Part shown: positions 1-64,000 of the stretch, piece after piece
Numbering within the stretch: position 1 is the first letter of the stretch
How the letters are laid out: each line of letters begins with the position of its first letter
DNA from: Lachnospiraceae bacterium
Lineage (GTDB): Bacteria; Bacillota; Clostridia; Lachnospirales; Lachnospiraceae
Assembly (NCBI GenBank): GCA_024681595.1
Contig: JAILAN010000080.1
Coordinates: forward strand, 1 to 64,000
Direction of reading: 5' to 3'
Length of the DNA stretch: 64,000 nucleotides
The notes under the pieces: model-generated
Told to the model about the DNA's origin: nothing
Databases searched by the model: none
The model's input: the letters and a program-made list of their open reading frames with translations, nothing else
Made by a program: the position numbers and the translations under genes

Positions 1-2
1 TA

Positions 3-1091
3 GGAATCGTTGGACTGCCGAATGTCGGCAAATCCACTTTATTTAATTCGCTTACAAAGGCAGGCGCGGAGTCGGCAAATTATCCTTTCTGCACCATAGA
101 TCCCAACGTCGGGGTTGTAGCCGTTCCTGATGAGAGGATACAGCTCCTCGGTAAAATGTATAACTCAAAGAAGATAACACCTGCGGTGATTGAATTCGTA
201 GATATAGCGGGGCTGGTCAAGGGTGCGTCCAAGGGAGAAGGATTGGGAAACCAGTTCCTTGCCAATATCAGGGAGGTTGATGCCGTTGTCCATGTCGTCA
301 GATGTTTTGATGATCCTAACGTAGTGCATGTGGACGGAAGTGTGGATCCGTTAAGAGACATAGAAACGATCAATCTGGAGCTTATCTTTGCGGATATGGA
401 AGTTATGGAGCGACGCCTGGCAAAACAGGGCAAGGCCGCAAATAACGATAAAAAGATCGCCAAAGAAGTACAGATGATAAAAAGGTTAATGACTCACCTC
501 GAGGGAGGTAATCTGGCTATATCTTTCGAAAGAGAAGACGAGGATGAGGATGAATGGTTCAATTCATATAATCTGCTGACAGCCAAACCGGTGATATTCG
601 CCGCAAATGTATCGGAGGACGATCTGTCAGATGACGGAGCCTCCAACGAATACGTTAAAAAGGTCAGGGAATTTGCCTCCGGCAACGGTTCTGAGGTATT
701 CGTGATCTGCGCTCAGATCGAGCAGGAGATAGCCGAACTGGACGATGATGAAAAGGCTATGTTCCTTGAAGACCTCGGTCTTAAGGAATCTGGACTTGAT
801 AAGCTCATCAAGGCGAGCTATAAGCTGCTTAACTTAATGAGCTTTCTGACGGCAGGTGAGGATGAGACCAGGGCATGGACCATTAAGATAGGGACCAAGG
901 CACCGCAGGCCGCAGGTAAGATCCATACGGATTTTGAGAGAGGATTTATCAAAGCTGAAGTGGTTAATTATAAGGACCTTCTCGAACTCGGCTCATTATC
1001 GGCCGCCCGTGAAAAGGGCCTTGTCGGCATGGAAGGCAAGGACTACGTGGTTCAGGACGGGGATGTCATTCTCTTTAGATTTAACGTTTAG
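3..1091 (+). CDS. ychF: Redox-regulated ATPase YchF (Obg-like GTPase family), 5' end truncated by window
   Basis: Frame from position 3 reads GIVGLPNVGKSTLFNSLTKAGAESANYPFCTIDPNVGVV, continuous with the 156..1091 ORF (DIAGLVKGASKGEGLGNQFLANIREVDAVVHVVRCF; C-terminal TGS-like domain). Confidence 0.97.
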   Translation, partial: GIVGLPNVGKSTLFNSLTKAGAESANYPFCTIDPNVGVVAVPDERIQLLGKMYNSKKITPAVIEFVDIAGLVKGASKGEGLGNQFLANIREVDAVVHVVRCFDDPNVVHVDGSVDPLRDIETINLELIFADMEVMERRLAKQGKAANNDKKIAKEVQMIKRLMTHLEGGNLAISFEREDEDEDEWFNSYNLLTAKPVIFAANVSEDDLSDDGASNEYVKKVREFASGNGSEVFVICAQIEQEIAELDDDEKAMFLEDLGLKESGLDKLIKASYKLLNLMSFLTAGEDETRAWTIKIGTKAPQAAGKIHTDFERGFIKAEVVNYKDLLELGSLSAAREKGLVGMEGKDYVVQDGDVILFRFNV

Positions 1092-1099
1092 GAGTTTTT

Positions 1100-2029
1100 A
1101 TGAACAGTATCATGAACATAAATGATATAGCGTTTCCGAATCTGGGGATATACCTGCATAACGTACCCAAGGGCTTTACCGTATTCGGCTTTTTCATAGC
1201 TTTATACGGGGTGTTCATAGGTATAGGTGTTATGGCAGGGATAGTGCTGGCTGCGCGCGTTGCCAGACAGTCAAAGATCACACCGGATACAGTCTGGGAT
1301 TTTGCTTTTCTGGCAGTCCTCGTTTCGATCATATGCGCCAGGATATATTATGTGGTCTTCAGATGGGATCTTTATAAAAATGACCTGCTTTCGATCTTTA
1401 ACCTGCGGCAGGGAGGACTGGCAATATACGGAGGAGTCATAGGTGCCTTTATAATGGTTTTTTCCTATGCGTGGAAGAAAAAGATATCTCCGGCGGTTTT
1501 GGGAGATGTATGTACTCCAGGGCTTATCCTGGGACAGATAATAGGCAGATGGGGCAACTTCACCAACAGGGAAGTGTTCGGTGAATTCACGAATAACATC
1601 CTGGCCATGAGGATCCCGACAGATGCCGTAAGAGCAGAGGACATATCAGCATCGCTGGCTGATAAAATGGCCGCATTTGATGCATCTGCAAATTATATTC
1701 AGGTCCATCCCACATTTTTGTATGAGGGGCTTTGGAATCTGGGAGTTCTTATCATTATGCTCCTTTTCTGGAAAAGGAAAAAATACGAAGGGCAGATCTC
1801 ACTGATCTATATAGGGGGATACGGTCTCGGAAGGGCGTGGATTGAAGCGATAAGGACAGACACTCTGTTCATTCCGGGAACGAAGATACCGGTTTCATTG
1901 GTTTTTGCGGTGGCCTGTGTGATCTTTGCGATTGCTATGCATATTTATTTGAGCGGCAAAGCAAAAAGGGCGGAGAAAGCAGCGACGGAAACTGATCCTG
2001 ACGGTGCCGGCCCGGATGCCGGGCAGTAA
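1100..2029 (+). CDS. lgt: Prolipoprotein diacylglyceryl transferase
   Basis: Multi-TM protein with IIGRWGNFTNREVFGEFT and HPTFLYEGLWN motifs typical of Lgt. Confidence 0.95.
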   Translation: MNSIMNINDIAFPNLGIYLHNVPKGFTVFGFFIALYGVFIGIGVMAGIVLAARVARQSKITPDTVWDFAFLAVLVSIICARIYYVVFRWDLYKNDLLSIFNLRQGGLAIYGGVIGAFIMVFSYAWKKKISPAVLGDVCTPGLILGQIIGRWGNFTNREVFGEFTNNILAMRIPTDAVRAEDISASLADKMAAFDASANYIQVHPTFLYEGLWNLGVLIIMLLFWKRKKYEGQISLIYIGGYGLGRAWIEAIRTDTLFIPGTKIPVSLVFAVACVIFAIAMHIYLSGKAKRAEKAATETDPDGAGPDAGQ

Positions 2030-2063
2030 TTTAATGATCTGATCCGAACAATAATGATAATGA

Positions 2064-2092
2064 TAAAGACAGCTTTACGGCTGTCTTTTTCT
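2064..2092 (+). terminator. Rho-independent terminator after lgt
   Basis: AAAGACAGCTTTACGGCTGTCTTTTTCT hairpin plus T tract. Confidence 0.75.
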
Positions 2093-2150
2093 ATGCCACA
2101 AGATCGATACGTAAATTCGTTTCAATATATTAAAAACATTCAAAAAACCC

Positions 2151-2179
2151 TTGATTTCCCGAGAAAAATACTATATTAT
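2151..2179 (+). promoter_or_regulatory. Putative sigma-A promoter for mraZ operon
   Basis: TTGATT (2151-2156), 17-bp spacer, TATTAT (2174-2179). Confidence 0.5.
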
Positions 2180-2188
2180 TGTACTTGG

Positions 2189-2234
2189 GTGGCACAAAGT
2201 GTCATTTTGTGTCTAATAAGTGTCAGAAAGTGGT
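2189..2234 (+). promoter_or_regulatory. Putative MraZ operator (tandem GTG-core direct repeats)
   Basis: GTG cores at 2189, 2199, 2209, 2220 and 2230 within GGGTGGCACAAAGTGTCATTTTGTGTCTAATAAGTGTCAGAAAGTGGTT; ~10-bp period, just downstream of the putative -10 and upstream of mraZ. Confidence 0.65.
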
Positions 2235-2314
2235 TAATTATCAGGCAAAATTGCCGATATATATTTTGTGGGGTTTTAACTCACACGACGAGGCTTTGAG
2301 GGGTTCATATCCGG

Positions 2315-2746
2315 ATGTTCATGGGTGAATACAATCACACACTTGATGCCAAAGGCAGACTTATAGTTCCTGCCAAGTTCCGTGAGAGCCTCGGCGAAGA
2401 ATTCACGGTAACAAAAGGAATGGACGGCTGCCTTTTTGTATTTCCGAAGGAAGAGTGGGAGGCTTTTGAAGAAAAACTTCATACACTCCCGATGATAGAT
2501 AAGGAAGCCAGACAGTTCACGAGATTTTTCCTGGCGGGAGCAGCCGGAGTTGAAGTGGATAAGAGTGGAAGGATCCTTATCCCGGCGGTGTTAAGAGAGT
2601 TTGCCGGGATCACCAGGGAAGCCGTACTCATTGGCGTAGGCAGCCGCGTGGAGATCTGGAGCAAGGATCGTTATGACGGAACCGTTACTTACGAAGATAT
2701 GGATGAGATCGCCAGACATATGATCGAGCTCGGCATAGGGATATGA
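2315..2746 (+). CDS. mraZ: Division/cell wall cluster transcriptional repressor MraZ
   Basis: MFMGEYNHTLDAKGRLIVPAKFRESLGEEFTVTKGMDGCLFVFP; two SpoVT-AbrB-like repeats. Confidence 0.97.
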   Translation: MFMGEYNHTLDAKGRLIVPAKFRESLGEEFTVTKGMDGCLFVFPKEEWEAFEEKLHTLPMIDKEARQFTRFFLAGAAGVEVDKSGRILIPAVLREFAGITREAVLIGVGSRVEIWSKDRYDGTVTYEDMDEIARHMIELGIGI

Positions 2747-2752
2747 TAGCGA

Positions 2753-3700
2753 ATGGAATTTAGTCATTATCCGGTAATGATAACTGAATGCATCGAGGGC
2801 TTAAGGATCGTACCCGGCGGAATATATGTTGACGGTACGATGGGCGGGGCCGGACACAGTAGTGAGATAGCACGAAGACTTGACGGATCCGGACGATTGA
2901 TATGTATAGACAGAGACGAAGATGCCATCAAGGCCGGGGAAGACAGACTTAAGGAATTCGGATCAAAGACAGTAATAGTCCATGACAATTATCTGAATAC
3001 TCCAGAGGTCCTCAGATCTCTGAACATAGACGGGATAGACGGGATGCTCCTGGACCTGGGAGTTTCATCATACCAGCTTGATAACGAGGAAAGGGGATTC
3101 TCATACAGATTTGATACACCGCTTGATATGAGAATGGACCGGAGACAGTCACTGGATGCCAGAGCCATAGTCAATGAATATCCTGAATCGGATCTGTACA
3201 GAGTGATAAGAGATTACGGCGAAGACAGATTCGCCAAAAACATAGCGAAGCATATCTGCGAAGCACGACGGGATCATCCGATAGAGACCACTTTTGAACT
3301 GAACGAGATAATAAAAAATGCGATACCGGCCAGAATAAGAGCTACGGGAGGCCACCCTTCAAAAAGAACGTTTCAGGCCATCAGGATAGAGTGTAACAGG
3401 GAATTGGAGATACTAAAGGATTCGATAGACAGGATCATAGATCTTCTGAACCCGGGAGGCAGGCTTTGTATCATAACTTTCCACTCGCTGGAGGACCGGA
3501 TAGTTAAAACAGCATTCAGGAATGCCCAAAACCCGTGCACATGCCCGCCCTCATTTCCGGTGTGCGTATGCGGGAGAAAAAGCAAAGGAACGGTGATCAC
3601 GGGCAAACCGATACTGCCGACCCCAAAGGAACTTGAGGAAAACACCAGATCACAGAGTGCAAAACTCCGGATATTTGAAAAGTGTCAGGATTTAGGATAA
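2753..3700 (+). CDS. rsmH: 16S rRNA (cytosine(1402)-N(4))-methyltransferase RsmH
   Basis: [55 protein letters not shown] motifs. Confidence 0.97.
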
Positions 3701-3714
3701 GATAGGAGAGAAAA

Positions 3715-4134
3715 ATGGCAACAAGCGCAGCAAGGAAGCTGAACACAATACCCGTCAGACGCGAAGAGAGATTAAGCGTCATTGAAGGCAAGAAACGCCA
3801 AAGAAAGATCAGAAGGATCACAGCTATAAGGACAGCGTTTTTCCTGATGATCGCAGCGGCAGCCGTATCCGGCGCCATTACATATTATCTGATGCTTCAG
3901 GCTCAGATAACCGATTCGGTTAAGACGATCTCCAGAATGGAACGTACTCTTAATGAGATGAAGCTCGATAATGATGAAAACTACAGCAGAATAACCAGCA
4001 ATGTCAACCTTGAAGAGGTTCGCACGGTAGCCATACAGGAACTTGGAATGCAGTACGCTGAGGAAGGACAGATAATATCCTTCAACGGTGAAGGCTCCGA
4101 TTATGTCAGACAGACAGGCAAGATTCCGGACTAG
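3715..4134 (+). CDS. ftsL: FtsL-like cell division protein
   Basis: Small protein with basic N-terminus, one TM and short coiled-coil, located between rsmH and PBP. Confidence 0.7.
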   Translation: MATSAARKLNTIPVRREERLSVIEGKKRQRKIRRITAIRTAFFLMIAAAAVSGAITYYLMLQAQITDSVKTISRMERTLNEMKLDNDENYSRITSNVNLEEVRTVAIQELGMQYAEEGQIISFNGEGSDYVRQTGKIPD

Positions 4135-4142
4135 GGGTTATC

Positions 4143-6395
4143 TTGAGAGAATCATATCCGCAAAGACAATTTACTAAATTTATGAAAAAAAAGCTGGTAG
4201 TACTATTTGCAATAGTGCTACTTCTTTTTGTATGTCTGATCTACAGACTGTATTCGATAACCAGAGACAACGGTGCCCAGTATAAAAAGCAGGTACTGGC
4301 ACAGCAAAAATATGACAGTGTTACGATCCCTTTCAGGAGAGGATCGATACTTGATACCAACGGCAATATTCTGGCAACATCTGAAAAGGTATATACTGTC
4401 ATTCTGGACAGCGTGGCATTAAATGCAGATGAAGAGGCCATAGAGCCGACATTTGCCGCTCTTAGGAGCGAATTCGGGATCGATACGGCCAAAGTCAGGG
4501 ATTATTTCGAGCAGAATAAAGAATCATCGAGATATTATATTCTGTCAAAAAAACTCCCCTATGAGAAAATACAGAATTTCATAGCACTCCAGAACGAAGA
4601 AGGATCTCTCATTAAGGGTATCTGGTTTGAAGAAGAGTATCAGAGGCTCTATCCGGGCAACAGCCTGGCCTGCGATGTCATCGGCTTCACGACCGGCGAT
4701 GATGTTGGTTCATATGGTCTGGAAGAATATTATAACGATGTCCTGAGCGGGACGCCCGGCCGCGAATATGGCTTCATGAACGAAGAAGGTACTCTGGAGA
4801 GGACCACAATATCGGCCGAAGACGGCAATAGTATCGTTACCACTATAGACGCCAATCTTCAGGCTATGGTTGAAAAGTATCTGAAGAAGTTTAACGACGA
4901 GTACGCCAACAATTTCCATTCCGGAAACGGAGCAAATAATCTCGGATGCATCATCATGAATGTCAATACCGGTGAGGTACTGGCTATGGCATCTTATCCG
5001 AATTTTAACCTTAACGATACCAGAAACAAGGAATCTCTTATTGGAATGCAACTCCTTGATGATAAGGGCGATAAGGTCGTCGATGAGGAGAACGGCAACA
5101 GAGTATATATTACAGAGGATAATGTTAATACAATAGAGGGCGATGCCCTTTATCAGAATTATAACGCTTTATGGAAGAATTTCTGCATCTCGGATGCATA
5201 TGAGCCGGGTTCGGTTTCAAAGCCCCTGACTGTTGCATCAGCGATAGAATGCGGAGCTATAAAGGGAAATGAGAGCTACAACTGTCAGGGAATGCTTGAG
5301 GTCGGAGGACATGAGATCAAATGCCATAACACATATGGTGACGGTATACTGACGGTTGCCGAGGGAATAGAGAGATCATGTAACGTATGCATGATGTATG
5401 TTGCTCAGGCTGAGGGAATAAACAATTTTACCAAATTCCAGCATATATTTAACATGGGACTCAAGACCAATATCGATCTGGCCGGAGAAGCAAGGACTGC
5501 TTCGCTGGTATACACGGCAGAAAACATGAGGTCATCGGAACTGGCTACGTGTTCCTTCGGACAGGGTTATAACTGTACGATGATACAGATGATCGCTGCC
5601 TTTTCTTCCCTTATAAACGGCGGATATTATTATGAGCCGCATCTGGTCAAAAAGGTCATTAATTCATCCGGGGCAACGGTTGAAAACATTGAACCCCGTT
5701 TGCTTAAACAGACTATATCCCGGGACACCTCGGATATGATAATCTCTATGTGTAACCAGGTCGTTACCGGAGAGCATGGTACCGGTAAGACCGCCAGACC
5801 TGCCGGATATATAATAGGCGGCAAGACGGGTACAGCCGAGACCCTTCCCCGAAAGAATAACGAGTATGTAGTATCGTTCATGGGTTATGCACCTGTAGAT
5901 GACCCGCAGATAGCTATTTATGTGGTTGTGGACAGACCCAACGTCAGATATCAGGACGATGCCAAGTATGCTACCAGGATAGTAAGAAATATACTTACCG
6001 AAGCGCTGCCGTATCTCGGTATATTTATGACCGAAGAGTTAAGCGATAAGGAACGGACAGAACTCGAAGAATTAAAGATCGAGATCACCACTCCTGCAAA
6101 GAGTGAGGACGGATCCGATACCGAAGGCGATGCTGAAGGAACGGATGGAGCCGGTGATGAAAACAGTGTTACCGAAGAACAGACACCGCCCGCAAACAGT
6201 GAGATATGGAAAACATTTGCCATAGACCCGGAGACGGGATACGCTGTAGATCCCAACACCGGAGCATATATAGATCCCGATACGGGTGCAACTATCGGAG
6301 GAACCTTCTCGGACGAAGGTGAAGAACCAACATCCGGAAACGAGACCGTTACCGAGATAACATACGATGAGAACGGTAGTCCGTCACAGCAGTGA
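4143..6395 (+). CDS. Penicillin-binding protein, FtsI/SpoVD-type transpeptidase (TTG start)
   Basis: N-terminal TM, PBP dimer region, EPGSVSKPLTV (SxxK), KTGTAET (KTG) transpeptidase motifs; acidic C-terminal tail. Confidence 0.93.
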   Translation: MRESYPQRQFTKFMKKKLVVLFAIVLLLFVCLIYRLYSITRDNGAQYKKQVLAQQKYDSVTIPFRRGSILDTNGNILATSEKVYTVILDSVALNADEEAIEPTFAALRSEFGIDTAKVRDYFEQNKESSRYYILSKKLPYEKIQNFIALQNEEGSLIKGIWFEEEYQRLYPGNSLACDVIGFTTGDDVGSYGLEEYYNDVLSGTPGREYGFMNEEGTLERTTISAEDGNSIVTTIDANLQAMVEKYLKKFNDEYANNFHSGNGANNLGCIIMNVNTGEVLAMASYPNFNLNDTRNKESLIGMQLLDDKGDKVVDEENGNRVYITEDNVNTIEGDALYQNYNALWKNFCISDAYEPGSVSKPLTVASAIECGAIKGNESYNCQGMLEVGGHEIKCHNTYGDGILTVAEGIERSCNVCMMYVAQAEGINNFTKFQHIFNMGLKTNIDLAGEARTASLVYTAENMRSSELATCSFGQGYNCTMIQMIAAFSSLINGGYYYEPHLVKKVINSSGATVENIEPRLLKQTISRDTSDMIISMCNQVVTGEHGTGKTARPAGYIIGGKTGTAETLPRKNNEYVVSFMGYAPVDDPQIAIYVVVDRPNVRYQDDAKYATRIVRNILTEALPYLGIFMTEELSDKERTELEELKIEITTPAKSEDGSDTEGDAEGTDGAGDENSVTEEQTPPANSEIWKTFAIDPETGYAVDPNTGAYIDPDTGATIGGTFSDEGEEPTSGNETVTEITYDENGSPSQQ

Positions 6396-6414
6396 CGGTC
6401 ATTAAGGATAATAT

Positions 6415-7566
6415 ATGGCGGACAGGTTTACCCTCAAAAAATTATCAACCAGCAGATTCTTTGATTCCACATTGCTGATAACGATAGCACTTCTGGTCAT
6501 ATTCGGACTGGTCGTGCTCTATTCGGTCAGCTCTTATGATGGCAGTGTCAGTTTTAACGATTCTGCCTATTACTTTAAAAAGCAGGCTGTGAATACGGTC
6601 TTTGGACTTGGCGTTATGTTTGCCGTTTCTCTTGTTCCTTATCATTTCTGGGAAAGGACCTCAGGACTGGCATATATCTTTGCTATGGCACTTTTATTTC
6701 TCATAATACCCTTCGGATTCGAGGCTAACGGCGCTAAGAGATGGATCAGATTCATGGGAACTTCGATCCAGCCGGCTGAGATCGCCAAACTGGCGATCAT
6801 AATATGTCTGGCTCACCTGGTATGCAGGCTGGGAAATGCCATTACCACATGGAAAGGCATATTTATAGCACTGGGTGCTTCCATGCCCATGGTCATTGCG
6901 ATTTATGGTATCACCAGAAACCTGAGTTCTGCGATCATCGTATTCGGGATTGCTCTTATCATGTGCTTTGTAGTGAGCCCGGATTATAAAAAATTCATAT
7001 TGATGGGAGTGTTCCTTATCGCTGTCTGTGCGCTGGCTGTATATGTTGTCGTTCAGAACAAGGACAGTGCTCTGGGGTACAGAGGTGAACGAATACTGGC
7101 CTGGCTCGATCCCAATGCTTATGCATCAGGCAAGGGATTCCAGACACTTCAGGCTCTGTATGCGATAGGATCAGGCGGGATATTCGGCAAGGGAATAGGT
7201 CAGAGCATGCAAAAGCTCGGATTCCTTCCGGAAGCACAGAACGATATGATCTTTTCGATAATATGCGAGGAACTGGGATTCTTCGGCGCTATCTGTGTTA
7301 TACTGCTGTTCCTGCTACTTTTATGGAGGTGCCTTATCATTACATATAATGCACCGGATCTTTATGGCGCTTTACTGATAGTGGGATTCATGGCCCACAT
7401 AGCAATTCAGGTCATTCTGAATATAGCTGTCGTGACAAATACCATACCCAATACGGGAATATCGCTCCCGTTCATCAGTTACGGAGGATCCTCGGTTGTT
7501 TCGCTGCTGTTTGAAGTGGGGCTGGTATTCAGCGTTCAAAGGGGTATCACGGTCAGGGATGCTTAA
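6415..7566 (+). CDS. ftsW: FtsW/RodA/SpoVE family glycosyltransferase
   Basis: Polytopic protein with GFLPEAQNDMIFSIICEELGF and NTGISLPFISYGGSS motifs. Confidence 0.92.
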   Translation: MADRFTLKKLSTSRFFDSTLLITIALLVIFGLVVLYSVSSYDGSVSFNDSAYYFKKQAVNTVFGLGVMFAVSLVPYHFWERTSGLAYIFAMALLFLIIPFGFEANGAKRWIRFMGTSIQPAEIAKLAIIICLAHLVCRLGNAITTWKGIFIALGASMPMVIAIYGITRNLSSAIIVFGIALIMCFVVSPDYKKFILMGVFLIAVCALAVYVVVQNKDSALGYRGERILAWLDPNAYASGKGFQTLQALYAIGSGGIFGKGIGQSMQKLGFLPEAQNDMIFSIICEELGFFGAICVILLFLLLLWRCLIITYNAPDLYGALLIVGFMAHIAIQVILNIAVVTNTIPNTGISLPFISYGGSSVVSLLFEVGLVFSVQRGITVRDA

Positions 7567-8307
7567 GTGAGATATTTTACGAATCATAAGAGTATTTTCA
7601 TAATCACGGGAATCGCTGCGCTCATATTGATCGGGCTGATCATCGGTGCAGCCTACGTACTAGGCAGTTACAGAATAACGACTGTCTATGTTGAGGGTAA
7701 CGTTCATTATACCAACGAAGAGATAATGAATATGGTCATGGACGGGCCCTTCGGACATAATTCTTTTCTTTTATCCCTCAAATACAAAAATAAAAAGATC
7801 AAGGATATTCCGTTTGTCTCCGCTATGGATATCTCTGTCCAGGATCCGCATACGGTCAAGATCGATGTGTATGAGAAGGCCGTGGCAGGATATGTGGAAT
7901 ATCTTGAAAAATATATGTATTTCGATAAAGAGGGTATAATAGTTGAAGCATCCTCGGATAAGACCAAAGGCATCCCGTTAGTAACGGGGCTTTCGTTTGA
8001 GCATGTGGTCCTTTATGAACCACTGCCTGTAGATGATCCGGCCGTATTTGGATCGATCCTGGACATCACACAGCTGGTCAACAAATACAATCTGTCGATA
8101 GACCGGATATATTTCGGACCGGACAACAGCATCACTTTGTACTTTGATGACATACGTGTTTCACTGGGCACGGACCGCAATCTGGATGAAAAGATAATGA
8201 AGCTGCAGTATATGCTTCCGGAGATCGAGGGCAGAAGCGGGGAACTGCGCATGGAAAACTACACCGAAGAGACCAAAAGTGTTTCGTTTGAGCCGGATGA
8301 TAATTAA
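7567..8307 (+). CDS. FtsQ/DivIB family cell division protein (GTG start)
   Basis: Single TM then POTRA-like ITTVYVEGNVHYTNEEIMNMV; position between ftsW and ftsZ. Confidence 0.85.
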   Translation: MRYFTNHKSIFIITGIAALILIGLIIGAAYVLGSYRITTVYVEGNVHYTNEEIMNMVMDGPFGHNSFLLSLKYKNKKIKDIPFVSAMDISVQDPHTVKIDVYEKAVAGYVEYLEKYMYFDKEGIIVEASSDKTKGIPLVTGLSFEHVVLYEPLPVDDPAVFGSILDITQLVNKYNLSIDRIYFGPDNSITLYFDDIRVSLGTDRNLDEKIMKLQYMLPEIEGRSGELRMENYTEETKSVSFEPDDN

Positions 8308-8407
8308 AAACCATACGTTATCACAACTTTCGTATTGAATTATCCACGGAAAAACTATATTATATAATATGCGATTATTTTAGAGACTACTTAGGGGAGG
8401 AGTCACT

Positions 8408-9625
8408 GTGTTAGAGATTAAGACTGATGAAAACGTTGCCGGAGCGCGAATAATAGTAGCAGGAGTCGGCGGCGCGGGCGGTAACGCTATAGATAGAATG
8501 GTCGAGGAAAATGTTAAGCACGTTGAATTTATCGGTATCAATGCCGATAAGCAGGCGCTTAGCAGATGTAAAGCTCCCAAAGTTATTCAGATCGGTGAAA
8601 AGCTCACCAAGGGACTTGGTGCAGGAGCACAGCCCGAGGTTGGTGAAAAGGCAGCCGAGGAGAACGTAGACGAGATTCAGGCAGCTTTAAAGGGTGCCGA
8701 TATGATATTCGTTACCTGCGGTATGGGTGGCGGTACCGGAACAGGTGCAGCTCCCGTTGTAGCAAGGATCGCCAAGGAAATGGGTATACTGACCATTGCT
8801 GTAGTTACCAAGCCTTTCCCCTTCGAGGGTAAAGTCAGGATGAACAATGCCAATACCGGTATCGCCAAGATCAAGGATTGCGTTGACACGATGATCGTTA
8901 TCCCGAATGAAAAGATATATGAGATCATAGATCGCAAGACAACCTTCCCCGATGCATTGAAAAAGGCTGACGAGGTTCTTCAGCAGTCTGTTCAGGGTAT
9001 CACGGATCTAATAAATGAAAATGCAATGATCAACCTTGACTTTGCCGATGTTCGTACCATCATGAAGGACAAGGGTATTGCATATGTAGGTATCGGTAAA
9101 GGCAAGGGAGAAGATAAGGCTTCAGATGCCGCCAAGATGGCTATCGAATCACCGCTTCTTGACACATCTGTTAACGGTGCTACCGATCTTATCATCAATG
9201 TTACCGGGGATATCTCCGGCTGGGATGTTCAGATCGCCGCAGAACAGATACAGGAGGTTGCGGGAGATGATGTAAATATCATTTTCGGTGCCAACTTTGA
9301 TGTGACAGAGCCTGATACATGTACTGTAACCGTTATCGCTACAGGTGTTCATGATGCATCTATCCCTGTTACACCTACCAGCTTTGCGCAGAAGGGTCTG
9401 GTTCTGCCCAAACAGATACCGGGATTTAACTCAAACAGAATGCCTTCTTCTGCAGAGACCAGAACTCCTGAGATAAATGTGCTGTCTCAGCGTACGGGAT
9501 CGATGCCCAGGTTTAATACCGGAGCAGGCGCTCAGTCCCCGGTGGGCATTACTTCTCCTTCGGATATCAGAAGCAATGTTAAGGAGACCAAGCTTAACAT
9601 ACCGGATTTCCTTCAGAAGAAATAG
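8408..9625 (+). CDS. ftsZ: Cell division protein FtsZ
   Basis: GVGGAGGNAIDRM, CGMGGGTGTGAAPVVA tubulin signature, C-terminal LNIPDFLQKK. Confidence 0.98.
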   Translation: MLEIKTDENVAGARIIVAGVGGAGGNAIDRMVEENVKHVEFIGINADKQALSRCKAPKVIQIGEKLTKGLGAGAQPEVGEKAAEENVDEIQAALKGADMIFVTCGMGGGTGTGAAPVVARIAKEMGILTIAVVTKPFPFEGKVRMNNANTGIAKIKDCVDTMIVIPNEKIYEIIDRKTTFPDALKKADEVLQQSVQGITDLINENAMINLDFADVRTIMKDKGIAYVGIGKGKGEDKASDAAKMAIESPLLDTSVNGATDLIINVTGDISGWDVQIAAEQIQEVAGDDVNIIFGANFDVTEPDTCTVTVIATGVHDASIPVTPTSFAQKGLVLPKQIPGFNSNRMPSSAETRTPEINVLSQRTGSMPRFNTGAGAQSPVGITSPSDIRSNVKETKLNIPDFLQKK

Positions 9626-9647
9626 AGTGAATATATTAACGGATTCA

Positions 9648-9676
9648 GGGACTGCCAGATGGCAGTCCTTTTTTTC
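9648..9676 (+). terminator. Rho-independent terminator after ftsZ
   Basis: GGACTGCC-AGAT-GGCAGTCC followed by TTTTTTT. Confidence 0.85.
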
Positions 9677-9801
9677 TGAGGTATCTCAATAACAGATATC
9701 GTTTTTTTGTTTACAGAAAGTAGTTGACATAATTTTATCATATAGTATATACTGTATCTAGTTGTTAAACAAAACCAATATATAGGGGGAAGAGATACCA
9801 T

Positions 9802-10251
9802 ATGAAATGTCCGTTTTGTGGTCATGAAAATACCAGAGTCATAGATTCAAGACCTGCTGAGGAGAACAACTCTATCAGAAGAAGGAGAGTATGTGACGAA
9901 TGTGACAAGAGATTTACCACCTACGAAAAAGTAGAGACCATACCTCTTATCATTGTTAAAAAGGATGATAACAGAGAGGCGTTTGACAGATCGAAGATCG
10001 AATCCGGAGTACTAAGGGCCTGTCATAAAAGACCCGTATCTGCAAAACAGATACAGGATATTGTTGATTCAGTGGAAACCGAGATCTATTCAAAGGAAGA
10101 ACGCGAGATCCCGAGTTCAGTAATCGGTGAACTGGTTATGGAAAAGTTAAAGGATGTGGATTCGGTTGCATATGTAAGATTTGCATCTGTATACAGAGAG
10201 TTCAAGGATATCAATACATTCATGGATGAACTCAAGAAGGTCCTTAATTGA
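9802..10251 (+). CDS. nrdR: Transcriptional repressor NrdR
   Basis: MKCPFCGHENTRVIDSRPAEENNSIRRRRVCDECDKRFTTYEKVE; ATP-cone. Confidence 0.98.
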   Translation: MKCPFCGHENTRVIDSRPAEENNSIRRRRVCDECDKRFTTYEKVETIPLIIVKKDDNREAFDRSKIESGVLRACHKRPVSAKQIQDIVDSVETEIYSKEEREIPSSVIGELVMEKLKDVDSVAYVRFASVYREFKDINTFMDELKKVLN

Positions 10252-10277
10252 TTTAAAGAAATTTTTTGAGATTACCC

Positions 10278-10307
10278 GAACCGGTGCTTGCGCATCGGTT
10301 CTTTTTT
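10278..10307 (+). terminator. Rho-independent terminator after nrdR
   Basis: GAACCGGTGC-TTGC-GCATCGGTTC then TTTTTT. Confidence 0.8.
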
Positions 10308-10374
10308 ATATATACTGTTAGCGGTAAGCCTTTGGCTTAGGAAAACTAAATAAATACGAAAGAAGGAAGAAAAC

Positions 10375-11892
10375 ATGAAAAAAACAACTCTCAGAGGGCT
10401 GCTTTTATTGCTCATGATTCCGGTACTTGCTGTTGCACTGTGCGGATGCTCAGGTGATAAGAAAGGAAAAGGTTCTTCCATCGTCGTAGGAATCCCTCAG
10501 GACCTCGAGGACAGTCTTGACCCGCATAAAGTTGAAGCGGCAGGAACTAAAGAGGTATTGTTCAACATCTTTGAGGGGCTTATAAAGCCAGATTCCAACG
10601 GCGATTTTATCCCTGCAGTTGCACAAAGCTACGAAGTATCTGATGATGCTCTCACCTACACGTTCACATTAAGAGACGGTGTGAAATTCCATGACGGAAG
10701 TACGGTTACACTGCAGGATGTCAAGTATTCTATAGACAGATGCGCCGATACTTCTGGTGGTTCACCATTGGTAGCGGCGTATTCAAATATTAAGGATACA
10801 CAGATAGACGGAAATAACTTTATCATCCATCTTAATGAGCCTGACACGGAATTCCTGGCATATATGACTACGGCCATAATACCGGAATCAAATAAGAACC
10901 CCGACACCAATCCTGTCGGAACAGGCCCTTATATGTTCGTATCCCGTTCTCCTCAGGAGAACTTCATAGTTAAGAAGTTTGATGATTATTATGACAAAGA
11001 CCATGCTGCCCATATCGAGAATGTTACCTTCAAGGTTATCGGCAATATGGACACGGTAGCTATGGAGCTTCAGTCGGGAGCTATCGATCTGCTGGCCAGG
11101 ATACCCAGCACTCAGGCAGAACTCCTGGACAAAAATGAATTTACCATCCTTGAAGAGACCATGAATCTGGTTCAGGCATTATACCTTAACAATGCCGAGG
11201 CACCGTTTGATAATGTCAAGGTCAGACAGGCCCTTTGTTATGCCATAGATCCGGCTGAGATCATGCTCTTTGTTTCAGACGGCAAGGGTACCGAGATAGG
11301 GTCTTCAATGTTCCCCGCTTTCGGGAAATATTATATGGAAGAGCTCAACGATACATACAACCAGGATCTGGATAAGGCCAAGCAACTGCTTTCCGAAGCA
11401 GGATATCCTGACGGCTTTTCTTTTGACATAACGGTAGCATCCAACTACACGCAGCACGTTGATACGGCTCAGGTACTGTCAGATGAATTTGCCAAGATAG
11501 GTGTAACAGCCAATATCAAGCTGGTTGAATGGGACAGCTGGCTTTCGGATGTATATAATGACAGAAAGTTCCAGTCAACCGTAGTCGGAGTAGATGCTTC
11601 AAGCCTGACTGCATCAGCATTGCTTCAGCGCTTTACATCCGACAGCTCAAAGAACTTCATCAATTATTCGAATCCTGCTTATGACGAGGCTTTTGCTAAG
11701 GCAAAGACAGCTACGGATGAGGATGAGAAGACCAAGTATTACAAAGAATGTGAGAGGATACTGTCCGAGGATGCGGCCAACGTATACATTCAGGACCTTC
11801 CGGAATTCGTGGCTATCAGCAATAAGTTTACCGGATATGAATTCTATCCCCTGTACGTTCAGGATATTGCCAAGATAAGACCTGCAGACTAA
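10375..11892 (+). CDS. ABC transporter substrate-binding lipoprotein, oligopeptide family (SBP_bac_5)
   Basis: Signal peptide with lipobox-like VALCGCSG; QDLEDSLDPHKVEAAGTKEVLFNIFEGLI; YTFTLRDGVKFHDGS. Confidence 0.95.
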   Translation: MKKTTLRGLLLLLMIPVLAVALCGCSGDKKGKGSSIVVGIPQDLEDSLDPHKVEAAGTKEVLFNIFEGLIKPDSNGDFIPAVAQSYEVSDDALTYTFTLRDGVKFHDGSTVTLQDVKYSIDRCADTSGGSPLVAAYSNIKDTQIDGNNFIIHLNEPDTEFLAYMTTAIIPESNKNPDTNPVGTGPYMFVSRSPQENFIVKKFDDYYDKDHAAHIENVTFKVIGNMDTVAMELQSGAIDLLARIPSTQAELLDKNEFTILEETMNLVQALYLNNAEAPFDNVKVRQALCYAIDPAEIMLFVSDGKGTEIGSSMFPAFGKYYMEELNDTYNQDLDKAKQLLSEAGYPDGFSFDITVASNYTQHVDTAQVLSDEFAKIGVTANIKLVEWDSWLSDVYNDRKFQSTVVGVDASSLTASALLQRFTSDSSKNFINYSNPAYDEAFAKAKTATDEDEKTKYYKECERILSEDAANVYIQDLPEFVAISNKFTGYEFYPLYVQDIAKIRPAD

Positions 11893-11904
11893 GAAAGGCT
11901 TTTC

Positions 11905-12852
11905 ATGCGATACGCCTTAAAGAAGATCGTTACCATGATGATCACGGTCATCGTGGTAACGTTATTCGTTTATATCGCCTTCAACTTAATATCCGGTGAT
12001 CCGGCCATATCCATGCTCGGAACCAATGCAACTCCCGAGAGACTCAATGCGCTAAGGGAGGAACTGCATCTTAACGATCCTGTGATAGTCCGCTATTTCA
12101 GGTGGCTAATTGCGCTTTTCAAAGGGGATATGGGCGTTTCGTACAGCTACAGGATAGATGTATCCACGATGATATTTGACAAGATACCCGTCACGGCTAC
12201 CATGGCAGCCATGTCATTTATCCTGATGATAGTTATCTCAATACCACTCGGTATACATACCTCAAAGTATCAGGGTGGGGTCCTTGACAGGATCATCATG
12301 ATATTAAACCAGATTATAATGTCGATCCCTCCGTTTTTTTCAGGTATACTGATCACTCTGATCTTTGGACGGATCCTAAAGATATTTACTCCAGGAGGAT
12401 ATGTATCTTACAGCAACGACTTCGGAGGATTTCTCTGGTATATGTTTTTCCCATCTCTGGCTATAGCGCTTCCAAAGGCCACAATGGCGGTAAAACTGCT
12501 CAGAGGCTCCCTGATATCCGAATACAACATGGATTATGTCAGAACAGCATACTCCAAGGGCAATACGACAAACGGGGTGATTTACAATCATATGCTCAAG
12601 AACGCCATACTGCCCGTGATCACTTTCCTCGGGATGGCTCTTACTGACATAATAGCCGGAAGTATCATAGTAGAGCAGGTATTCGGTATCCCGGGTCTTG
12701 GCAGGATACTTCTTACTTCAATTTCAAACAGGGATTATCCTGTTGTCATGGCAATAATAGTTATAATCAGTTTTATGGTGCTGGTAGTCAACATGCTGGT
12801 TGACATAATATACAGCTTGATAGATCCGAGGATCAGCTTTGAAGACAAATAA
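11905..12852 (+). CDS. Oligopeptide ABC transporter permease (OppB/DppB-like)
   Basis: MRYALKKIVTMMITVIVVTLFVYIAFNLISGDPA; six-TM permease; IVEQVFGIPGLGRIL. Confidence 0.94.
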   Translation: MRYALKKIVTMMITVIVVTLFVYIAFNLISGDPAISMLGTNATPERLNALREELHLNDPVIVRYFRWLIALFKGDMGVSYSYRIDVSTMIFDKIPVTATMAAMSFILMIVISIPLGIHTSKYQGGVLDRIIMILNQIIMSIPPFFSGILITLIFGRILKIFTPGGYVSYSNDFGGFLWYMFFPSLAIALPKATMAVKLLRGSLISEYNMDYVRTAYSKGNTTNGVIYNHMLKNAILPVITFLGMALTDIIAGSIIVEQVFGIPGLGRILLTSISNRDYPVVMAIIVIISFMVLVVNMLVDIIYSLIDPRISFEDK

Positions 12853-13633
12853 GAAAAACTTCAACTTCATACTGGGCATCGGAATAATTATATTCATGGT
12901 GCTTTTCGTCTTTTTGGGCAGAATCCTTCCGCTAAGAGATGCAAACGCCATAGATGCTACTCTTAAATTTGCTCCGCCTTCTTTAAAGCACCCCTTCGGA
13001 TGTGATAATTTCGGCAGAGAGATATTAAGCAGGGTGATTCAGGGCAGCTTTTCTACCTTTTGCATCGCGCTGGGTACGGTATTCATAGGCACGTTTTTCG
13101 GTATAATAATTGGTGCACTCACCGGATATTTCGGAGGACTGGTTGATGAGATCCTGATGAGGATAAATGATGCTATCTTTGCTTTTCCGAGCATTCTTTT
13201 AGCTTTGCTCTTTATAAGCCTTTTAGGGCCCGGTACTTATCAGGTCGTGATAGCGCTGGGAATCGCATTTATTCCGAGCTTTGCCAGGATAGTGCGCGGC
13301 GAATTTTTAAAGAACAGAAATATGGATTACGTTAAATGCGCCAAGCTTCTGGGAGCTTCGGACCTTAGGATCATGGTAATACATATCCTGCCCAACACGC
13401 TTAAGGTTCTGCTCAATTCTGTTCTGATCGGGTTTAACAATGCAGTTCTTGCTGAAGCATCAATGAGCTTCTTGGGTATCGGAGTACAGCCTCCTGATCC
13501 AAGTCTCGGACGTATGCTGTCCGAAGCACAGGGCTTCTTGTTCAAAGCACCCAATTATGCGCTTTTCCCCGGACTTGCGATAATACTCATGGTTCTTGGA
13601 TTCGGTTTACTGTCTGATTCGTTTGAAAAGTGA
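12839..13633 (+). CDS. Oligopeptide ABC transporter permease (OppC/DppC-like)
   Basis: FGCDNFGREILSRVIQGSFSTFCIALGTVFIGTFFGIIIG; EASMSFLGIGVQPPDPSLGRML. Confidence 0.94.
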   Translation: MKTNKKNFNFILGIGIIIFMVLFVFLGRILPLRDANAIDATLKFAPPSLKHPFGCDNFGREILSRVIQGSFSTFCIALGTVFIGTFFGIIIGALTGYFGGLVDEILMRINDAIFAFPSILLALLFISLLGPGTYQVVIALGIAFIPSFARIVRGEFLKNRNMDYVKCAKLLGASDLRIMVIHILPNTLKVLLNSVLIGFNNAVLAEASMSFLGIGVQPPDPSLGRMLSEAQGFLFKAPNYALFPGLAIILMVLGFGLLSDSFEK

Positions 13634-13640
13634 TCTAGCA

Positions 13641-14477
13641 ATGGAAAATGACGTTCTACTTGAAGTAACAGATCTTAATATTGAGTTTCACGATCACATT
13701 ATACCCGAGACAGTGGTGTTTGATTTTGATCTTACGTTAAAGCAGGGGGAGATCGTTGGACTGGTAGGTGAGTCGGGATCCGGCAAATCCATGTCGGCGC
13801 TTGCTATTGCAGGGCTTCTGTCACGTAAAGACATGAAAAAACGTGGCCGGATATTCTATGATGGCAAGGATCTTCTGACCATATCAAGGAATGAGTTAAG
13901 GAGTATCCAGGGCAATGATATCAGCATGATATTTCAGGAGCCTTTAACCAGTCTTAATCCGGTTAAGAGGATATATGATCAGGTCGAAGAACCGCTTCGG
14001 ATCCATACGGATCTTAGCAAAGAACAAAGGTATGAAAAGGTTCTTAAGATACTTACAGAGGTTGAACTGGACGATCCCGAACATGTCATGAGGCAATATC
14101 CGCATGAGCTGTCGGGCGGCATGAGACAGAGGGTGATGATAGCCACGGCAATGATCATGGAACCTAAGATACTTATTGCCGATGAGCCTACGACGGCTCT
14201 GGACGTTACCATACAGTCACAGATAGTGAAGCTTCTTAAGAAACTGAACGCACGGAAAAAGACGTCTATATTGTTCATATCACATGATCTGAGCCTAGTC
14301 AGGACATTGTGCGAGAGAGTGTTGGTCATGAAGGACGGATATATCGTTGAGAGCGGACCTGTGGAGAGAGTTTTTACCAATCCCACTGAAGAATACACCA
14401 AAAAACTGATCGCGGCGATACCGAAGATCGACCCGGAGCTTATTTATCATAATGAACGAGATACTGACAGTAAATGA
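13641..14477 (+). CDS. Oligopeptide ABC transporter ATP-binding protein (OppD-like)
   Basis: GESGSGKSMSALAI Walker A, LSGGMRQRVMIA signature, ILIADEPTTALD; Met at 13641 chosen. Confidence 0.95.
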   Translation: MENDVLLEVTDLNIEFHDHIIPETVVFDFDLTLKQGEIVGLVGESGSGKSMSALAIAGLLSRKDMKKRGRIFYDGKDLLTISRNELRSIQGNDISMIFQEPLTSLNPVKRIYDQVEEPLRIHTDLSKEQRYEKVLKILTEVELDDPEHVMRQYPHELSGGMRQRVMIATAMIMEPKILIADEPTTALDVTIQSQIVKLLKKLNARKKTSILFISHDLSLVRTLCERVLVMKDGYIVESGPVERVFTNPTEEYTKKLIAAIPKIDPELIYHNERDTDSK

Positions 14478-15183
14478 TCTTAAAGTACAATTTAACAGCA
14501 GAGTGGGCGGATTGTTTGGACATACCGTTACCAAGGAAGTATTAAAGGGTATCTCCTTTAATATAAAGGAAGGCGAGATCCTGGGCCTTGTAGGGGAGTC
14601 CGGATCCGGCAAATCCACGATAGCCAAAGCGGTCCTTGATCTGGTGCCTTATACCGGTCAGATCACAATGAATGATGGCATAAGGGCGTCAATGATATTT
14701 CAGGACCCCAAGGGAAGCCTTAATCCGTCCAAAAAAGTCGGCAGCCTGCTTGAGGAGGCTCTGTATCTGTCCGGTGAGAAGGATAAGGACAAAAGGCATG
14801 ATAAAGCTCTCGAGATGATACTCACGGTCGGACTCAGGGAGGAACATCTGAACAGATATCCCGGAGAACTGTCCGGAGGGCAAAGACAGAGGGTTTGCAT
14901 AGGCATGGCCCTTATCCCAGGCCCCAGACTTCTTATAGCCGACGAACCTGTTTCGGCGCTTGATGTTACCATTCAGGCACAGATACTGGAACTGCTGAAG
15001 AATCTTCAGCACACATTTGGTTTATCAATATTGTTCATATCTCACGACCTTCGTGTCGTATATAATTTCTGCGATCGCCTGATCATCTTAAAGAGCGGTA
15101 TCATCGTGGAAGAAGGCGTTCCGGCACAGGTATATTCCAATCCGAAGGCAGACTATACCAAGGAACTCCTCTCATCAATTTAA
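14452..15183 (+). CDS. Oligopeptide ABC transporter ATP-binding protein (OppF-like)
   Basis: GESGSGKSTIAKAVL, LSGGQRQRVCIGMAL, LLIADEPVSALD. Confidence 0.95.
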   Translation: MNEILTVNDLKVQFNSRVGGLFGHTVTKEVLKGISFNIKEGEILGLVGESGSGKSTIAKAVLDLVPYTGQITMNDGIRASMIFQDPKGSLNPSKKVGSLLEEALYLSGEKDKDKRHDKALEMILTVGLREEHLNRYPGELSGGQRQRVCIGMALIPGPRLLIADEPVSALDVTIQAQILELLKNLQHTFGLSILFISHDLRVVYNFCDRLIILKSGIIVEEGVPAQVYSNPKADYTKELLSSI

Positions 15184-15282
15184 TTTTATTATTTTATAAA
15201 ATTATGCTAAAGTTTTTCTCCCGATGTCCGATATATTAATCACAAGGGGTGATGAGTATCACCTATGATGAGAGGAACGGAT

Positions 15283-15669
15283 ATGGGAATTCAGTTTTAT
15301 AACGGCTTAGACAGCTACCTGAATTACAACTCATATATAAAGAATATTCCCCAGGTCGATGTAGAGGAAGTTAAAGCAGCCGAGGAATCAGCTGCCGGTA
15401 ATGCTTCCGAGATTCAGGAGAGCGTACAGAAGGTTGATGAAACTGCCATACGCAGACCCGTAAAGAACGCAGATCTTGAGGATATATCCCTCACATTCAA
15501 CAAAGAGGATACTTTCGATCATATCGGCAGCGAGGCATCAATAAAGTCTCTCGATATGGAAAAAGCCATTTCCGATATGAAAAAGGACGACATCCTTTCA
15601 GAGTATTCCTACTTTGTAGGTGATTCCAGAAATCTCTTCTCAGATGACGGAATAGTAATAGCTAAATGA
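15283..15669 (+). CDS. Hypothetical acidic protein
   Basis: ORF 15265..15669; likely start MGIQFYNGLDSYLN at 15283; no recognised domain. Confidence 0.6.
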   Translation: MGIQFYNGLDSYLNYNSYIKNIPQVDVEEVKAAEESAAGNASEIQESVQKVDETAIRRPVKNADLEDISLTFNKEDTFDHIGSEASIKSLDMEKAISDMKKDDILSEYSYFVGDSRNLFSDDGIVIAK

Positions 15670-15730
15670 TCATTTCTAACCTCCCATAGAAAATGATTTT
15701 TATAGATTCTCCTTAAAAAATTTGGTCAAT

Positions 15731-15768
15731 GAAAGCCTTAAAGAATACTTTAAGGCTTTCATTATTTC
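15731..15768. terminator. Strong hairpin, probable terminator
   Basis: Perfect 13-bp stem GAAAGCCTTAAAG-AATA-CTTTAAGGCTTTC followed by ATTATTT. Confidence 0.6.
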
Positions 15769-15783
15769 TGTTATAATCCAATC

Positions 15784-16314
15784 ATGTTCAAAAAACTCTA
15801 TCCAACCAGATTCATTGCATCGTCTTATGATATCGATTATGAGAACCTCTACGAAGAAGGATACAGGGGCATTATCTTTGATATAGACAATACGCTGGTT
15901 CCTCATGGTTTTCCGGCTGATGAACGCTCGATCACCCTGATGAAAAGGCTGAAAGATATTGGATATCGTGTGTTATTTTTGTCAAACAACAAAGAAGACC
16001 GTGTGAAAATGTTCAATGATGATGTCGATTGCCTGTACATATACAAAGCGGGTAAACCGGGTAAAGCCGGCTATATGAAAGCCATGGATAAAATGGGCTC
16101 TGAGCCGGGCAACACCTTAATGGTAGGAGACCAGCTCTTTACAGATATCTGGGGAGCCAACAACGCCGGAATAATGTCGATACTGGTCAAACCTATAGAC
16201 AAAAAAGAAGAGATCCAGATCGTTCTTAAAAGGATAGGAGAGAGGATCATCCTTCATTCATACAGACGATACTGCGAAAGGAACGGTAAAGTATACCTGG
16301 AAAATGGAAATTAG
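15784..16314 (+). CDS. yqeG: YqeG family HAD IIIA-type phosphatase
   Basis: YRGIIFDIDNTLVPHGFPADE; MVGDQLFTDIWGANNAGI. Confidence 0.92.
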   Translation: MFKKLYPTRFIASSYDIDYENLYEEGYRGIIFDIDNTLVPHGFPADERSITLMKRLKDIGYRVLFLSNNKEDRVKMFNDDVDCLYIYKAGKPGKAGYMKAMDKMGSEPGNTLMVGDQLFTDIWGANNAGIMSILVKPIDKKEEIQIVLKRIGERIILHSYRRYCERNGKVYLENGN

Positions 16315-17578
16315 AAGATCAGGCCTCATAGGGCACCCGCTCGGACATTCGATTTCACCGGATATTCACAACTATCTCGGCCGGAGACTGGGGGTAGAAG
16401 TAGATTATACTCTTATGGATACTTCGAAAGAGGATCTGGAGAGCAGCATACTTGGTCTGGCGGAAAACGGAATATGCGGTGTTAATGTAACGGTCCCGTA
16501 CAAAACAGATGTTATCAAAAATCTTAACGATATAAACGATGCTGTCTCCGCAATCGGAGCGTGCAATACCATAGTTACAAAAGACGGCAGATTAACAGGA
16601 TATAATACGGACTGCCTGGGGCTATCCAGGGCCCTTAAAGATCACGGTATCACGCTTAAAGACAAAAGAGTTGCGATACTGGGAGACGGCGGAGCATCCA
16701 AGGCTGTCAGATATGTATGTAATTCCGAAGGAGCCGCTAAGATCCTTCAGTTTAACAGGACTGTCAGGCAGGATAACATCCTGCCGCTTGAAGATGCACC
16801 AGGATATGCGGCAGGTGAACAGTTTGACGTGGTCATTCAGTCCACCAGTGTCGGCATGCATCCTGACTGCAGTGCCTGTGTTATTGACGATATGGCTTTT
16901 TATGAAAATGTACGTACGGGCTATGACATAATTTATAATCCCCTTGAAACTGAATTTATGAAGAGGATAAAGGGATGCGGCGGCACAGCTCATAATGGTC
17001 TTAGAATGCTGCTGTACCAGGGTGTAGAAGCTTTTAAGCTGTTTCACGGTGTTGCGGATATCGCTCATGATATAGAGATGGACTGTTTCCTTAATATGCT
17101 CATAAGTATGAACCGCGCTCTGGTTCTTTGCGGCATGATGGGTTGCGGCAAGAGCACCATCGGCAGACGTCTGTGCGATGATTCGGGATATATTTTTATC
17201 GATACAGATGAAATGATCGAATCTGATACCGGGATGAGTATAAATGACATTTTTGCGAAAATGGGAGAAGAGGCGTTTCGCAGGATGGAAAGTGATACTC
17301 TTATCAAACTGAATAAAATGCTTGATAATGATCCGTCACATAAATATGTGATATCGCTTGGCGGAGGAATGTGTACAAAGAACAATATACCGCTCATACG
17401 ATCACTCGGCGTTACGGCTTATCTGAGGCAAAATGCTCAAACGCTGGCGGCCAGACTTAAGAATGATACTAAACGGCCGCTGCTTAAAAATGACGATACA
17501 TTAAAGACCATAACCGATCTTTTAAATAAACGTGAATCTCTTTATATGGAGGCCAGTGATGAAATTGTTGATTATTAA
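16304..17578 (+). CDS. Bifunctional shikimate dehydrogenase / shikimate kinase (AroE-AroK fusion)
   Basis: N-terminal half: IGHPLGHSISPDIHNYLG, GVNVTVPYKTDVI, GDGGASKAVRYV; C-terminal half: LCGMMGCGKSTIGRRLCD P-loop, ISLGGGMC. Confidence 0.93.
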   Translation: MEIRRSGLIGHPLGHSISPDIHNYLGRRLGVEVDYTLMDTSKEDLESSILGLAENGICGVNVTVPYKTDVIKNLNDINDAVSAIGACNTIVTKDGRLTGYNTDCLGLSRALKDHGITLKDKRVAILGDGGASKAVRYVCNSEGAAKILQFNRTVRQDNILPLEDAPGYAAGEQFDVVIQSTSVGMHPDCSACVIDDMAFYENVRTGYDIIYNPLETEFMKRIKGCGGTAHNGLRMLLYQGVEAFKLFHGVADIAHDIEMDCFLNMLISMNRALVLCGMMGCGKSTIGRRLCDDSGYIFIDTDEMIESDTGMSINDIFAKMGEEAFRRMESDTLIKLNKMLDNDPSHKYVISLGGGMCTKNNIPLIRSLGVTAYLRQNAQTLAARLKNDTKRPLLKNDDTLKTITDLLNKRESLYMEASDEIVDY

Positions 17579-17987
17579 CGGTCCGAACCTGAACTTTCTG
17601 GGGATCAGGGAGCCGGATCTTTACGGTAAGGAAAACTACGAGACATTATGTTCCATGATCGAAGATCATGCCCGCAAAAAAGGTATTTCTGTTGAACTGT
17701 TTCAGTCGAATCATGAAGGAGCGATAATCGATAAGATACAGGAAGCCTATCTTACGAAGCTGGATGGGATAGTCATAAATCCCGGGGCCTATACACATTA
17801 CAGTTACGCAATCATGGACGCGTTAAAATCCGTAGATATGCCCAAGATAGAGGTCCATATCACCGATATTGACAGCCGCGAAGAATTCCGCAGAACATCT
17901 GTTACATCCAACGGATGCGATGAAGTGATAAAGGGTCATGGTCTTACGGGTTATCTTGAGGCTATGGACCATATTGCGGATATTTAA
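17559..17987 (+). CDS. aroQ: Type II 3-dehydroquinate dehydratase
   Basis: MKLLIINGPNLNFLGIREPDLYG; FQSNHEGAIIDKIQEA; NPGAYTHYSYAIMDAL; overlaps the aroE-aroK 3' end by 20 nt. Confidence 0.96.
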   Translation: MKLLIINGPNLNFLGIREPDLYGKENYETLCSMIEDHARKKGISVELFQSNHEGAIIDKIQEAYLTKLDGIVINPGAYTHYSYAIMDALKSVDMPKIEVHITDIDSREEFRRTSVTSNGCDEVIKGHGLTGYLEAMDHIADI

Positions 17988-18067
17988 ATTTTTCCTTGTA
18001 ATATTGGGGCTTTTGTAATAAAATGTTTGGGAATTGTATTGTAGATTGTTAGGAGGATTATTCAGTT

Positions 18068-18625
18068 ATGATTTCTGCAGGTGATTTCAGAAATGGTATA
18101 ACCATTGAATTGGAAGGTTCTGTTTATCAGATAATCGAGTTTCAGCATGTTAAGCCCGGTAAGGGAGCTGCATTCGTCAGAACCAAGCTTAAGAATGTCA
18201 TCAACGGCGGAGTAGTGGAAAAGACTTTCAGACCTACTGAAAAGTGTCCGCAGGCACGTATTGATAGAAAAGATATGCAGTATTTGTATTCGGACGGTGA
18301 CCTTTATAATTTCATGGACGTTGAGAATTATGAGCAGATCGCATTAAACCAGGATACGGTTGGTGATTCGTTAAAGTTTGTCAAGGAAAATGAAATGGTC
18401 AAGGTCTGCAGTTACAACGGATCAGTGTTCTCTATAGAGCCTCCTTTGTTCGTTGAACTGGCTATTACGGATACAGAGCCCGGATTCAAGGGCGATACGG
18501 CTACAGGTGCTACCAAGCCCGCTACAGTTGAGACCGGAGCACAGGTTGCAGTTCCTCTGTTTGTTGAGCAGGGAGACGTGATAAAGATCGACACCAGAAC
18601 AGGTGAGTATCTGTCCAGAGTATAA
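18068..18625 (+). CDS. efp: Elongation factor P
   Basis: [30 protein letters not shown]-terminal [17 protein letters not shown]. Confidence 0.98.
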
Positions 18626-18662
18626 GCTCGGTTCTTTTCTTTCATATATTTGTTAAGCTTGT

Positions 18663-18692
18663 AAGGCAATAACATACGTTATTGCCTTTTTT
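18663..18692 (+). terminator. Rho-independent terminator after efp
   Basis: AAGGCAATAAC-ATAC-GTTATTGCCTTTTTT. Confidence 0.85.
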
Positions 18693-18728
18693 GCGCGTAA
18701 TCAAAGTATGTATTAGAAAGGAATCAAT

Positions 18729-19634
18729 ATGGAGTTTGACATTTTTAAAGAAGATCTTTGTAATATGGTAGGAAATGAGCTGGGAAATGAATATGAGACT
18801 TCGATCAAAACAGTTACCAAGAACAACGGAGTGGTACTGACCGGGATCATGGCTAAAAAGAACGGGTGTAATGTATTCCCGACATTATATATCAATGACC
18901 TGTATGAGGCAGATATATCCGGCAGTGAAATGAAGAGACTGGCGGTGAGGCTGTCCGAGAGCCTTCAGAATTCATCTGCTCCGTCTCCGGACGTTTTAGA
19001 TGATATTTTTGATCTTGACAAAGTCAGAGACAGGATAGCGTTTAAGCTGATAAACACGCGGAGAAATGCGGATATCCTGAGCAAAATCCCACACAGGAGC
19101 TTTCTGGATCTGACCGTGGCTTATTATATCGATGTCTCGAATGATGTTCCGGGAAATGGCGGCACGGCGACGGTCCTTATTCGTGACAATATAATGACCA
19201 GGTGGGATACGGATGAGGAGAGGTTATACGGGATAGCAATGTCTAATATGAAAAGAAATTCACCTGACCATATACTCACCATGGAGGAGATAATCAGGGA
19301 AAAAACGAATTTCATTTATGATGATCCGGGAATCGTGATGTATGTTCTGACTAACAAAGATCAGATGTTCGGGGCTTCTGCTCTTTTATACGGTTCGGCC
19401 ATGAAACAGCTCTCTAAAGAACTGGATCGTAACCTTTACATTCTGCCCAGTTCGGTTCATGAGCTCATCCTGCTTCCCCAGGATGGTGAATCCGATTGCC
19501 GGGCTCTCCTTAATATAGTATGTGAGGTCAATAAAACCGAAGTACCGGATGAGGAAATACTGGCGGATTCGGTCTATATGTATGACAGAGACAGCGAAGA
19601 GGTCTCTTTGGTTGCTCAAAAGGACGAAAACTAG
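18729..19634 (+). CDS. Hypothetical protein, resembles DUF5688 family
   Basis: ORF with GIMAKKNGCNVFPTLYINDLYEA and C-terminal LYILPSSVHELILLP; family recalled from pattern only. Confidence 0.7.
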   Translation: MEFDIFKEDLCNMVGNELGNEYETSIKTVTKNNGVVLTGIMAKKNGCNVFPTLYINDLYEADISGSEMKRLAVRLSESLQNSSAPSPDVLDDIFDLDKVRDRIAFKLINTRRNADILSKIPHRSFLDLTVAYYIDVSNDVPGNGGTATVLIRDNIMTRWDTDEERLYGIAMSNMKRNSPDHILTMEEIIREKTNFIYDDPGIVMYVLTNKDQMFGASALLYGSAMKQLSKELDRNLYILPSSVHELILLPQDGESDCRALLNIVCEVNKTEVPDEEILADSVYMYDRDSEEVSLVAQKDEN

Positions 19635-19696
19635 ACTTTTTGCTGTTCTTGTGTTATTATATTGCGAGTGGTGTGTAACATTTTTGTAACAAATCA

Positions 19697-19768
19697 GCAC
19701 TCGTAGTCTAACGGATAGAACGAAGGCCTCCGACGCCTTTAATGCAGGTTCGATTCCTGTCGAGTGCA
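19697..19768 (+). tRNA. tRNA-Arg(CCG)
   Basis: Acceptor GCACTCG/CGAGTGC; anticodon stem AAGGC/GCCTT with loop CTCCGAC (anticodon CCG); T-arm AGGTTCGATTCCT; no encoded CCA. Confidence 0.93.
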
Positions 19769-19810
19769 TTAGGCCAATGGCCTTCAGACTTGAAAGGATT
19801 ATCTTGTTTT

Positions 19811-21133
19811 ATGAAAGATGATAACAGGAGCGGCCTTTACGCTGTAAAGGAAAAGCTGACCGATATCAAGGAATGGATATTTGAGCACAGCAGGATAGTT
19901 ATGCCCTGCGTACTTGTTCTGTGTGTAGCCATAACGGTTATCATAGCAGTTAATGCCAACAAGAGAGAGGCGCTTGAGAAACAGGCACAGGAGGCAGCTT
20001 TGGCTGCCCAGGCAGCTGTTTCTTCCGAAGGTTCCGCAAATTCTCTGGAGCCTCCTGCATATGAACTGGAAGAGAATGCTCATGCTGAGCTGAATACGTT
20101 TATTAAGGATTACTATGATGCTATGGCCAAGGGTGATGTCCTTACAGTGACTTCAATGAATACCAACCTGAATGATGTTGAGAAGATCAGGATCAAGGAA
20201 CAGAGCAAATACATAGAACCGTTTCAGGATATCATGATATATACGAAACCGGGTCTTACAGAGAATTCATATGTTGCATATGTTTCTTCCAAGACGAAGT
20301 TTAAGGATCTGGATACTCCGCTTCCCGGGCTTCAGACTTATTATATCGAGACTACTGAGACCGGAGATTTCCGTATTTATAACACCACATCCGATGATGA
20401 TCCGGTATATGAATATGTTTCCAGTCTCGTTCTGCAGGATGACTACATAGATCTTCAGAATAAAGTTACTGTTGAATATAATGACATACTGGCCGAGAAT
20501 ACCGAAGTCAATGAGTTTGTTGCATATTTCACGGAAAAGATGAAAGAAGAGATAGGAGAGTCTCTGGCCAGCATAGAGGCACCTGTTACCGAAGAGGATA
20601 CGACAACCACCGAGGGAGATGATTCCAATCATGCTGCTGTGGTTGTAATTAAGGTAAAAGCTACGGATGTGGTTAATATCAGAAAATCCGATTCCGAAAA
20701 AGCAGATAAGATAGACAAGGCTCAGGTCGGACAGGAGTTTAACCTGATACAGGAGAAGGGCAACGGATGGTCTGAGGTTGAGTATAACGGCGGCTCTGCA
20801 TTTATAAAAAGCGAGTTCCTTGAAGCGGTACAGACTGTTACCATAGGAACCGAGGAGGAGAACACGGATAATACCGATACCGGTGCCGGTGCCGATACAG
20901 GAAATAACAACACAGCAACAACCTCTGACAGTACTGATGTTAAGGGAACGGTCAAGATCAATGATTCCGGTGTCAGGGTCAGAAAAGAACCCAGCACCGA
21001 TGCTGAGATCATAACCACTCTTTATACGGGTGAAAAGCTCGATCTTATCGAATCAATGACCAGCGGATGGTCAAAGATCCGGTATAAAGGTGAATATGGC
21101 TATGTTAAGAGCGAATTCCTCGATGAAGATTGA
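19811..21133 (+). CDS. Membrane-anchored protein with two C-terminal bacterial SH3 (SH3b) repeats
   Basis: MKDDNRSGLYAVKEK then a TM; two repeats VVNIRKSDSEKADKIDKAQVGQEFNLIQEKGNGWSEVEYNGGSAFIKSEFLE and VRVRKEPSTDAEIITTLYTGEKLDLIESMTSGWSKIRYKGEYGYVKSEFLDE. Confidence 0.88.
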   Translation: MKDDNRSGLYAVKEKLTDIKEWIFEHSRIVMPCVLVLCVAITVIIAVNANKREALEKQAQEAALAAQAAVSSEGSANSLEPPAYELEENAHAELNTFIKDYYDAMAKGDVLTVTSMNTNLNDVEKIRIKEQSKYIEPFQDIMIYTKPGLTENSYVAYVSSKTKFKDLDTPLPGLQTYYIETTETGDFRIYNTTSDDDPVYEYVSSLVLQDDYIDLQNKVTVEYNDILAENTEVNEFVAYFTEKMKEEIGESLASIEAPVTEEDTTTTEGDDSNHAAVVVIKVKATDVVNIRKSDSEKADKIDKAQVGQEFNLIQEKGNGWSEVEYNGGSAFIKSEFLEAVQTVTIGTEEENTDNTDTGAGADTGNNNTATTSDSTDVKGTVKINDSGVRVRKEPSTDAEIITTLYTGEKLDLIESMTSGWSKIRYKGEYGYVKSEFLDED

Positions 21134-21172
21134 TCCTTAAGGCTCGATCAGGATGTGCATGACAGGTATGAT

Positions 21173-21206
21173 GCGGACGGAACGGACAGTTTCGTCCGCT
21201 TTTTTA
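21173..21206 (+). terminator. Rho-independent terminator
   Basis: GCGGACG...CGTCCGC followed by TTTTTTAT. Confidence 0.75.
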
Positions 21207-21339
21207 TCTTATTGACAGATTCAATGATATGATAAGCGGGAATCATGGATCATGAAGCATTTGTTTTTAATATATTAATCATATGCAAAAAATAACTTGC
21301 CAAGGCTGCATCACATAATATATAATAAAAAAAGTTTTT

Positions 21340-21363
21340 AGATTGTATACAATTATACAATCT
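21340..21363. promoter_or_regulatory. Inverted repeat upstream of gdhA, candidate operator
   Basis: AGATTGTAT-ACAATT-ATACAATCT, perfect 9-bp arms, 6-bp spacer. Confidence 0.5.
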
Positions 21364-21398
21364 CATAATAAAGAACACTATGAGCAACTACAAGCTAA

Positions 21399-22757
<1,359 letters not shown>

Positions 22758-22805
22758 AGCCTTAAAGAACAGCTGTTATTCAATAATCAGAGAATAAATA
22801 CAGTA

Positions 22806-22842
22806 AAAGAACCGTTCTGCCGATTGACAGAACGGTTCTTTG
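22806..22842 (+). terminator. Rho-independent terminator after gdhA
   Basis: AAAGAACCGTTCTG-CCGATTGA-CAGAACGGTTCTTTG. Confidence 0.75.
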
Positions 22843-22893
22843 TTTGATTATCAGTTACTGTTTTATCTTGTGAGTTATGGTCTCTCCGGACGA

Positions 22894-23778
22894 TCAACTT
22901 ACAACGTGCTTTCTGAAGAAATCCGCCTCATCATCATTACATTCTTTCTGAAAGATATTGTTCATATCTACATGAAAGACATGATATGCTTTTTCAGGAT
23001 CACCACCGCCGTAGATCTTTGATTCAACTTCGATCCCGTGATCTTTAAGAGCCTTTTTAAATGGCTCCAGCTGCGGGAGAAGGTAATCATTAGTCCCGCT
23101 CATCAGGTATACGGGAGGATATGACGGATCAAGGAAATTGGCTGTGCACAGGTAATCGGGAGATTTTTCCTTCCAATCCGGTCCAATCAGGTACTCCGTG
23201 GCATTATCAAGCCCGTCTCTTTTAACGAGAAGGAGGGGATCATACAGACCGCAGTTTAATGCACATGCTCTGATCCTGATATCATGATTGATCTTAAGAC
23301 CGATAAAATCAGCATATTTTGGATTTGAGTAGGCGGCGCTGTATAACGAAGCGTAGTGAGCTCCTGCAGAATCACCGACCAGGAACGCGTTATTTATATC
23401 AAGACCGTATTTATCCTTGTTTTCGGATATCCAGTCCATGACCAGACAGGTATCTTCCAAAGCGGCGGGAAAACCGTGTTCCGGTGCGAGTCTGTACGTG
23501 AAGTTAACGAACGCAAAGCCCCGTGTGGCCATATTCATGCCATAGAACTGATATATTTCTTTGGTGCCGTATACGTATGCGCCTCCGTGGATGCTGATGA
23601 TCACGCTTAATGGTCTGTCGTAATCCTCTGGCAAATAAAGATCAAGAACATTCATTTCCTGGTCAGGACCATACTGGATATTGTCATAACGCCTTATACC
23701 TGCAGGATCTTTCTGATCTTTATCACGCTCTGTGTCTGATTTTTGCCATTCCTTACGAACTTTTAGGTATTCTTCCAT
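22894..23778 (-). CDS. Alpha/beta hydrolase (esterase/lipase-like)
   Basis: ISIHGGAYVYG (HGG oxyanion motif), LVGDSAGAHYASL (GDSAG nucleophile elbow). Confidence 0.9.
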   Translation of the reverse strand: MEEYLKVRKEWQKSDTERDKDQKDPAGIRRYDNIQYGPDQEMNVLDLYLPEDYDRPLSVIISIHGGAYVYGTKEIYQFYGMNMATRGFAFVNFTYRLAPEHGFPAALEDTCLVMDWISENKDKYGLDINNAFLVGDSAGAHYASLYSAAYSNPKYADFIGLKINHDIRIRACALNCGLYDPLLLVKRDGLDNATEYLIGPDWKEKSPDYLCTANFLDPSYPPVYLMSGTNDYLLPQLEPFKKALKDHGIEVESKIYGGGDPEKAYHVFHVDMNNIFQKECNDDEADFFRKHVVS

Positions 23779-23801
23779 ATAAAATCCCCCTTTACATCGA
23801 A

Positions 23802-26624
23802 TCAGTGCAGGAATCCGAAGGATTTAAGACGAATCGTTCCTTCGTCACGATATGTCAGGTATATTGCCGATATACCGCTTGTTTTTTCCATACTTCCTTC
23901 GAAATACTCATCTATGTTTGCCGAATTGATACTGATCTTGCCGAGCACAGGACCGTCTATGCTGGTCCTTATCTCAAAATACCCGTGACCGTATCCCTGT
24001 GTGCGGACATACATTCCGGTAACATCTTTGAGGTCAAAATATTTGAATCCCAGAGTATATCCGGAAGTGATGTTTTTAATATACCCGATGTTTCTGTCAC
24101 CGTCGGCTCCATCCTGCGTAATGCAGGGAGACTTGGGATTAACATATATGTCATCATCGTCACCGAAGATGTTACATACGATATAAGCAGGATATTCGGC
24201 TATATCGTTAAGAGGTCCGTTATTTGGACCGCAGGATGTTATCTCAGCCTGCTTGATGCTGCCATCGGGCAGGAATTTGATCTTTTCAAGACAGCCCTGA
24301 CGGGAGAACCAGTTGCCGTTGGTATGTCTGTGATAGAAGATATACCACTCGTTATTTATTTCTATGATACTGCCGTGGTTATTTGCACCGTAGCAGGTTC
24401 TTTTATCAGCAGCCTTGTATGAGTCGATCCCAAGGTCGCAGTTACTTATTATGACTCCACCGTATTTAAAGTCCCTGTCGGTATACTTTGAAGTGGCATA
24501 GCACAGCTCATGCATTACTTCCGATGAGTATACGAAATAGTATGTGTCGTTGCGTTTCCTTATAGAAGGCGCCTCGAAGAACGCATGACCTTCATATCCG
24601 GAGCCTTGACTGTGCATTTTGCCGGGAGCGATGAATTTCATTCCGTCAACTATCGTAAGCATGTCTTTGTCCAGCTTGACATACATTGCTCCGTGTCTGC
24701 TGCTGTCAGTCTGTCCGCAGAATCCGGTATAGAGATAGGTATAGTCACCTTCCGTCAGAACACCGGGATCGAACTGCGGCTCATCACCGTCTTTGCGGCC
24801 CAGAAGCGTACCGTCCTTGTAATGAACATATCCGAGGAATTTATATTTTCCCGCAGGAGTATCACAGACTGCAACGGATACTATACTGAGTCTGTCAAGC
24901 ACATAGAACAGGTAGTATCTTCCGTCGGGTCCCTGCGTCACATCCGGTGCGTACAGACAACCCAGTCGATGAGGATTTTCGGGTTCCTGGGTGCTTTCAT
25001 AGATAACACCTTCATACCTCCATGAACGAAGATCATCAACAGGAGCGGAGTAGCATACATAATCTCCGGGACAGAAGGTAGCGCCGTTAAAGTAATCATG
25101 AGAGCCATATACATATACTCTGTTACCAAATACGTATGGTTCACCGTCGGGGATATACTCCCATGAAGGCAGATATGGATTAAAGCCCTGAAGCGAACTG
25201 TCGATAAGCCCTGACGCTTTTTCTATATCATGCGAATTGCCGACACCGGAAACAGGCCCGTCAGAGGTGAAATTCATCTCATTTTTGTCGTTGTAGCGGT
25301 ATCTTTTCCATTCGGGAAGAGACACACCGTCGAACCCGCACCCGTTGGGATCGCCGGTCTTGATGAAGTTGGTGAAATAATCACACATGTTCATTGCGAG
25401 CTCAAAATGCCTGCCTTTATAGGGACGTGCACATTTTCCTATGTTGTTGAACCAGAACCACAGATCGCACGAATGGAAACATCCGGGATCGTCGCTTCCG
25501 GGAATATCCGGCATGAAACGATAATAGTACATGGCTCCTTTTGAAGGATTTGCCGAATTTCTGTTAAAGACAGCTTTGACAGATGCCTCGATTATCTGAA
25601 CATCGCCTTTTTCGAATACATCATCAGTATCTTCCTTGGGAGCTTTGGCCAGGAATTCATCGAGTGTATTACCGCTTATTACGTTAATGGGAGCGTATTT
25701 ACCTTCAAGGAAGAGTTTGTACGGATCATCCTTGACCATGTTATGATCGATGACAGTAGCCATGAATCCGTTCTGAGCCCGGAATTCGGCATATTTATCT
25801 CTGATATATATTGCATCGAGTTCTCTTGCTTCTTCAAGGCTTTTAACTCCGAGGAACTCAAAGAACTTTTCACCGATCTTTTCTGTTTCTTTGATATCTC
25901 TGGGAACAATGATCGGATCGGTTATAAAGGGATTGCGTATAAGACCGCTCATGATAAATGCGTTCTTTATATCACCGAAGTTATCCTCACATGTCATCTG
26001 TGTCAGAACAGAAGATCCTCCCGCAGACTGCCCGGCTATGGTGATCTTGTTGGGATCTCCGCCGAAGTTTTTGATATTACGGCGAACCCACTTTAATCCG
26101 GCCTGTTGATCGAGATTACCGAAATTGGCAGGCGCATCCGGTGATTCTTTTGTGATCTCGGGATGGGTCAGAAAGCCCAAAGCACCCAAACGGTAATTGA
26201 CACTTACAACAACTACGCCTCTTCTGGCCAGTTGCTCACCGTCAAATTCCATTTCTGCAGTATATCCCCACTGGAATCCGCCTCCGAAGAACCATACCAG
26301 CACCGGAAGAAGGTCATCGGTCTTTTTGGCACCGGTCCAGACGTTAAGATACAGACAGTCTTCATCCATGGGTATTTCCGGATCGACATGCCATTCTCTG
26401 CAATACAGGTCATCGCCGAGTCCCGGGGTATCCTGAACTGAGATAGGGCCATATGAATATGCATTGAGTACTCCGTCCCAGTCAGAGGCCTTCTGTGGAG
26501 CTCTCCACCGGTTCTTGCCGACAGGCGGAGCGGCAAAGGGTATTCCTTTAAAGGCTGTGACTCTGGGATCAGTTCCGGGCAGTCCTCTGACCGCGCCGTT
26601 TTCTGTAACAGTCTGTCTAATCAT
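23802..26624 (-). CDS. Multidomain enzyme: type B carboxylesterase fused to GH43-like glycosidase with C-terminal CBM6-like module
   Basis: N-terminal FKGIPFAAPPVG, EDCLYLNVW, ITIAGQSAGGSSV carboxylesterase motifs; second half YVYGSHDYFNG, LYAPDVTQGPDGRYYLFYVLDR, FFEAPSIRKRNDTYYFVYSS GH43-like blades. Confidence 0.88.
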   Translation of the reverse strand: MIRQTVTENGAVRGLPGTDPRVTAFKGIPFAAPPVGKNRWRAPQKASDWDGVLNAYSYGPISVQDTPGLGDDLYCREWHVDPEIPMDEDCLYLNVWTGAKKTDDLLPVLVWFFGGGFQWGYTAEMEFDGEQLARRGVVVVSVNYRLGALGFLTHPEITKESPDAPANFGNLDQQAGLKWVRRNIKNFGGDPNKITIAGQSAGGSSVLTQMTCEDNFGDIKNAFIMSGLIRNPFITDPIIVPRDIKETEKIGEKFFEFLGVKSLEEARELDAIYIRDKYAEFRAQNGFMATVIDHNMVKDDPYKLFLEGKYAPINVISGNTLDEFLAKAPKEDTDDVFEKGDVQIIEASVKAVFNRNSANPSKGAMYYYRFMPDIPGSDDPGCFHSCDLWFWFNNIGKCARPYKGRHFELAMNMCDYFTNFIKTGDPNGCGFDGVSLPEWKRYRYNDKNEMNFTSDGPVSGVGNSHDIEKASGLIDSSLQGFNPYLPSWEYIPDGEPYVFGNRVYVYGSHDYFNGATFCPGDYVCYSAPVDDLRSWRYEGVIYESTQEPENPHRLGCLYAPDVTQGPDGRYYLFYVLDRLSIVSVAVCDTPAGKYKFLGYVHYKDGTLLGRKDGDEPQFDPGVLTEGDYTYLYTGFCGQTDSSRHGAMYVKLDKDMLTIVDGMKFIAPGKMHSQGSGYEGHAFFEAPSIRKRNDTYYFVYSSEVMHELCYATSKYTDRDFKYGGVIISNCDLGIDSYKAADKRTCYGANNHGSIIEINNEWYIFYHRHTNGNWFSRQGCLEKIKFLPDGSIKQAEITSCGPNNGPLNDIAEYPAYIVCNIFGDDDDIYVNPKSPCITQDGADGDRNIGYIKNITSGYTLGFKYFDLKDVTGMYVRTQGYGHGYFEIRTSIDGPVLGKISINSANIDEYFEGSMEKTSGISAIYLTYRDEGTIRLKSFGFLH

Positions 26625-26790
26625 TTAAGTAACCTCCCAAAACAGTAAAGTTGGATTGACAGGCAGTTTATTATGTCTGCCATTATAAAAAGTATACGTT
26701 CATTAATATATGTGTGCTTGTCATTTTTTGCGGGTATGAGGACAAATATTGCTATTTTTATGTCATTTAAGATATGGTAGAATAGCATTT

Positions 26791-27921
26791 ATGAGAATCG
26801 TAAAACAAAAGGAATTTGACACTTTTTCATGCGCGGCAGACAAGTGTCCGGATAACTGCTGCGGCGGATGGCAGATAGAGATAGACGAACGGACTCTTCA
26901 GTCCTTGAAAGACTACGAAGGACCCTTAAGGGAGCCCATCGATAAAGCGGTCGATTTTGAAGGATCCTGCATCAGGATGAATGAGAACGGCAGATGCGAG
27001 CTGTTAAATGATCGTGGGCTTTGCCGGCTGGTACTTGAGAGAGGAGAGAGTTTTATTTCCGATATCTGTCACCTTTACCCCAGACATGTTGAGGAGTATG
27101 AGGGAATAAGGGAGTGGTCGATATCGTTGTCGTGTCCTGTGGCTGCCAAAATGCTTATCGACAGAAAGGAACCTTCTGAGTATATCGTTACGGACGATGA
27201 TGAGCCCGATCCGCTTGAAGATGACTTTGATGATTTTGACGTTCTGCTTTTTACCAAGCTGGAGGATAGCAGAGACGTCATTTTTGATATTTTAAACGAC
27301 AGAAGTCTGGGCGTTTATCAAAGGATGAAGATGATACTGTCATTTTCACATGAACTTCAGACTTTGCTGGATGATGACAGACTCTTCGACATGGATGAAT
27401 ACATAGCCGGTGTACGCAGCCAAAAAGGAGACAGAGGGCTTTCTGATGATACGGCAGGATCAGCTCTTCTTGATGACAGATACCGGCTCATCGGATATAT
27501 CAATGACAATTCCTCAGTACTTTACCGCCTGGAAAGGCTTAAAAAGGACTGGACGAGCGATCTGACATATCTTGCGGATATATGCAGCGGGTGTAAGGAT
27601 ATCGACCGGGAATACGAAGACGCGATAAAGAGTCTTGGAGAGGAATACCATGAGGTTATCCTGGAGAATATTCTTCATACATTCGTATATACCTATTATC
27701 TTGGATCGGTGTATGATGACAGGATATATGCAAAGATCAGCATGAGTGTTTTCTGTACGCTTCTGATCGATCTGATCTATATGTGCGCACGCTATTTTAA
27801 TAAGGACAGAAACGGAGTAGATGCTTACATAAATGTCGCATACCGCTTTGCAAAGGAAATAGAGCATTCGGATATCAATCTTGATATTATGGAAGAATTC
27901 AGTGAAAAACTGTTCCTCTAG
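26791..27921 (+). CDS. FliB-like lysine N-methylase family protein
   Basis: FDTFSCAADKCPDNCCGGWQIEID Cys cluster, CELLNDRGLCRL, ICHLYPRH. Confidence 0.85.
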   Translation: MRIVKQKEFDTFSCAADKCPDNCCGGWQIEIDERTLQSLKDYEGPLREPIDKAVDFEGSCIRMNENGRCELLNDRGLCRLVLERGESFISDICHLYPRHVEEYEGIREWSISLSCPVAAKMLIDRKEPSEYIVTDDDEPDPLEDDFDDFDVLLFTKLEDSRDVIFDILNDRSLGVYQRMKMILSFSHELQTLLDDDRLFDMDEYIAGVRSQKGDRGLSDDTAGSALLDDRYRLIGYINDNSSVLYRLERLKKDWTSDLTYLADICSGCKDIDREYEDAIKSLGEEYHEVILENILHTFVYTYYLGSVYDDRIYAKISMSVFCTLLIDLIYMCARYFNKDRNGVDAYINVAYRFAKEIEHSDINLDIMEEFSEKLFL

Positions 27922-27996
27922 ATCCCTGACCGTTTTTCGGATATAAGCACCTATGTATCAGTTTATAAACATAAGGATAAGGATAAGGAGAGCATC

Positions 27997-28977
27997 TTGA
28001 TGGATGATAAAAAGCCCGTTTTATACCTGGTTTTGCCATGCTATAACGAGTCGGAGACTATAGAGTATTCTTCCGGCAAGGTCAGGGACAAACTGAATAG
28101 ACTCATTGAAATGGGGACGATTTCGCCTTTTTCAAAGGCCATGTTTGTTGATGATGGCAGCAAAGACGATACGTTGAGCAAGCTTCACGAGTTATCGGCA
28201 TCAGATCCGATGTTTGCAGTCGTTGCTCTGTCATCCAACAGAGGACATCAGAATGCCATAATGGCGGGAATGATGGTCGCCAAGGATCATGCGGATATAG
28301 TAGTGACCATTGATGCTGACCTCCAGCAGGATATAGAGGCTCTGGATGAGTTTATAGCCAGGTTCAGGGAAGGAAATGATGTAGTTTACGGTATCAGAAA
28401 TGACCGGAAGTCAGACGGACCGCTCAAAAAAATGACTGCATCATGCTTTTACGGCCTCATGCACATGATGGGAGCAGATATAATGACCAATCATGCCGAT
28501 TACCGTCTGATGTCAAAAAAAGCTCTTGAAATGTTGTCTGAATACGAGGAAACCAACCTGTTTCTGAGAGGGCTGATTCCTACAATGGGCTTTAATTCGG
28601 ACGTGGTCTATTTTGACGTAAAGGAAAGGGAATACGGCAGATCTAAATACACTGCCCGCAAGATGCTGTCACTGGCATTTGACGGCATCACTTCAATGAG
28701 CATCAGACCGCTTCAGATAATAAGCCTGATAGGTTTCATAATCTTTCTGATAAGTATAGCACTGGGCATTTTCACGCTCGTTGAATACTTTAAGGGTAAC
28801 AATATACCGGGATATACTACCAGTATATTTGTATCACTCCTGATGGGAGGAGTGACCCTCGTATCGCTGGGAGTAATGGGCGAATATATCGGCAAGATCT
28901 ATATGGAAACAAAGCATCGTCCAAGATATATGATCGATTCTGTGGTCATTAAGGGAACCGAAAACGAAGAAAAATGA
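27997..28977 (+). CDS. Glycosyltransferase family 2 (polyprenyl-phosphate sugar transferase-like)
   Basis: LVLPCYNESETIEYS, FVDDGSKDDTLSKL, VVTIDADLQQDIEAL; two C-terminal TMs. Confidence 0.93.
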   Translation: MMDDKKPVLYLVLPCYNESETIEYSSGKVRDKLNRLIEMGTISPFSKAMFVDDGSKDDTLSKLHELSASDPMFAVVALSSNRGHQNAIMAGMMVAKDHADIVVTIDADLQQDIEALDEFIARFREGNDVVYGIRNDRKSDGPLKKMTASCFYGLMHMMGADIMTNHADYRLMSKKALEMLSEYEETNLFLRGLIPTMGFNSDVVYFDVKEREYGRSKYTARKMLSLAFDGITSMSIRPLQIISLIGFIIFLISIALGIFTLVEYFKGNNIPGYTTSIFVSLLMGGVTLVSLGVMGEYIGKIYMETKHRPRYMIDSVVIKGTENEEK

Positions 28978-29243
28978 TTTCTGATCGAATCTTTTGGAAT
29001 TATCACTCTTAAAACCGGCAGATAAAAACAGAAAAAATAAAAGGACATCTATTACATATGTTATTATATCCGGGCGGATTTATAAAATGTTGACATAAAA
29101 ATAATATGTTAACCATTGGTTTACATAAAATTGTCAATGACTTTAGAATACGAAAGTGGTTGACATAACTATATTATTCCTGACTTTTTACGAATAAATT
29201 AAGATAACGGCTGTACCGTTAAAAAGGATAACATTGACATAAT

Positions 29244-30422
29244 ATGAATGAAGAAATTAACGCAATAATTTATAAAATCTTTCAAAATGATCCTGATAAG
29301 ATCATTTTTTCTAATCCTTCCGGCAAGTCTGAGGTCGAATTTCGAAAGGTTGTTTTCAACAAAATATCTATGAAGGATTCTCCGGCATATCAGATAGAAA
29401 AGTATACACAGAATCAGGTTTATCATGAGAATATATCGCCCGGATTGTTAAGTTGCACGCTGTCGGAATACTTTGATCTTCCTTATAGACAGGTCAATGT
29501 ATATTGCCCTTCGATTCAGATGGAGATCAAGTTTAATAAGAAAAAGGAACCGCATATAATTCAAAGATACGTGGACTGCGCGTTCCCTCACATTAAAAAG
29601 ACGCGAGACAACCGGGAAAAGGACTATATTTTAAAAGAAGGAACAAACATCCCGGTTTTTGTTGAACTGGGGATATTTACAACTGATCTTAAGATCAGAA
29701 ATTCTATGCAGGATAAATTCAGGCAGATCAACAGATTTGCGGAGTTTATTGATGATTGTCTTAAGGATTATCCGAGAGATGACGTAAATATTATTGATTT
29801 TGGGTGCGGAAAATCGTACCTGACATTTGTGGTCTATCATTATATAAAAACTGTAAGAGGATTACATCCTCATATTGTTGGCCTTGATTTAAAAACCGAT
29901 GTTATTAATAAGTGCAATGATCTTGCAGCCAGGTTCGGATATGAGGATATTAGCTTTAAAACGGGCGATATAAACGGATTCAAATCTCCATTTGACCGGG
30001 TAGATATGGTCCTTACACTGCATGCCTGTGATACAGCCACCGATTATGCTCTATATAACGCTATCCGGTGGAATGCTGATATTATTCTTTCTGTTCCTTG
30101 TTGCCAGCATGAAGTAAACGGACAGATCAGCTCAGACAGGCTTAAGGCTTTGACTAAATACGGTCTGGTCAAGGAGAGAGTATCAGCACTTATTACTGAC
30201 TCGATCAGAGGCTGCATGATGGAGTATTCGGGATACAGGACAGACCTTATGGAATTCGTTGAGATCGAACACTCCCCAAAGAATATTCTGATCAGGGGCA
30301 GAAAACGTAACGTTAGCGCAGAAAAACGCCAAAATGCATTAAATGAGGCGAGAAATCTGTGCGACGAATTTAACATCAGTCAGACCCTGATGAAGCTTCT
30401 GCTAAAAGAGACTGATGCGTAA
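29244..30422 (+). CDS. Class I SAM-dependent methyltransferase
   Basis: VNIIDFGCGKSYLTFVVYHYI, GLDLKTDVINKCN, DMVLTLHACDTATDYALYNAI. Confidence 0.87.
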   Translation: MNEEINAIIYKIFQNDPDKIIFSNPSGKSEVEFRKVVFNKISMKDSPAYQIEKYTQNQVYHENISPGLLSCTLSEYFDLPYRQVNVYCPSIQMEIKFNKKKEPHIIQRYVDCAFPHIKKTRDNREKDYILKEGTNIPVFVELGIFTTDLKIRNSMQDKFRQINRFAEFIDDCLKDYPRDDVNIIDFGCGKSYLTFVVYHYIKTVRGLHPHIVGLDLKTDVINKCNDLAARFGYEDISFKTGDINGFKSPFDRVDMVLTLHACDTATDYALYNAIRWNADIILSVPCCQHEVNGQISSDRLKALTKYGLVKERVSALITDSIRGCMMEYSGYRTDLMEFVEIEHSPKNILIRGRKRNVSAEKRQNALNEARNLCDEFNISQTLMKLLLKETDA

Positions 30423-31256
30423 TGAATGCTGGAGGATCCGAGACTATTCTCTACTGTTTTACGATCATTTTTATATGTAGTACGGTACTTAAATGAGGTC
30501 GTTTAATCATGGCTGGTTTTTTATGAAATGTTTAATCATGAATTAGTAAATTGGTCAGTACTTTTACTTTGGCATCTTGATGGATGCACGATAACCGAGA
30601 TGAATCGGAATGTTTCCTGAAGCAAATAATCATAGAACATAATAACGTAATGGAATGCAAAATCCGCAGTGCCAGTAAGCGGTCTTGATTATGACCTCAT
30701 AACGAAATATTAAATATAGAATTAATATATAGAATCAATAACCGGCCTCATGGAATAAGTAGTCTCGAATAAACGTGGTGATTTGAACTGACGATAGATT
30801 TTGGTCATAGTATCAATAATATGTATAGCGGAGTTACTTTAATGATCTTCGAGATCACGATAAAAACACTTGTGATATTTATATGCTTCGAAACGGAACT
30901 CCTTTAATACTTTTAAAACATGCGGATCCTGATCCGATGTGATGATCGTTTGTTCGATCAAATATTGTCATGCAGGATCAATGGATAAAAAACGGTAAAA
31001 TCCTATACTGGCTTGTTGATTAAAATAATATATTGTTATGTAAATTTATTTCATAATATTTTTTATTTCTGAAATCCGAAACGGGATGAGATAAAACACA
31101 TTTTTATACTTGCGTTGATGATGTATTTTCATGTTTCATTAAATCGCTAAAATATTGCGTGTTATCTTATCTGCATAAAACAGCAAAATAATACGATTAT
31201 TTTGATTTACATAACTATTTTAACCTGGTTTTTTGATTTTTTACAGGGAATTTTAT

Positions 31257-31970
31257 ATGGAGAAGTACAGATTAAATAAATATCTTGCTCAATGCGGAGT
31301 CTGCTCCAGAAGAGACGCCGACAGACTGATAGAAGAGGGCGTGGTTACCGTAAACGACAGGACAGCTGTACTTGGGACATCTGTTTCTGATGACGATATT
31401 GTCTGTGTTCACGGTAAAATGATACGTAATGATCTTGACAGGGTTGTTCTGGCGTATTACAAGCCTGTGGGCGTTACATGCACCGAAAAAGACAGATTTG
31501 CCGATAAAAAGATAACGGATATGATAAATTATCCCGTAAGAGTAACCTATGCAGGCAGGCTGGATAAAGAATCAGAGGGACTTATTCTGCTTACTAATGA
31601 CGGGGATCTTATCAATGGGCTTATGCGTGGAAGCCATGGTCATGAGAAGGAATATATCGTTAAAATAAACAAAGAAGTGACCCCGGAATTTGTTCAAAAA
31701 ATGTCTGATGGTATTTATTTGAAGGAACTTGACATAACAACAAAGCCATGCGTTGTTAAAAAAACCGGAAAATATACCTTCAATATTGTTTTGACCGAAG
31801 GAGTCAACAGACAGATCAGGCGCATGTGTAAAACCTTAAACTGTTATGTTACCCACTTAAAAAGGGTCAGGATAGCCAATATTGGACTTGCAAATCTGAA
31901 AATGGGAGAATACCGCGAAATATCCGGAATTGAATTGCAGACGTTATATAATGAAATCCATAACGTTTGA
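31257..31970 (+). CDS. RsuA/RluB/RluF-family pseudouridine synthase
   Basis: S4-like MEKYRLNKYLAQCGVCSRRDADRLIEEG; AGRLDKESEGLILLTNDGDL; EGVNRQIRRMCKTL. Confidence 0.93.
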   Translation: MEKYRLNKYLAQCGVCSRRDADRLIEEGVVTVNDRTAVLGTSVSDDDIVCVHGKMIRNDLDRVVLAYYKPVGVTCTEKDRFADKKITDMINYPVRVTYAGRLDKESEGLILLTNDGDLINGLMRGSHGHEKEYIVKINKEVTPEFVQKMSDGIYLKELDITTKPCVVKKTGKYTFNIVLTEGVNRQIRRMCKTLNCYVTHLKRVRIANIGLANLKMGEYREISGIELQTLYNEIHNV

Positions 31971-32107
31971 TGCTCTAAAATATTATTGTACAATATATTG
32001 TGTTTTGTTTAATTTAAATAAATTGTATGCGCAATTCATGCAATAGTTTGCATTTTAAAAGAGAACAAGTTTTATGGAATATCGTTTTGAAAGGGAATTA
32101 GTCTAAA

Positions 32108-34093
32108 ATGAATGAAAACTTGCAAAATCTGGACTCTAAAAAAGAGCGTATTATAGAGCTTACAAAGGCCTTAAATGACGCATCTTCGGCATATTACGGG
32201 GGACGCGAGGAGATAATATCCAACTTTGAGTGGGATTCAATGTTTGATGAGCTTCTTGCACTAGAAAAAGAAACTTCTTTTTCGTTACCTGATTCTCCGA
32301 CTAAAAATACCGGAAGTGACGAGGGAGGGTCTAACAGGGACGCTCATGAGTTTCCTGCATTATCTCTGGCAAAGACCAAGAAAATTTCGGAACTGCAGGA
32401 TTGGGCAGGCAACAGAGATATATATTTAAGCTATAAACTGGATGGCTTGACTCTTGTTCTTACCTATGATAATGGCTCACTGGTAAGGATACTTACTCGT
32501 GGAAACGGTATTGTCGGCAAGAACATTACTTTTCTTAAGGATTCCATATCCGGCTTTCCTCTTAATATTAATTATAAGGGACACATGGTTGTCAGGGGTG
32601 AGGCGACTATATCCTATACCGATTTTGAATATATCAACGCGCTTTTTGAAGATGAGGATGACAAATTCGCCAATCCCAGAAATCTCGCTTCTGGAACACT
32701 TTCTCTTGATGATCCTGATAAAGTAAGGGAAAGAAGGGTTTGCTTTAACGCCTTTACTCTGGTCCACATTGATGATGATATCAAGGATTGGGGGGAGAGA
32801 ATGGATTTCCTTAAAAAATCCGGTTTTGTTACTGTCGAATATACCCGCTGCAATTCTGAGACTCTCCCGGCGATGATAGAGGAATATACCCGTAAAGTTG
32901 AAAACGGTGTAATGGATATTCCGGTTGACGGGCTCGTTATATGCTATGCTGACAATGATTACGCAATGTCGGGATCTGTGACCGGGCATCATGCCACTCG
33001 CGCGGGGTTGGCCTTCAAATGGGCTGATGTCTCTGCTTTTTCCAAACTCAGGTATATTGAGTGGTCCTGTGCGGCATCGACAATTTCTCCTGTAGCCGTG
33101 TTTGAGAGTGTAGAACTTGAGGGTACGAATGTATCAAGGGCTTCACTTTGCAATATTTCCGAGATGGAGCGTCTGGGAATAGGGGATGAATGTACTGTTG
33201 AGGTTATAAAAGCTAACAAGATTATCCCCAAGTGCATTTCGGTCAGGGACTCGAGCGGACACTTTACCGTTCCCGATACATGCCCGGTATGCGGCAGTCC
33301 AACCAGGATTGTCGTTTCTCCCAGATCAGGTACCAAGACACTTCAGTGCATAAATCCGGATTGCAGTGCCAAGCAGGGCAAGAAATTTACCAGATTTGTA
33401 TCAAAATCCGGAATGGACATAGATGGACTGTCTGTTCAAACTATGTTAAAATTCATGAATATGGGCTTTATCAGGGAGTTTGATGATATTTATGACCTGA
33501 AAGCCCATTCCGATCGAATAAGGGAGCTGGATGGCTTTGGCGATAAATCCGTAGATAACATGCTTGGATCTATCGAAAAGAGCAGACAGGTCAAGGCTGT
33601 CAATTTTATTTATGCGCTGTGCATACCGATGATCGGATCAGATGCCGGTAAAAAGCTGGTAGGAAGCCTTGGGTTTGACGGCTTTATAGAAAGGCTTGAA
33701 ACCGGGACGGGCTTTGATGATATTGATGGAATCGGACCGGAGAGATCTACACAGATAACCACATGGTATCATGATGATCGAAACAGGGATATGCTGCGAA
33801 GACTCCTTGACAAAGTGGAGATACTTGAAGGAAACCCCGTTGATAATGCCGGAGGATCATTGAACGGACTGACGTTTGTGATAACCGGAGATGTACATAC
33901 ATTCAGAAACAGGGATGAGTTCAAGGCTTATGTTGAGAGCCGGGGTGGCAAGGTTGCAGGCTCGGTATCCGGCAAAACAACATTCCTGGTCAACAACGAT
34001 GTTGATTCAATGTCTTCAAAGAATAAAAAAGCGAAGGAACTTGGCGTTCCTATCATATCGGAGGATGAGTTCATAGATCGTTTCGGGAAATGA
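32108..34093 (+). CDS. NAD-dependent DNA ligase (divergent LigA)
   Basis: SYKLDGLTLVLTYDNG nucleotidyltransferase motif, FANPRNLASGTL, CPVCGSPTRI..CINPDCSAK zinc finger, C-terminal BRCT LTFVITGDVHTFRNRDEFKAYVESRGGKVAGSVSGKTTFLV. Confidence 0.92.
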   Translation: MNENLQNLDSKKERIIELTKALNDASSAYYGGREEIISNFEWDSMFDELLALEKETSFSLPDSPTKNTGSDEGGSNRDAHEFPALSLAKTKKISELQDWAGNRDIYLSYKLDGLTLVLTYDNGSLVRILTRGNGIVGKNITFLKDSISGFPLNINYKGHMVVRGEATISYTDFEYINALFEDEDDKFANPRNLASGTLSLDDPDKVRERRVCFNAFTLVHIDDDIKDWGERMDFLKKSGFVTVEYTRCNSETLPAMIEEYTRKVENGVMDIPVDGLVICYADNDYAMSGSVTGHHATRAGLAFKWADVSAFSKLRYIEWSCAASTISPVAVFESVELEGTNVSRASLCNISEMERLGIGDECTVEVIKANKIIPKCISVRDSSGHFTVPDTCPVCGSPTRIVVSPRSGTKTLQCINPDCSAKQGKKFTRFVSKSGMDIDGLSVQTMLKFMNMGFIREFDDIYDLKAHSDRIRELDGFGDKSVDNMLGSIEKSRQVKAVNFIYALCIPMIGSDAGKKLVGSLGFDGFIERLETGTGFDDIDGIGPERSTQITTWYHDDRNRDMLRRLLDKVEILEGNPVDNAGGSLNGLTFVITGDVHTFRNRDEFKAYVESRGGKVAGSVSGKTTFLVNNDVDSMSSKNKKAKELGVPIISEDEFIDRFGK

Positions 34094-34150
34094 TTTCCAT
34101 ATATTATGATCTACCCGGACCATCCCTGAGTAATACAGAGGAATTGTTAC

Positions 34151-35074
34151 ATGCCTATTAAGATCAAAGATTCGCTGCCTGCGCAGGCAATACTTGAAAA
34201 TGAGAATATATTCGTCATGACCGAATTTCGGGCCATGCATCAGGATATCAGACCGCTTAATGTCCTGATACTTAATCTTATGCCGAATAAAGAGGTAACG
34301 GAGACGCAGCTGCTACGAAAGCTTTCCAACTCTCCGTTACAGGTCAATGTTGAACTGCTTCAGACAGCCAGTTATGTTCCGACTCATGTTGATACCAATC
34401 ACCTGGAATCGTTTTATACGACATTTGATCAGGTAAAGGACAGGAAATTTGACGGAATGATCATAACCGGAGCTCCTCTGGCATACGTTGAGTATGAGGA
34501 TGTTGCTTATTGGCCGGAATTATGCGAGATCATGGACTGGGCAAAAAAACATGTCCACAGCACATTTTATCTTTGCTGGGGAGCTTTTGCGGGGCTTTAT
34601 CATTATTTCGGGATCCATCATAAATACTATGAAGAGAAATTATCCGGCATTTACGGACACAGAGCTTTGAAGCCGACTTCTCCGCTTTTCAGAGGATTTG
34701 ATGATATATTCTATGCACCTCATTCCAGGGAGATATATGTTGAGCGAAGCGAAGTCGAAGCTGTATCTGACCTGGAGATAATGGCTGATTCCGACGAAGC
34801 CGGAGTTACCATTATAAAGACAGTGGACTCACGGATGGTTTTCGTTCTTTGCCACCTGGAATACGATGCAAATACGTTATCGGATGAATACTACAGAGAT
34901 CTGGACAAAGGGCTTGATCCTAAGATACCTCAGAATTATTTTCCGGATGATGATCCGAAGAAAAAACCGATAGTCAACTGGCGTTCCACAGGACAGCTGT
35001 TCTATACCAACTGGCTGAACTACTACGTATATCAGTCTACGCCATATGATGTTGAAGCGATCGGGGATAAATGA
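34151..35074 (+). CDS. metA: Homoserine O-acyltransferase (MetA family)
   Basis: MPIKIKDSLPAQAILENENIFVM, LNLMPNKEVTETQLLRKLSN, STFYLCWGAFAGLYHYFGI. Confidence 0.97.
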   Translation: MPIKIKDSLPAQAILENENIFVMTEFRAMHQDIRPLNVLILNLMPNKEVTETQLLRKLSNSPLQVNVELLQTASYVPTHVDTNHLESFYTTFDQVKDRKFDGMIITGAPLAYVEYEDVAYWPELCEIMDWAKKHVHSTFYLCWGAFAGLYHYFGIHHKYYEEKLSGIYGHRALKPTSPLFRGFDDIFYAPHSREIYVERSEVEAVSDLEIMADSDEAGVTIIKTVDSRMVFVLCHLEYDANTLSDEYYRDLDKGLDPKIPQNYFPDDDPKKKPIVNWRSTGQLFYTNWLNYYVYQSTPYDVEAIGDK

Positions 35075-35162
35075 GCCTGACATTATCGTATGATCGTAGT
35101 AGAGGAATGATCGGAATTGCACAGACGAAATGTCTGTTGTGAATATAGAAAGGAGACAAATG

Positions 35163-36530
35163 ATGTCTAAAGAGATCCCTTACAAAATCTATCTTGAGGA
35201 ACAGGAAATGCCCAAGGCCTGGTACAATGTGCGGGCAGATATGAAGACCAAACCGGCACCGCTGCTTAATCCGGGTACCAAAGAGCCCATGACAGCTGCA
35301 GAACTGTCAGGAGTATTCTGCGATGAACTCGTAAAGCAGGAATTGGATAATGACACAGCATTTTTTGAGATCCCCGAGGAAATCAGAAGTTTTTATAAGA
35401 TGTACAGACCTTCTCCGTTGGTTCGTGCATACTGCCTCGAAAAGAAACTTGATACACCAGCACATATCTATTATAAATTCGAAGGGAATAATACGAGCGG
35501 AAGCCATAAGTTAAACTCAGCGATCGCTCAGGCATATTATGCCAAGAAGCAGGGTCTTAAGGGTGTTACCACCGAGACCGGAGCAGGCCAGTGGGGTACA
35601 GCGCTTTCAATGGCATGCTCATACTTTGAACTTGACTGTAAGGTATTTATGGTCAAAGTCTCATATGAACAGAAACCCTTCAGAAGAGAGGTAATGAGAA
35701 CTTATGGGGCATCGGTAACTCCGTCCCCTTCAGAGACTACTAACGTGGGCAGAAAGATCCTGGCTGAACATCCCGGAACAACAGGAAGCTTAGGATGCGC
35801 TATTTCCGAAGCTGTTGAGGTTGCTGTTGGATCGGAAGGATACAGATATGTTCTTGGAAGTGTCCTTAATCAGGTTCTTCTTCATCAGTCCGTGATAGGG
35901 CTTGAGACCAAGGCTGCGCTTGATAAATATGGCATCAAAGCTGATATGATCATCGGATGCGCGGGAGGCGGTTCTAACCTTGGCGGCCTTATTGCTCCGT
36001 TCATGGGTGAAAAGTTAAGAGGAGAAGCCGATTATAGGATCATAGCCGTGGAACCGGCTTCATGTCCGAGCTTTACCAGAGGCAAATATGCATATGACTT
36101 CTGCGATACCGGTATGGTATGTCCTCTGGCTAAGATGTATACGCTCGGAAGCGATTTCATTCCTGCTCCTAACCATGCGGGCGGTCTTCGATATCATGGA
36201 ATGAGCTCAACACTTTCCGAGCTTTATGATGAAGGCCTTATGGAAGCCGTAAGTGTTGTGCAGACAGATGTATTCAAGGCGGCTGAAGAGTTTGCGAGAG
36301 TAGAGGGAATCCTCCCGGCTCCCGAGAGCTCACATGCCATCAAGGTTGCGATAGACGAAGCACTTAAATGCAAGGAGACAGGCGAAGCAAAGAATATAGT
36401 ATTCGGTCTTACCGGAACGGGATATTTTGATCTGGTAGCATACCAGAAGTTCCATGACGGGCAGATGGATGATTATATCCCGACTGATGAAGAGCTTAAA
36501 AAGTCATGGGCGAAGCTTCCTGTAGTTTAG
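35163..36530 (+). CDS. TrpB-like (TrpB2) pyridoxal-phosphate-dependent enzyme
   Basis: EGNNTSGSHKLNSAIAQAYYAK PLP lysine region; TTETGAGQWGTALS; IGCAGGGSNLGG. Confidence 0.92.
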   Translation: MSKEIPYKIYLEEQEMPKAWYNVRADMKTKPAPLLNPGTKEPMTAAELSGVFCDELVKQELDNDTAFFEIPEEIRSFYKMYRPSPLVRAYCLEKKLDTPAHIYYKFEGNNTSGSHKLNSAIAQAYYAKKQGLKGVTTETGAGQWGTALSMACSYFELDCKVFMVKVSYEQKPFRREVMRTYGASVTPSPSETTNVGRKILAEHPGTTGSLGCAISEAVEVAVGSEGYRYVLGSVLNQVLLHQSVIGLETKAALDKYGIKADMIIGCAGGGSNLGGLIAPFMGEKLRGEADYRIIAVEPASCPSFTRGKYAYDFCDTGMVCPLAKMYTLGSDFIPAPNHAGGLRYHGMSSTLSELYDEGLMEAVSVVQTDVFKAAEEFARVEGILPAPESSHAIKVAIDEALKCKETGEAKNIVFGLTGTGYFDLVAYQKFHDGQMDDYIPTDEELKKSWAKLPVV

Positions 36531-36569
36531 ATAAAATGATGCGGCAGTGCTGACTGCCCAAAAAATAAA

Positions 36570-36624
36570 TCCCCTGCTCTGTATGTATCCGATGATCGGA
36601 CACTGTACGGAACAGGGGGTTTTG
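36570..36624. terminator. Possible bidirectional terminator between trpB-like and lysR-like genes
   Basis: CCCCTG...CAGGGG with internal TCCGATGATCGGA between convergent genes. Confidence 0.45.
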
Positions 36625-36629
36625 TTTAA

Positions 36630-37508
36630 TCACAGAACGATGCTTTTTACGTGATCTATAAATGCCTCTTCGATTGATGGCAGAGGGTGCCCCTTTCTCC
36701 ATACGAACAGGTATTCAATGCTGCGGTCCGTACCGGTAAATTCCTTTAAGATCAAAGAAGCGTTCGGAATGTTATCGGTCTTGGGGAAAATACTTATTCC
36801 AACACCCTTAAGTGCCAAAGCAGCTGCATCAACGTATGAATCCATTTCACAGATGATATGTGGTTCAGCTTTGTACGATCTGAACCATTTGTATATCATA
36901 TCTATCATGGCCTTTCGGCTTGGAACGATCAGAGGTTCATTCAGGATATCCGGTATGTCTATGTAACTTCCTTCTTTGCCGGCGAGGGGATGATCGGCAC
37001 TCATTAATGCTGTCATATTGTCCCTGCCAACACTGAAACTGTTTAGCAGAGCCTGATTGCATGGTGCGGTTATCACGGCCAAAGATATTATCCCGCTGCG
37101 AAGTTTTTCGATCAGGTCATCGCTGTTGCCATCAAGGATCCTGAACCTTACACCCGGATATTTTGTTATAAATTCGGCAAACCATCCGGCAGCTATATCC
37201 GAGGCCATACCTTCGGCGAGTCCTATCGATATGGTTCCGCCCATTCCTTTACTCATGGACAGTATTTCGGATTTGGCTTTATCGGAAAGAGAGATGATCT
37301 CTTTGGCGCGCCTGTATAGCAGCTGGCCTGATTCTGTCAGCTGAAGAGACCGTTTTCCTCTTATAAAAAGAGTAGTGTTCAACTCATATTCAAGCCCTTT
37401 GATCTGGTTGCTCAAGGGAGGCTGACTCATATTAAGGCGCTTTGAAGCCTTCGAAATATTCAGCTCTTCAGCGACTGCAACGAAGTATTCGAGGGTTTTG
37501 AGATTCAT
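36630..37508 (-). CDS. LysR family transcriptional regulator
   Basis: MNLKTLEYFVAVAEELNISKASKRLNMSQPPLSNQIKGLEYELNTTLFIRGKRSLQLTESGQLL. Confidence 0.95.
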   Translation of the reverse strand: MNLKTLEYFVAVAEELNISKASKRLNMSQPPLSNQIKGLEYELNTTLFIRGKRSLQLTESGQLLYRRAKEIISLSDKAKSEILSMSKGMGGTISIGLAEGMASDIAAGWFAEFITKYPGVRFRILDGNSDDLIEKLRSGIISLAVITAPCNQALLNSFSVGRDNMTALMSADHPLAGKEGSYIDIPDILNEPLIVPSRKAMIDMIYKWFRSYKAEPHIICEMDSYVDAAALALKGVGISIFPKTDNIPNASLILKEFTGTDRSIEYLFVWRKGHPLPSIEEAFIDHVKSIVL

Positions 37509-37630
37509 TTGATTTCTCCATATTTTTTTTGTATAGTAACAACTATATTATATGTATTTTATTATTGTGTAACAAGAGTTTATACTCATTTTGTCGGAAG
37601 CATTTTCCAGTTTCAGAAAAGAGGTGCATG

Positions 37631-38347
37631 ATGGAAAAACTTGAACTTATGTATGAAGGCAAGGCAAAGAAGGTTTTTAAAACGGATGATCCTGAAGTCC
37701 TTATTGTTGATTACAAGGACGATGCGACAGCATTTAACGGCCTGAAAAAAGGCAGCATCAAAGGTAAGGGCGTTATCAACAATCAGATGAGCAATATCAT
37801 GATGCAGGGACTCGAGAAAAAGGGTATTCCTACGCACTATATCAAAGAACTCAGTGAGAGGGAGACAGCTGTCAAAAAGGTTAAGATCCTTCCTCTGGAG
37901 GTTATCATTCGTAATATATCTGCCGGATCTTTTTCAAAGAGATACGGAGTTGAAGAAGGCATAGTTTTTGATGCCCCTACTATAGAGTTTTCATATAAGA
38001 ACGATGATCTGGGCGATCCGCTTCTTAATGACGACCATGCGATAGCACTGAAATTATGTACCAGACAGGAAATCGAGACAGTTAAGAAGTATGCTTTTGC
38101 TGTTAATGATTTTTTGAAGGAAGTATGGTCAAAATGTGGCGTGACATTGGTGGACTTCAAGATCGAATTCGGTAAGACATCAGACGGAACCATCGTTCTT
38201 GCTGACGAGATCAGTCCTGATACATGCAGACTGTGGGACAGTGAAACCGGCAAAAAGCTTGATAAGGACAGATTCAGAAGAGATCTTGGTAACACTGAGG
38301 AAGCTTATATTGAGGTTATGGGCAGACTCGTAGACAGTTTAAAATAG
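37631..38347 (+). CDS. purC: Phosphoribosylaminoimidazole-succinocarboxamide synthase
   Basis: LMYEGKAKKVFKTDDPEVLIVDYKDDATAFNG; LADEISPDTCRLWD. Confidence 0.97.
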   Translation: MEKLELMYEGKAKKVFKTDDPEVLIVDYKDDATAFNGLKKGSIKGKGVINNQMSNIMMQGLEKKGIPTHYIKELSERETAVKKVKILPLEVIIRNISAGSFSKRYGVEEGIVFDAPTIEFSYKNDDLGDPLLNDDHAIALKLCTRQEIETVKKYAFAVNDFLKEVWSKCGVTLVDFKIEFGKTSDGTIVLADEISPDTCRLWDSETGKKLDKDRFRRDLGNTEEAYIEVMGRLVDSLK

Positions 38348-38370
38348 TTGTCGTATAAAGGAGAATTTTC

Positions 38371-39645
38371 ATGTCTAACTGTGCAGTGGTAGGAATCAAC
38401 TGGGGAGATGAAGGCAAGGGCCGCATGGTCGACCTTCTTACAGAGAATTATGACATTGTTGTCAGATATCAGGGCGGAGGAAATGCAGGCCATACGGTCA
38501 TAAACGAAAAAGGGAAATTTGCACTTCACCTGTTACCCTCAGGAATACTGCGCGATGGAGTTGTCAATGTACTCGGTAACGGAGTAGCACTTGATCCGCA
38601 GAATCTGCTTGAAGAGATCAGGCAGGTTGAGGAAAAAGGAATAAAGATAACTCCGGACAACTTAAAGATCAGTGACAGGGCTTCACTTCTCATGCCGTGG
38701 CACAGGGATCTGGATGAGCTTGAAGAGAGACGTCTGGCGGATAAAAAATTCGGCTCCACCAAGCAGGGTATCGCACCGTTTTATTCCGATAAGTATCAGA
38801 AAAAAACCGTTCTTGCAGGAGAGATCAATTATCCTGAAGAGATGAAACAGCATTTGCTGGATCTGGCTGAATGGAAAAATCTGACTCTGACCAGGGTATA
38901 CGAATCAAAAGAGTATACCGAAGCCATGCTTGATGAGTGGGTAAACCAATATTGTGCGAAGATCAGACCCTTTATATGTGATACAGGCAAGTTCCTAAAA
39001 AAAGCCCAAATGAGCGGTAAGAGCATAATGTTTGAGGCTCAGTTGGGATCTTTGCGTGACCTTGATTACGGTATTCATCCTTTTACAACGTCCTCAAATA
39101 CATCTGCGGCATATGCCCCCATCGGTTCGGGCTTTCCCGGCGCTAAGATAAATGATGTTATCGGAGTTGTTAAGGCATATTCCACATGTGTGGGAGAGGG
39201 ACCCTTCGTATCGGAAATGTTTGGAGAAGAAGCAGACAGACTCCGTGAGGAGGGTGGCGAGTATGGAGCTAAAACAGGAAGACCCCGCAGAGTCGGAGCA
39301 CTTGATATAGTAGCTACGAAATACGGAGTTGAGGTTCAGGCAGCTACGGCTATAGCTCTTACAAAACTCGATGTCCTGAGTTATATGGAAAAGATCCCGG
39401 TATGCTCGCATTATATTACTAACGGTGTTAAAACAGAAGATTTTCCGTTCCCTACCGCTTTGAAGGATTCTGTTCCCGTGATAGAATATTTTGAAGGATG
39501 GAAATGTGATATTTCCAAAGTAACAAAATGGGAGGATCTTCCGAAACAGGCCAGGGATTATGTGGAATACATAGAGAAAGCCATTGATTGCCCTATCAAA
39601 TATGTTTCGGTAGGACCTGAGCGAGAGAGTATCATAATAAGATAG
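38371..39645 (+). CDS. purA: Adenylosuccinate synthetase
   Basis: VGINWGDEGKGRMVDLLTENYDIVVRYQGGGNAGHTV; GIAPFYSDK. Confidence 0.97.
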   Translation: MSNCAVVGINWGDEGKGRMVDLLTENYDIVVRYQGGGNAGHTVINEKGKFALHLLPSGILRDGVVNVLGNGVALDPQNLLEEIRQVEEKGIKITPDNLKISDRASLLMPWHRDLDELEERRLADKKFGSTKQGIAPFYSDKYQKKTVLAGEINYPEEMKQHLLDLAEWKNLTLTRVYESKEYTEAMLDEWVNQYCAKIRPFICDTGKFLKKAQMSGKSIMFEAQLGSLRDLDYGIHPFTTSSNTSAAYAPIGSGFPGAKINDVIGVVKAYSTCVGEGPFVSEMFGEEADRLREEGGEYGAKTGRPRRVGALDIVATKYGVEVQAATAIALTKLDVLSYMEKIPVCSHYITNGVKTEDFPFPTALKDSVPVIEYFEGWKCDISKVTKWEDLPKQARDYVEYIEKAIDCPIKYVSVGPERESIIIR

Positions 39646-39664
39646 AAAACGAACGGAGAGCGAT

Positions 39665-41080
39665 ATGACTGAAAAGTACGAATCACCCTTGTCAACCAGA
39701 TACGCATCGGAGTATATGCTGAAGCTTTTTTCATCCGATACCAGATACACTACATGGAGAAAACTGTGGGTATCGCTTGCTAAGGCGGAAAAAGAACTGG
39801 GCCTTAATATAACCGACGAGCAGATTAAAGAGATGTCGGAACATCTTACGGATATTGATTACGAATGTGTTCGTGTCCGTGAAAAGGAAGTGCGCCATGA
39901 TGTAATGGCACATGTATATGCTTATGGCAAGGTTGCTCCCAAGGCGGCAGGAATAATTCACCTTGGAGCTACGAGCTGCTATGTTACTGATAATGCTGAC
40001 CTGGTGATCTACAGAGACGCGCTTTTGTATGTAAAAAAGGAACTGTCCAAAGTCATAGCGTTATTAAGTGACTTTGCTCTGAAATATAAGGATGTTCCAA
40101 CGCTTGGATATACACATTTTCAGCCGGCTCAGCTGGTTACCGTGGGTAAGAGGGCTTCTTTGTGGCTGCAGGATTTTGCAACCGATATGGAAGAGATAGA
40201 TTTTGCTATAGAGAACATCAAATTCCTCGGATGCCGAGGAACAACCGGTACTGAGGCCAGCTTTATGGATCTTTATGAAGGTGATGAAGCTAAAATCGAC
40301 AAAATGAACGAGATGATAGCGTCCGACTTTGGATTTAAAGAATGTTTTGATGTATCGGGACAGACTTATCCCCGCAAGCTCGACAGCAGGATACTGAATG
40401 CCCTGTCATCTGTCGCTCAAAGTGCATACAGAATGGCAAATGATATCAGGCTGCTGCAACATGACAAGCAGATAGAAGAGCCTTTTGAGGAGGATCAGAT
40501 CGGTTCTTCCGCCATGGCATATAAGAGAAATCCCATGAGAAGTGAGAGGATATGTTCTCTTGCCCGGTATATAATGACCGATGCGATGAATGCCCCTCTT
40601 ACGGCATCTGTACAATGGTTTGAAAGAACACTTGATGATTCTGCCAACCGAAGGATATCGATGCCCGAAGGATTTCTGGCTACGGATGCCATACTCAGAC
40701 TGGCTCAGAATGTTGTAAACGGTCTTCGCGTCAATGAAAAAGTCATCGAGAAAAATGTCATGGAATACCTGCCTTTTATAGCTACAGAGAATATCATGAT
40801 GGAAGCTGTAAAAAAAGGTGCAAACCGTCAAAATGCGCATGAGATAATCAGACAGTGCTCGATGCGGGCAGTAGACAGGATGAAAAAGGGTCTGGAATGG
40901 GATCTCCTTAGTGATCTTGCAGCTCAGGAAGAGATGAAGCTCTCTACCGATGAGATAAAGGATATACTAGATCCTAAACTATATACGGGCAGATGTGCAA
41001 GCCAGGTTGAGGCTCTTGTTGCAAAATTAAAGCCACTCACCGCCTTTGCAGACAATGATGTGGCTTCTATAGATCTGTAA
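39665..41080 (+). CDS. purB: Adenylosuccinate lyase
   Basis: LGATSCYVTDNADL, GYTHFQPAQLVTVGKR, GSSAMAYKRNPMRSERICSLAR. Confidence 0.97.
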   Translation: MTEKYESPLSTRYASEYMLKLFSSDTRYTTWRKLWVSLAKAEKELGLNITDEQIKEMSEHLTDIDYECVRVREKEVRHDVMAHVYAYGKVAPKAAGIIHLGATSCYVTDNADLVIYRDALLYVKKELSKVIALLSDFALKYKDVPTLGYTHFQPAQLVTVGKRASLWLQDFATDMEEIDFAIENIKFLGCRGTTGTEASFMDLYEGDEAKIDKMNEMIASDFGFKECFDVSGQTYPRKLDSRILNALSSVAQSAYRMANDIRLLQHDKQIEEPFEEDQIGSSAMAYKRNPMRSERICSLARYIMTDAMNAPLTASVQWFERTLDDSANRRISMPEGFLATDAILRLAQNVVNGLRVNEKVIEKNVMEYLPFIATENIMMEAVKKGANRQNAHEIIRQCSMRAVDRMKKGLEWDLLSDLAAQEEMKLSTDEIKDILDPKLYTGRCASQVEALVAKLKPLTAFADNDVASIDL

Positions 41081-41094
41081 ACCGGGTACCTTGA

Positions 41095-43332
41095 TCAGTC
41101 ACGATTAAGATATTTTTCAAGTTTTGAAACCATAGAATCTATTTCAACGGGCTTTGAGATATAATCATCGAAGCCCATTTCCAGATACATTTCGCGGGAG
41201 CCGTCTATGGCGTTGGCCGTGAACACTATCATTACGGTTTCATCCGGTATGAGAGATTCTTCACGGAGTCTGTTCAGTGTTTCCACTCCATCCATACCGG
41301 GCATCATATGATCGAGGAATACGATGTCATAGGTCTTTTTACGCATCATCTCTATAGCATCTTCTCCGGTCATTACTTCATCCGGAGCGATCCCGCACAG
41401 TTTAAGGAAATTATGAGCAACTTTGATATTAAGCGCGTTGTCATCAACGACGAGTATCTTGGCATCCGGAGCATAGAAGGTGATGTTCTTTTTTTGGCGG
41501 AGCTTCTGTAATGAAGCCTGCTCACCGTAATTACCGATATGTTCGGGATTGGCAATGCCCAGAGGGATATCGAACCAGAAGGTTGATCCCTTGCCATATT
41601 CGCTCTCGACATGGATCTGACTGTCCATAAGTTCAAGCAGCTTATATACAATCGTCATGCCAAGTCCGGTACCTTCAACATTACGGTTCCTGGTAATATC
41701 CAACCGCTCGAACGACTGGAACATACGCTCGGTATCCTCTTTTTTGATCCCGATACCGGTATCGATAACTTCCACATGTAATACGAACCTGTCATCAGAT
41801 GTATCAGATCCTTCGCTGCGTTTCATATTTAGGGTCACGCTGCCTTCATCGGTATATTTAACGGCATTGCTAAGCAGGTTAACGATGACCTGATTCAGGC
41901 GGACATCATCTCCGTGAATTGCCTTGGGCAGAGTGCTGTCCACATTTACCTTGAATTTGATGTTCTTATGACCGGCGAGGTTTGATATGGATTCAGACAG
42001 ATTATATATGAACGGAACGGTATCGTAGTCGACGGGAACGATCTCCATTTTGCCATCCTCGATCTTTGAAAAATCCAGGATGCTGTTAATAAGGAACAGC
42101 AGAGTACGACCGGAGGTCTCAATACCTGAAGCATAACCGAGAACATTCGAATCATTGCTTTCACGAAGGATCATCTCGTTCATTCCGAGAACCGCATTTA
42201 TGGGTGTTCTTATTTCGTGAGACATCTGGGCCAGAAACTTGCTCTTGGCATTATCTGCAGCGATCGCCGCGTTTGCAGACTCTTGGATCTGTGAATTGAG
42301 TTTTTCAACCGATTCGAGATATTTCTGCTTGACGGTTATATCTCTTAATATAACGTAATATCCGACATTCCTTTTGCCGTCTACTATATGCTCGATAACG
42401 ACATGATAGTACGCATCGTCCATGGTCAGCATGCTTTCCTGCGGGATATCTCCGTCCTGAATGAATTTATCCAGCAGAGAATATATTTCTGCAAAGGGTT
42501 TTACATTTGTGTCGAGAGCATAATCTGTCCGGGAGGTTTTAAGTTCGGGTAGTATCCTGCGCGCGGTATCATTGGCAACAAGCAGCGCTTTATCAGGATC
42601 AAAGAAGATCAGCCCGTCCGAACCGTTCTCCAGAACGTTGGATGCTATGTCACCTGTCAGATGATAGAGTCTCGTTCTGTGAGCGATGAACAGGAATACT
42701 ATTTCGGAGAGTATGAATGAAGCGGGCGTAAACTCTATATCCTTGGTGATCGCCCTTCCTCCGAAGAAAGAAAAAACAGAAATGAACATGCATATGGTCA
42801 GCGCATTTATGCTCTTTATAGATGCTTCGGGTTTCTTTAAGCGTCCGTAAATAAGAGCCCACAGTGTAATAAACATATAGGCTACGATCATTACATAGAA
42901 GACGGTATGTATTGGACCGTATTCTTTTAACAGAACGGATACACCGTTACGCTTTACTAAAGTAACGGATTTATAGAAAAGGCCGTTATGACCGATAGTC
43001 AAAGTGCTCAAAAAAACTGCCGCAGAAAGGCCAAAGACCGAGGCACGAACGATCGGCTTTAGCTTGATATGACACAGGTCGCATACTATAAGCATTGCGA
43101 TCATCTGAAGGAAACTGCCGCCGATATAAACCATTTCGTTAGCCAGGATGGCTTCTCTTACCGTTTCGGATTCAGCGATCTTAAGATATCCGAAGATATA
43201 AAGAGGGATCAGGATAAAAAACACGACAAAATCGATGTCAATACGCAACTGCCATCTGATAGTCAGCACGAATAAAAACAGTATCGAAAAAGCCAATAGA
43301 ATGGTGTAATATGTCAGTATCATTGTGATCAC
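41095..43332 (-). CDS. Hybrid sensor histidine kinase (TM sensor, HisKA, HATPase, receiver)
   Basis: FLAQMSHEIRTPINAVLGMNEMI; DTGIGIKKEDTERMFQSFERLD; receiver DIVFLDHMMPGMDGVETL. Confidence 0.94.
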   Translation of the reverse strand: MITMILTYYTILLAFSILFLFVLTIRWQLRIDIDFVVFFILIPLYIFGYLKIAESETVREAILANEMVYIGGSFLQMIAMLIVCDLCHIKLKPIVRASVFGLSAAVFLSTLTIGHNGLFYKSVTLVKRNGVSVLLKEYGPIHTVFYVMIVAYMFITLWALIYGRLKKPEASIKSINALTICMFISVFSFFGGRAITKDIEFTPASFILSEIVFLFIAHRTRLYHLTGDIASNVLENGSDGLIFFDPDKALLVANDTARRILPELKTSRTDYALDTNVKPFAEIYSLLDKFIQDGDIPQESMLTMDDAYYHVVIEHIVDGKRNVGYYVILRDITVKQKYLESVEKLNSQIQESANAAIAADNAKSKFLAQMSHEIRTPINAVLGMNEMILRESNDSNVLGYASGIETSGRTLLFLINSILDFSKIEDGKMEIVPVDYDTVPFIYNLSESISNLAGHKNIKFKVNVDSTLPKAIHGDDVRLNQVIVNLLSNAVKYTDEGSVTLNMKRSEGSDTSDDRFVLHVEVIDTGIGIKKEDTERMFQSFERLDITRNRNVEGTGLGMTIVYKLLELMDSQIHVESEYGKGSTFWFDIPLGIANPEHIGNYGEQASLQKLRQKKNITFYAPDAKILVVDDNALNIKVAHNFLKLCGIAPDEVMTGEDAIEMMRKKTYDIVFLDHMMPGMDGVETLNRLREESLIPDETVMIVFTANAIDGSREMYLEMGFDDYISKPVEIDSMVSKLEKYLNRD

Positions 43333-43487
43333 CGCTGCTTTTTAAATGAAAATATTTGTTGGAATACAGCATTTAGCAACTGTAAAGCATTAAAAATGCT
43401 TATGAGTCATGATACCACATATTTGGAATATATACCATTGTGAGGAAACTTTGACGGAAAGACAAATCTGAAAACCGGGGAGGTCTT

Positions 43488-45062
43488 ATGCAAAGACAGA
43501 AGATAATAGTTATTGATTTCGGAGGACAGTATAACCAGCTCGTTGCCCGAAGAGTCCGGGAATGTAACGTTTATTGTGAGATCTATTCCTATAAGACGGA
43601 TATAGATAAGATCAAGCAGATGGAACCGATGGGGATCATTCTGACCGGAGGCCCCAGCAGCTGCTACGAAGAAAATGCGGCAACCTGTTCGCCGGAATTG
43701 TTTAAGCTCGGGATACCTGTCCTGGGACTTTGCTATGGAGCTCAGCTGATGCAGCATGTTTTGGGCGGCGAGGTCAGACGCGCGACCGATCGCGAGTATG
43801 GCAGGACCGGGATCAAAGTCGATAACAGTTCGGCCCTTTTTGCGGAAGTCCCGGAAAACACGACATGCTGGATGAGTCATTTTGACTATATTTCAAAAAC
43901 AGCGCCGGGATTTAAGGTCATTGCAACATCGGATAACTGTCCTGCAGCGGCTGTTGAAAATGCATCGGAAAATCTTTACGGAATACAGTTCCATCCTGAG
44001 GTTTTGCACACTCCGGAAGGAACTAAAATGCTGTATAACTTTGTCCGGAACATCTGCGGATGCACAGGTGACTGGCGGATGGATTCTTTCGTTGATGAGA
44101 ACATAAAAAAGCTCCGTGATCATATCGGAAGCGGCAGAGTTCTGTGTGCACTTTCCGGAGGTGTCGATTCATCCGTAGCTGCGGTATTACTGTCTAAAGC
44201 TGTCGGTAAGCAGCTGACCTGTGTGTTTGTAGATCACGGGCTGTTAAGAAAAAATGAGGCCGATGAAGTCGAGGCAATATTCGGCGCAGCCGGCCCTTAC
44301 GATCTTAATTTCATCAGAGTAAATGCATCCGACAGATTTTATATTAAACTGGCCGGAATAGATGATCCAGAGATGAAAAGAAAGATAATCGGTGAAGAGT
44401 TTATCCGGGTTTTTGAAGAAGAAGCCAAAAAGATAGGAAGCGTTGACTATCTGGTTCAGGGCACGATCTATCCTGATGTTGTGGAAAGCGGCCTTGGAGG
44501 CGAGTCCGCTGTTATCAAGTCGCATCACAATGTCGGCGGATTGCCTGATTATGTTGATTTCAAGGAAATAATAGAGCCTCTTCGGGACCTGTTCAAAGAT
44601 GAGGTCAGAAAGGTTGGATTGGAACTTGGCATTCCTGAAAAACTCGTATACAGACAGCCGTTCCCCGGACCCGGCTTAGGAGTCAGGATCATCGGAGATA
44701 TCAGTGCAGAAAAAGTCAGAATGGTACAGGATGCTGATGCGATATTCCGGGAGGAGATAGAAAAAACCTCATCGGAATACAAAAAGTCCAACGGCTCAGT
44801 TCCGGACTGGATGCCTGACCAGTATTTTGCCGCCCTTACAAATATGCGTTCCGTTGGTGTAATGGGAGATGAGAGAACCTTCGATTATGCGATCGCTCTT
44901 CGAGCGGTCAAAACAATCGATTTCATGACTGCGGAAAGCGCCCGCATACCATACGAAGTCCTTGAGACAGTCATGAGCCGTATCATCAATGAAGTGCGTG
45001 GAGTTAACCGCTGTATGGTTGACATAACATCTAAACCGCCCGGTACGATAGAACTTTTATAA
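43488..45062 (+). CDS. guaA: GMP synthase (glutamine-hydrolysing)
   Basis: [51 protein letters not shown]-terminus. Confidence 0.98.
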
Positions 45063-45166
45063 CAAGCTTTGCCCTTTGGAGGATAAAGTATGTTGCCCAG
45101 GGATAAAGCTTGTGTCCCAGGACAAACTTAAATACCCTCAAAACCTTCAAAAGAGTCAAACTTATA

Positions 45167-45202
45167 AACCTTGTAACCCTAAAACGGTTGCAAGGTTTTT
45201 TT
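45167..45202 (+). terminator. Probable terminator downstream of guaA
   Basis: AACCTTGTAACC-CTAAAAC-GGTTGCAAGGTT with TTTTTTT. Confidence 0.65.
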
Positions 45203-45349
45203 ATGTCCTAGGGAAGGTAGGAACCTTGGAAGTATAGAATTTCTGAACCAAGAAAGGTACCGGACTAATAAAGGTATTGAGTAGAGACGGTATAAAAGGT
45301 TTTGCCCTGCTCGGTATATTTCAAATTGTCCGGGGACAGCTTGTGTTTT

Positions 45350-45490
45350 GGAGAATAAAGTAGAGTGCCCTCTGACAAGCTTATTCCTTTGGAGGATAAA
45401 GTAGAGTGCCCTCTGATAAGCTTATTCCTTTGGAGGATAAAGTAGAGTGCCCTCTGATAAGTTTATTCCTTGGAAGGATAAAGTATGCTG
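45350..45490. repeat. 41-bp tandem repeat, 4 copies (plus an outlying copy near 45078)
   Basis: GGAGGATAAAGTAGAGTGCCCTCTGATAAGCTTATTCCTTT; phase marks at 45350, 45391, 45432, 45473 (period 41). Confidence 0.93.
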
Positions 45491-45604
45491 CCAAGGGACA
45501 CCTGAGTGATCTACAGGTAATGAAGACATAAGACAAATCGCGGGTTTACTATAGCGGTATTGTAAATCCGGAGTATCAGATGTATTATTTAAATTAGTTT
45601 ATTC

Positions 45605-46066
45605 TTCGATGACCCATTCGAGGAGCATCGAAACCCTTCTTTTTTCAAATTCCGATGTTTGTTTTTGAAGGAGTTGATACTTCCAAACATCGAAAATCCC
45701 TATTTTTATAATCCCGCTGTTGAAAAAGAAGCATATGACTGACTTTCAACATCGGAAAATCAAATTATACGAATCCAGCTGTCAGAAATGTGGTATGAGG
45801 CCTGTTAGCAACAGCGGAAAAGTGGATTATAGCAATCTCGCTGTCAGAAATGTGGCATGAGAACCGTTCGCAACAGCGGAAAAAGTGGATTTTAGCAATC
45901 CCGCTGTCAGAAATGTGGCATGAGGCCTGTTCGCAACAGCGGAAAAGTGGATTTTAGCAATCCCGCTGTCAAAAATGTGGCATGAGGCCTGTTCGCAACA
46001 GCGGAAAAGTGGATTATAGCAATCCCGCTGTCTGGATGGCGGAAATAGTATGAATTCAAGCAGCGG
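45605..46066. repeat. Tandem array of eight hairpin-forming units; last five at 62-63 bp period
   Basis: CCGCTGTCAGAAATGTGGCATGAGGCCTGTTCGCAACAGCGGAAAAGTGGATTWTAGCAAT and diverged upstream units; inverted-repeat arms in every unit. Confidence 0.92.
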
Positions 46067-46122
46067 AAATGAGAATATACAATAATTTGCTGTTTTAATG
46101 CGTTTTATATGGAGAAATCAAT

Positions 46123-47091
46123 ATGAAAAAACAAAACAATTATTTGGAAACACAGGCGTTAACAACAAAAGTACCGGTAACAAAAGTACCGACAACAAAA
46201 CCACCGACAACGAAACCACCGGTAACAAAACCACCGGTAACAAAACCACCGACAACGAAACCATCTGTCCTAAAAGGACTAACGACGAGCTACACAAATC
46301 TATATTCTGAAGCAAGGCGGAGATACAACGAGCTCTTATCGATCAAGAATTTAAAAGAGACTGCGCTGGAGAAAGCACCGCCGGGGAAAATACATGTCAG
46401 CAAGACACCATATGGAGTTCAGTATTTTTTAAGAAGTGACAGTTCGGAAAAGACTGGAAAATATATTCACAGATCAGAGACTTCTAAAATCAGGAAATAT
46501 CTTCAGAAAGCTTATGATGAAAAAATTCTTAAGCTTGTGGCATCAGAGACTGAAAGTCTTAAAAAACTGCTTTCAAAAACGGAAAATATTGTAGATAAAC
46601 TTCAAGAGACTTATTCAAAATACCCTCAAGAAGTAAAAGAACTGGTAATGCCGATAGATGTTTCCGATGAGGACTACGCAAAGAAATGGATAGATACACC
46701 TTATGAGGGAAAGGCTATACCGGATTATCTGCCTTATTTTGAAACCAAACGAAAAGAAAGAGTTCGCTCAAAGTCGGAACTCAATATAGCAAATGTGCTG
46801 GCAGACAAGGATATCCCATATAAATATGAATGCCCTCTGCAGTTAAGTAACGGCATGACTATTTACCCCGACTTTACCGTGCTGGATGTAAAGAGAAGAA
46901 GAGTCATGTATTGGGAACATCGGGGAATGATGGACGATAAAGAATATGCGAGGAATTCAGTACAAAGGCTCAAAACGATGATGGGTGATGGGATATTTAT
47001 TGGAGAAAAGCTGATCATTACTGAAGAAACATCGACCAATCCTTTAGGAACCAATGAGATAAATGCCATTATAAAGAAATTCTTTTCATAA
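46123..47091 (+). CDS. Hypothetical protein with N-terminal TKPPx repeats and C-terminal PD-(D/E)XK nuclease-like domain
   Basis: TKVPVTKVPTTKPPTTKPPVTKPPVTKPPTTKPSV; C-terminal RSKSELNIANVLADKDIPYKYECPLQLSNGMTIYPDFTVLDVKRRRVMYWEHRGMMDDKEYA. Confidence 0.8.
   Translation: MKKQNNYLETQALTTKVPVTKVPTTKPPTTKPPVTKPPVTKPPTTKPSVLKGLTTSYTNLYSEARRRYNELLSIKNLKETALEKAPPGKIHVSKTPYGVQYFLRSDSSEKTGKYIHRSETSKIRKYLQKAYDEKILKLVASETESLKKLLSKTENIVDKLQETYSKYPQEVKELVMPIDVSDEDYAKKWIDTPYEGKAIPDYLPYFETKRKERVRSKSELNIANVLADKDIPYKYECPLQLSNGMTIYPDFTVLDVKRRRVMYWEHRGMMDDKEYARNSVQRLKTMMGDGIFIGEKLIITEETSTNPLGTNEINAIIKKFFS
46165..46269 (+). repeat. 15-bp coding minisatellite, 7 units
   Basis: ACAAAACCACCGGTA-type units encoding TKxPx. 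Confidence 0.93.
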
Positions 47092-47111
47092 TTAATTAAG
47101 ATATAGCTCCA

Positions 47112-47435
47112 TTGAACCTGAATCGTGTTTTTGATAGGATATTGTTTAGTTGTTTTCCTAAAAATATATGCGGATCCTGTGGCAAGAAAGCAATACCGCT
47201 GGCTTTGCTTGGAGCAGAGGTTACCGTCTTTGATATTTCAGAAACCAACAGGAAATATGCCATGGAAACCGCGAAAGCTGCAGGCGTGAAGATCAGATAT
47301 GATGTATGTGAAATTATCATCAATTCCATAATCGGAAATGGATTTACCCTGGAGAGGTTCGATGAGCATCCTTCATGGGAGAATGAGAAGCTGCCGGGAG
47401 AATTTACCGCGATAGCACGAAAATATGCAGATTAA
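47112..47435 (+). pseudogene. Remnant of class I SAM-dependent methyltransferase (internal segment missing)
   Basis: GKKAIPLALLGAEVTVFDISETNRKYAMETAKAAGVKIRYDVC (SAM-binding region) joined directly to a C-terminal-like GNGFTLERFDEHPSWENEKLPGEFTAIARKYAD; total only 107 aa. Confidence 0.65.
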
Positions 47436-47449
47436 ATGAAGAGAGAAGC

Positions 47450-47977
47450 ATGAAAACATATTATGACGATGGAACATTGAAGATCCGAAGTATGATCCCT
47501 GAGGATGCAAAGATCCTTTATGACACATATCTTTCCTACGGATGGCATCCGCAGATAAAGACCTATGAGGAATATTATAAAGAACAGGAGAAAGGCGAAA
47601 GGCTTGTATTCATCGCTGAATTTGAAGGAGCAGTCAAGGGTCAGTGCACTCTTGTCCTTCATCCGACAGAAGGACCCTGGGGCGGCATGAACTATCCCGA
47701 GATAGTCGATCTGACGGTATTCTTTGACATACATGGAAAAGGAATCGGCAGTAAACTGCTCGATGTGGCGGAGAGCGAAGCAGCCAGACTGTCCGATATG
47801 GTGTTTCTGGCCGTCGGAGTTCACTCCGGCTATGGTCCGGCGCAGCGCATCTATGTCAAACGCGGGTACGTTCCGGACGGAAGCGGAGTCTGGTACAAAA
47901 ACAAGGTGCTGGATCAGTACGCACCCTGTGTAAACGATGATGATCTGCTCCTGTTTTTATCAAAAAAACTGACATAA
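47450..47977 (+). CDS. GNAT family N-acetyltransferase
   Basis: IRSMIPEDAKILYDTYLSYG; VFFDIHGKGIGSKLLDVAESEA; GYGPAQRIYVKRGYVPDG. Confidence 0.9.
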   Translation: MKTYYDDGTLKIRSMIPEDAKILYDTYLSYGWHPQIKTYEEYYKEQEKGERLVFIAEFEGAVKGQCTLVLHPTEGPWGGMNYPEIVDLTVFFDIHGKGIGSKLLDVAESEAARLSDMVFLAVGVHSGYGPAQRIYVKRGYVPDGSGVWYKNKVLDQYAPCVNDDDLLLFLSKKLT

Positions 47978-48015
47978 ATATTGATAGAAAACCTCGTCGT
48001 CAAAAGGAAAAGCAT

Positions 48016-48549
48016 ATGATAATTCTTATAATGGGTGCATCCCATGCAGGTAAAACCGTACTGGCTCAGAAAATGCTTGAAAAATATAAATACCCGTATT
48101 TTTCCATAGATCATTTGAAAATGGGTCTGATACGAAGCGGAAACACTGATCTTACACCGGAAGATGACGAAGAACTTACAGGATATCTTTGGCCTGTTGT
48201 ACGGGAAATGATCAAAACGGCCGTTGAAAACAAACAGAATCTCATCGTGGAGGGATGTTATATCCCTTATGATTGGAGAAAAGACTTTGATGAACAGTAT
48301 ATACAGTCGATAAGATTCATTTGTCTGGCAATGTCGGATGCCTATATAGAAACGCATTATGAAGACATAAAAGGTCATGCGTCAGATGTTGAGGTAAGAC
48401 AGGATGATTCATACTGCACGGTTGAACAGTTGAAAAAGGATAATCATCAGGTTGTGGAAGGCTTCCAAAAATGTGGGGAAAATATCACGTTTATCGATGA
48501 TGATTATGAGAAGGTTATTAGAACTGTTTTAGCGGAGATTGAAAGATGA
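48016..48549 (+). CDS. P-loop kinase-like NTPase (small-molecule kinase-like)
   Basis: ILIMGASHAGKTVLAQKML Walker A; NLIVEGCYIPYDW. Confidence 0.75.
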   Translation: MIILIMGASHAGKTVLAQKMLEKYKYPYFSIDHLKMGLIRSGNTDLTPEDDEELTGYLWPVVREMIKTAVENKQNLIVEGCYIPYDWRKDFDEQYIQSIRFICLAMSDAYIETHYEDIKGHASDVEVRQDDSYCTVEQLKKDNHQVVEGFQKCGENITFIDDDYEKVIRTVLAEIER

Positions 48550-49112
48550 ATAAAACCGGAACGCAGAAAATAGAAACACCCAGACTGATCCTGCGCAGAT
48601 TCAAGGCAGAAGACGCAGAAGAGATGTTTAATAACTGGGCATCGGATCCGGAAGTTACCAGGTTTCTGACCTGGCAGCCGCATTCGGGCTTAGAGGTTAC
48701 CGAAAGTATACTCACTGAATGGATATCCCGTTATGAGGATGGGGGATATTTTAACTGGGTCATGGAATATAAGCAGTCCGGAAGCGTCATAGGCAATATT
48801 TCTGTGGTCAGGTTATATGAGGATATTGAAGCTGCAGATATCGGATACTGCATGAGCAGATCATTCTGGGGACAGGGCCTTATGAGCGAAGCCTTAAGGG
48901 GAGTGATGGATTATCTGTTTGATGTTGTGGGACTTAACCGGGTTGCTGCCTGTCACGATGTAAATAATCCAAGGTCGGGGCGTGTAATGGAAAAGGCCGG
49001 TATGATACAGGAAGGCATCCTTAAAGCAGCGGGGAAAAACAATCTCGGAATACATGATGTGGTCTGGCATGCCATGATCCGTAAGGAACGGGATATTATA
49101 AGAAATAAATAA
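48546..49112 (+). CDS. GNAT acetyltransferase, RimJ/RimL-like
   Basis: IETPRLILRRFKAEDAEEMFNNWASDPEVTRFLTW; DIGYCMSRSFWGQGLMSEAL. Confidence 0.94.
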   Translation: MNKTGTQKIETPRLILRRFKAEDAEEMFNNWASDPEVTRFLTWQPHSGLEVTESILTEWISRYEDGGYFNWVMEYKQSGSVIGNISVVRLYEDIEAADIGYCMSRSFWGQGLMSEALRGVMDYLFDVVGLNRVAACHDVNNPRSGRVMEKAGMIQEGILKAAGKNNLGIHDVVWHAMIRKERDIIRNK

Positions 49113-49179
49113 AATACAAATGATTTAATGCAGTATATTTGATAATATATGAATATAGAAATTTCAAGGAGATCTGTTT

Positions 49180-50304
49180 ATGGATAAGTCAAAAGTATAT
49201 TTCACGGACTTTAGAACGACTCTCGGAGTCTCGCTTACCGCCAAACTCCAGAAACTGATCAAAATGGCGGGAATTGATTCTGTAGATATGAACGGTAAGT
49301 TCGTGGCTATCAAGATGCATTTCGGGGAACTCGGGAATCTGGCATATCTAAGACCCAATTACGCCAAGGCGGTTGCTGATGTTGTGAAGGATAATGGTGG
49401 ACTTCCGTTCCTTACTGACTGCAATACACTGTATCCGGGCAGCCGCAAACACGCACTCGAGCACATGGACTGTGCAAATATCAATGGATTCAATACGGTA
49501 ACGACGGGATGCCAGATAATCATAGCTGACGGATTACGCGGTACCGACGATATAGCTGTTCCGGTTCCTAACGGAGAATACTGTAAGGAAGCTTATATCG
49601 GAAGAGCAGTTATGGATGCGGACATAGTGATCTCGCTCAATCACTTCAAGGGACACGAGCAGGCAGGATTCGGAGGTGCCATCAAGAATATCGGAATGGG
49701 ATGCGGCAGTCGTGCTGGCAAGATGCAGCAGCACAACAGCGGACATCCTCATGTTATCACTGACAAATGCCGCGGATGCAAAAGATGTGCCCGCGAATGT
49801 GGCTCGGATGCCATCGTTTATGAAGGCAACAAAGCGCGGATAGATACCGAAAAGTGCAAAGGATGCGGACGATGCATAGGAGCCTGTGCATTTGATGCGA
49901 TCGAGAACGATAACTGGAACGCTCCCGCACTGCTCGGATGTAAGATGGCTGAATACACGGCAGCTATATTAAACGGAAGACCGAACTTTCATATCAGTCT
50001 GATCACGGATGTTTCCCCTAACTGTGACTGCCATGGAGAGAATGACGCACCGATCCTGCCGGATATAGGAATGCTGGCTTCGTTTGATCCGGTTGCGCTG
50101 GATCAGGCTTGCGTAGATCTTTGTCAAAAGGCAGAACCGATAAGAAACAGCCAGCTGGGAGACAACATGGCGAGCGAGCATTTCCATGATCACGGAGATG
50201 TATGGCACAACAGTAATCCAAACGTTTCATGGGCGGAGACACTTGAACATGCTGAAAAGATCGGAGTAGGATCAAGAACTTACGAACTTGTCACGATGCG
50301 TTAA
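49180..50304 (+). CDS. DUF362-type protein with two 4Fe-4S ferredoxin motifs
   Basis: VAIKMHFGELGNLAYLRP; ITDKCRGCKRCARECGSDAIVYEGNKARIDTEKCKGCGRCIGACAFDAI. Confidence 0.92.
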   Translation: MDKSKVYFTDFRTTLGVSLTAKLQKLIKMAGIDSVDMNGKFVAIKMHFGELGNLAYLRPNYAKAVADVVKDNGGLPFLTDCNTLYPGSRKHALEHMDCANINGFNTVTTGCQIIIADGLRGTDDIAVPVPNGEYCKEAYIGRAVMDADIVISLNHFKGHEQAGFGGAIKNIGMGCGSRAGKMQQHNSGHPHVITDKCRGCKRCARECGSDAIVYEGNKARIDTEKCKGCGRCIGACAFDAIENDNWNAPALLGCKMAEYTAAILNGRPNFHISLITDVSPNCDCHGENDAPILPDIGMLASFDPVALDQACVDLCQKAEPIRNSQLGDNMASEHFHDHGDVWHNSNPNVSWAETLEHAEKIGVGSRTYELVTMR

Positions 50305-50386
50305 GACCGATCGCCCTGATGAAGATTCAGAAAAGAAATCTGTTTGAAATTAAATTGAGGATTAAGATCATTAAGGAGGAATCAAA

Positions 50387-51028
50387 ATGGCAGAAATGAA
50401 TACAAAAGCGATGTACAAACTATCATATGGCCTGTTCGTATGTACAGCAGTAAAAGGTGAAAAGAAGAATGGCTGCATAATAAATACCGCCGTTCAGATA
50501 GCGTCTGAGCCCAACACGATCTCCATAGCTGTTAACAAGGCAAATTACACACATGACATGATCATCGAAACCGGTAAATGCAACATTTCAGTTATCAGCC
50601 AGGATGCAGGCTTTGATCTCTTTAAGCATTTTGGATTCCAGTCGGGTCGTGATGTCGATAAATTCGGAGCGGATTATCCCGCTTCTGACTATGCGATGGC
50701 GGAAAACAAAATACCGTACATTACGAAGGGAACAAATGCATATTTTTCATTGAGTGTAAAACAGACAACGGATCTGGGTTCACATACTCTTTTTATATGC
50801 GAACCTGAGTTTATGACGGTACTGTCAGATATCTCCTCGTGCACATATGAGTACTATCAGAACAGCATCAAACCCAAACCACAGAATATTGGAACGACTC
50901 CCGAAGGCAAGACCATATGGAGATGCACGATATGTGGCTATGAGTATGAAGGAGAGGAACTGCCTGATGATTTCATATGTCCGATCTGTAAACATCCCAA
51001 AGCTGATTTTGAGAAAGTCACTAAATAG
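50387..51028 (+). CDS. Flavin reductase-like protein fused to C-terminal rubredoxin
   Basis: YKLSYGLFVCTAVKGEKKNGCIINTAVQIAS flavin-reductase fold; WRCTICGYEYEGEELPDDFICPICKHPKADFEKV rubredoxin. Confidence 0.92.
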   Translation: MAEMNTKAMYKLSYGLFVCTAVKGEKKNGCIINTAVQIASEPNTISIAVNKANYTHDMIIETGKCNISVISQDAGFDLFKHFGFQSGRDVDKFGADYPASDYAMAENKIPYITKGTNAYFSLSVKQTTDLGSHTLFICEPEFMTVLSDISSCTYEYYQNSIKPKPQNIGTTPEGKTIWRCTICGYEYEGEELPDDFICPICKHPKADFEKVTK

Positions 51029-51072
51029 ATATTCGACAGGCAAAAGAATACAGAAATATCTGTATAATACAA

Positions 51073-51100
51073 GCCGCCCGACCCGGGCGGCTTTTTTCCG
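51073..51100 (+). terminator. Rho-independent terminator
   Basis: GCCGCCCGACCCGGGCGGCTTTTTT. Confidence 0.85.
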
Positions 51101-51151
51101 CATAAGGTATTTAAGTGAATATAGTCCCATGTATTTTAAATGTCTGTTTTT

Positions 51152-51174
51152 GTATACTTTTAGTATCTTATAAT
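51152..51174 (+). promoter_or_regulatory. ATAC-N5-GTAT inverted repeat and adjacent -10-like TATAAT upstream of hybrid kinase gene
   Basis: GTATACTTTTAGTATCTTATAAT. Confidence 0.45.
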
Positions 51175-51222
51175 GGGAAATGATGTACGGTTATAATCAT
51201 ATTGGCTTAAAAGAGGAAAGAT

Positions 51223-53376
51223 ATGAGCAATTTTTCAAAACGATGGAACAGAATAAAACAGATCATTGTACCACCGGGAAGTGACATCCAGATCGGTGCT
51301 TTTAATATCCTCGCGCTCTGCGGTATCGTGGTCAGCCTGATCACTGCTTTTTATAATCTTGCAGTCGGTTTTGGGATCCTTTCCTTTTTGGAATGTATAT
51401 CCGGAGTTTTTATTTCTGTGGCACTGATGCTATATACTCAAAAGACCGGCAACTACAGGGTGGCGATGATCCTTACGGTAGTGGTTATCTTTCTTGGCCT
51501 TTTTACGTTTCTTTTTATCACCAATGGCGGTTATAACGGCGGAGTCCCGTTCTTTTTTGTGTTTGCCGTTGTATTTACAGCTTTTCTTCTCAACGGCGCT
51601 ACGATGGTGTTTCTGGTCGTAGTTGAGCTGGTCTGGTATACGTTTCTTTGTATATACACTTATGTTTATCCTCCTGATTCATTGCTGAACACGGATTACA
51701 AGGCTCGTATGATGGATGTGATCGTCTGCTGCTCGATAGTCTCTATCAGTCTTGCTATCACCATGTATTGTCAGATCAGGGTGTACAGGAAAAAGCAGGC
51801 GGAACTCAACTATGCGATACAGATCGCAAGGGAGGCCAACCAGGCAAAAAGTGATTTCCTGGCAAAAATGAGCCATGATATCAGGACCCCGCTTAACACG
51901 ATCATGGCGATGAATGAGATGATAGTTGCCAACACATCGTCAGCCAAGATAAGGGAATGGGTCAATGACAGTAATGTTTCGGGCAGGATCCTGCTGTCTT
52001 TGATCGATGACATGCTGGATCTTACCAGGATAGAAGCAGGGAGAATGAATCTGCTGCAACAGCCGTGGGATACAAGGCATGTTTTTGGAGAGATAGCCAA
52101 AATGTGGAAACCCCAGGCTGAAAAAGCTGGAATAGAATTTATATATTCATTTGATACAGGCATGCCCGGATATCTTGTGGGTGACGAAGATGTTATAAGG
52201 AAGATAGCAAACAATCTCATGAGTAATGCGATCAAATACACCAGGATCGGGCGGGTTGGCCTTAGTGTCAGTCGCAGCGGAGAGGATCATATCAGGATCA
52301 CGGTAACTGATACGGGGATTGGTATAGCACCCGAACATCTCGAGACGATATTTAAACCTTTCGAACGTGGCGCACAGGAGATATACAGAGAAACAAGCGG
52401 AAGCGGACTTGGACTGGCGATCGTAAAAGAACTGGTCGATGCCGTGGATGGCAGCATTGACTGCCACAGCGTTCTGAATGAGGGAACCGTGTTTACGGTT
52501 ATAATCCCTCAGAAAGAATATAACGAAAAAATTATCGGGGGGAGTCAAAGCGAAACTCCCGACAACTCACAGGATGTCCAGAATAAAGGTCAGTTCATAG
52601 CACCTGATGCGAGGATACTAGTTGTTGATGATAATTCCTTTAACCGTAAGGTCATAAAGGAGTTTCTTGAACCTGCTCTTATTCAAACCGATGATGTAGA
52701 GAGCGGATACGAAGCTCTCGAGATGATAGATATTAAAGATTATGATCTGGTTCTGATGGATCTTAGAATGCCCAAAATGGATGGAGCTGAGACCCTTGAT
52801 CGGATCAAAAAGGAGTATCCGGATTTTGATACTCCGGTTGTAGTACTTACCGCGGATATCATGAACGGAGTTGAAGACAGGCTCCTTAAAAGAGGATTCG
52901 CCGGCTTTCTGTCTAAACCGGTCAGCTCATCAAAACTTTTTGATGTAATATCCGAATTTATCCCCGACAAAGTAGTTTCCCTTATCACCGAAACCGATAA
53001 TCTGCTCACATTGGCCAAAGTAGAGAGTTACCAGGATATGTTATTGCCGTATGGGATCGATCTTAAACTGGCTCTTGAGTATAATGCCGGCAACACCAGT
53101 GAGTTTATGATGCGTGCCGACCTTTTTGAAGAGTTTGCTGACTCTGAGATCAACAGGCTTTACGAAGAAGTACCCAAAGACAGCTATTATCTTCAGGTTC
53201 ATTCTGTTAAATCGATCGCCAAAGGTGTGGGAGCATTTCTTTTGGCACATATGGCCGAAGCTGCAGAATTAAGGCATGATGAGGAATTCTCCAAAGAGAT
53301 CAATCCTATTCTGATAAATGAGTATTCAAGAGTCCGTGAGGGACTGAAGCATTTTAAGGAGGAGGTATCGATATGA
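51223..53376 (+). CDS. Hybrid sensor histidine kinase (TM sensor, HisKA, HATPase, receiver, C-terminal HPt)
   Basis: FLAKMSHDIRTPLNTIMAMNEMI; DTGIGIAPEHLETIFKPFERG; receiver DLVLMDLRMPKMDGAETL; HPt-like VHSVKSIAKGVGAFLLAHMAEAAE. Confidence 0.94.
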   Translation: MSNFSKRWNRIKQIIVPPGSDIQIGAFNILALCGIVVSLITAFYNLAVGFGILSFLECISGVFISVALMLYTQKTGNYRVAMILTVVVIFLGLFTFLFITNGGYNGGVPFFFVFAVVFTAFLLNGATMVFLVVVELVWYTFLCIYTYVYPPDSLLNTDYKARMMDVIVCCSIVSISLAITMYCQIRVYRKKQAELNYAIQIAREANQAKSDFLAKMSHDIRTPLNTIMAMNEMIVANTSSAKIREWVNDSNVSGRILLSLIDDMLDLTRIEAGRMNLLQQPWDTRHVFGEIAKMWKPQAEKAGIEFIYSFDTGMPGYLVGDEDVIRKIANNLMSNAIKYTRIGRVGLSVSRSGEDHIRITVTDTGIGIAPEHLETIFKPFERGAQEIYRETSGSGLGLAIVKELVDAVDGSIDCHSVLNEGTVFTVIIPQKEYNEKIIGGSQSETPDNSQDVQNKGQFIAPDARILVVDDNSFNRKVIKEFLEPALIQTDDVESGYEALEMIDIKDYDLVLMDLRMPKMDGAETLDRIKKEYPDFDTPVVVLTADIMNGVEDRLLKRGFAGFLSKPVSSSKLFDVISEFIPDKVVSLITETDNLLTLAKVESYQDMLLPYGIDLKLALEYNAGNTSEFMMRADLFEEFADSEINRLYEEVPKDSYYLQVHSVKSIAKGVGAFLLAHMAEAAELRHDEEFSKEINPILINEYSRVREGLKHFKEEVSI

Positions 53377-53990
53377 GTCGTAAGCGTGTAATGATCATAG
53401 ATGATGATGAAGAAACATTAAAACTCATGGTACATCAGCTGGAGGCTCTTTATGACGTATCCGGATTCACTTCCGGAGAGAGTGCTCTGGAAGCCTTAAG
53501 CAGAGTGGTCAGCAGAAATCATCTTCCCCAGCTTATACTGCTGGATATCTCTATGACCGGAATGGATGGATATGAAGTCCTTAGCAGGATCAAATCTAAT
53601 GAGAGACTGAAAATGATACCGGTGGTTTTTCTGACAGGTATGACAGATGAACTGTCAGAATGCAAAGGACTTGAGATGGATGCTGTTGATTATCTCAAAA
53701 AACCGATCGCAGGCAAGGTTCTTTTTGCGCGTGTCCAGCATTATCTGGATCTTTATTCAGACACTTCGGTAAAGGGAGGCAAGCTTGACGAGACTAAATT
53801 GAAAAATCTGATCGAACCTCTTACCGAAAGAGAACTTGAGGTAGCAAGGCTGATGGGAGAGTTCCGGTCGGATCGTGAGATCTGCGATATTCTGTATATT
53901 TCAATGCCTTATACCAAAAAGCTTGTGTCGTCTGTCAAGGAGAAACTCGGACTTGAAAAGCGGGGAGACATAAGAAGGTATCTTATATGA
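53373..53990 (+). CDS. Response regulator with LuxR-type HTH
   Basis: MIIDDDEETLKLMVHQLEAL; LILLDISMTGMDGYEVL; LTERELEVARLMGEFRSDREICDILYISMPYTKKLVSSVKEKLG; overlaps the kinase gene by 4 nt. Confidence 0.92.
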   Translation: MSRKRVMIIDDDEETLKLMVHQLEALYDVSGFTSGESALEALSRVVSRNHLPQLILLDISMTGMDGYEVLSRIKSNERLKMIPVVFLTGMTDELSECKGLEMDAVDYLKKPIAGKVLFARVQHYLDLYSDTSVKGGKLDETKLKNLIEPLTERELEVARLMGEFRSDREICDILYISMPYTKKLVSSVKEKLGLEKRGDIRRYLI

Positions 53991-53996
53991 CAAGAT

Positions 53997-54031
53997 TATA
54001 CTTTTGGTATATATCGTAAGACAATCTTACG
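53997..54031. promoter_or_regulatory. Two adjacent inverted repeats upstream of the secretion locus
   Basis: TATACTTTTGGTAT (53997-54010) and CGTAAGA-CAA-TCTTACG (54015-54031). Confidence 0.5.
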
Positions 54032-54084
54032 TAATAGTATATAAAGGTAGTTTTAACCAAATTAATCAAGAGGGGTAAATCAAG

Positions 54085-55542
54085 ATGATTGATGAAAATC
54101 TGAACAACAACAGCACCGAAGAAACTGCGGCGTTGTTCATTGGCGCACAAAAGAGAAAAAAGGCCGAAGAAGAAGCCAGAAAAAAGGCTGAGGAAGAACA
54201 GGCAAAACGTGATGCGGCTGAAGCTGAAGTCCGCAGGATGGAGCAGGAGATCGAGGAGCAGAAAAGAAAGGCCGAAGAAGAGCGCAAAGCACTTGAAGAG
54301 GCTGAAAGATTAAAGGCTCAGCAGGATCTTAAGGAAAACATCAAAGAGGGTATCAAAGAAGGCGTTAAAGATGCCATCAAAGTTGCTGTCGGTGAAAAGA
54401 ATAAGGAAAAGTCAAAAACAGCAAAGATCGTAGGTATCGCGGTAGGTTCTGTTGCAATCATCGCTATCGTGGTCGGCATCATTCTGGCTATCAAGAACAG
54501 AGGACATGCCATCGATTATGCGGAACTTGACTTTGACGGAACCTACAAGATCAAGGAAGACGGTTATGGTTTTGAATTAGCTTATCCCGAGGAAGTCTAT
54601 GAAAGCGTTTCCGAAAAGGCAGATGGTAGTTCCGTAGCCGTTTATTTTGAAACAAAAAACAAAAAGGCACCCAATACGATTGTTTATATGATTGACACTG
54701 AAGATCCGGCGCCGGCCCTTCAGTTCGATGTTGAATATACTCTTGATGAGCTTAAATCTACTTCGCAATCTTACATTGAAGATTACGATGTCATTGATGA
54801 TTCAAAGACCAGAATATCAGATGACCCCGATTACTATTTATATCAGGCGACATATCAGGTTCAGGAAGATATTTTCGGTGCAGTTGCAAGCTGGTATACG
54901 CTGAACGATGAAGGAAAGGTATTCTTTACAACGGCCATTTCCTTCGGAAACAGTAAAGACGAAGAATCCGCTGAAAACATGATCGATATGTTCATGTCCG
55001 AGAATATGGATACTGCTCTGAAGACTCCCGGCGCTTATCCTGTCGACGAATATGACTGGGACGGTGCCATAGGTATCGAGCAGGTTAACTTTAAGGTTCC
55101 GGTCTCAAAAGACAGATTCCAGGAATTAAAGAAGTTCAATAACGAAGGTGAAAGAGTCTACATAGACAAGAACGGTACGATCATCATCCTTGCAGGTGTT
55201 AAGCTTGCAGAAAAGGATGGATTTGCGATCCTTGAAGATCAGGTACAGAGTTTCTACGATGCATTCAAAAAGATCGCTGACAACGGACTTCCCGAGATCA
55301 AGGCCGAAAGCAGAACTTTCTTTTCAAGTACGGACTCGCCCTTCGGATATGTAGACAGCTTTAACGAGTATACAACGATATACAATGGTATCCAATACTG
55401 GGAGAGAGACTACGCCGTGGTTTGGGAAGGTACAGATGCCATGTACGCAGCTATCGTATATACATATGTTCCAATGGAGACCAAGGATAAGTATAAAGAC
55501 ATCCTTGATAAATCCATTGAGGACCTTGACACATACAGATAA
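54085..55542 (+). CDS. Coiled-coil / single-TM / ectodomain protein, T7SS-locus paralog 1
   Basis: N-terminal Lys/Glu/Ala-rich coiled coil (AEEEARKKAEEEQAKRDAAEAEVRRMEQEIEEQKRKAEEERKALEEAE), TM TAKIVGIAVGSVAIIAIVVGIILAI, then ectodomain with YGFELAYPEEVYE. Confidence 0.85.
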   Translation: MIDENLNNNSTEETAALFIGAQKRKKAEEEARKKAEEEQAKRDAAEAEVRRMEQEIEEQKRKAEEERKALEEAERLKAQQDLKENIKEGIKEGVKDAIKVAVGEKNKEKSKTAKIVGIAVGSVAIIAIVVGIILAIKNRGHAIDYAELDFDGTYKIKEDGYGFELAYPEEVYESVSEKADGSSVAVYFETKNKKAPNTIVYMIDTEDPAPALQFDVEYTLDELKSTSQSYIEDYDVIDDSKTRISDDPDYYLYQATYQVQEDIFGAVASWYTLNDEGKVFFTTAISFGNSKDEESAENMIDMFMSENMDTALKTPGAYPVDEYDWDGAIGIEQVNFKVPVSKDRFQELKKFNNEGERVYIDKNGTIIILAGVKLAEKDGFAILEDQVQSFYDAFKKIADNGLPEIKAESRTFFSSTDSPFGYVDSFNEYTTIYNGIQYWERDYAVVWEGTDAMYAAIVYTYVPMETKDKYKDILDKSIEDLDTYR

Positions 55543-55566
55543 TCGCTACGAAGGGAGAATCGGATA

Positions 55567-57060
55567 ATGAGTGATGAAATCCTGAACAACAACGAAAACG
55601 AAGATACTTCGGCGTTGTTCGTGTCAACACAAAAGAAAAAGAGGGCCGAAGAAGAAGCCAGAAGAAAAGCTGAAGAAGAACAGGCCAAAAGAGACGCCGC
55701 AGCAGCCGAAGTTGCAAAGATGGAACAGGAAGTTGAGGAGCGTCGAAGAAAGGCTGAAGAAGAAAGGCTGGCTCTCCAGAAAGCCGAAGAAGAAGCAAAA
55801 CAGCGCAAGAACGATCTTGCAGCCAAAGCTGATACTTCCGCTACACAGGAAGCTGTAAGAGCGGCTATTGAGGGAACTGCAAAGAAGATCAAGGACAGCA
55901 AAGTACCTAAGCTTATCGGTCTTATCGCAGGTGTTGTAGTTTGTATTGCTATCTGTTTGACGGTAGTGCTTACCATCATTGAAAAGAACAGTTTCCACAT
56001 TGATGATGTAAACGTTGATGAAAAGTACACATCAAAAGAAGCCGGTTATGATATCGAGCTCATGTATCCGGGAGAGCTTTATCCCGAGATATCAGAAGAT
56101 AAGACCGATGATGGGGTATCTATCCTTTTTGAGGAAGCAAAGAAAAAGGGAATATCTACAAAGATCGTTATAAGTGACCTTGTTGATGATGACAAAGATA
56201 AGGTGAACAGAGACGAAGCTCCATTCTATGCTGTAAAAGACTTTAAGAGCTATCTTGCAAGGACATCAGAGGAACAGCTCAACAATGCATTGGACGGAGT
56301 AAATATCAAAGATACTGAAGAGTGCTCATACTCTGAAGATGATCCGGGTGCATATTCTATTACCTATAAATTCAATACGGATGAATACAGCAGCGGAACC
56401 GCCTATGCGTGGATAGAGCCCAACAGCAAACTTGATTACAAAGTTGTTTCGGTCATCTGCTTCTCAAAGAGCGAAGATCAGGTAGTCGTTGAGGAATTCA
56501 GGGACCTTATCACAGCTAAAAATGCAAAGGATGCATTTGCAATGCCCGGCGCTAATCCTCCCAAAGCTACCGAAGTTGACGGTACACTTGAAGAAAACAC
56601 GATGCACATGCTGATCCATGTTCCTAAAGATATGTTTGTTAAGTGGTCAGGCAGTTCACCTTCTTTTTCGGTATGGACCGATGATAACGGAGCAAAGATC
56701 ATCATTCAGCCTGTTGACAGTACGATCGAAGGTGATATCACAAGTGCTCAGGCCGATGTTTTGTTTGAAGGATTAAAGGAGATTGCAGACACCGGTGTCA
56801 GCGGAATGTTCACCACTGTTGAAGCCAGAACACTCATAAGTGAAGACACTTCCAAAAAAGGATGGGTAGGATATACCGCAGATTACCAGACCGTGATGAG
56901 CGGTGTTACCTATTGGGAGAGGATACGGCTTTCGCTTTGGACCGACGAGACCACGGGACAGAAGTATTGGGCTTTTATAATCACACTTGCTCCCGAAGTG
57001 AACAAGAATGATTACAAGGTGATCTTTGATAAGACGATTGCAACTTTGGAAGATCTATAA
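55567..57060 (+). CDS. Coiled-coil / single-TM / ectodomain protein, T7SS-locus paralog 2
   Basis: N-terminal coiled coil near-identical to the preceding protein (AEEEARRKAEEEQAKRDAAAAEVAKMEQEVEERRRKAEEERLALQKAEEE), TM LIGLIAGVVVCIAICLTVVLTII, ectodomain with YDIELMYPGELYP. Confidence 0.85.
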   Translation: MSDEILNNNENEDTSALFVSTQKKKRAEEEARRKAEEEQAKRDAAAAEVAKMEQEVEERRRKAEEERLALQKAEEEAKQRKNDLAAKADTSATQEAVRAAIEGTAKKIKDSKVPKLIGLIAGVVVCIAICLTVVLTIIEKNSFHIDDVNVDEKYTSKEAGYDIELMYPGELYPEISEDKTDDGVSILFEEAKKKGISTKIVISDLVDDDKDKVNRDEAPFYAVKDFKSYLARTSEEQLNNALDGVNIKDTEECSYSEDDPGAYSITYKFNTDEYSSGTAYAWIEPNSKLDYKVVSVICFSKSEDQVVVEEFRDLITAKNAKDAFAMPGANPPKATEVDGTLEENTMHMLIHVPKDMFVKWSGSSPSFSVWTDDNGAKIIIQPVDSTIEGDITSAQADVLFEGLKEIADTGVSGMFTTVEARTLISEDTSKKGWVGYTADYQTVMSGVTYWERIRLSLWTDETTGQKYWAFIITLAPEVNKNDYKVIFDKTIATLEDL

Positions 57061-57084
57061 AAGTAAAGGTAAAGGGGTTTATAT

Positions 57085-60000
57085 ATGAGTTTCTTATTAA
57101 CAGCCGTTTTTGAAAACGGATTTTGTGAATTGTATCTTCCCAGCGTTGATAACCGTAAGGTCCCGCTGGAGATAAAGCCATACATAAGCGGAAGGGATGA
57201 AGAGATCATTCTGCCTGTGGAAGTATGGGACGGTGTATGGACGATATCCGGAAACGGAATGTTTACCATCACTCAGAACGAAAAAGTAATAGAAAAAGCA
57301 GAGCTTAAGGACGGCCTTTTTGTAAACTGTGAATTCAGTGACGGCCAGGTATTTTCGCTTACTGCCGAGGAGGTTACTGACGGTAATAAGCAGTTTAAGA
57401 AATATCTGCTAAAGGCTGATGCTAAGACCATTACAATAGGTAATGATCCTTCAAACATGATCTGCTACTCGAATAAGTTCGTATCACCCAAACATGCCGA
57501 GATCAGCATTTCTGACGGCAATGCCGTTATAAAGGATCTCGGGAGCATGAACGGTACCTTTGTCAACGGCAGAATGATGGAGGGCGAAAGACCGCTGAAA
57601 TTCGGTGATGTTATTTACATTATCGGACTTAAGATAGTTTATCTGGGAAATTCGCTTGCTGTAAATGATCCCAGAAACAGCGTTAAGATCAGTGAACTTA
57701 AAGAGATAAACATCTCAACCGCAGGAAATGGTGAAGACGTGATCCCCGAGGTTGAGGAAGAAAAGTATTTCTTACGTACTCCCAGAAAACTTGAGCTTCT
57801 GAACAAGGATACTTTCACACTTGAGAAATGTCCGCCCAGACAAAAGATGGAAAAGCAGCCTCTGCTTCTGACTATAGGTCCTTCGTTTACGATGATAATT
57901 CCTATGGCACTCGGAGCAGCATTATCAATGGGGGAGGGCTTTGCGGGAGCCGGACTCGTAATGAGTATCGGAGCTGCAGCCATTGGCGCAATATGGGCCA
58001 TCGTCAATACCAAACATCAGGATAAGGTATATGCCGAAAATGAGAAAAAGAGAGTTGAATCTTATCAGGCATATGCGACCAAAATGACTGGTGAGATACG
58101 TGAAAGAATGGAGTATAACACAGGAGTTCTTGAGCGTAGATATCCTTCTGCCGATGAAGCAGCTGAGATAGGTATTAACGAGACATCAAGGCTCTGGGAA
58201 AAGAGTTGGACTCATGATGACTTCCTTGATGTAAGACTCGGTAAAGCCAATATTCCTTCTTATAATAATATCGAGACTCAAAAAGAGCAGGCATTGCAGG
58301 AATTTGATCCTCTGAACAACAAGGCAGGAGAGATCAAACTAGCAATGTCTATGCTTAAAAATGTTCCGGTTTCTCTGTCTATATATAATAACCGGTTTGC
58401 GGGAATCGTGTCTGCTAACAGAGAAAGGGCCCTTAATCTTGCACGGCTCATGACTGTACAGCTTGCGAGCGCACACCCCTATACGGATGTCCGTATGTGT
58501 GTTGTCTTCCCGCTGAAAGAAAGAGATCAGTGGAATTACATGAGATACCTTCCTCATGTCTGGTCACCGGATGGCAAGATCCGTCTTATGTGCTGTGATA
58601 AAAACAGTGTCGGTGACGTTATGTACTTCCTTTCGGGAGTTATACGTGATCGTATGGACAGTAACGGCAAAGAGGCTGCAAAAAGAGAAGAAGGTAAGAA
58701 AATACTTCCGCATTATGTTTTCTTTATTGCCGACTACTCACTTCTTGAGGAAGAACCTATCAACAAGTATCTGCTCAACCCCAAGGAAGAGCTTGGTATC
58801 TCGGTTGTCATGCTGGCTGATTCACCGGATAAGCTTCCGAGCAACTGTACAGCTATAGTAACGTTTAATGATAATGATCACAGCATTGTTTCAACGACCA
58901 ATTCTTTCCCCGCCAGAGAAAACGTTGTGTTTGATTCGCTCGAGGAAAGTAAAGCCGACAGATTTGCCAGAACATTATCGGGTGTTCATCTTCGTGAGAC
59001 CGGTGTTTCGACGGCGATACCTGATATGCTGACATTCCTTGATATGTACAAGACCTCCAGCGTCGATAATCTGGATATCTACCACAGATGGCTCGAGAAC
59101 CGCACATATGAGAGTATGAGAGCGATGATCGGATACAAGTCAGGTAATCAGCCGCTGTACCTCGATATACATGAAAAATATCACGGACCTCACGGTCTGG
59201 TTGCAGGTACTACAGGTTCTGGTAAATCAGAGACGCTGCAGAGTTATATCCTGTCACTTGCCATTAACTATCATCCCGATGAAGTCGCTTTCATCCTTAT
59301 AGACTATAAGGGTGGCGGAATGGCACAGAGTTTTGAGGGACTGCCTCATGTATCCGGTGTTATCACAAACCTTGGCGGAAATGCGACCAACAGAGCTCTG
59401 TTGTCCATAAATGCCGAGATAAAGCGCAGACAGAAACTGTTCAACGACTTTAAGGTTAAGCATATTGATGCATATATAGAGCTTTATCGCTCCGGAGTTG
59501 CCACTGAGCCCATGCCTCACCTGCTCATCATCGCCGATGAGTTTGCAGAGTTAAAGAAAGAACAGCCTGAGTTCGTACGTTCACTCGTATCAGCAGCCCG
59601 CGTGGGACGTTCTCTTGGTGTAAACCTTATACTTGCAACCCAGAAGCCTTCCGGTGTTGTTGATGATGAAATCTGGTCAAACACAAGATTCCGTCTCTGC
59701 TTGAGAGTTGCAGACAAGTCTGATTCAAATGAAATGATCAAGAAGCCGGATGCAGCATATATTACCGGAACAGGACGCGGATACTTCCAGGTAGGAAGTG
59801 ATGAGATCTTCGAAGAATTCCAGTCAGGCTGGTCAGGAGCAGCTTATGAGCCCGAGGTGGCATTCAGTGATGAAAAGAACGCCAAGGTTGAACTGATAAA
59901 CCTTATCGGTAAAAACGGAGTTCCCAAGAAGAAGGATAAGAATAAGAAATCAGACAATATACAGAGTGTTACCCAGCTTGATGCTATCGTAAAATATGCA

Positions 60001-61680
60001 GCAAAGATCGCGGAGGAACACGAGATCCCGGCTGTACGCCAGATATGGCTGCCGGCGCTTAAGAACAAACTGTATCTTAGCGAACTGTCTTCGGATAAGG
60101 CAGAGGCAAAAACGCTTTGTGTTCCTATCGGACTTGCCGACAATCCGGAGATCCAGAGTCAGTATACGGCATATGTTGATTTCCTTTCAGACGGAAACCT
60201 TCTTATATGCGGAAGCGCCGGCTCAGGTAAGACCACGCTTCTTCAGACTATCATCTATGGTGCGGTTACGAGATATTCTGCATCAGAAATAAATGCGTAT
60301 ATACTCGACTTCTCTTCACGTACAATGACGGTATTTGCTTCAATGCCTCATATCGGTGGCGTATGCTTCGACGGTGATGATGATAAGCTTAATGATACAT
60401 TTGAGTTCTTCTCATCTGAACTCGCTTCAAGAAAGAAGAAATTTGCAAGTGTCGGGATCGGTTCATACAAAGAATATATACAGCATAATGATGACTGTCC
60501 TGCATTGCTTCTTATCATTGATAACTTCATTTCTTTCTATGAGAATTATGACAAGTATGAAGATGATCTGTCAGTTATCACCAGAGAAGGCGTGAGCTAC
60601 GGTATTTATACGGTCATCACGGCCAATAATTCCGGTGATCTGCGAAGCAGACTCAGACAGAACTTTAATAAGGGCATAGCACTTCAGATGCCAGACAGAT
60701 TTGAGTATGAAGCTGTTGTCGGTGATCACACCGAGATCGTTCCCGAAGGAAAGACACCCGGCCGAGGACTTATCAAATCACCTGTATGTGTTGAATTCCA
60801 GGTTGCACTTCCGGTTGAAGAGACAGACGGTCTTTCACAGGCCCAGAGTATAAAGAAAGCTCTATCCGGAATAGAAGTCGACCCTGCAAAGAAGGCTGCA
60901 AAAAAGCCCGGACAGGTTCTCGATTCTCTTGGTATCAAGGAACTCCTGGAAGAAATAAAGGATTATCCTGAGAACCTCTTTGCACTAGGAAAGACGGTAG
61001 ACGGCGAGAATGTGATCACCGTTGATATGGATAACGAATACTGTCTTAGCATTATAGGCCTTGGTAAGACAGGAAAGACCAACATGCTGAAGGCTCTGGC
61101 ACTTGAAGGAGTCAAAAAGGGTGACAGTGTTATCATCTTTGACGGAAAGAACGAAGAGCTGAAGGATTTTGCATTGGAAAACAAGATCAGCAAATATATC
61201 ACTGATGATTCAGGACTCTTTGCACTCATGCAGGATGAGATAGTCGGAGAATTCGGTGAGCGTAACGGCATAGTCAATGACGCCAGAGATAACGGCAGAT
61301 CGATTCCCGAAGCTCTTAAGGATAAAAAGAGGATCCTTATCCTCATTAACGATTATGAGTCATTTATCGAGACAGTATATTCAGAGAATTTTGAAATGAA
61401 CTCATTCTTTGAAGTTGCTCTTGAAAAGGGGCGTGATCATAAGATCCAGTTCGTTGCGGCTCTTACGGCAGATGAGGTTTCGGACTGTGCCAGATATCAG
61501 GCTTCACGCCAGTTTACCTCCATGGAAAGCGGGGTTAACATGGGCGGAATGTTTGACCAGCAGAATGTACTTCGCTGGGAGATGACATCAGCTGATGCTG
61601 TAAGACAGCTTCCGGCAGGATTTGGATACGCTCTTTCCAAAGACGGAACTCCTGTCAGATTGATCACACCGTTGGTATAA
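57085..61680 (+). CDS. essC: Type VII secretion FtsK/SpoIIIE-family ATPase, EssC-like, with N-terminal FHA domain
   Basis: FHA: ITIGNDPSNMICYSNKFVSPKHAEISISDGNAVIKDLGSMNGTFVNGR; two TMs; ATPase modules GLVAGTTGSGKSETLQSYI/LLIIADEFAEL, LLICGSAGSGKTTLLQTII, and a degenerate third IIGLGKTGKTNMLKAL. Confidence 0.95.
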   Translation: MSFLLTAVFENGFCELYLPSVDNRKVPLEIKPYISGRDEEIILPVEVWDGVWTISGNGMFTITQNEKVIEKAELKDGLFVNCEFSDGQVFSLTAEEVTDGNKQFKKYLLKADAKTITIGNDPSNMICYSNKFVSPKHAEISISDGNAVIKDLGSMNGTFVNGRMMEGERPLKFGDVIYIIGLKIVYLGNSLAVNDPRNSVKISELKEINISTAGNGEDVIPEVEEEKYFLRTPRKLELLNKDTFTLEKCPPRQKMEKQPLLLTIGPSFTMIIPMALGAALSMGEGFAGAGLVMSIGAAAIGAIWAIVNTKHQDKVYAENEKKRVESYQAYATKMTGEIRERMEYNTGVLERRYPSADEAAEIGINETSRLWEKSWTHDDFLDVRLGKANIPSYNNIETQKEQALQEFDPLNNKAGEIKLAMSMLKNVPVSLSIYNNRFAGIVSANRERALNLARLMTVQLASAHPYTDVRMCVVFPLKERDQWNYMRYLPHVWSPDGKIRLMCCDKNSVGDVMYFLSGVIRDRMDSNGKEAAKREEGKKILPHYVFFIADYSLLEEEPINKYLLNPKEELGISVVMLADSPDKLPSNCTAIVTFNDNDHSIVSTTNSFPARENVVFDSLEESKADRFARTLSGVHLRETGVSTAIPDMLTFLDMYKTSSVDNLDIYHRWLENRTYESMRAMIGYKSGNQPLYLDIHEKYHGPHGLVAGTTGSGKSETLQSYILSLAINYHPDEVAFILIDYKGGGMAQSFEGLPHVSGVITNLGGNATNRALLSINAEIKRRQKLFNDFKVKHIDAYIELYRSGVATEPMPHLLIIADEFAELKKEQPEFVRSLVSAARVGRSLGVNLILATQKPSGVVDDEIWSNTRFRLCLRVADKSDSNEMIKKPDAAYITGTGRGYFQVGSDEIFEEFQSGWSGAAYEPEVAFSDEKNAKVELINLIGKNGVPKKKDKNKKSDNIQSVTQLDAIVKYAAKIAEEHEIPAVRQIWLPALKNKLYLSELSSDKAEAKTLCVPIGLADNPEIQSQYTAYVDFLSDGNLLICGSAGSGKTTLLQTIIYGAVTRYSASEINAYILDFSSRTMTVFASMPHIGGVCFDGDDDKLNDTFEFFSSELASRKKKFASVGIGSYKEYIQHNDDCPALLLIIDNFISFYENYDKYEDDLSVITREGVSYGIYTVITANNSGDLRSRLRQNFNKGIALQMPDRFEYEAVVGDHTEIVPEGKTPGRGLIKSPVCVEFQVALPVEETDGLSQAQSIKKALSGIEVDPAKKAAKKPGQVLDSLGIKELLEEIKDYPENLFALGKTVDGENVITVDMDNEYCLSIIGLGKTGKTNMLKALALEGVKKGDSVIIFDGKNEELKDFALENKISKYITDDSGLFALMQDEIVGEFGERNGIVNDARDNGRSIPEALKDKKRILILINDYESFIETVYSENFEMNSFFEVALEKGRDHKIQFVAALTADEVSDCARYQASRQFTSMESGVNMGGMFDQQNVLRWEMTSADAVRQLPAGFGYALSKDGTPVRLITPLV

Positions 61681-61698
61681 AGGAGGAATCAGGATACT

Positions 61699-61953
61699 AT
61701 GAGTAAGATATTCTTAGAGGCCAGTGTTCCGGGCATAGCTAAAACATATGAGTTTTCAGCTGACCCCGTTATGACGGTCGGAAGCGTAAAAAAGGAAATG
61801 ATAAATCAGATATCGGCGGTCGAAAACATGTCGATTTTTCCGGATCCTGACAAAGTGCTTTTTTGCAGTATAGACATGGAAGGCCTGTTGCAGGATAACG
61901 AAACACTCGGAAGTATAGGAATTAAGAGCGGCGACAGGATAATGCTGATATAA
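61699..61953 (+). CDS. YukD/EsaB-like ubiquitin-fold protein
   Basis: 84 aa between EssC and WXG100 genes; DPVMTVGSVKKEMINQI...LLQDNETLGSIGIKSGDRIMLI ubiquitin-like C-terminal pattern. Confidence 0.82.
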   Translation: MSKIFLEASVPGIAKTYEFSADPVMTVGSVKKEMINQISAVENMSIFPDPDKVLFCSIDMEGLLQDNETLGSIGIKSGDRIMLI

Positions 61954-61963
61954 AGGAGCGCGT

Positions 61964-62269
61964 ATGGCAGATATGACAAATGTTGATCCCGGCAAATTAA
62001 GGCAGGCGGCTCAGAAAATAAGCAGTCTGGCCAGCGATCTGTCGGGTCAGGTGAGCAAGATCAATGATACACTGGATAACCTTTCAAAAGGATGGCAGTC
62101 TGAGACTGCGACCCAGTTTATGAAGAACTGGGCCACGGACAGAGAAGCTCTTCTTGAGATGGTTGAACAGTATAACGAAGTCGGAGAACTTATGAATGAG
62201 CTGGCGCAGGATTTTGAATCTTCAGACAGTGAAGTCAATTCGATGGTCGGCAAACTCAAGCTAAGATGA
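61964..62269 (+). CDS. WXG100-like protein 1 (WQS in place of WxG)
   Basis: ~100-aa helical protein, VSKINDTLDNLSKGWQSETATQFMKNW. Confidence 0.85.
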   Translation: MADMTNVDPGKLRQAAQKISSLASDLSGQVSKINDTLDNLSKGWQSETATQFMKNWATDREALLEMVEQYNEVGELMNELAQDFESSDSEVNSMVGKLKLR

Positions 62270-62285
62270 GGAATAAGGAGGCAAT

Positions 62286-62603
62286 ATGGCTAACGAAACA
62301 AAAGTTGATACCGCGCTGTTGGCTTCGACGGCAGAAGCACTTACGCCGCTTATCAAGAATCTTGAGAACAATTTCGAGCAGTTTCAGCAGGAAGTCAAAA
62401 GTGCAAGAGGGGAATGGCAGGGAGATGCTTCCGATGATATAAGGAATACTTCTGCTCAGTTAAAATCCAGCTCATCAGAGATAATCAGGGTATTTAACGG
62501 ATATGTGAGCGGTCTGAAGGAACTGGCAGGAATCTATGATAAAGCCGAGAATAAGGTTGCAGATACCGGTAAGTCCCTGAAGTTCGACAATACATTTAAG
62601 TGA
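62286..62603 (+). CDS. WXG100-like protein 2
   Basis: 105 aa; FQQEVKSARGEWQGDASDDIR. Confidence 0.87.
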   Translation: MANETKVDTALLASTAEALTPLIKNLENNFEQFQQEVKSARGEWQGDASDDIRNTSAQLKSSSSEIIRVFNGYVSGLKELAGIYDKAENKVADTGKSLKFDNTFK

Positions 62604-62613
62604 GGTATAGTTT

Positions 62614-62907
62614 ATGGCTATAAAATTCAATTATCAGCAGACCATACAACAGGCGCAGGCTATAGAGCAGATGGCAGGCGACCTGTCGAGTAAGACCAAG
62701 TCAAAATTATCGGGAGTCAAGGATAATCTGAACGCTGCCTGGACAGGGGAATCGGGCAAGAATTTTGTTAAGTTCCTTGCCGATGCGGAGACTGATCTTG
62801 ATGCAAAGGCCAAGTATCTTAAGGGAGTCGCAGACTACTTAAGGAAAGCGGCCAAGAAGATCAAAGAAGCGGAAGAGGCTGCTCAGGCATCAGCTTCAGG
62901 TATTTAA
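62614..62907 (+). CDS. WXG100-like protein 3
   Basis: 97 aa; KLSGVKDNLNAAWTGESGKNFVKFLAD. Confidence 0.9.
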   Translation: MAIKFNYQQTIQQAQAIEQMAGDLSSKTKSKLSGVKDNLNAAWTGESGKNFVKFLADAETDLDAKAKYLKGVADYLRKAAKKIKEAEEAAQASASGI

Positions 62908-62921
62908 GAAAAGAGGTTATT

Positions 62922-63227
62922 ATGGCAGCAAAAAATACAGTAAATGTACAAAAGATGAAATCGGCTGCATCAGAACTTGACAGTATATACTCTTCCATGA
63001 CCAAACAGATCAAAAAAATGGATGAGACCATATCATCTGTTAAGAAGATATGGACCGGTGATGCAGCAAACTCATATCTTAAATCATATGAAAAACACCT
63101 TCAGTCTTTTCAGAACATGGCAAATGCCATAAGGTCAGCTTCGGAGGCTCTTGGTGATTCGTGTAACACATACGACCAGGCTGAAAACAGTGCCATGGAT
63201 GTTGTGCAGAAGATGGGCAGACGATAA
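62922..63227 (+). CDS. WXG100-like protein 4
   Basis: 101 aa; DETISSVKKIWTGDAANSYLKSYEK. Confidence 0.9.
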   Translation: MAAKNTVNVQKMKSAASELDSIYSSMTKQIKKMDETISSVKKIWTGDAANSYLKSYEKHLQSFQNMANAIRSASEALGDSCNTYDQAENSAMDVVQKMGRR

Positions 63228-63250
63228 GAAGACGGAGGTAGAGACAGAAT

Positions 63251-63577
63251 ATGGCAGACGGAAATTTAAATGTTGATGCGGCGAAATTAAGATCTCATGC
63301 CGAGTCTATCGATAACGTACAGACATCACTCAAGGAATCATGCTATTCCGCAAAGAGTAAGATCGATTCATTAAAGGGTATCTGGACAGGTACGGCTGCG
63401 GATACCTATCAGTCAAGTTTCACCAAGCTGATGGATGACTGTAATGAAGCCCTGAACACTTTGGGGAAAATGGTCAATTCACTTTATGATTCTGCAGACC
63501 GTTATGAAAAGAGCATTAAGGACGTTCAGGATGCTGTTAAGGATATCCCGAAGCTTCCGACAAATCTGTTTAAGTGA
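63251..63577 (+). CDS. WXG100-like protein 5
   Basis: 108 aa; AKSKIDSLKGIWTGTAADTYQSSFTKLMDD. Confidence 0.9.
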   Translation: MADGNLNVDAAKLRSHAESIDNVQTSLKESCYSAKSKIDSLKGIWTGTAADTYQSSFTKLMDDCNEALNTLGKMVNSLYDSADRYEKSIKDVQDAVKDIPKLPTNLFK

Positions 63578-63594
63578 TAAAAAGGCGGTGAAAT

Positions 63595-64000
63595 ATGGCA
63601 TATAAAGTATCATATAAGGTTGTTTCCGAACAGGGCGAACAGTTAAAGAACATAGCAAAGGATATGGACACTTTCGCATCGCAGTTGGATAAGATCGTAG
63701 CCAAACTGGGTAATGATGAACTGCTTCAGTCAGTCCGGACGGACCTAAATAAATTTCGCAAACAGCTAGAAGAAGAAAAGACAGTACTTAATCTGGCAGG
63801 ACAGATCATAGTGGATGTCATTCAGAGTTACACAGGTGTTGAAAAGAAGAGTGTACAGAAGGTCGATAAGGCTAAAGCTCATAACAGGGACTTTTATAAA
63901 CGTCCTGTAGCCGTAGCATCAGCAGGTGGTGCAGCGGCAGGAGCAACTGTTAATATCAACACTGCAACAGCTACATCTTATCAGAGTACAACTAATGTTT
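63595..64000 (+). CDS. Helical N-terminal protein, truncated by window; candidate T7SS component or substrate
   Basis: ATG at 63595 after AAAGGCGGTG; open to window end: MAYKVSYKVVSEQGEQLKNIAKDMDTFASQLDKIVAKLGNDELLQSVRTDLNKFRKQLEEEKTVLNLAGQII...; same tight spacing as upstream genes. Confidence 0.75.
   Translation, partial: MAYKVSYKVVSEQGEQLKNIAKDMDTFASQLDKIVAKLGNDELLQSVRTDLNKFRKQLEEEKTVLNLAGQIIVDVIQSYTGVEKKSVQKVDKAKAHNRDFYKRPVAVASAGGAAAGATVNINTATATSYQSTTNV

What the first reader, a model, noticed from the sequence alone, without database searches (positions are those of the whole stretch)
53373..64000. Non-canonical type VII secretion locus led by two paralogous coiled-coil membrane proteins and preceded by its own two-component system
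Seen: order is hybrid kinase, LuxR-type regulator, two ~490-aa coiled-coil/TM/ectodomain paralogs, EssC-like ATPase with FHA domain, YukD-like protein, five WXG100-like proteins and a truncated helical protein, all same strand with short gaps. Established: Firmicute T7SSb loci normally include EssA, EssB/YukC (pseudokinase, TM, ectodomain) and EsaA/YueB; none is recognisable in the window. Inference: the two paralogs, with cytosolic region/one TM/ectodomain topology, may be lineage-specific components standing in for EssB or EsaA, or envelope adaptors. The missing genes could lie beyond position 64000.
Basis: partly seen in the sequence, partly recalled or inferred. Interest (0 to 1): 0.85.

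Follow-up and report, generated by a model that had tools for sequence, protein, structure and literature searches.

The report
T7 secretion locus with swappable ectodomain proteins
This Lachnospiraceae-type bacterium carries a type VII protein-export machine that lacks the usual membrane adaptors and instead has fast-evolving, exchangeable surface proteins encoded next to its motor, which looks like a subtype not yet described.

Summary
Beyond 64000 the locus ends with a 217-aa protein; no EssA, EssB or EsaA follows, and EssB and EsaA profiles find nothing over cut-off in this genome or six relatives. Eight genomes share one cassette: regulator, 1-3 'P' paralogs, FHA-EssC, YukD-like protein, five WXG100-family proteins, the 217-aa protein. 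Their EssCs form one clade (support 100).

P proteins have an N-terminal TxxLF motif (invariant, 18/18), a coiled coil, one TM helix and an acidic ectodomain, modelled (pLDDT 89) as two Mog1/PsbP/DcrB-fold domains, unlike EssB or EsaA. Ectodomains are mostly 22-40% identical to the window's where EssC is 77-80%. In one genome the P pair is 83/89% identical, and synonymous sites show recent exchange. One genome also has an unlinked P pair.

A DNA motif lies upstream of both the two-component and the P-essC operons, but five of eight cassettes use a MalT-type regulator.

Most likely P docks on EssC's FHA domains, as EssB does, and carries a variable extracellular head; docking and function are inferred. 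EssC without EssB is usual in this family (53 of 64 EssC-positive genomes), so that absence alone is unremarkable. A new T7SS variant.

The parts
51153..51170 (+). TATACTTTTAGTATCTTA: copy of the shared DNA motif (2 mismatches) upstream of the histidine-kinase gene
   Evidence: 0.03 matches expected per window
51223..53376 (+). hybrid histidine kinase, 717 aa (HisKA, HATPase, receiver)
53373..53990 (+). response regulator with LuxR-type output, 205 aa, overlapping the kinase gene by 4 bases
53997..54014 (+). TATACTTTTGGTATATAT: exact copy of the motif also found before P in L096 and L099; candidate regulator binding site or promoter element
54085..55542 (+). P1, 485 aa: TxxLF motif, coiled coil, one TM (about aa 118), acidic ectodomain
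54118..54138 (+). codons of P1 motif EETAALF (T14, L17 and F18 invariant in 18/18 P proteins)
55567..57060 (+). P2, 497 aa, paralog of P1; ectodomain modelled at pLDDT 89 with Mog1/PsbP/DcrB-fold domains
55600..55620 (+). codons of P2 motif EDTSALF
57085..61680 (+). EssC, 1531 aa: two N-terminal FHA-type domains, TM region, three P-loops
61699..61953 (+). YukD/EsaB-like small protein, 84 aa (weak profile hit; assigned by size, position and conservation)
61964..62269 (+). W1, WXG100 family (WQS in place of WXG)
62286..62603 (+). W2, WXG100 with C-terminal YxxxE
62614..62907 (+). W3, WXG100 without YxxxD/E
62922..63227 (+). W4, WXG100 with YxxxE
63251..63577 (+). W5, WXG100 with YxxxD
63595..64000 (+). 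H217, last gene of the cassette (217 aa, ends at contig position 64248): conserved helical N-terminus, Ala/Gly-rich hydrophobic segment, charged tail; candidate substrate or membrane component

Best explanation
A type VII secretion system of the EssC-FHA (T7SSb-like) branch in which EssA, EssB and EsaA are absent and 1-3 P proteins take the adaptor position. Proposed working: the cytosolic N-terminus of P ([E/D]-T-x-x-L-F plus coiled coil) docks on the FHA module of EssC, probably FHA2, the domain that recruits EssB in S. aureus; one TM crosses the membrane; the acidic ectodomain of Mog1/PsbP/DcrB fold sits on the outer face and contacts an exported protein, a neighbouring cell or the wall. 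EssC with the YukD-like protein exports the WXG100 proteins, probably as partners of H217. A two-component system or a MalT-type regulator switches the operon on. Shown by computation: locus composition, conservation of the cassette, EssC clade, P topology and predicted fold, motif invariance, fast ectodomain divergence, exchange of the P pair, shared upstream DNA motif in two-component-type loci. Inferred: docking on FHA, its possible dependence on threonine phosphorylation, the role of the ectodomain, regulation, and substrate identity.
For: P genes sit directly upstream of essC in 8 of 8 cassettes and their EssCs are one clade with support 100. EssB and EsaA profiles find nothing over cut-off in these genomes (G479 not searched). 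T14, L17 and F18 are identical in 18 of 18 P proteins, including a natural one with almost no ectodomain, while ectodomains are mostly 22-40% identical to the window's. The EssC N-terminus is Pfam FHA and its model best matches EssC FHA structures 5fwh, 9qks and 1wv3. FHA2 keeps S134, H137 and the NGT loop, though the Arg of the pThr pocket is Asn or Lys. In S. aureus FHA2 recruits EssB (PMC9436818); in B. subtilis the FHA region binds the cytosolic domain of YukC (PMC9600267). A Ser/Thr kinase is present in all seven P genomes searched. Ectodomain model pLDDT 89, pTM 0.84, with Foldseek matches to Mog1, PsbP, DcrB, SciW and LpqN.
Against: The Arg of the FHA pThr pocket is lost, so phospho-dependence is doubtful, and a TxxL motif is common by chance. 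The EssC N-terminal model is only pLDDT 63. The P pair exchanges independently of essC, has an unlinked copy, and varies in number from 1 to 3, which is odd for a rigid core subunit. The YukD-like hit is below cut-off.
Confidence: 0.55

Rival explanations
1. The P proteins are not part of the machine but surface immunity or self-recognition proteins: membrane-anchored heads that neutralise or recognise proteins exported by related cells, kept beside essC because they are co-selected.
For: Ectodomains diverge fast and the pair is exchanged between lineages; extra unlinked pair and 1-3 copies; Foldseek also matches T6SS immunity proteins TplEi, Tli4 and Tsi3.
Against: The most conserved part is the cytosolic motif and coil, which an outer-face immunity protein would not need. 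P is next to essC, not next to a toxin, and no polymorphic toxin gene was recognised in the eight cassettes.
Confidence: 0.2
2. The P proteins are envelope sensors that gate EssC: the ectodomain senses a cue and the coiled coil transmits it to the EssC FHA domains, regulating export rather than building the channel.
For: Topology of a sensor; variable acidic ectodomain; conserved cytosolic motif; the cassettes already sit under regulators that differ between genomes.
Against: No ligand-binding site or signalling domain was identified; coiled-coil signalling is only inferred.
Confidence: 0.12
3. A canonical T7SSb whose EssA/EssB/EsaA genes are elsewhere in the genome or lost from the draft assembly; P proteins are accessory.
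For: The genome is a 93.7%-complete draft.
Against: EssB and EsaA profiles give nothing over cut-off in seven P genomes; the P-type EssCs lie far from the EssB-linked EssCs in the tree.
Confidence: 0.04
4. P proteins act as extracytoplasmic chaperones for exported hydrophobic segments, by analogy with Eag-type DcrB/Mog1-fold chaperones such as SciW of type VI secretion, perhaps for the Ala/Gly-rich segment of H217.
For: Foldseek matches to SciW; H217 has a hydrophobic Ala/Gly-rich C-terminal segment.
Against: Eag chaperones work in the cytosol before export (general knowledge), P ectodomains are predicted outside the membrane; the fold similarity is weak (TM-score of target about 0.4-0.5).
Confidence: 0.06

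Closest known systems
T7SSb (Ess/Yuk) of S. aureus and B. subtilis
   Same: FtsK-type EssC with tandem N-terminal FHA domains (TIGR03928 over cut-off), YukD-like protein, WXG100 proteins; a single-pass membrane partner is proposed to contact the FHA domains
   Different: No EssB, EsaA or recognisable EssA; P proteins have no pseudokinase and an alpha/beta ectodomain instead of the all-helical EssB one; five WXG100-family genes and H217 in a fixed order
T7SSc to T7SSj variants (Garrett, Higginson and Palmer 2024, PMC11217815), especially T7SSe/T7SSj-like loci with kinase, Ig-like TsxI and FHA proteins
   Same: EssC with FHA plus YukD-like/WXG100 proteins but no EssA/EssB/EsaA; in the tree the P-type EssCs are sister to a group that includes the kinase/Ig-type Lachnospiraceae loci
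   Different: No kinase, phosphatase or Ig-like protein was found in the P cassettes; P proteins match none of the components described in the main text of that paper. Its supplementary lists could not be read here, and its reference sequences were not in the tree.
Mog1/PsbP/DcrB-fold proteins (Mog1, PsbP, DcrB, LpqN, MTC28, SciW/Eag, T6SS immunity proteins TplEi/Tli4/Tsi3)
   Same: Predicted fold of the P ectodomain domains
   Different: Only about 8-15% sequence identity; P adds a TM helix and a cytosolic coiled coil with the TxxLF motif; no T7SS component with this fold was found in the literature searched

Membership tests
T7SSb | EssC ATPase of the firmicute type | tested here: met
   TIGR03928 1152.9 bits, cut-off 778.4
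T7SSb | tandem FHA domains at the EssC N-terminus | tested here: met
   Pfam FHA at aa 116-179; model of aa 1-230 best matches EssC tandem FHA structures, model confidence moderate
T7SSb | WXG100 protein(s) | tested here: met
   five proteins above the PF06013 cut-off
T7SSb | YukD/EsaB ubiquitin-like protein | tested here: inconclusive
   PF08817 15.9 bits, cut-off 27; right size and position in the cassettes
T7SSb | EssB/YukC | tested here: not met
   PF10140: no match over cut-off in G000 or the six other P genomes searched; B. subtilis control positive
T7SSb | EsaA/YueB | tested here: not met
   TIGR03929 negative in seven P genomes, B. subtilis control positive
T7SSb | EssA | tested here: inconclusive
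   only an 11.8-bit match of P2 to PF10661, cut-off 24.1; no genome-wide search
EssB family (as identity of P) | cytosolic pseudokinase domain | tested here: not met
   no Pfam or NCBIfam hit; 64-135 residue coiled-coil N-terminus only
T7SSe/T7SSj | membrane Ser/Thr kinase TsxD and Ig-like TsxI at the locus | tested here: not met
   the neighbour scan found neither in the P cassettes; both found in L038-L041 by the same scan
Mog1/PsbP/DcrB fold (P ectodomain) | fold match of a confident model | tested here: met
   pLDDT 89; 1jhs E 9.8e-6, 2xb3 TM(target) 0.68; halves align co-linearly by profile, hhalign P 0.005 but probability only 7%
pThr-binding FHA (EssC FHA2) | Arg, Ser, His, Asn of the phosphothreonine pocket | tested here: inconclusive
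   Ser, His and Asn-Gly-Thr kept in all eight; the Arg position is Asn or Lys

The most novel reading that the evidence does not exclude
A secretion machine with a plug-in recognition head: a conserved EssC/WXG100 core carries interchangeable P proteins whose constant cytosolic TxxLF plug fits the EssC FHA domain (possibly switched by a Ser/Thr kinase), while the PsbP-fold heads are swapped between lineages to change what the machine recognises outside the cell.
Probability: 0.22. Interest if true: 0.75.

Novelty: new variant of a known kind. Interest (0 to 1): 0.55.

Why it matters
It adds a T7SS arrangement from Lachnospiraceae beyond the ten lettered types in the 2024 survey and suggests that the EssC FHA module is a general socket that different lineages fill with unrelated membrane partners. 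A 1500-residue motor 77-80% conserved across genomes, paired with ectodomains 22-40% identical and visibly recombining, is a tractable case for asking which part of a T7SS decides target or partner specificity. It also makes the FHA docking question testable with a short peptide.

Tried and rejected
Hidden EssB/EsaA downstream or elsewhere: rejected. P as divergent EssA/EssB: no significant profile hit, different fold. Wide family search with P: 69 of 397 genomes 'matched', but all except the window's own two matches are weak and cover the coiled-coil/TM stretch (a few run slightly beyond it), and were discounted; an ectodomain-only search of 392 Clostridia gave only the window's genome and one marginal partial hit. 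PDB sequence search with the P profile gave no convincing relative, mostly coiled-coil/TM matches. PADLOC: only generic HerA/FtsK-type ATPase similarity of EssC. Enrichment of ET[TSA][AVI]L motifs in other T7SS-locus proteins: 8 against 3.0 expected by shuffling (maximum 6), two of the eight being P itself, so no support. Palindrome CGTAAGA-CAA-TCTTACG at 54015-54031 is not shared by the other two-component-type loci. Literature: no paper in the library holds type VII secretion together with Lachnospiraceae and WXG100, and the few that hold it with Butyrivibrio or PsbP do not, by title and abstract, concern such a system (not read in full).
Full report
What was checked. The window is the first 64000 bases of an 81028-base contig of a draft genome, 93.7% complete, whose nearest named relatives are Lachnospiraceae. 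On the contig, the truncated last ORF is a complete 217-aa protein (here H217), followed by a convergent histidine kinase, a zinc-ribbon membrane protein and glmS. No EssA/EssB/EsaA lies downstream; PF10140 (EssB) and TIGR03929 (EsaA) profiles find nothing in the genome, with the B. subtilis control positive.

The system recurs. A P2 search of the genome collection and profile searches of related genera found the paralog family, here called P, in seven further genomes: L004 (G250), L005 (G251), L096 (G306), L097 (G267), L098 (G323), L099 (G307) and L148 (G479). In all eight loci P lies directly before essC, followed by the YukD-like gene, W1-W5 and H217 as far as the contig reaches (L096 ends after W2). 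P number varies: two in six loci, one in L005, three in L099, of which the first is 171 aa and has motif, coil and TM but almost no ectodomain. G479 has in addition an unlinked P pair beside a lipoprotein gene (L149). Among 397 sampled family genomes and 392 Clostridia genomes only the window's genome has convincing P matches, so the family is narrow: 5 of 79 genomes in the genus of L005 (a sixth match there covers only the coil/TM stretch) and 2 of 5 in that of L004.

Relation to other T7SS. The eight P-linked EssCs form one clade (support 100) on a long branch, sister to a group that contains the kinase/Ig-type loci of other Lachnospiraceae (L038-L041, resembling T7SSe/j of PMC11217815 by gene content) and well separated from the EssB-linked EssCs. 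In 250 sampled family genomes EssC occurs in 64 and EssB in 11, all of them among the 64; EssC without EssB is therefore usual here, and the interest lies in what accompanies it. PMC11217815 describes T7SSc-j; none of the components in the parts read resembles P, and Lachnospiraceae are not mentioned. Its supplements could not be consulted, and its reference EssCs were not available for the tree.

Anatomy of P. The N-terminal 64-135 residues are Lys/Glu/Arg/Gln/Ala-rich coiled coil, then one TM, then usually 345-385 outer residues; net charge of the outer part is -18 to -49 in the proteins that have one. In 18 P proteins the only columns identical in all are M1, T14, L17, F18, E38, E53 and E55. 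The P2 ectodomain model is confident (mean pLDDT 89, pTM 0.84) and shows the same alpha/beta order twice. Foldseek matches are Mog1, PsbP, DcrB, LpqN, MTC28, the T6SS chaperone SciW and T6SS immunity proteins; the two halves align co-linearly by profile (P 0.005, but probability only 7%). This is not the all-helical EssB ectodomain (PMC9600267).

Unequal evolution. Against the window, EssC is 77-80% identical in all seven loci, the YukD-like protein 77-86% and the WXG proteins 59-85%, but P only 28-47% in six of the seven loci; there the first 60 residues of P keep 52-82% while the ectodomain falls to 22-40%. The exception is L004, where P1 and P2 are 83% and 89% identical. Four-fold degenerate sites agree at 72% and 65% in P1 and P2 but 44% in EssC and 43% in a flanking gene, so the P pair appears to have been exchanged recently between these lineages while the rest was not. 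The similar tract starts about the P1 start codon and fades within roughly the first 70 bases of essC. The P and EssC trees disagree accordingly.

Regulation. Window, L096 and L099 carry the hybrid kinase and REC-LuxR pair; the other five carry a MalT-like LuxR protein of about 830-866 aa, and these five loci also have a small gene resembling DUF2442 before P or after H217 (by eye; Pfam 22.3 bits, cut-off 23.9, for the L097 copy). The three two-component loci share TATACTTTTRGKATNTAT before P. The pattern was derived from these three sites; scanning 927 kb with up to two mismatches gave three further sites, of which one is upstream of the window's histidine-kinase gene (51153), one upstream of the lipoprotein-kinase-regulator gene run in L099 (660), and one unrelated (window expectation 0.03). 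This supports control of the cassette by the two-component system and its autoregulation in those genomes.

Mechanism proposed. In S. aureus, FHA2 of EssC recruits EssB and EssA (PMC9436818) and in B. subtilis the FHA region binds the YukC cytosolic domain, apparently without phosphorylation (PMC9600267). The window EssC has the same tandem FHA layout (model only pLDDT 63), and this region is 69-76% identical to the window in the other seven loci. The invariant cytosolic TxxLF of P is the natural candidate ligand; a +3 Leu fits known FHA preference (general knowledge), and Ser/Thr kinases exist in all seven P genomes searched, but the pocket Arg is Asn or Lys, so phospho-dependence is uncertain and docking itself is inference. 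W2, W4 and W5 carry the YxxxD/E signal; W1 has WQS instead of WXG and W3 lacks YxxxD/E, which would fit a set of secretion partners for H217. H217 has a conserved helical N-terminus, then a variable Ala/Gly/Ser/Thr region, a hydrophobic segment and a charged tail; it may be the main substrate or a membrane component. No polymorphic toxin was recognised in the cassettes.

Verdict. This is a new T7SS variant with an unrelated, fast-evolving, exchangeable membrane partner in the adaptor position. The docking and specificity roles are hypotheses with stated tests.

Noticed in passing
G000:C124:22000-41000 (L036); similar locus in G190 (L037): A second EssC in the same genome (1172 aa, aligned from about residue 256 of the window EssC, so apparently without FHA, with YukD-like and WXG-like genes), shared with the one other genome of the genus; a different T7SS subtype with its own neighbours.
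   Followed up: partly
L149:15291-16544, L005:about 16165-16953, L098:13536-13793, L099:734-2724: Lipoprotein-type proteins beside four P loci share domains: L149_13 matches L099_1 (E about 1e-30) and the L005 one (E about 5e-31), as a fusion of two otherwise separate domains; L098 keeps a fragment. Possible envelope partners.
   Followed up: partly
window 54015-54031: Perfect 7-bp inverted repeat CGTAAGA-CAA-TCTTACG next to the regulator motif; not seen in L096 or L099.
   Followed up: partly
L001:2292-4619 (contig 64292-66619): Another hybrid histidine kinase, convergent with the end of the cassette.
   Followed up: no
L001:4713-6353 (contig 66713-68353): Zinc-ribbon protein with an Asp/Ser/Lys-rich stretch, a TM helix and a long C-terminal region; no relation to P was noticed.
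   Followed up: no
L036-L075: T7SS loci in Lachnospiraceae are very diverse: kinase/Ig type, PP2C type, EssB type and many EssC loci with none of these labels in the scan.
   Followed up: partly
L148 and L004 flanks: A 742-745 aa multi-TM protein and neighbouring genes flank the cassette on its left in L004 and on its right in L148, suggesting movement or rearrangement of the cassette.
   Followed up: no
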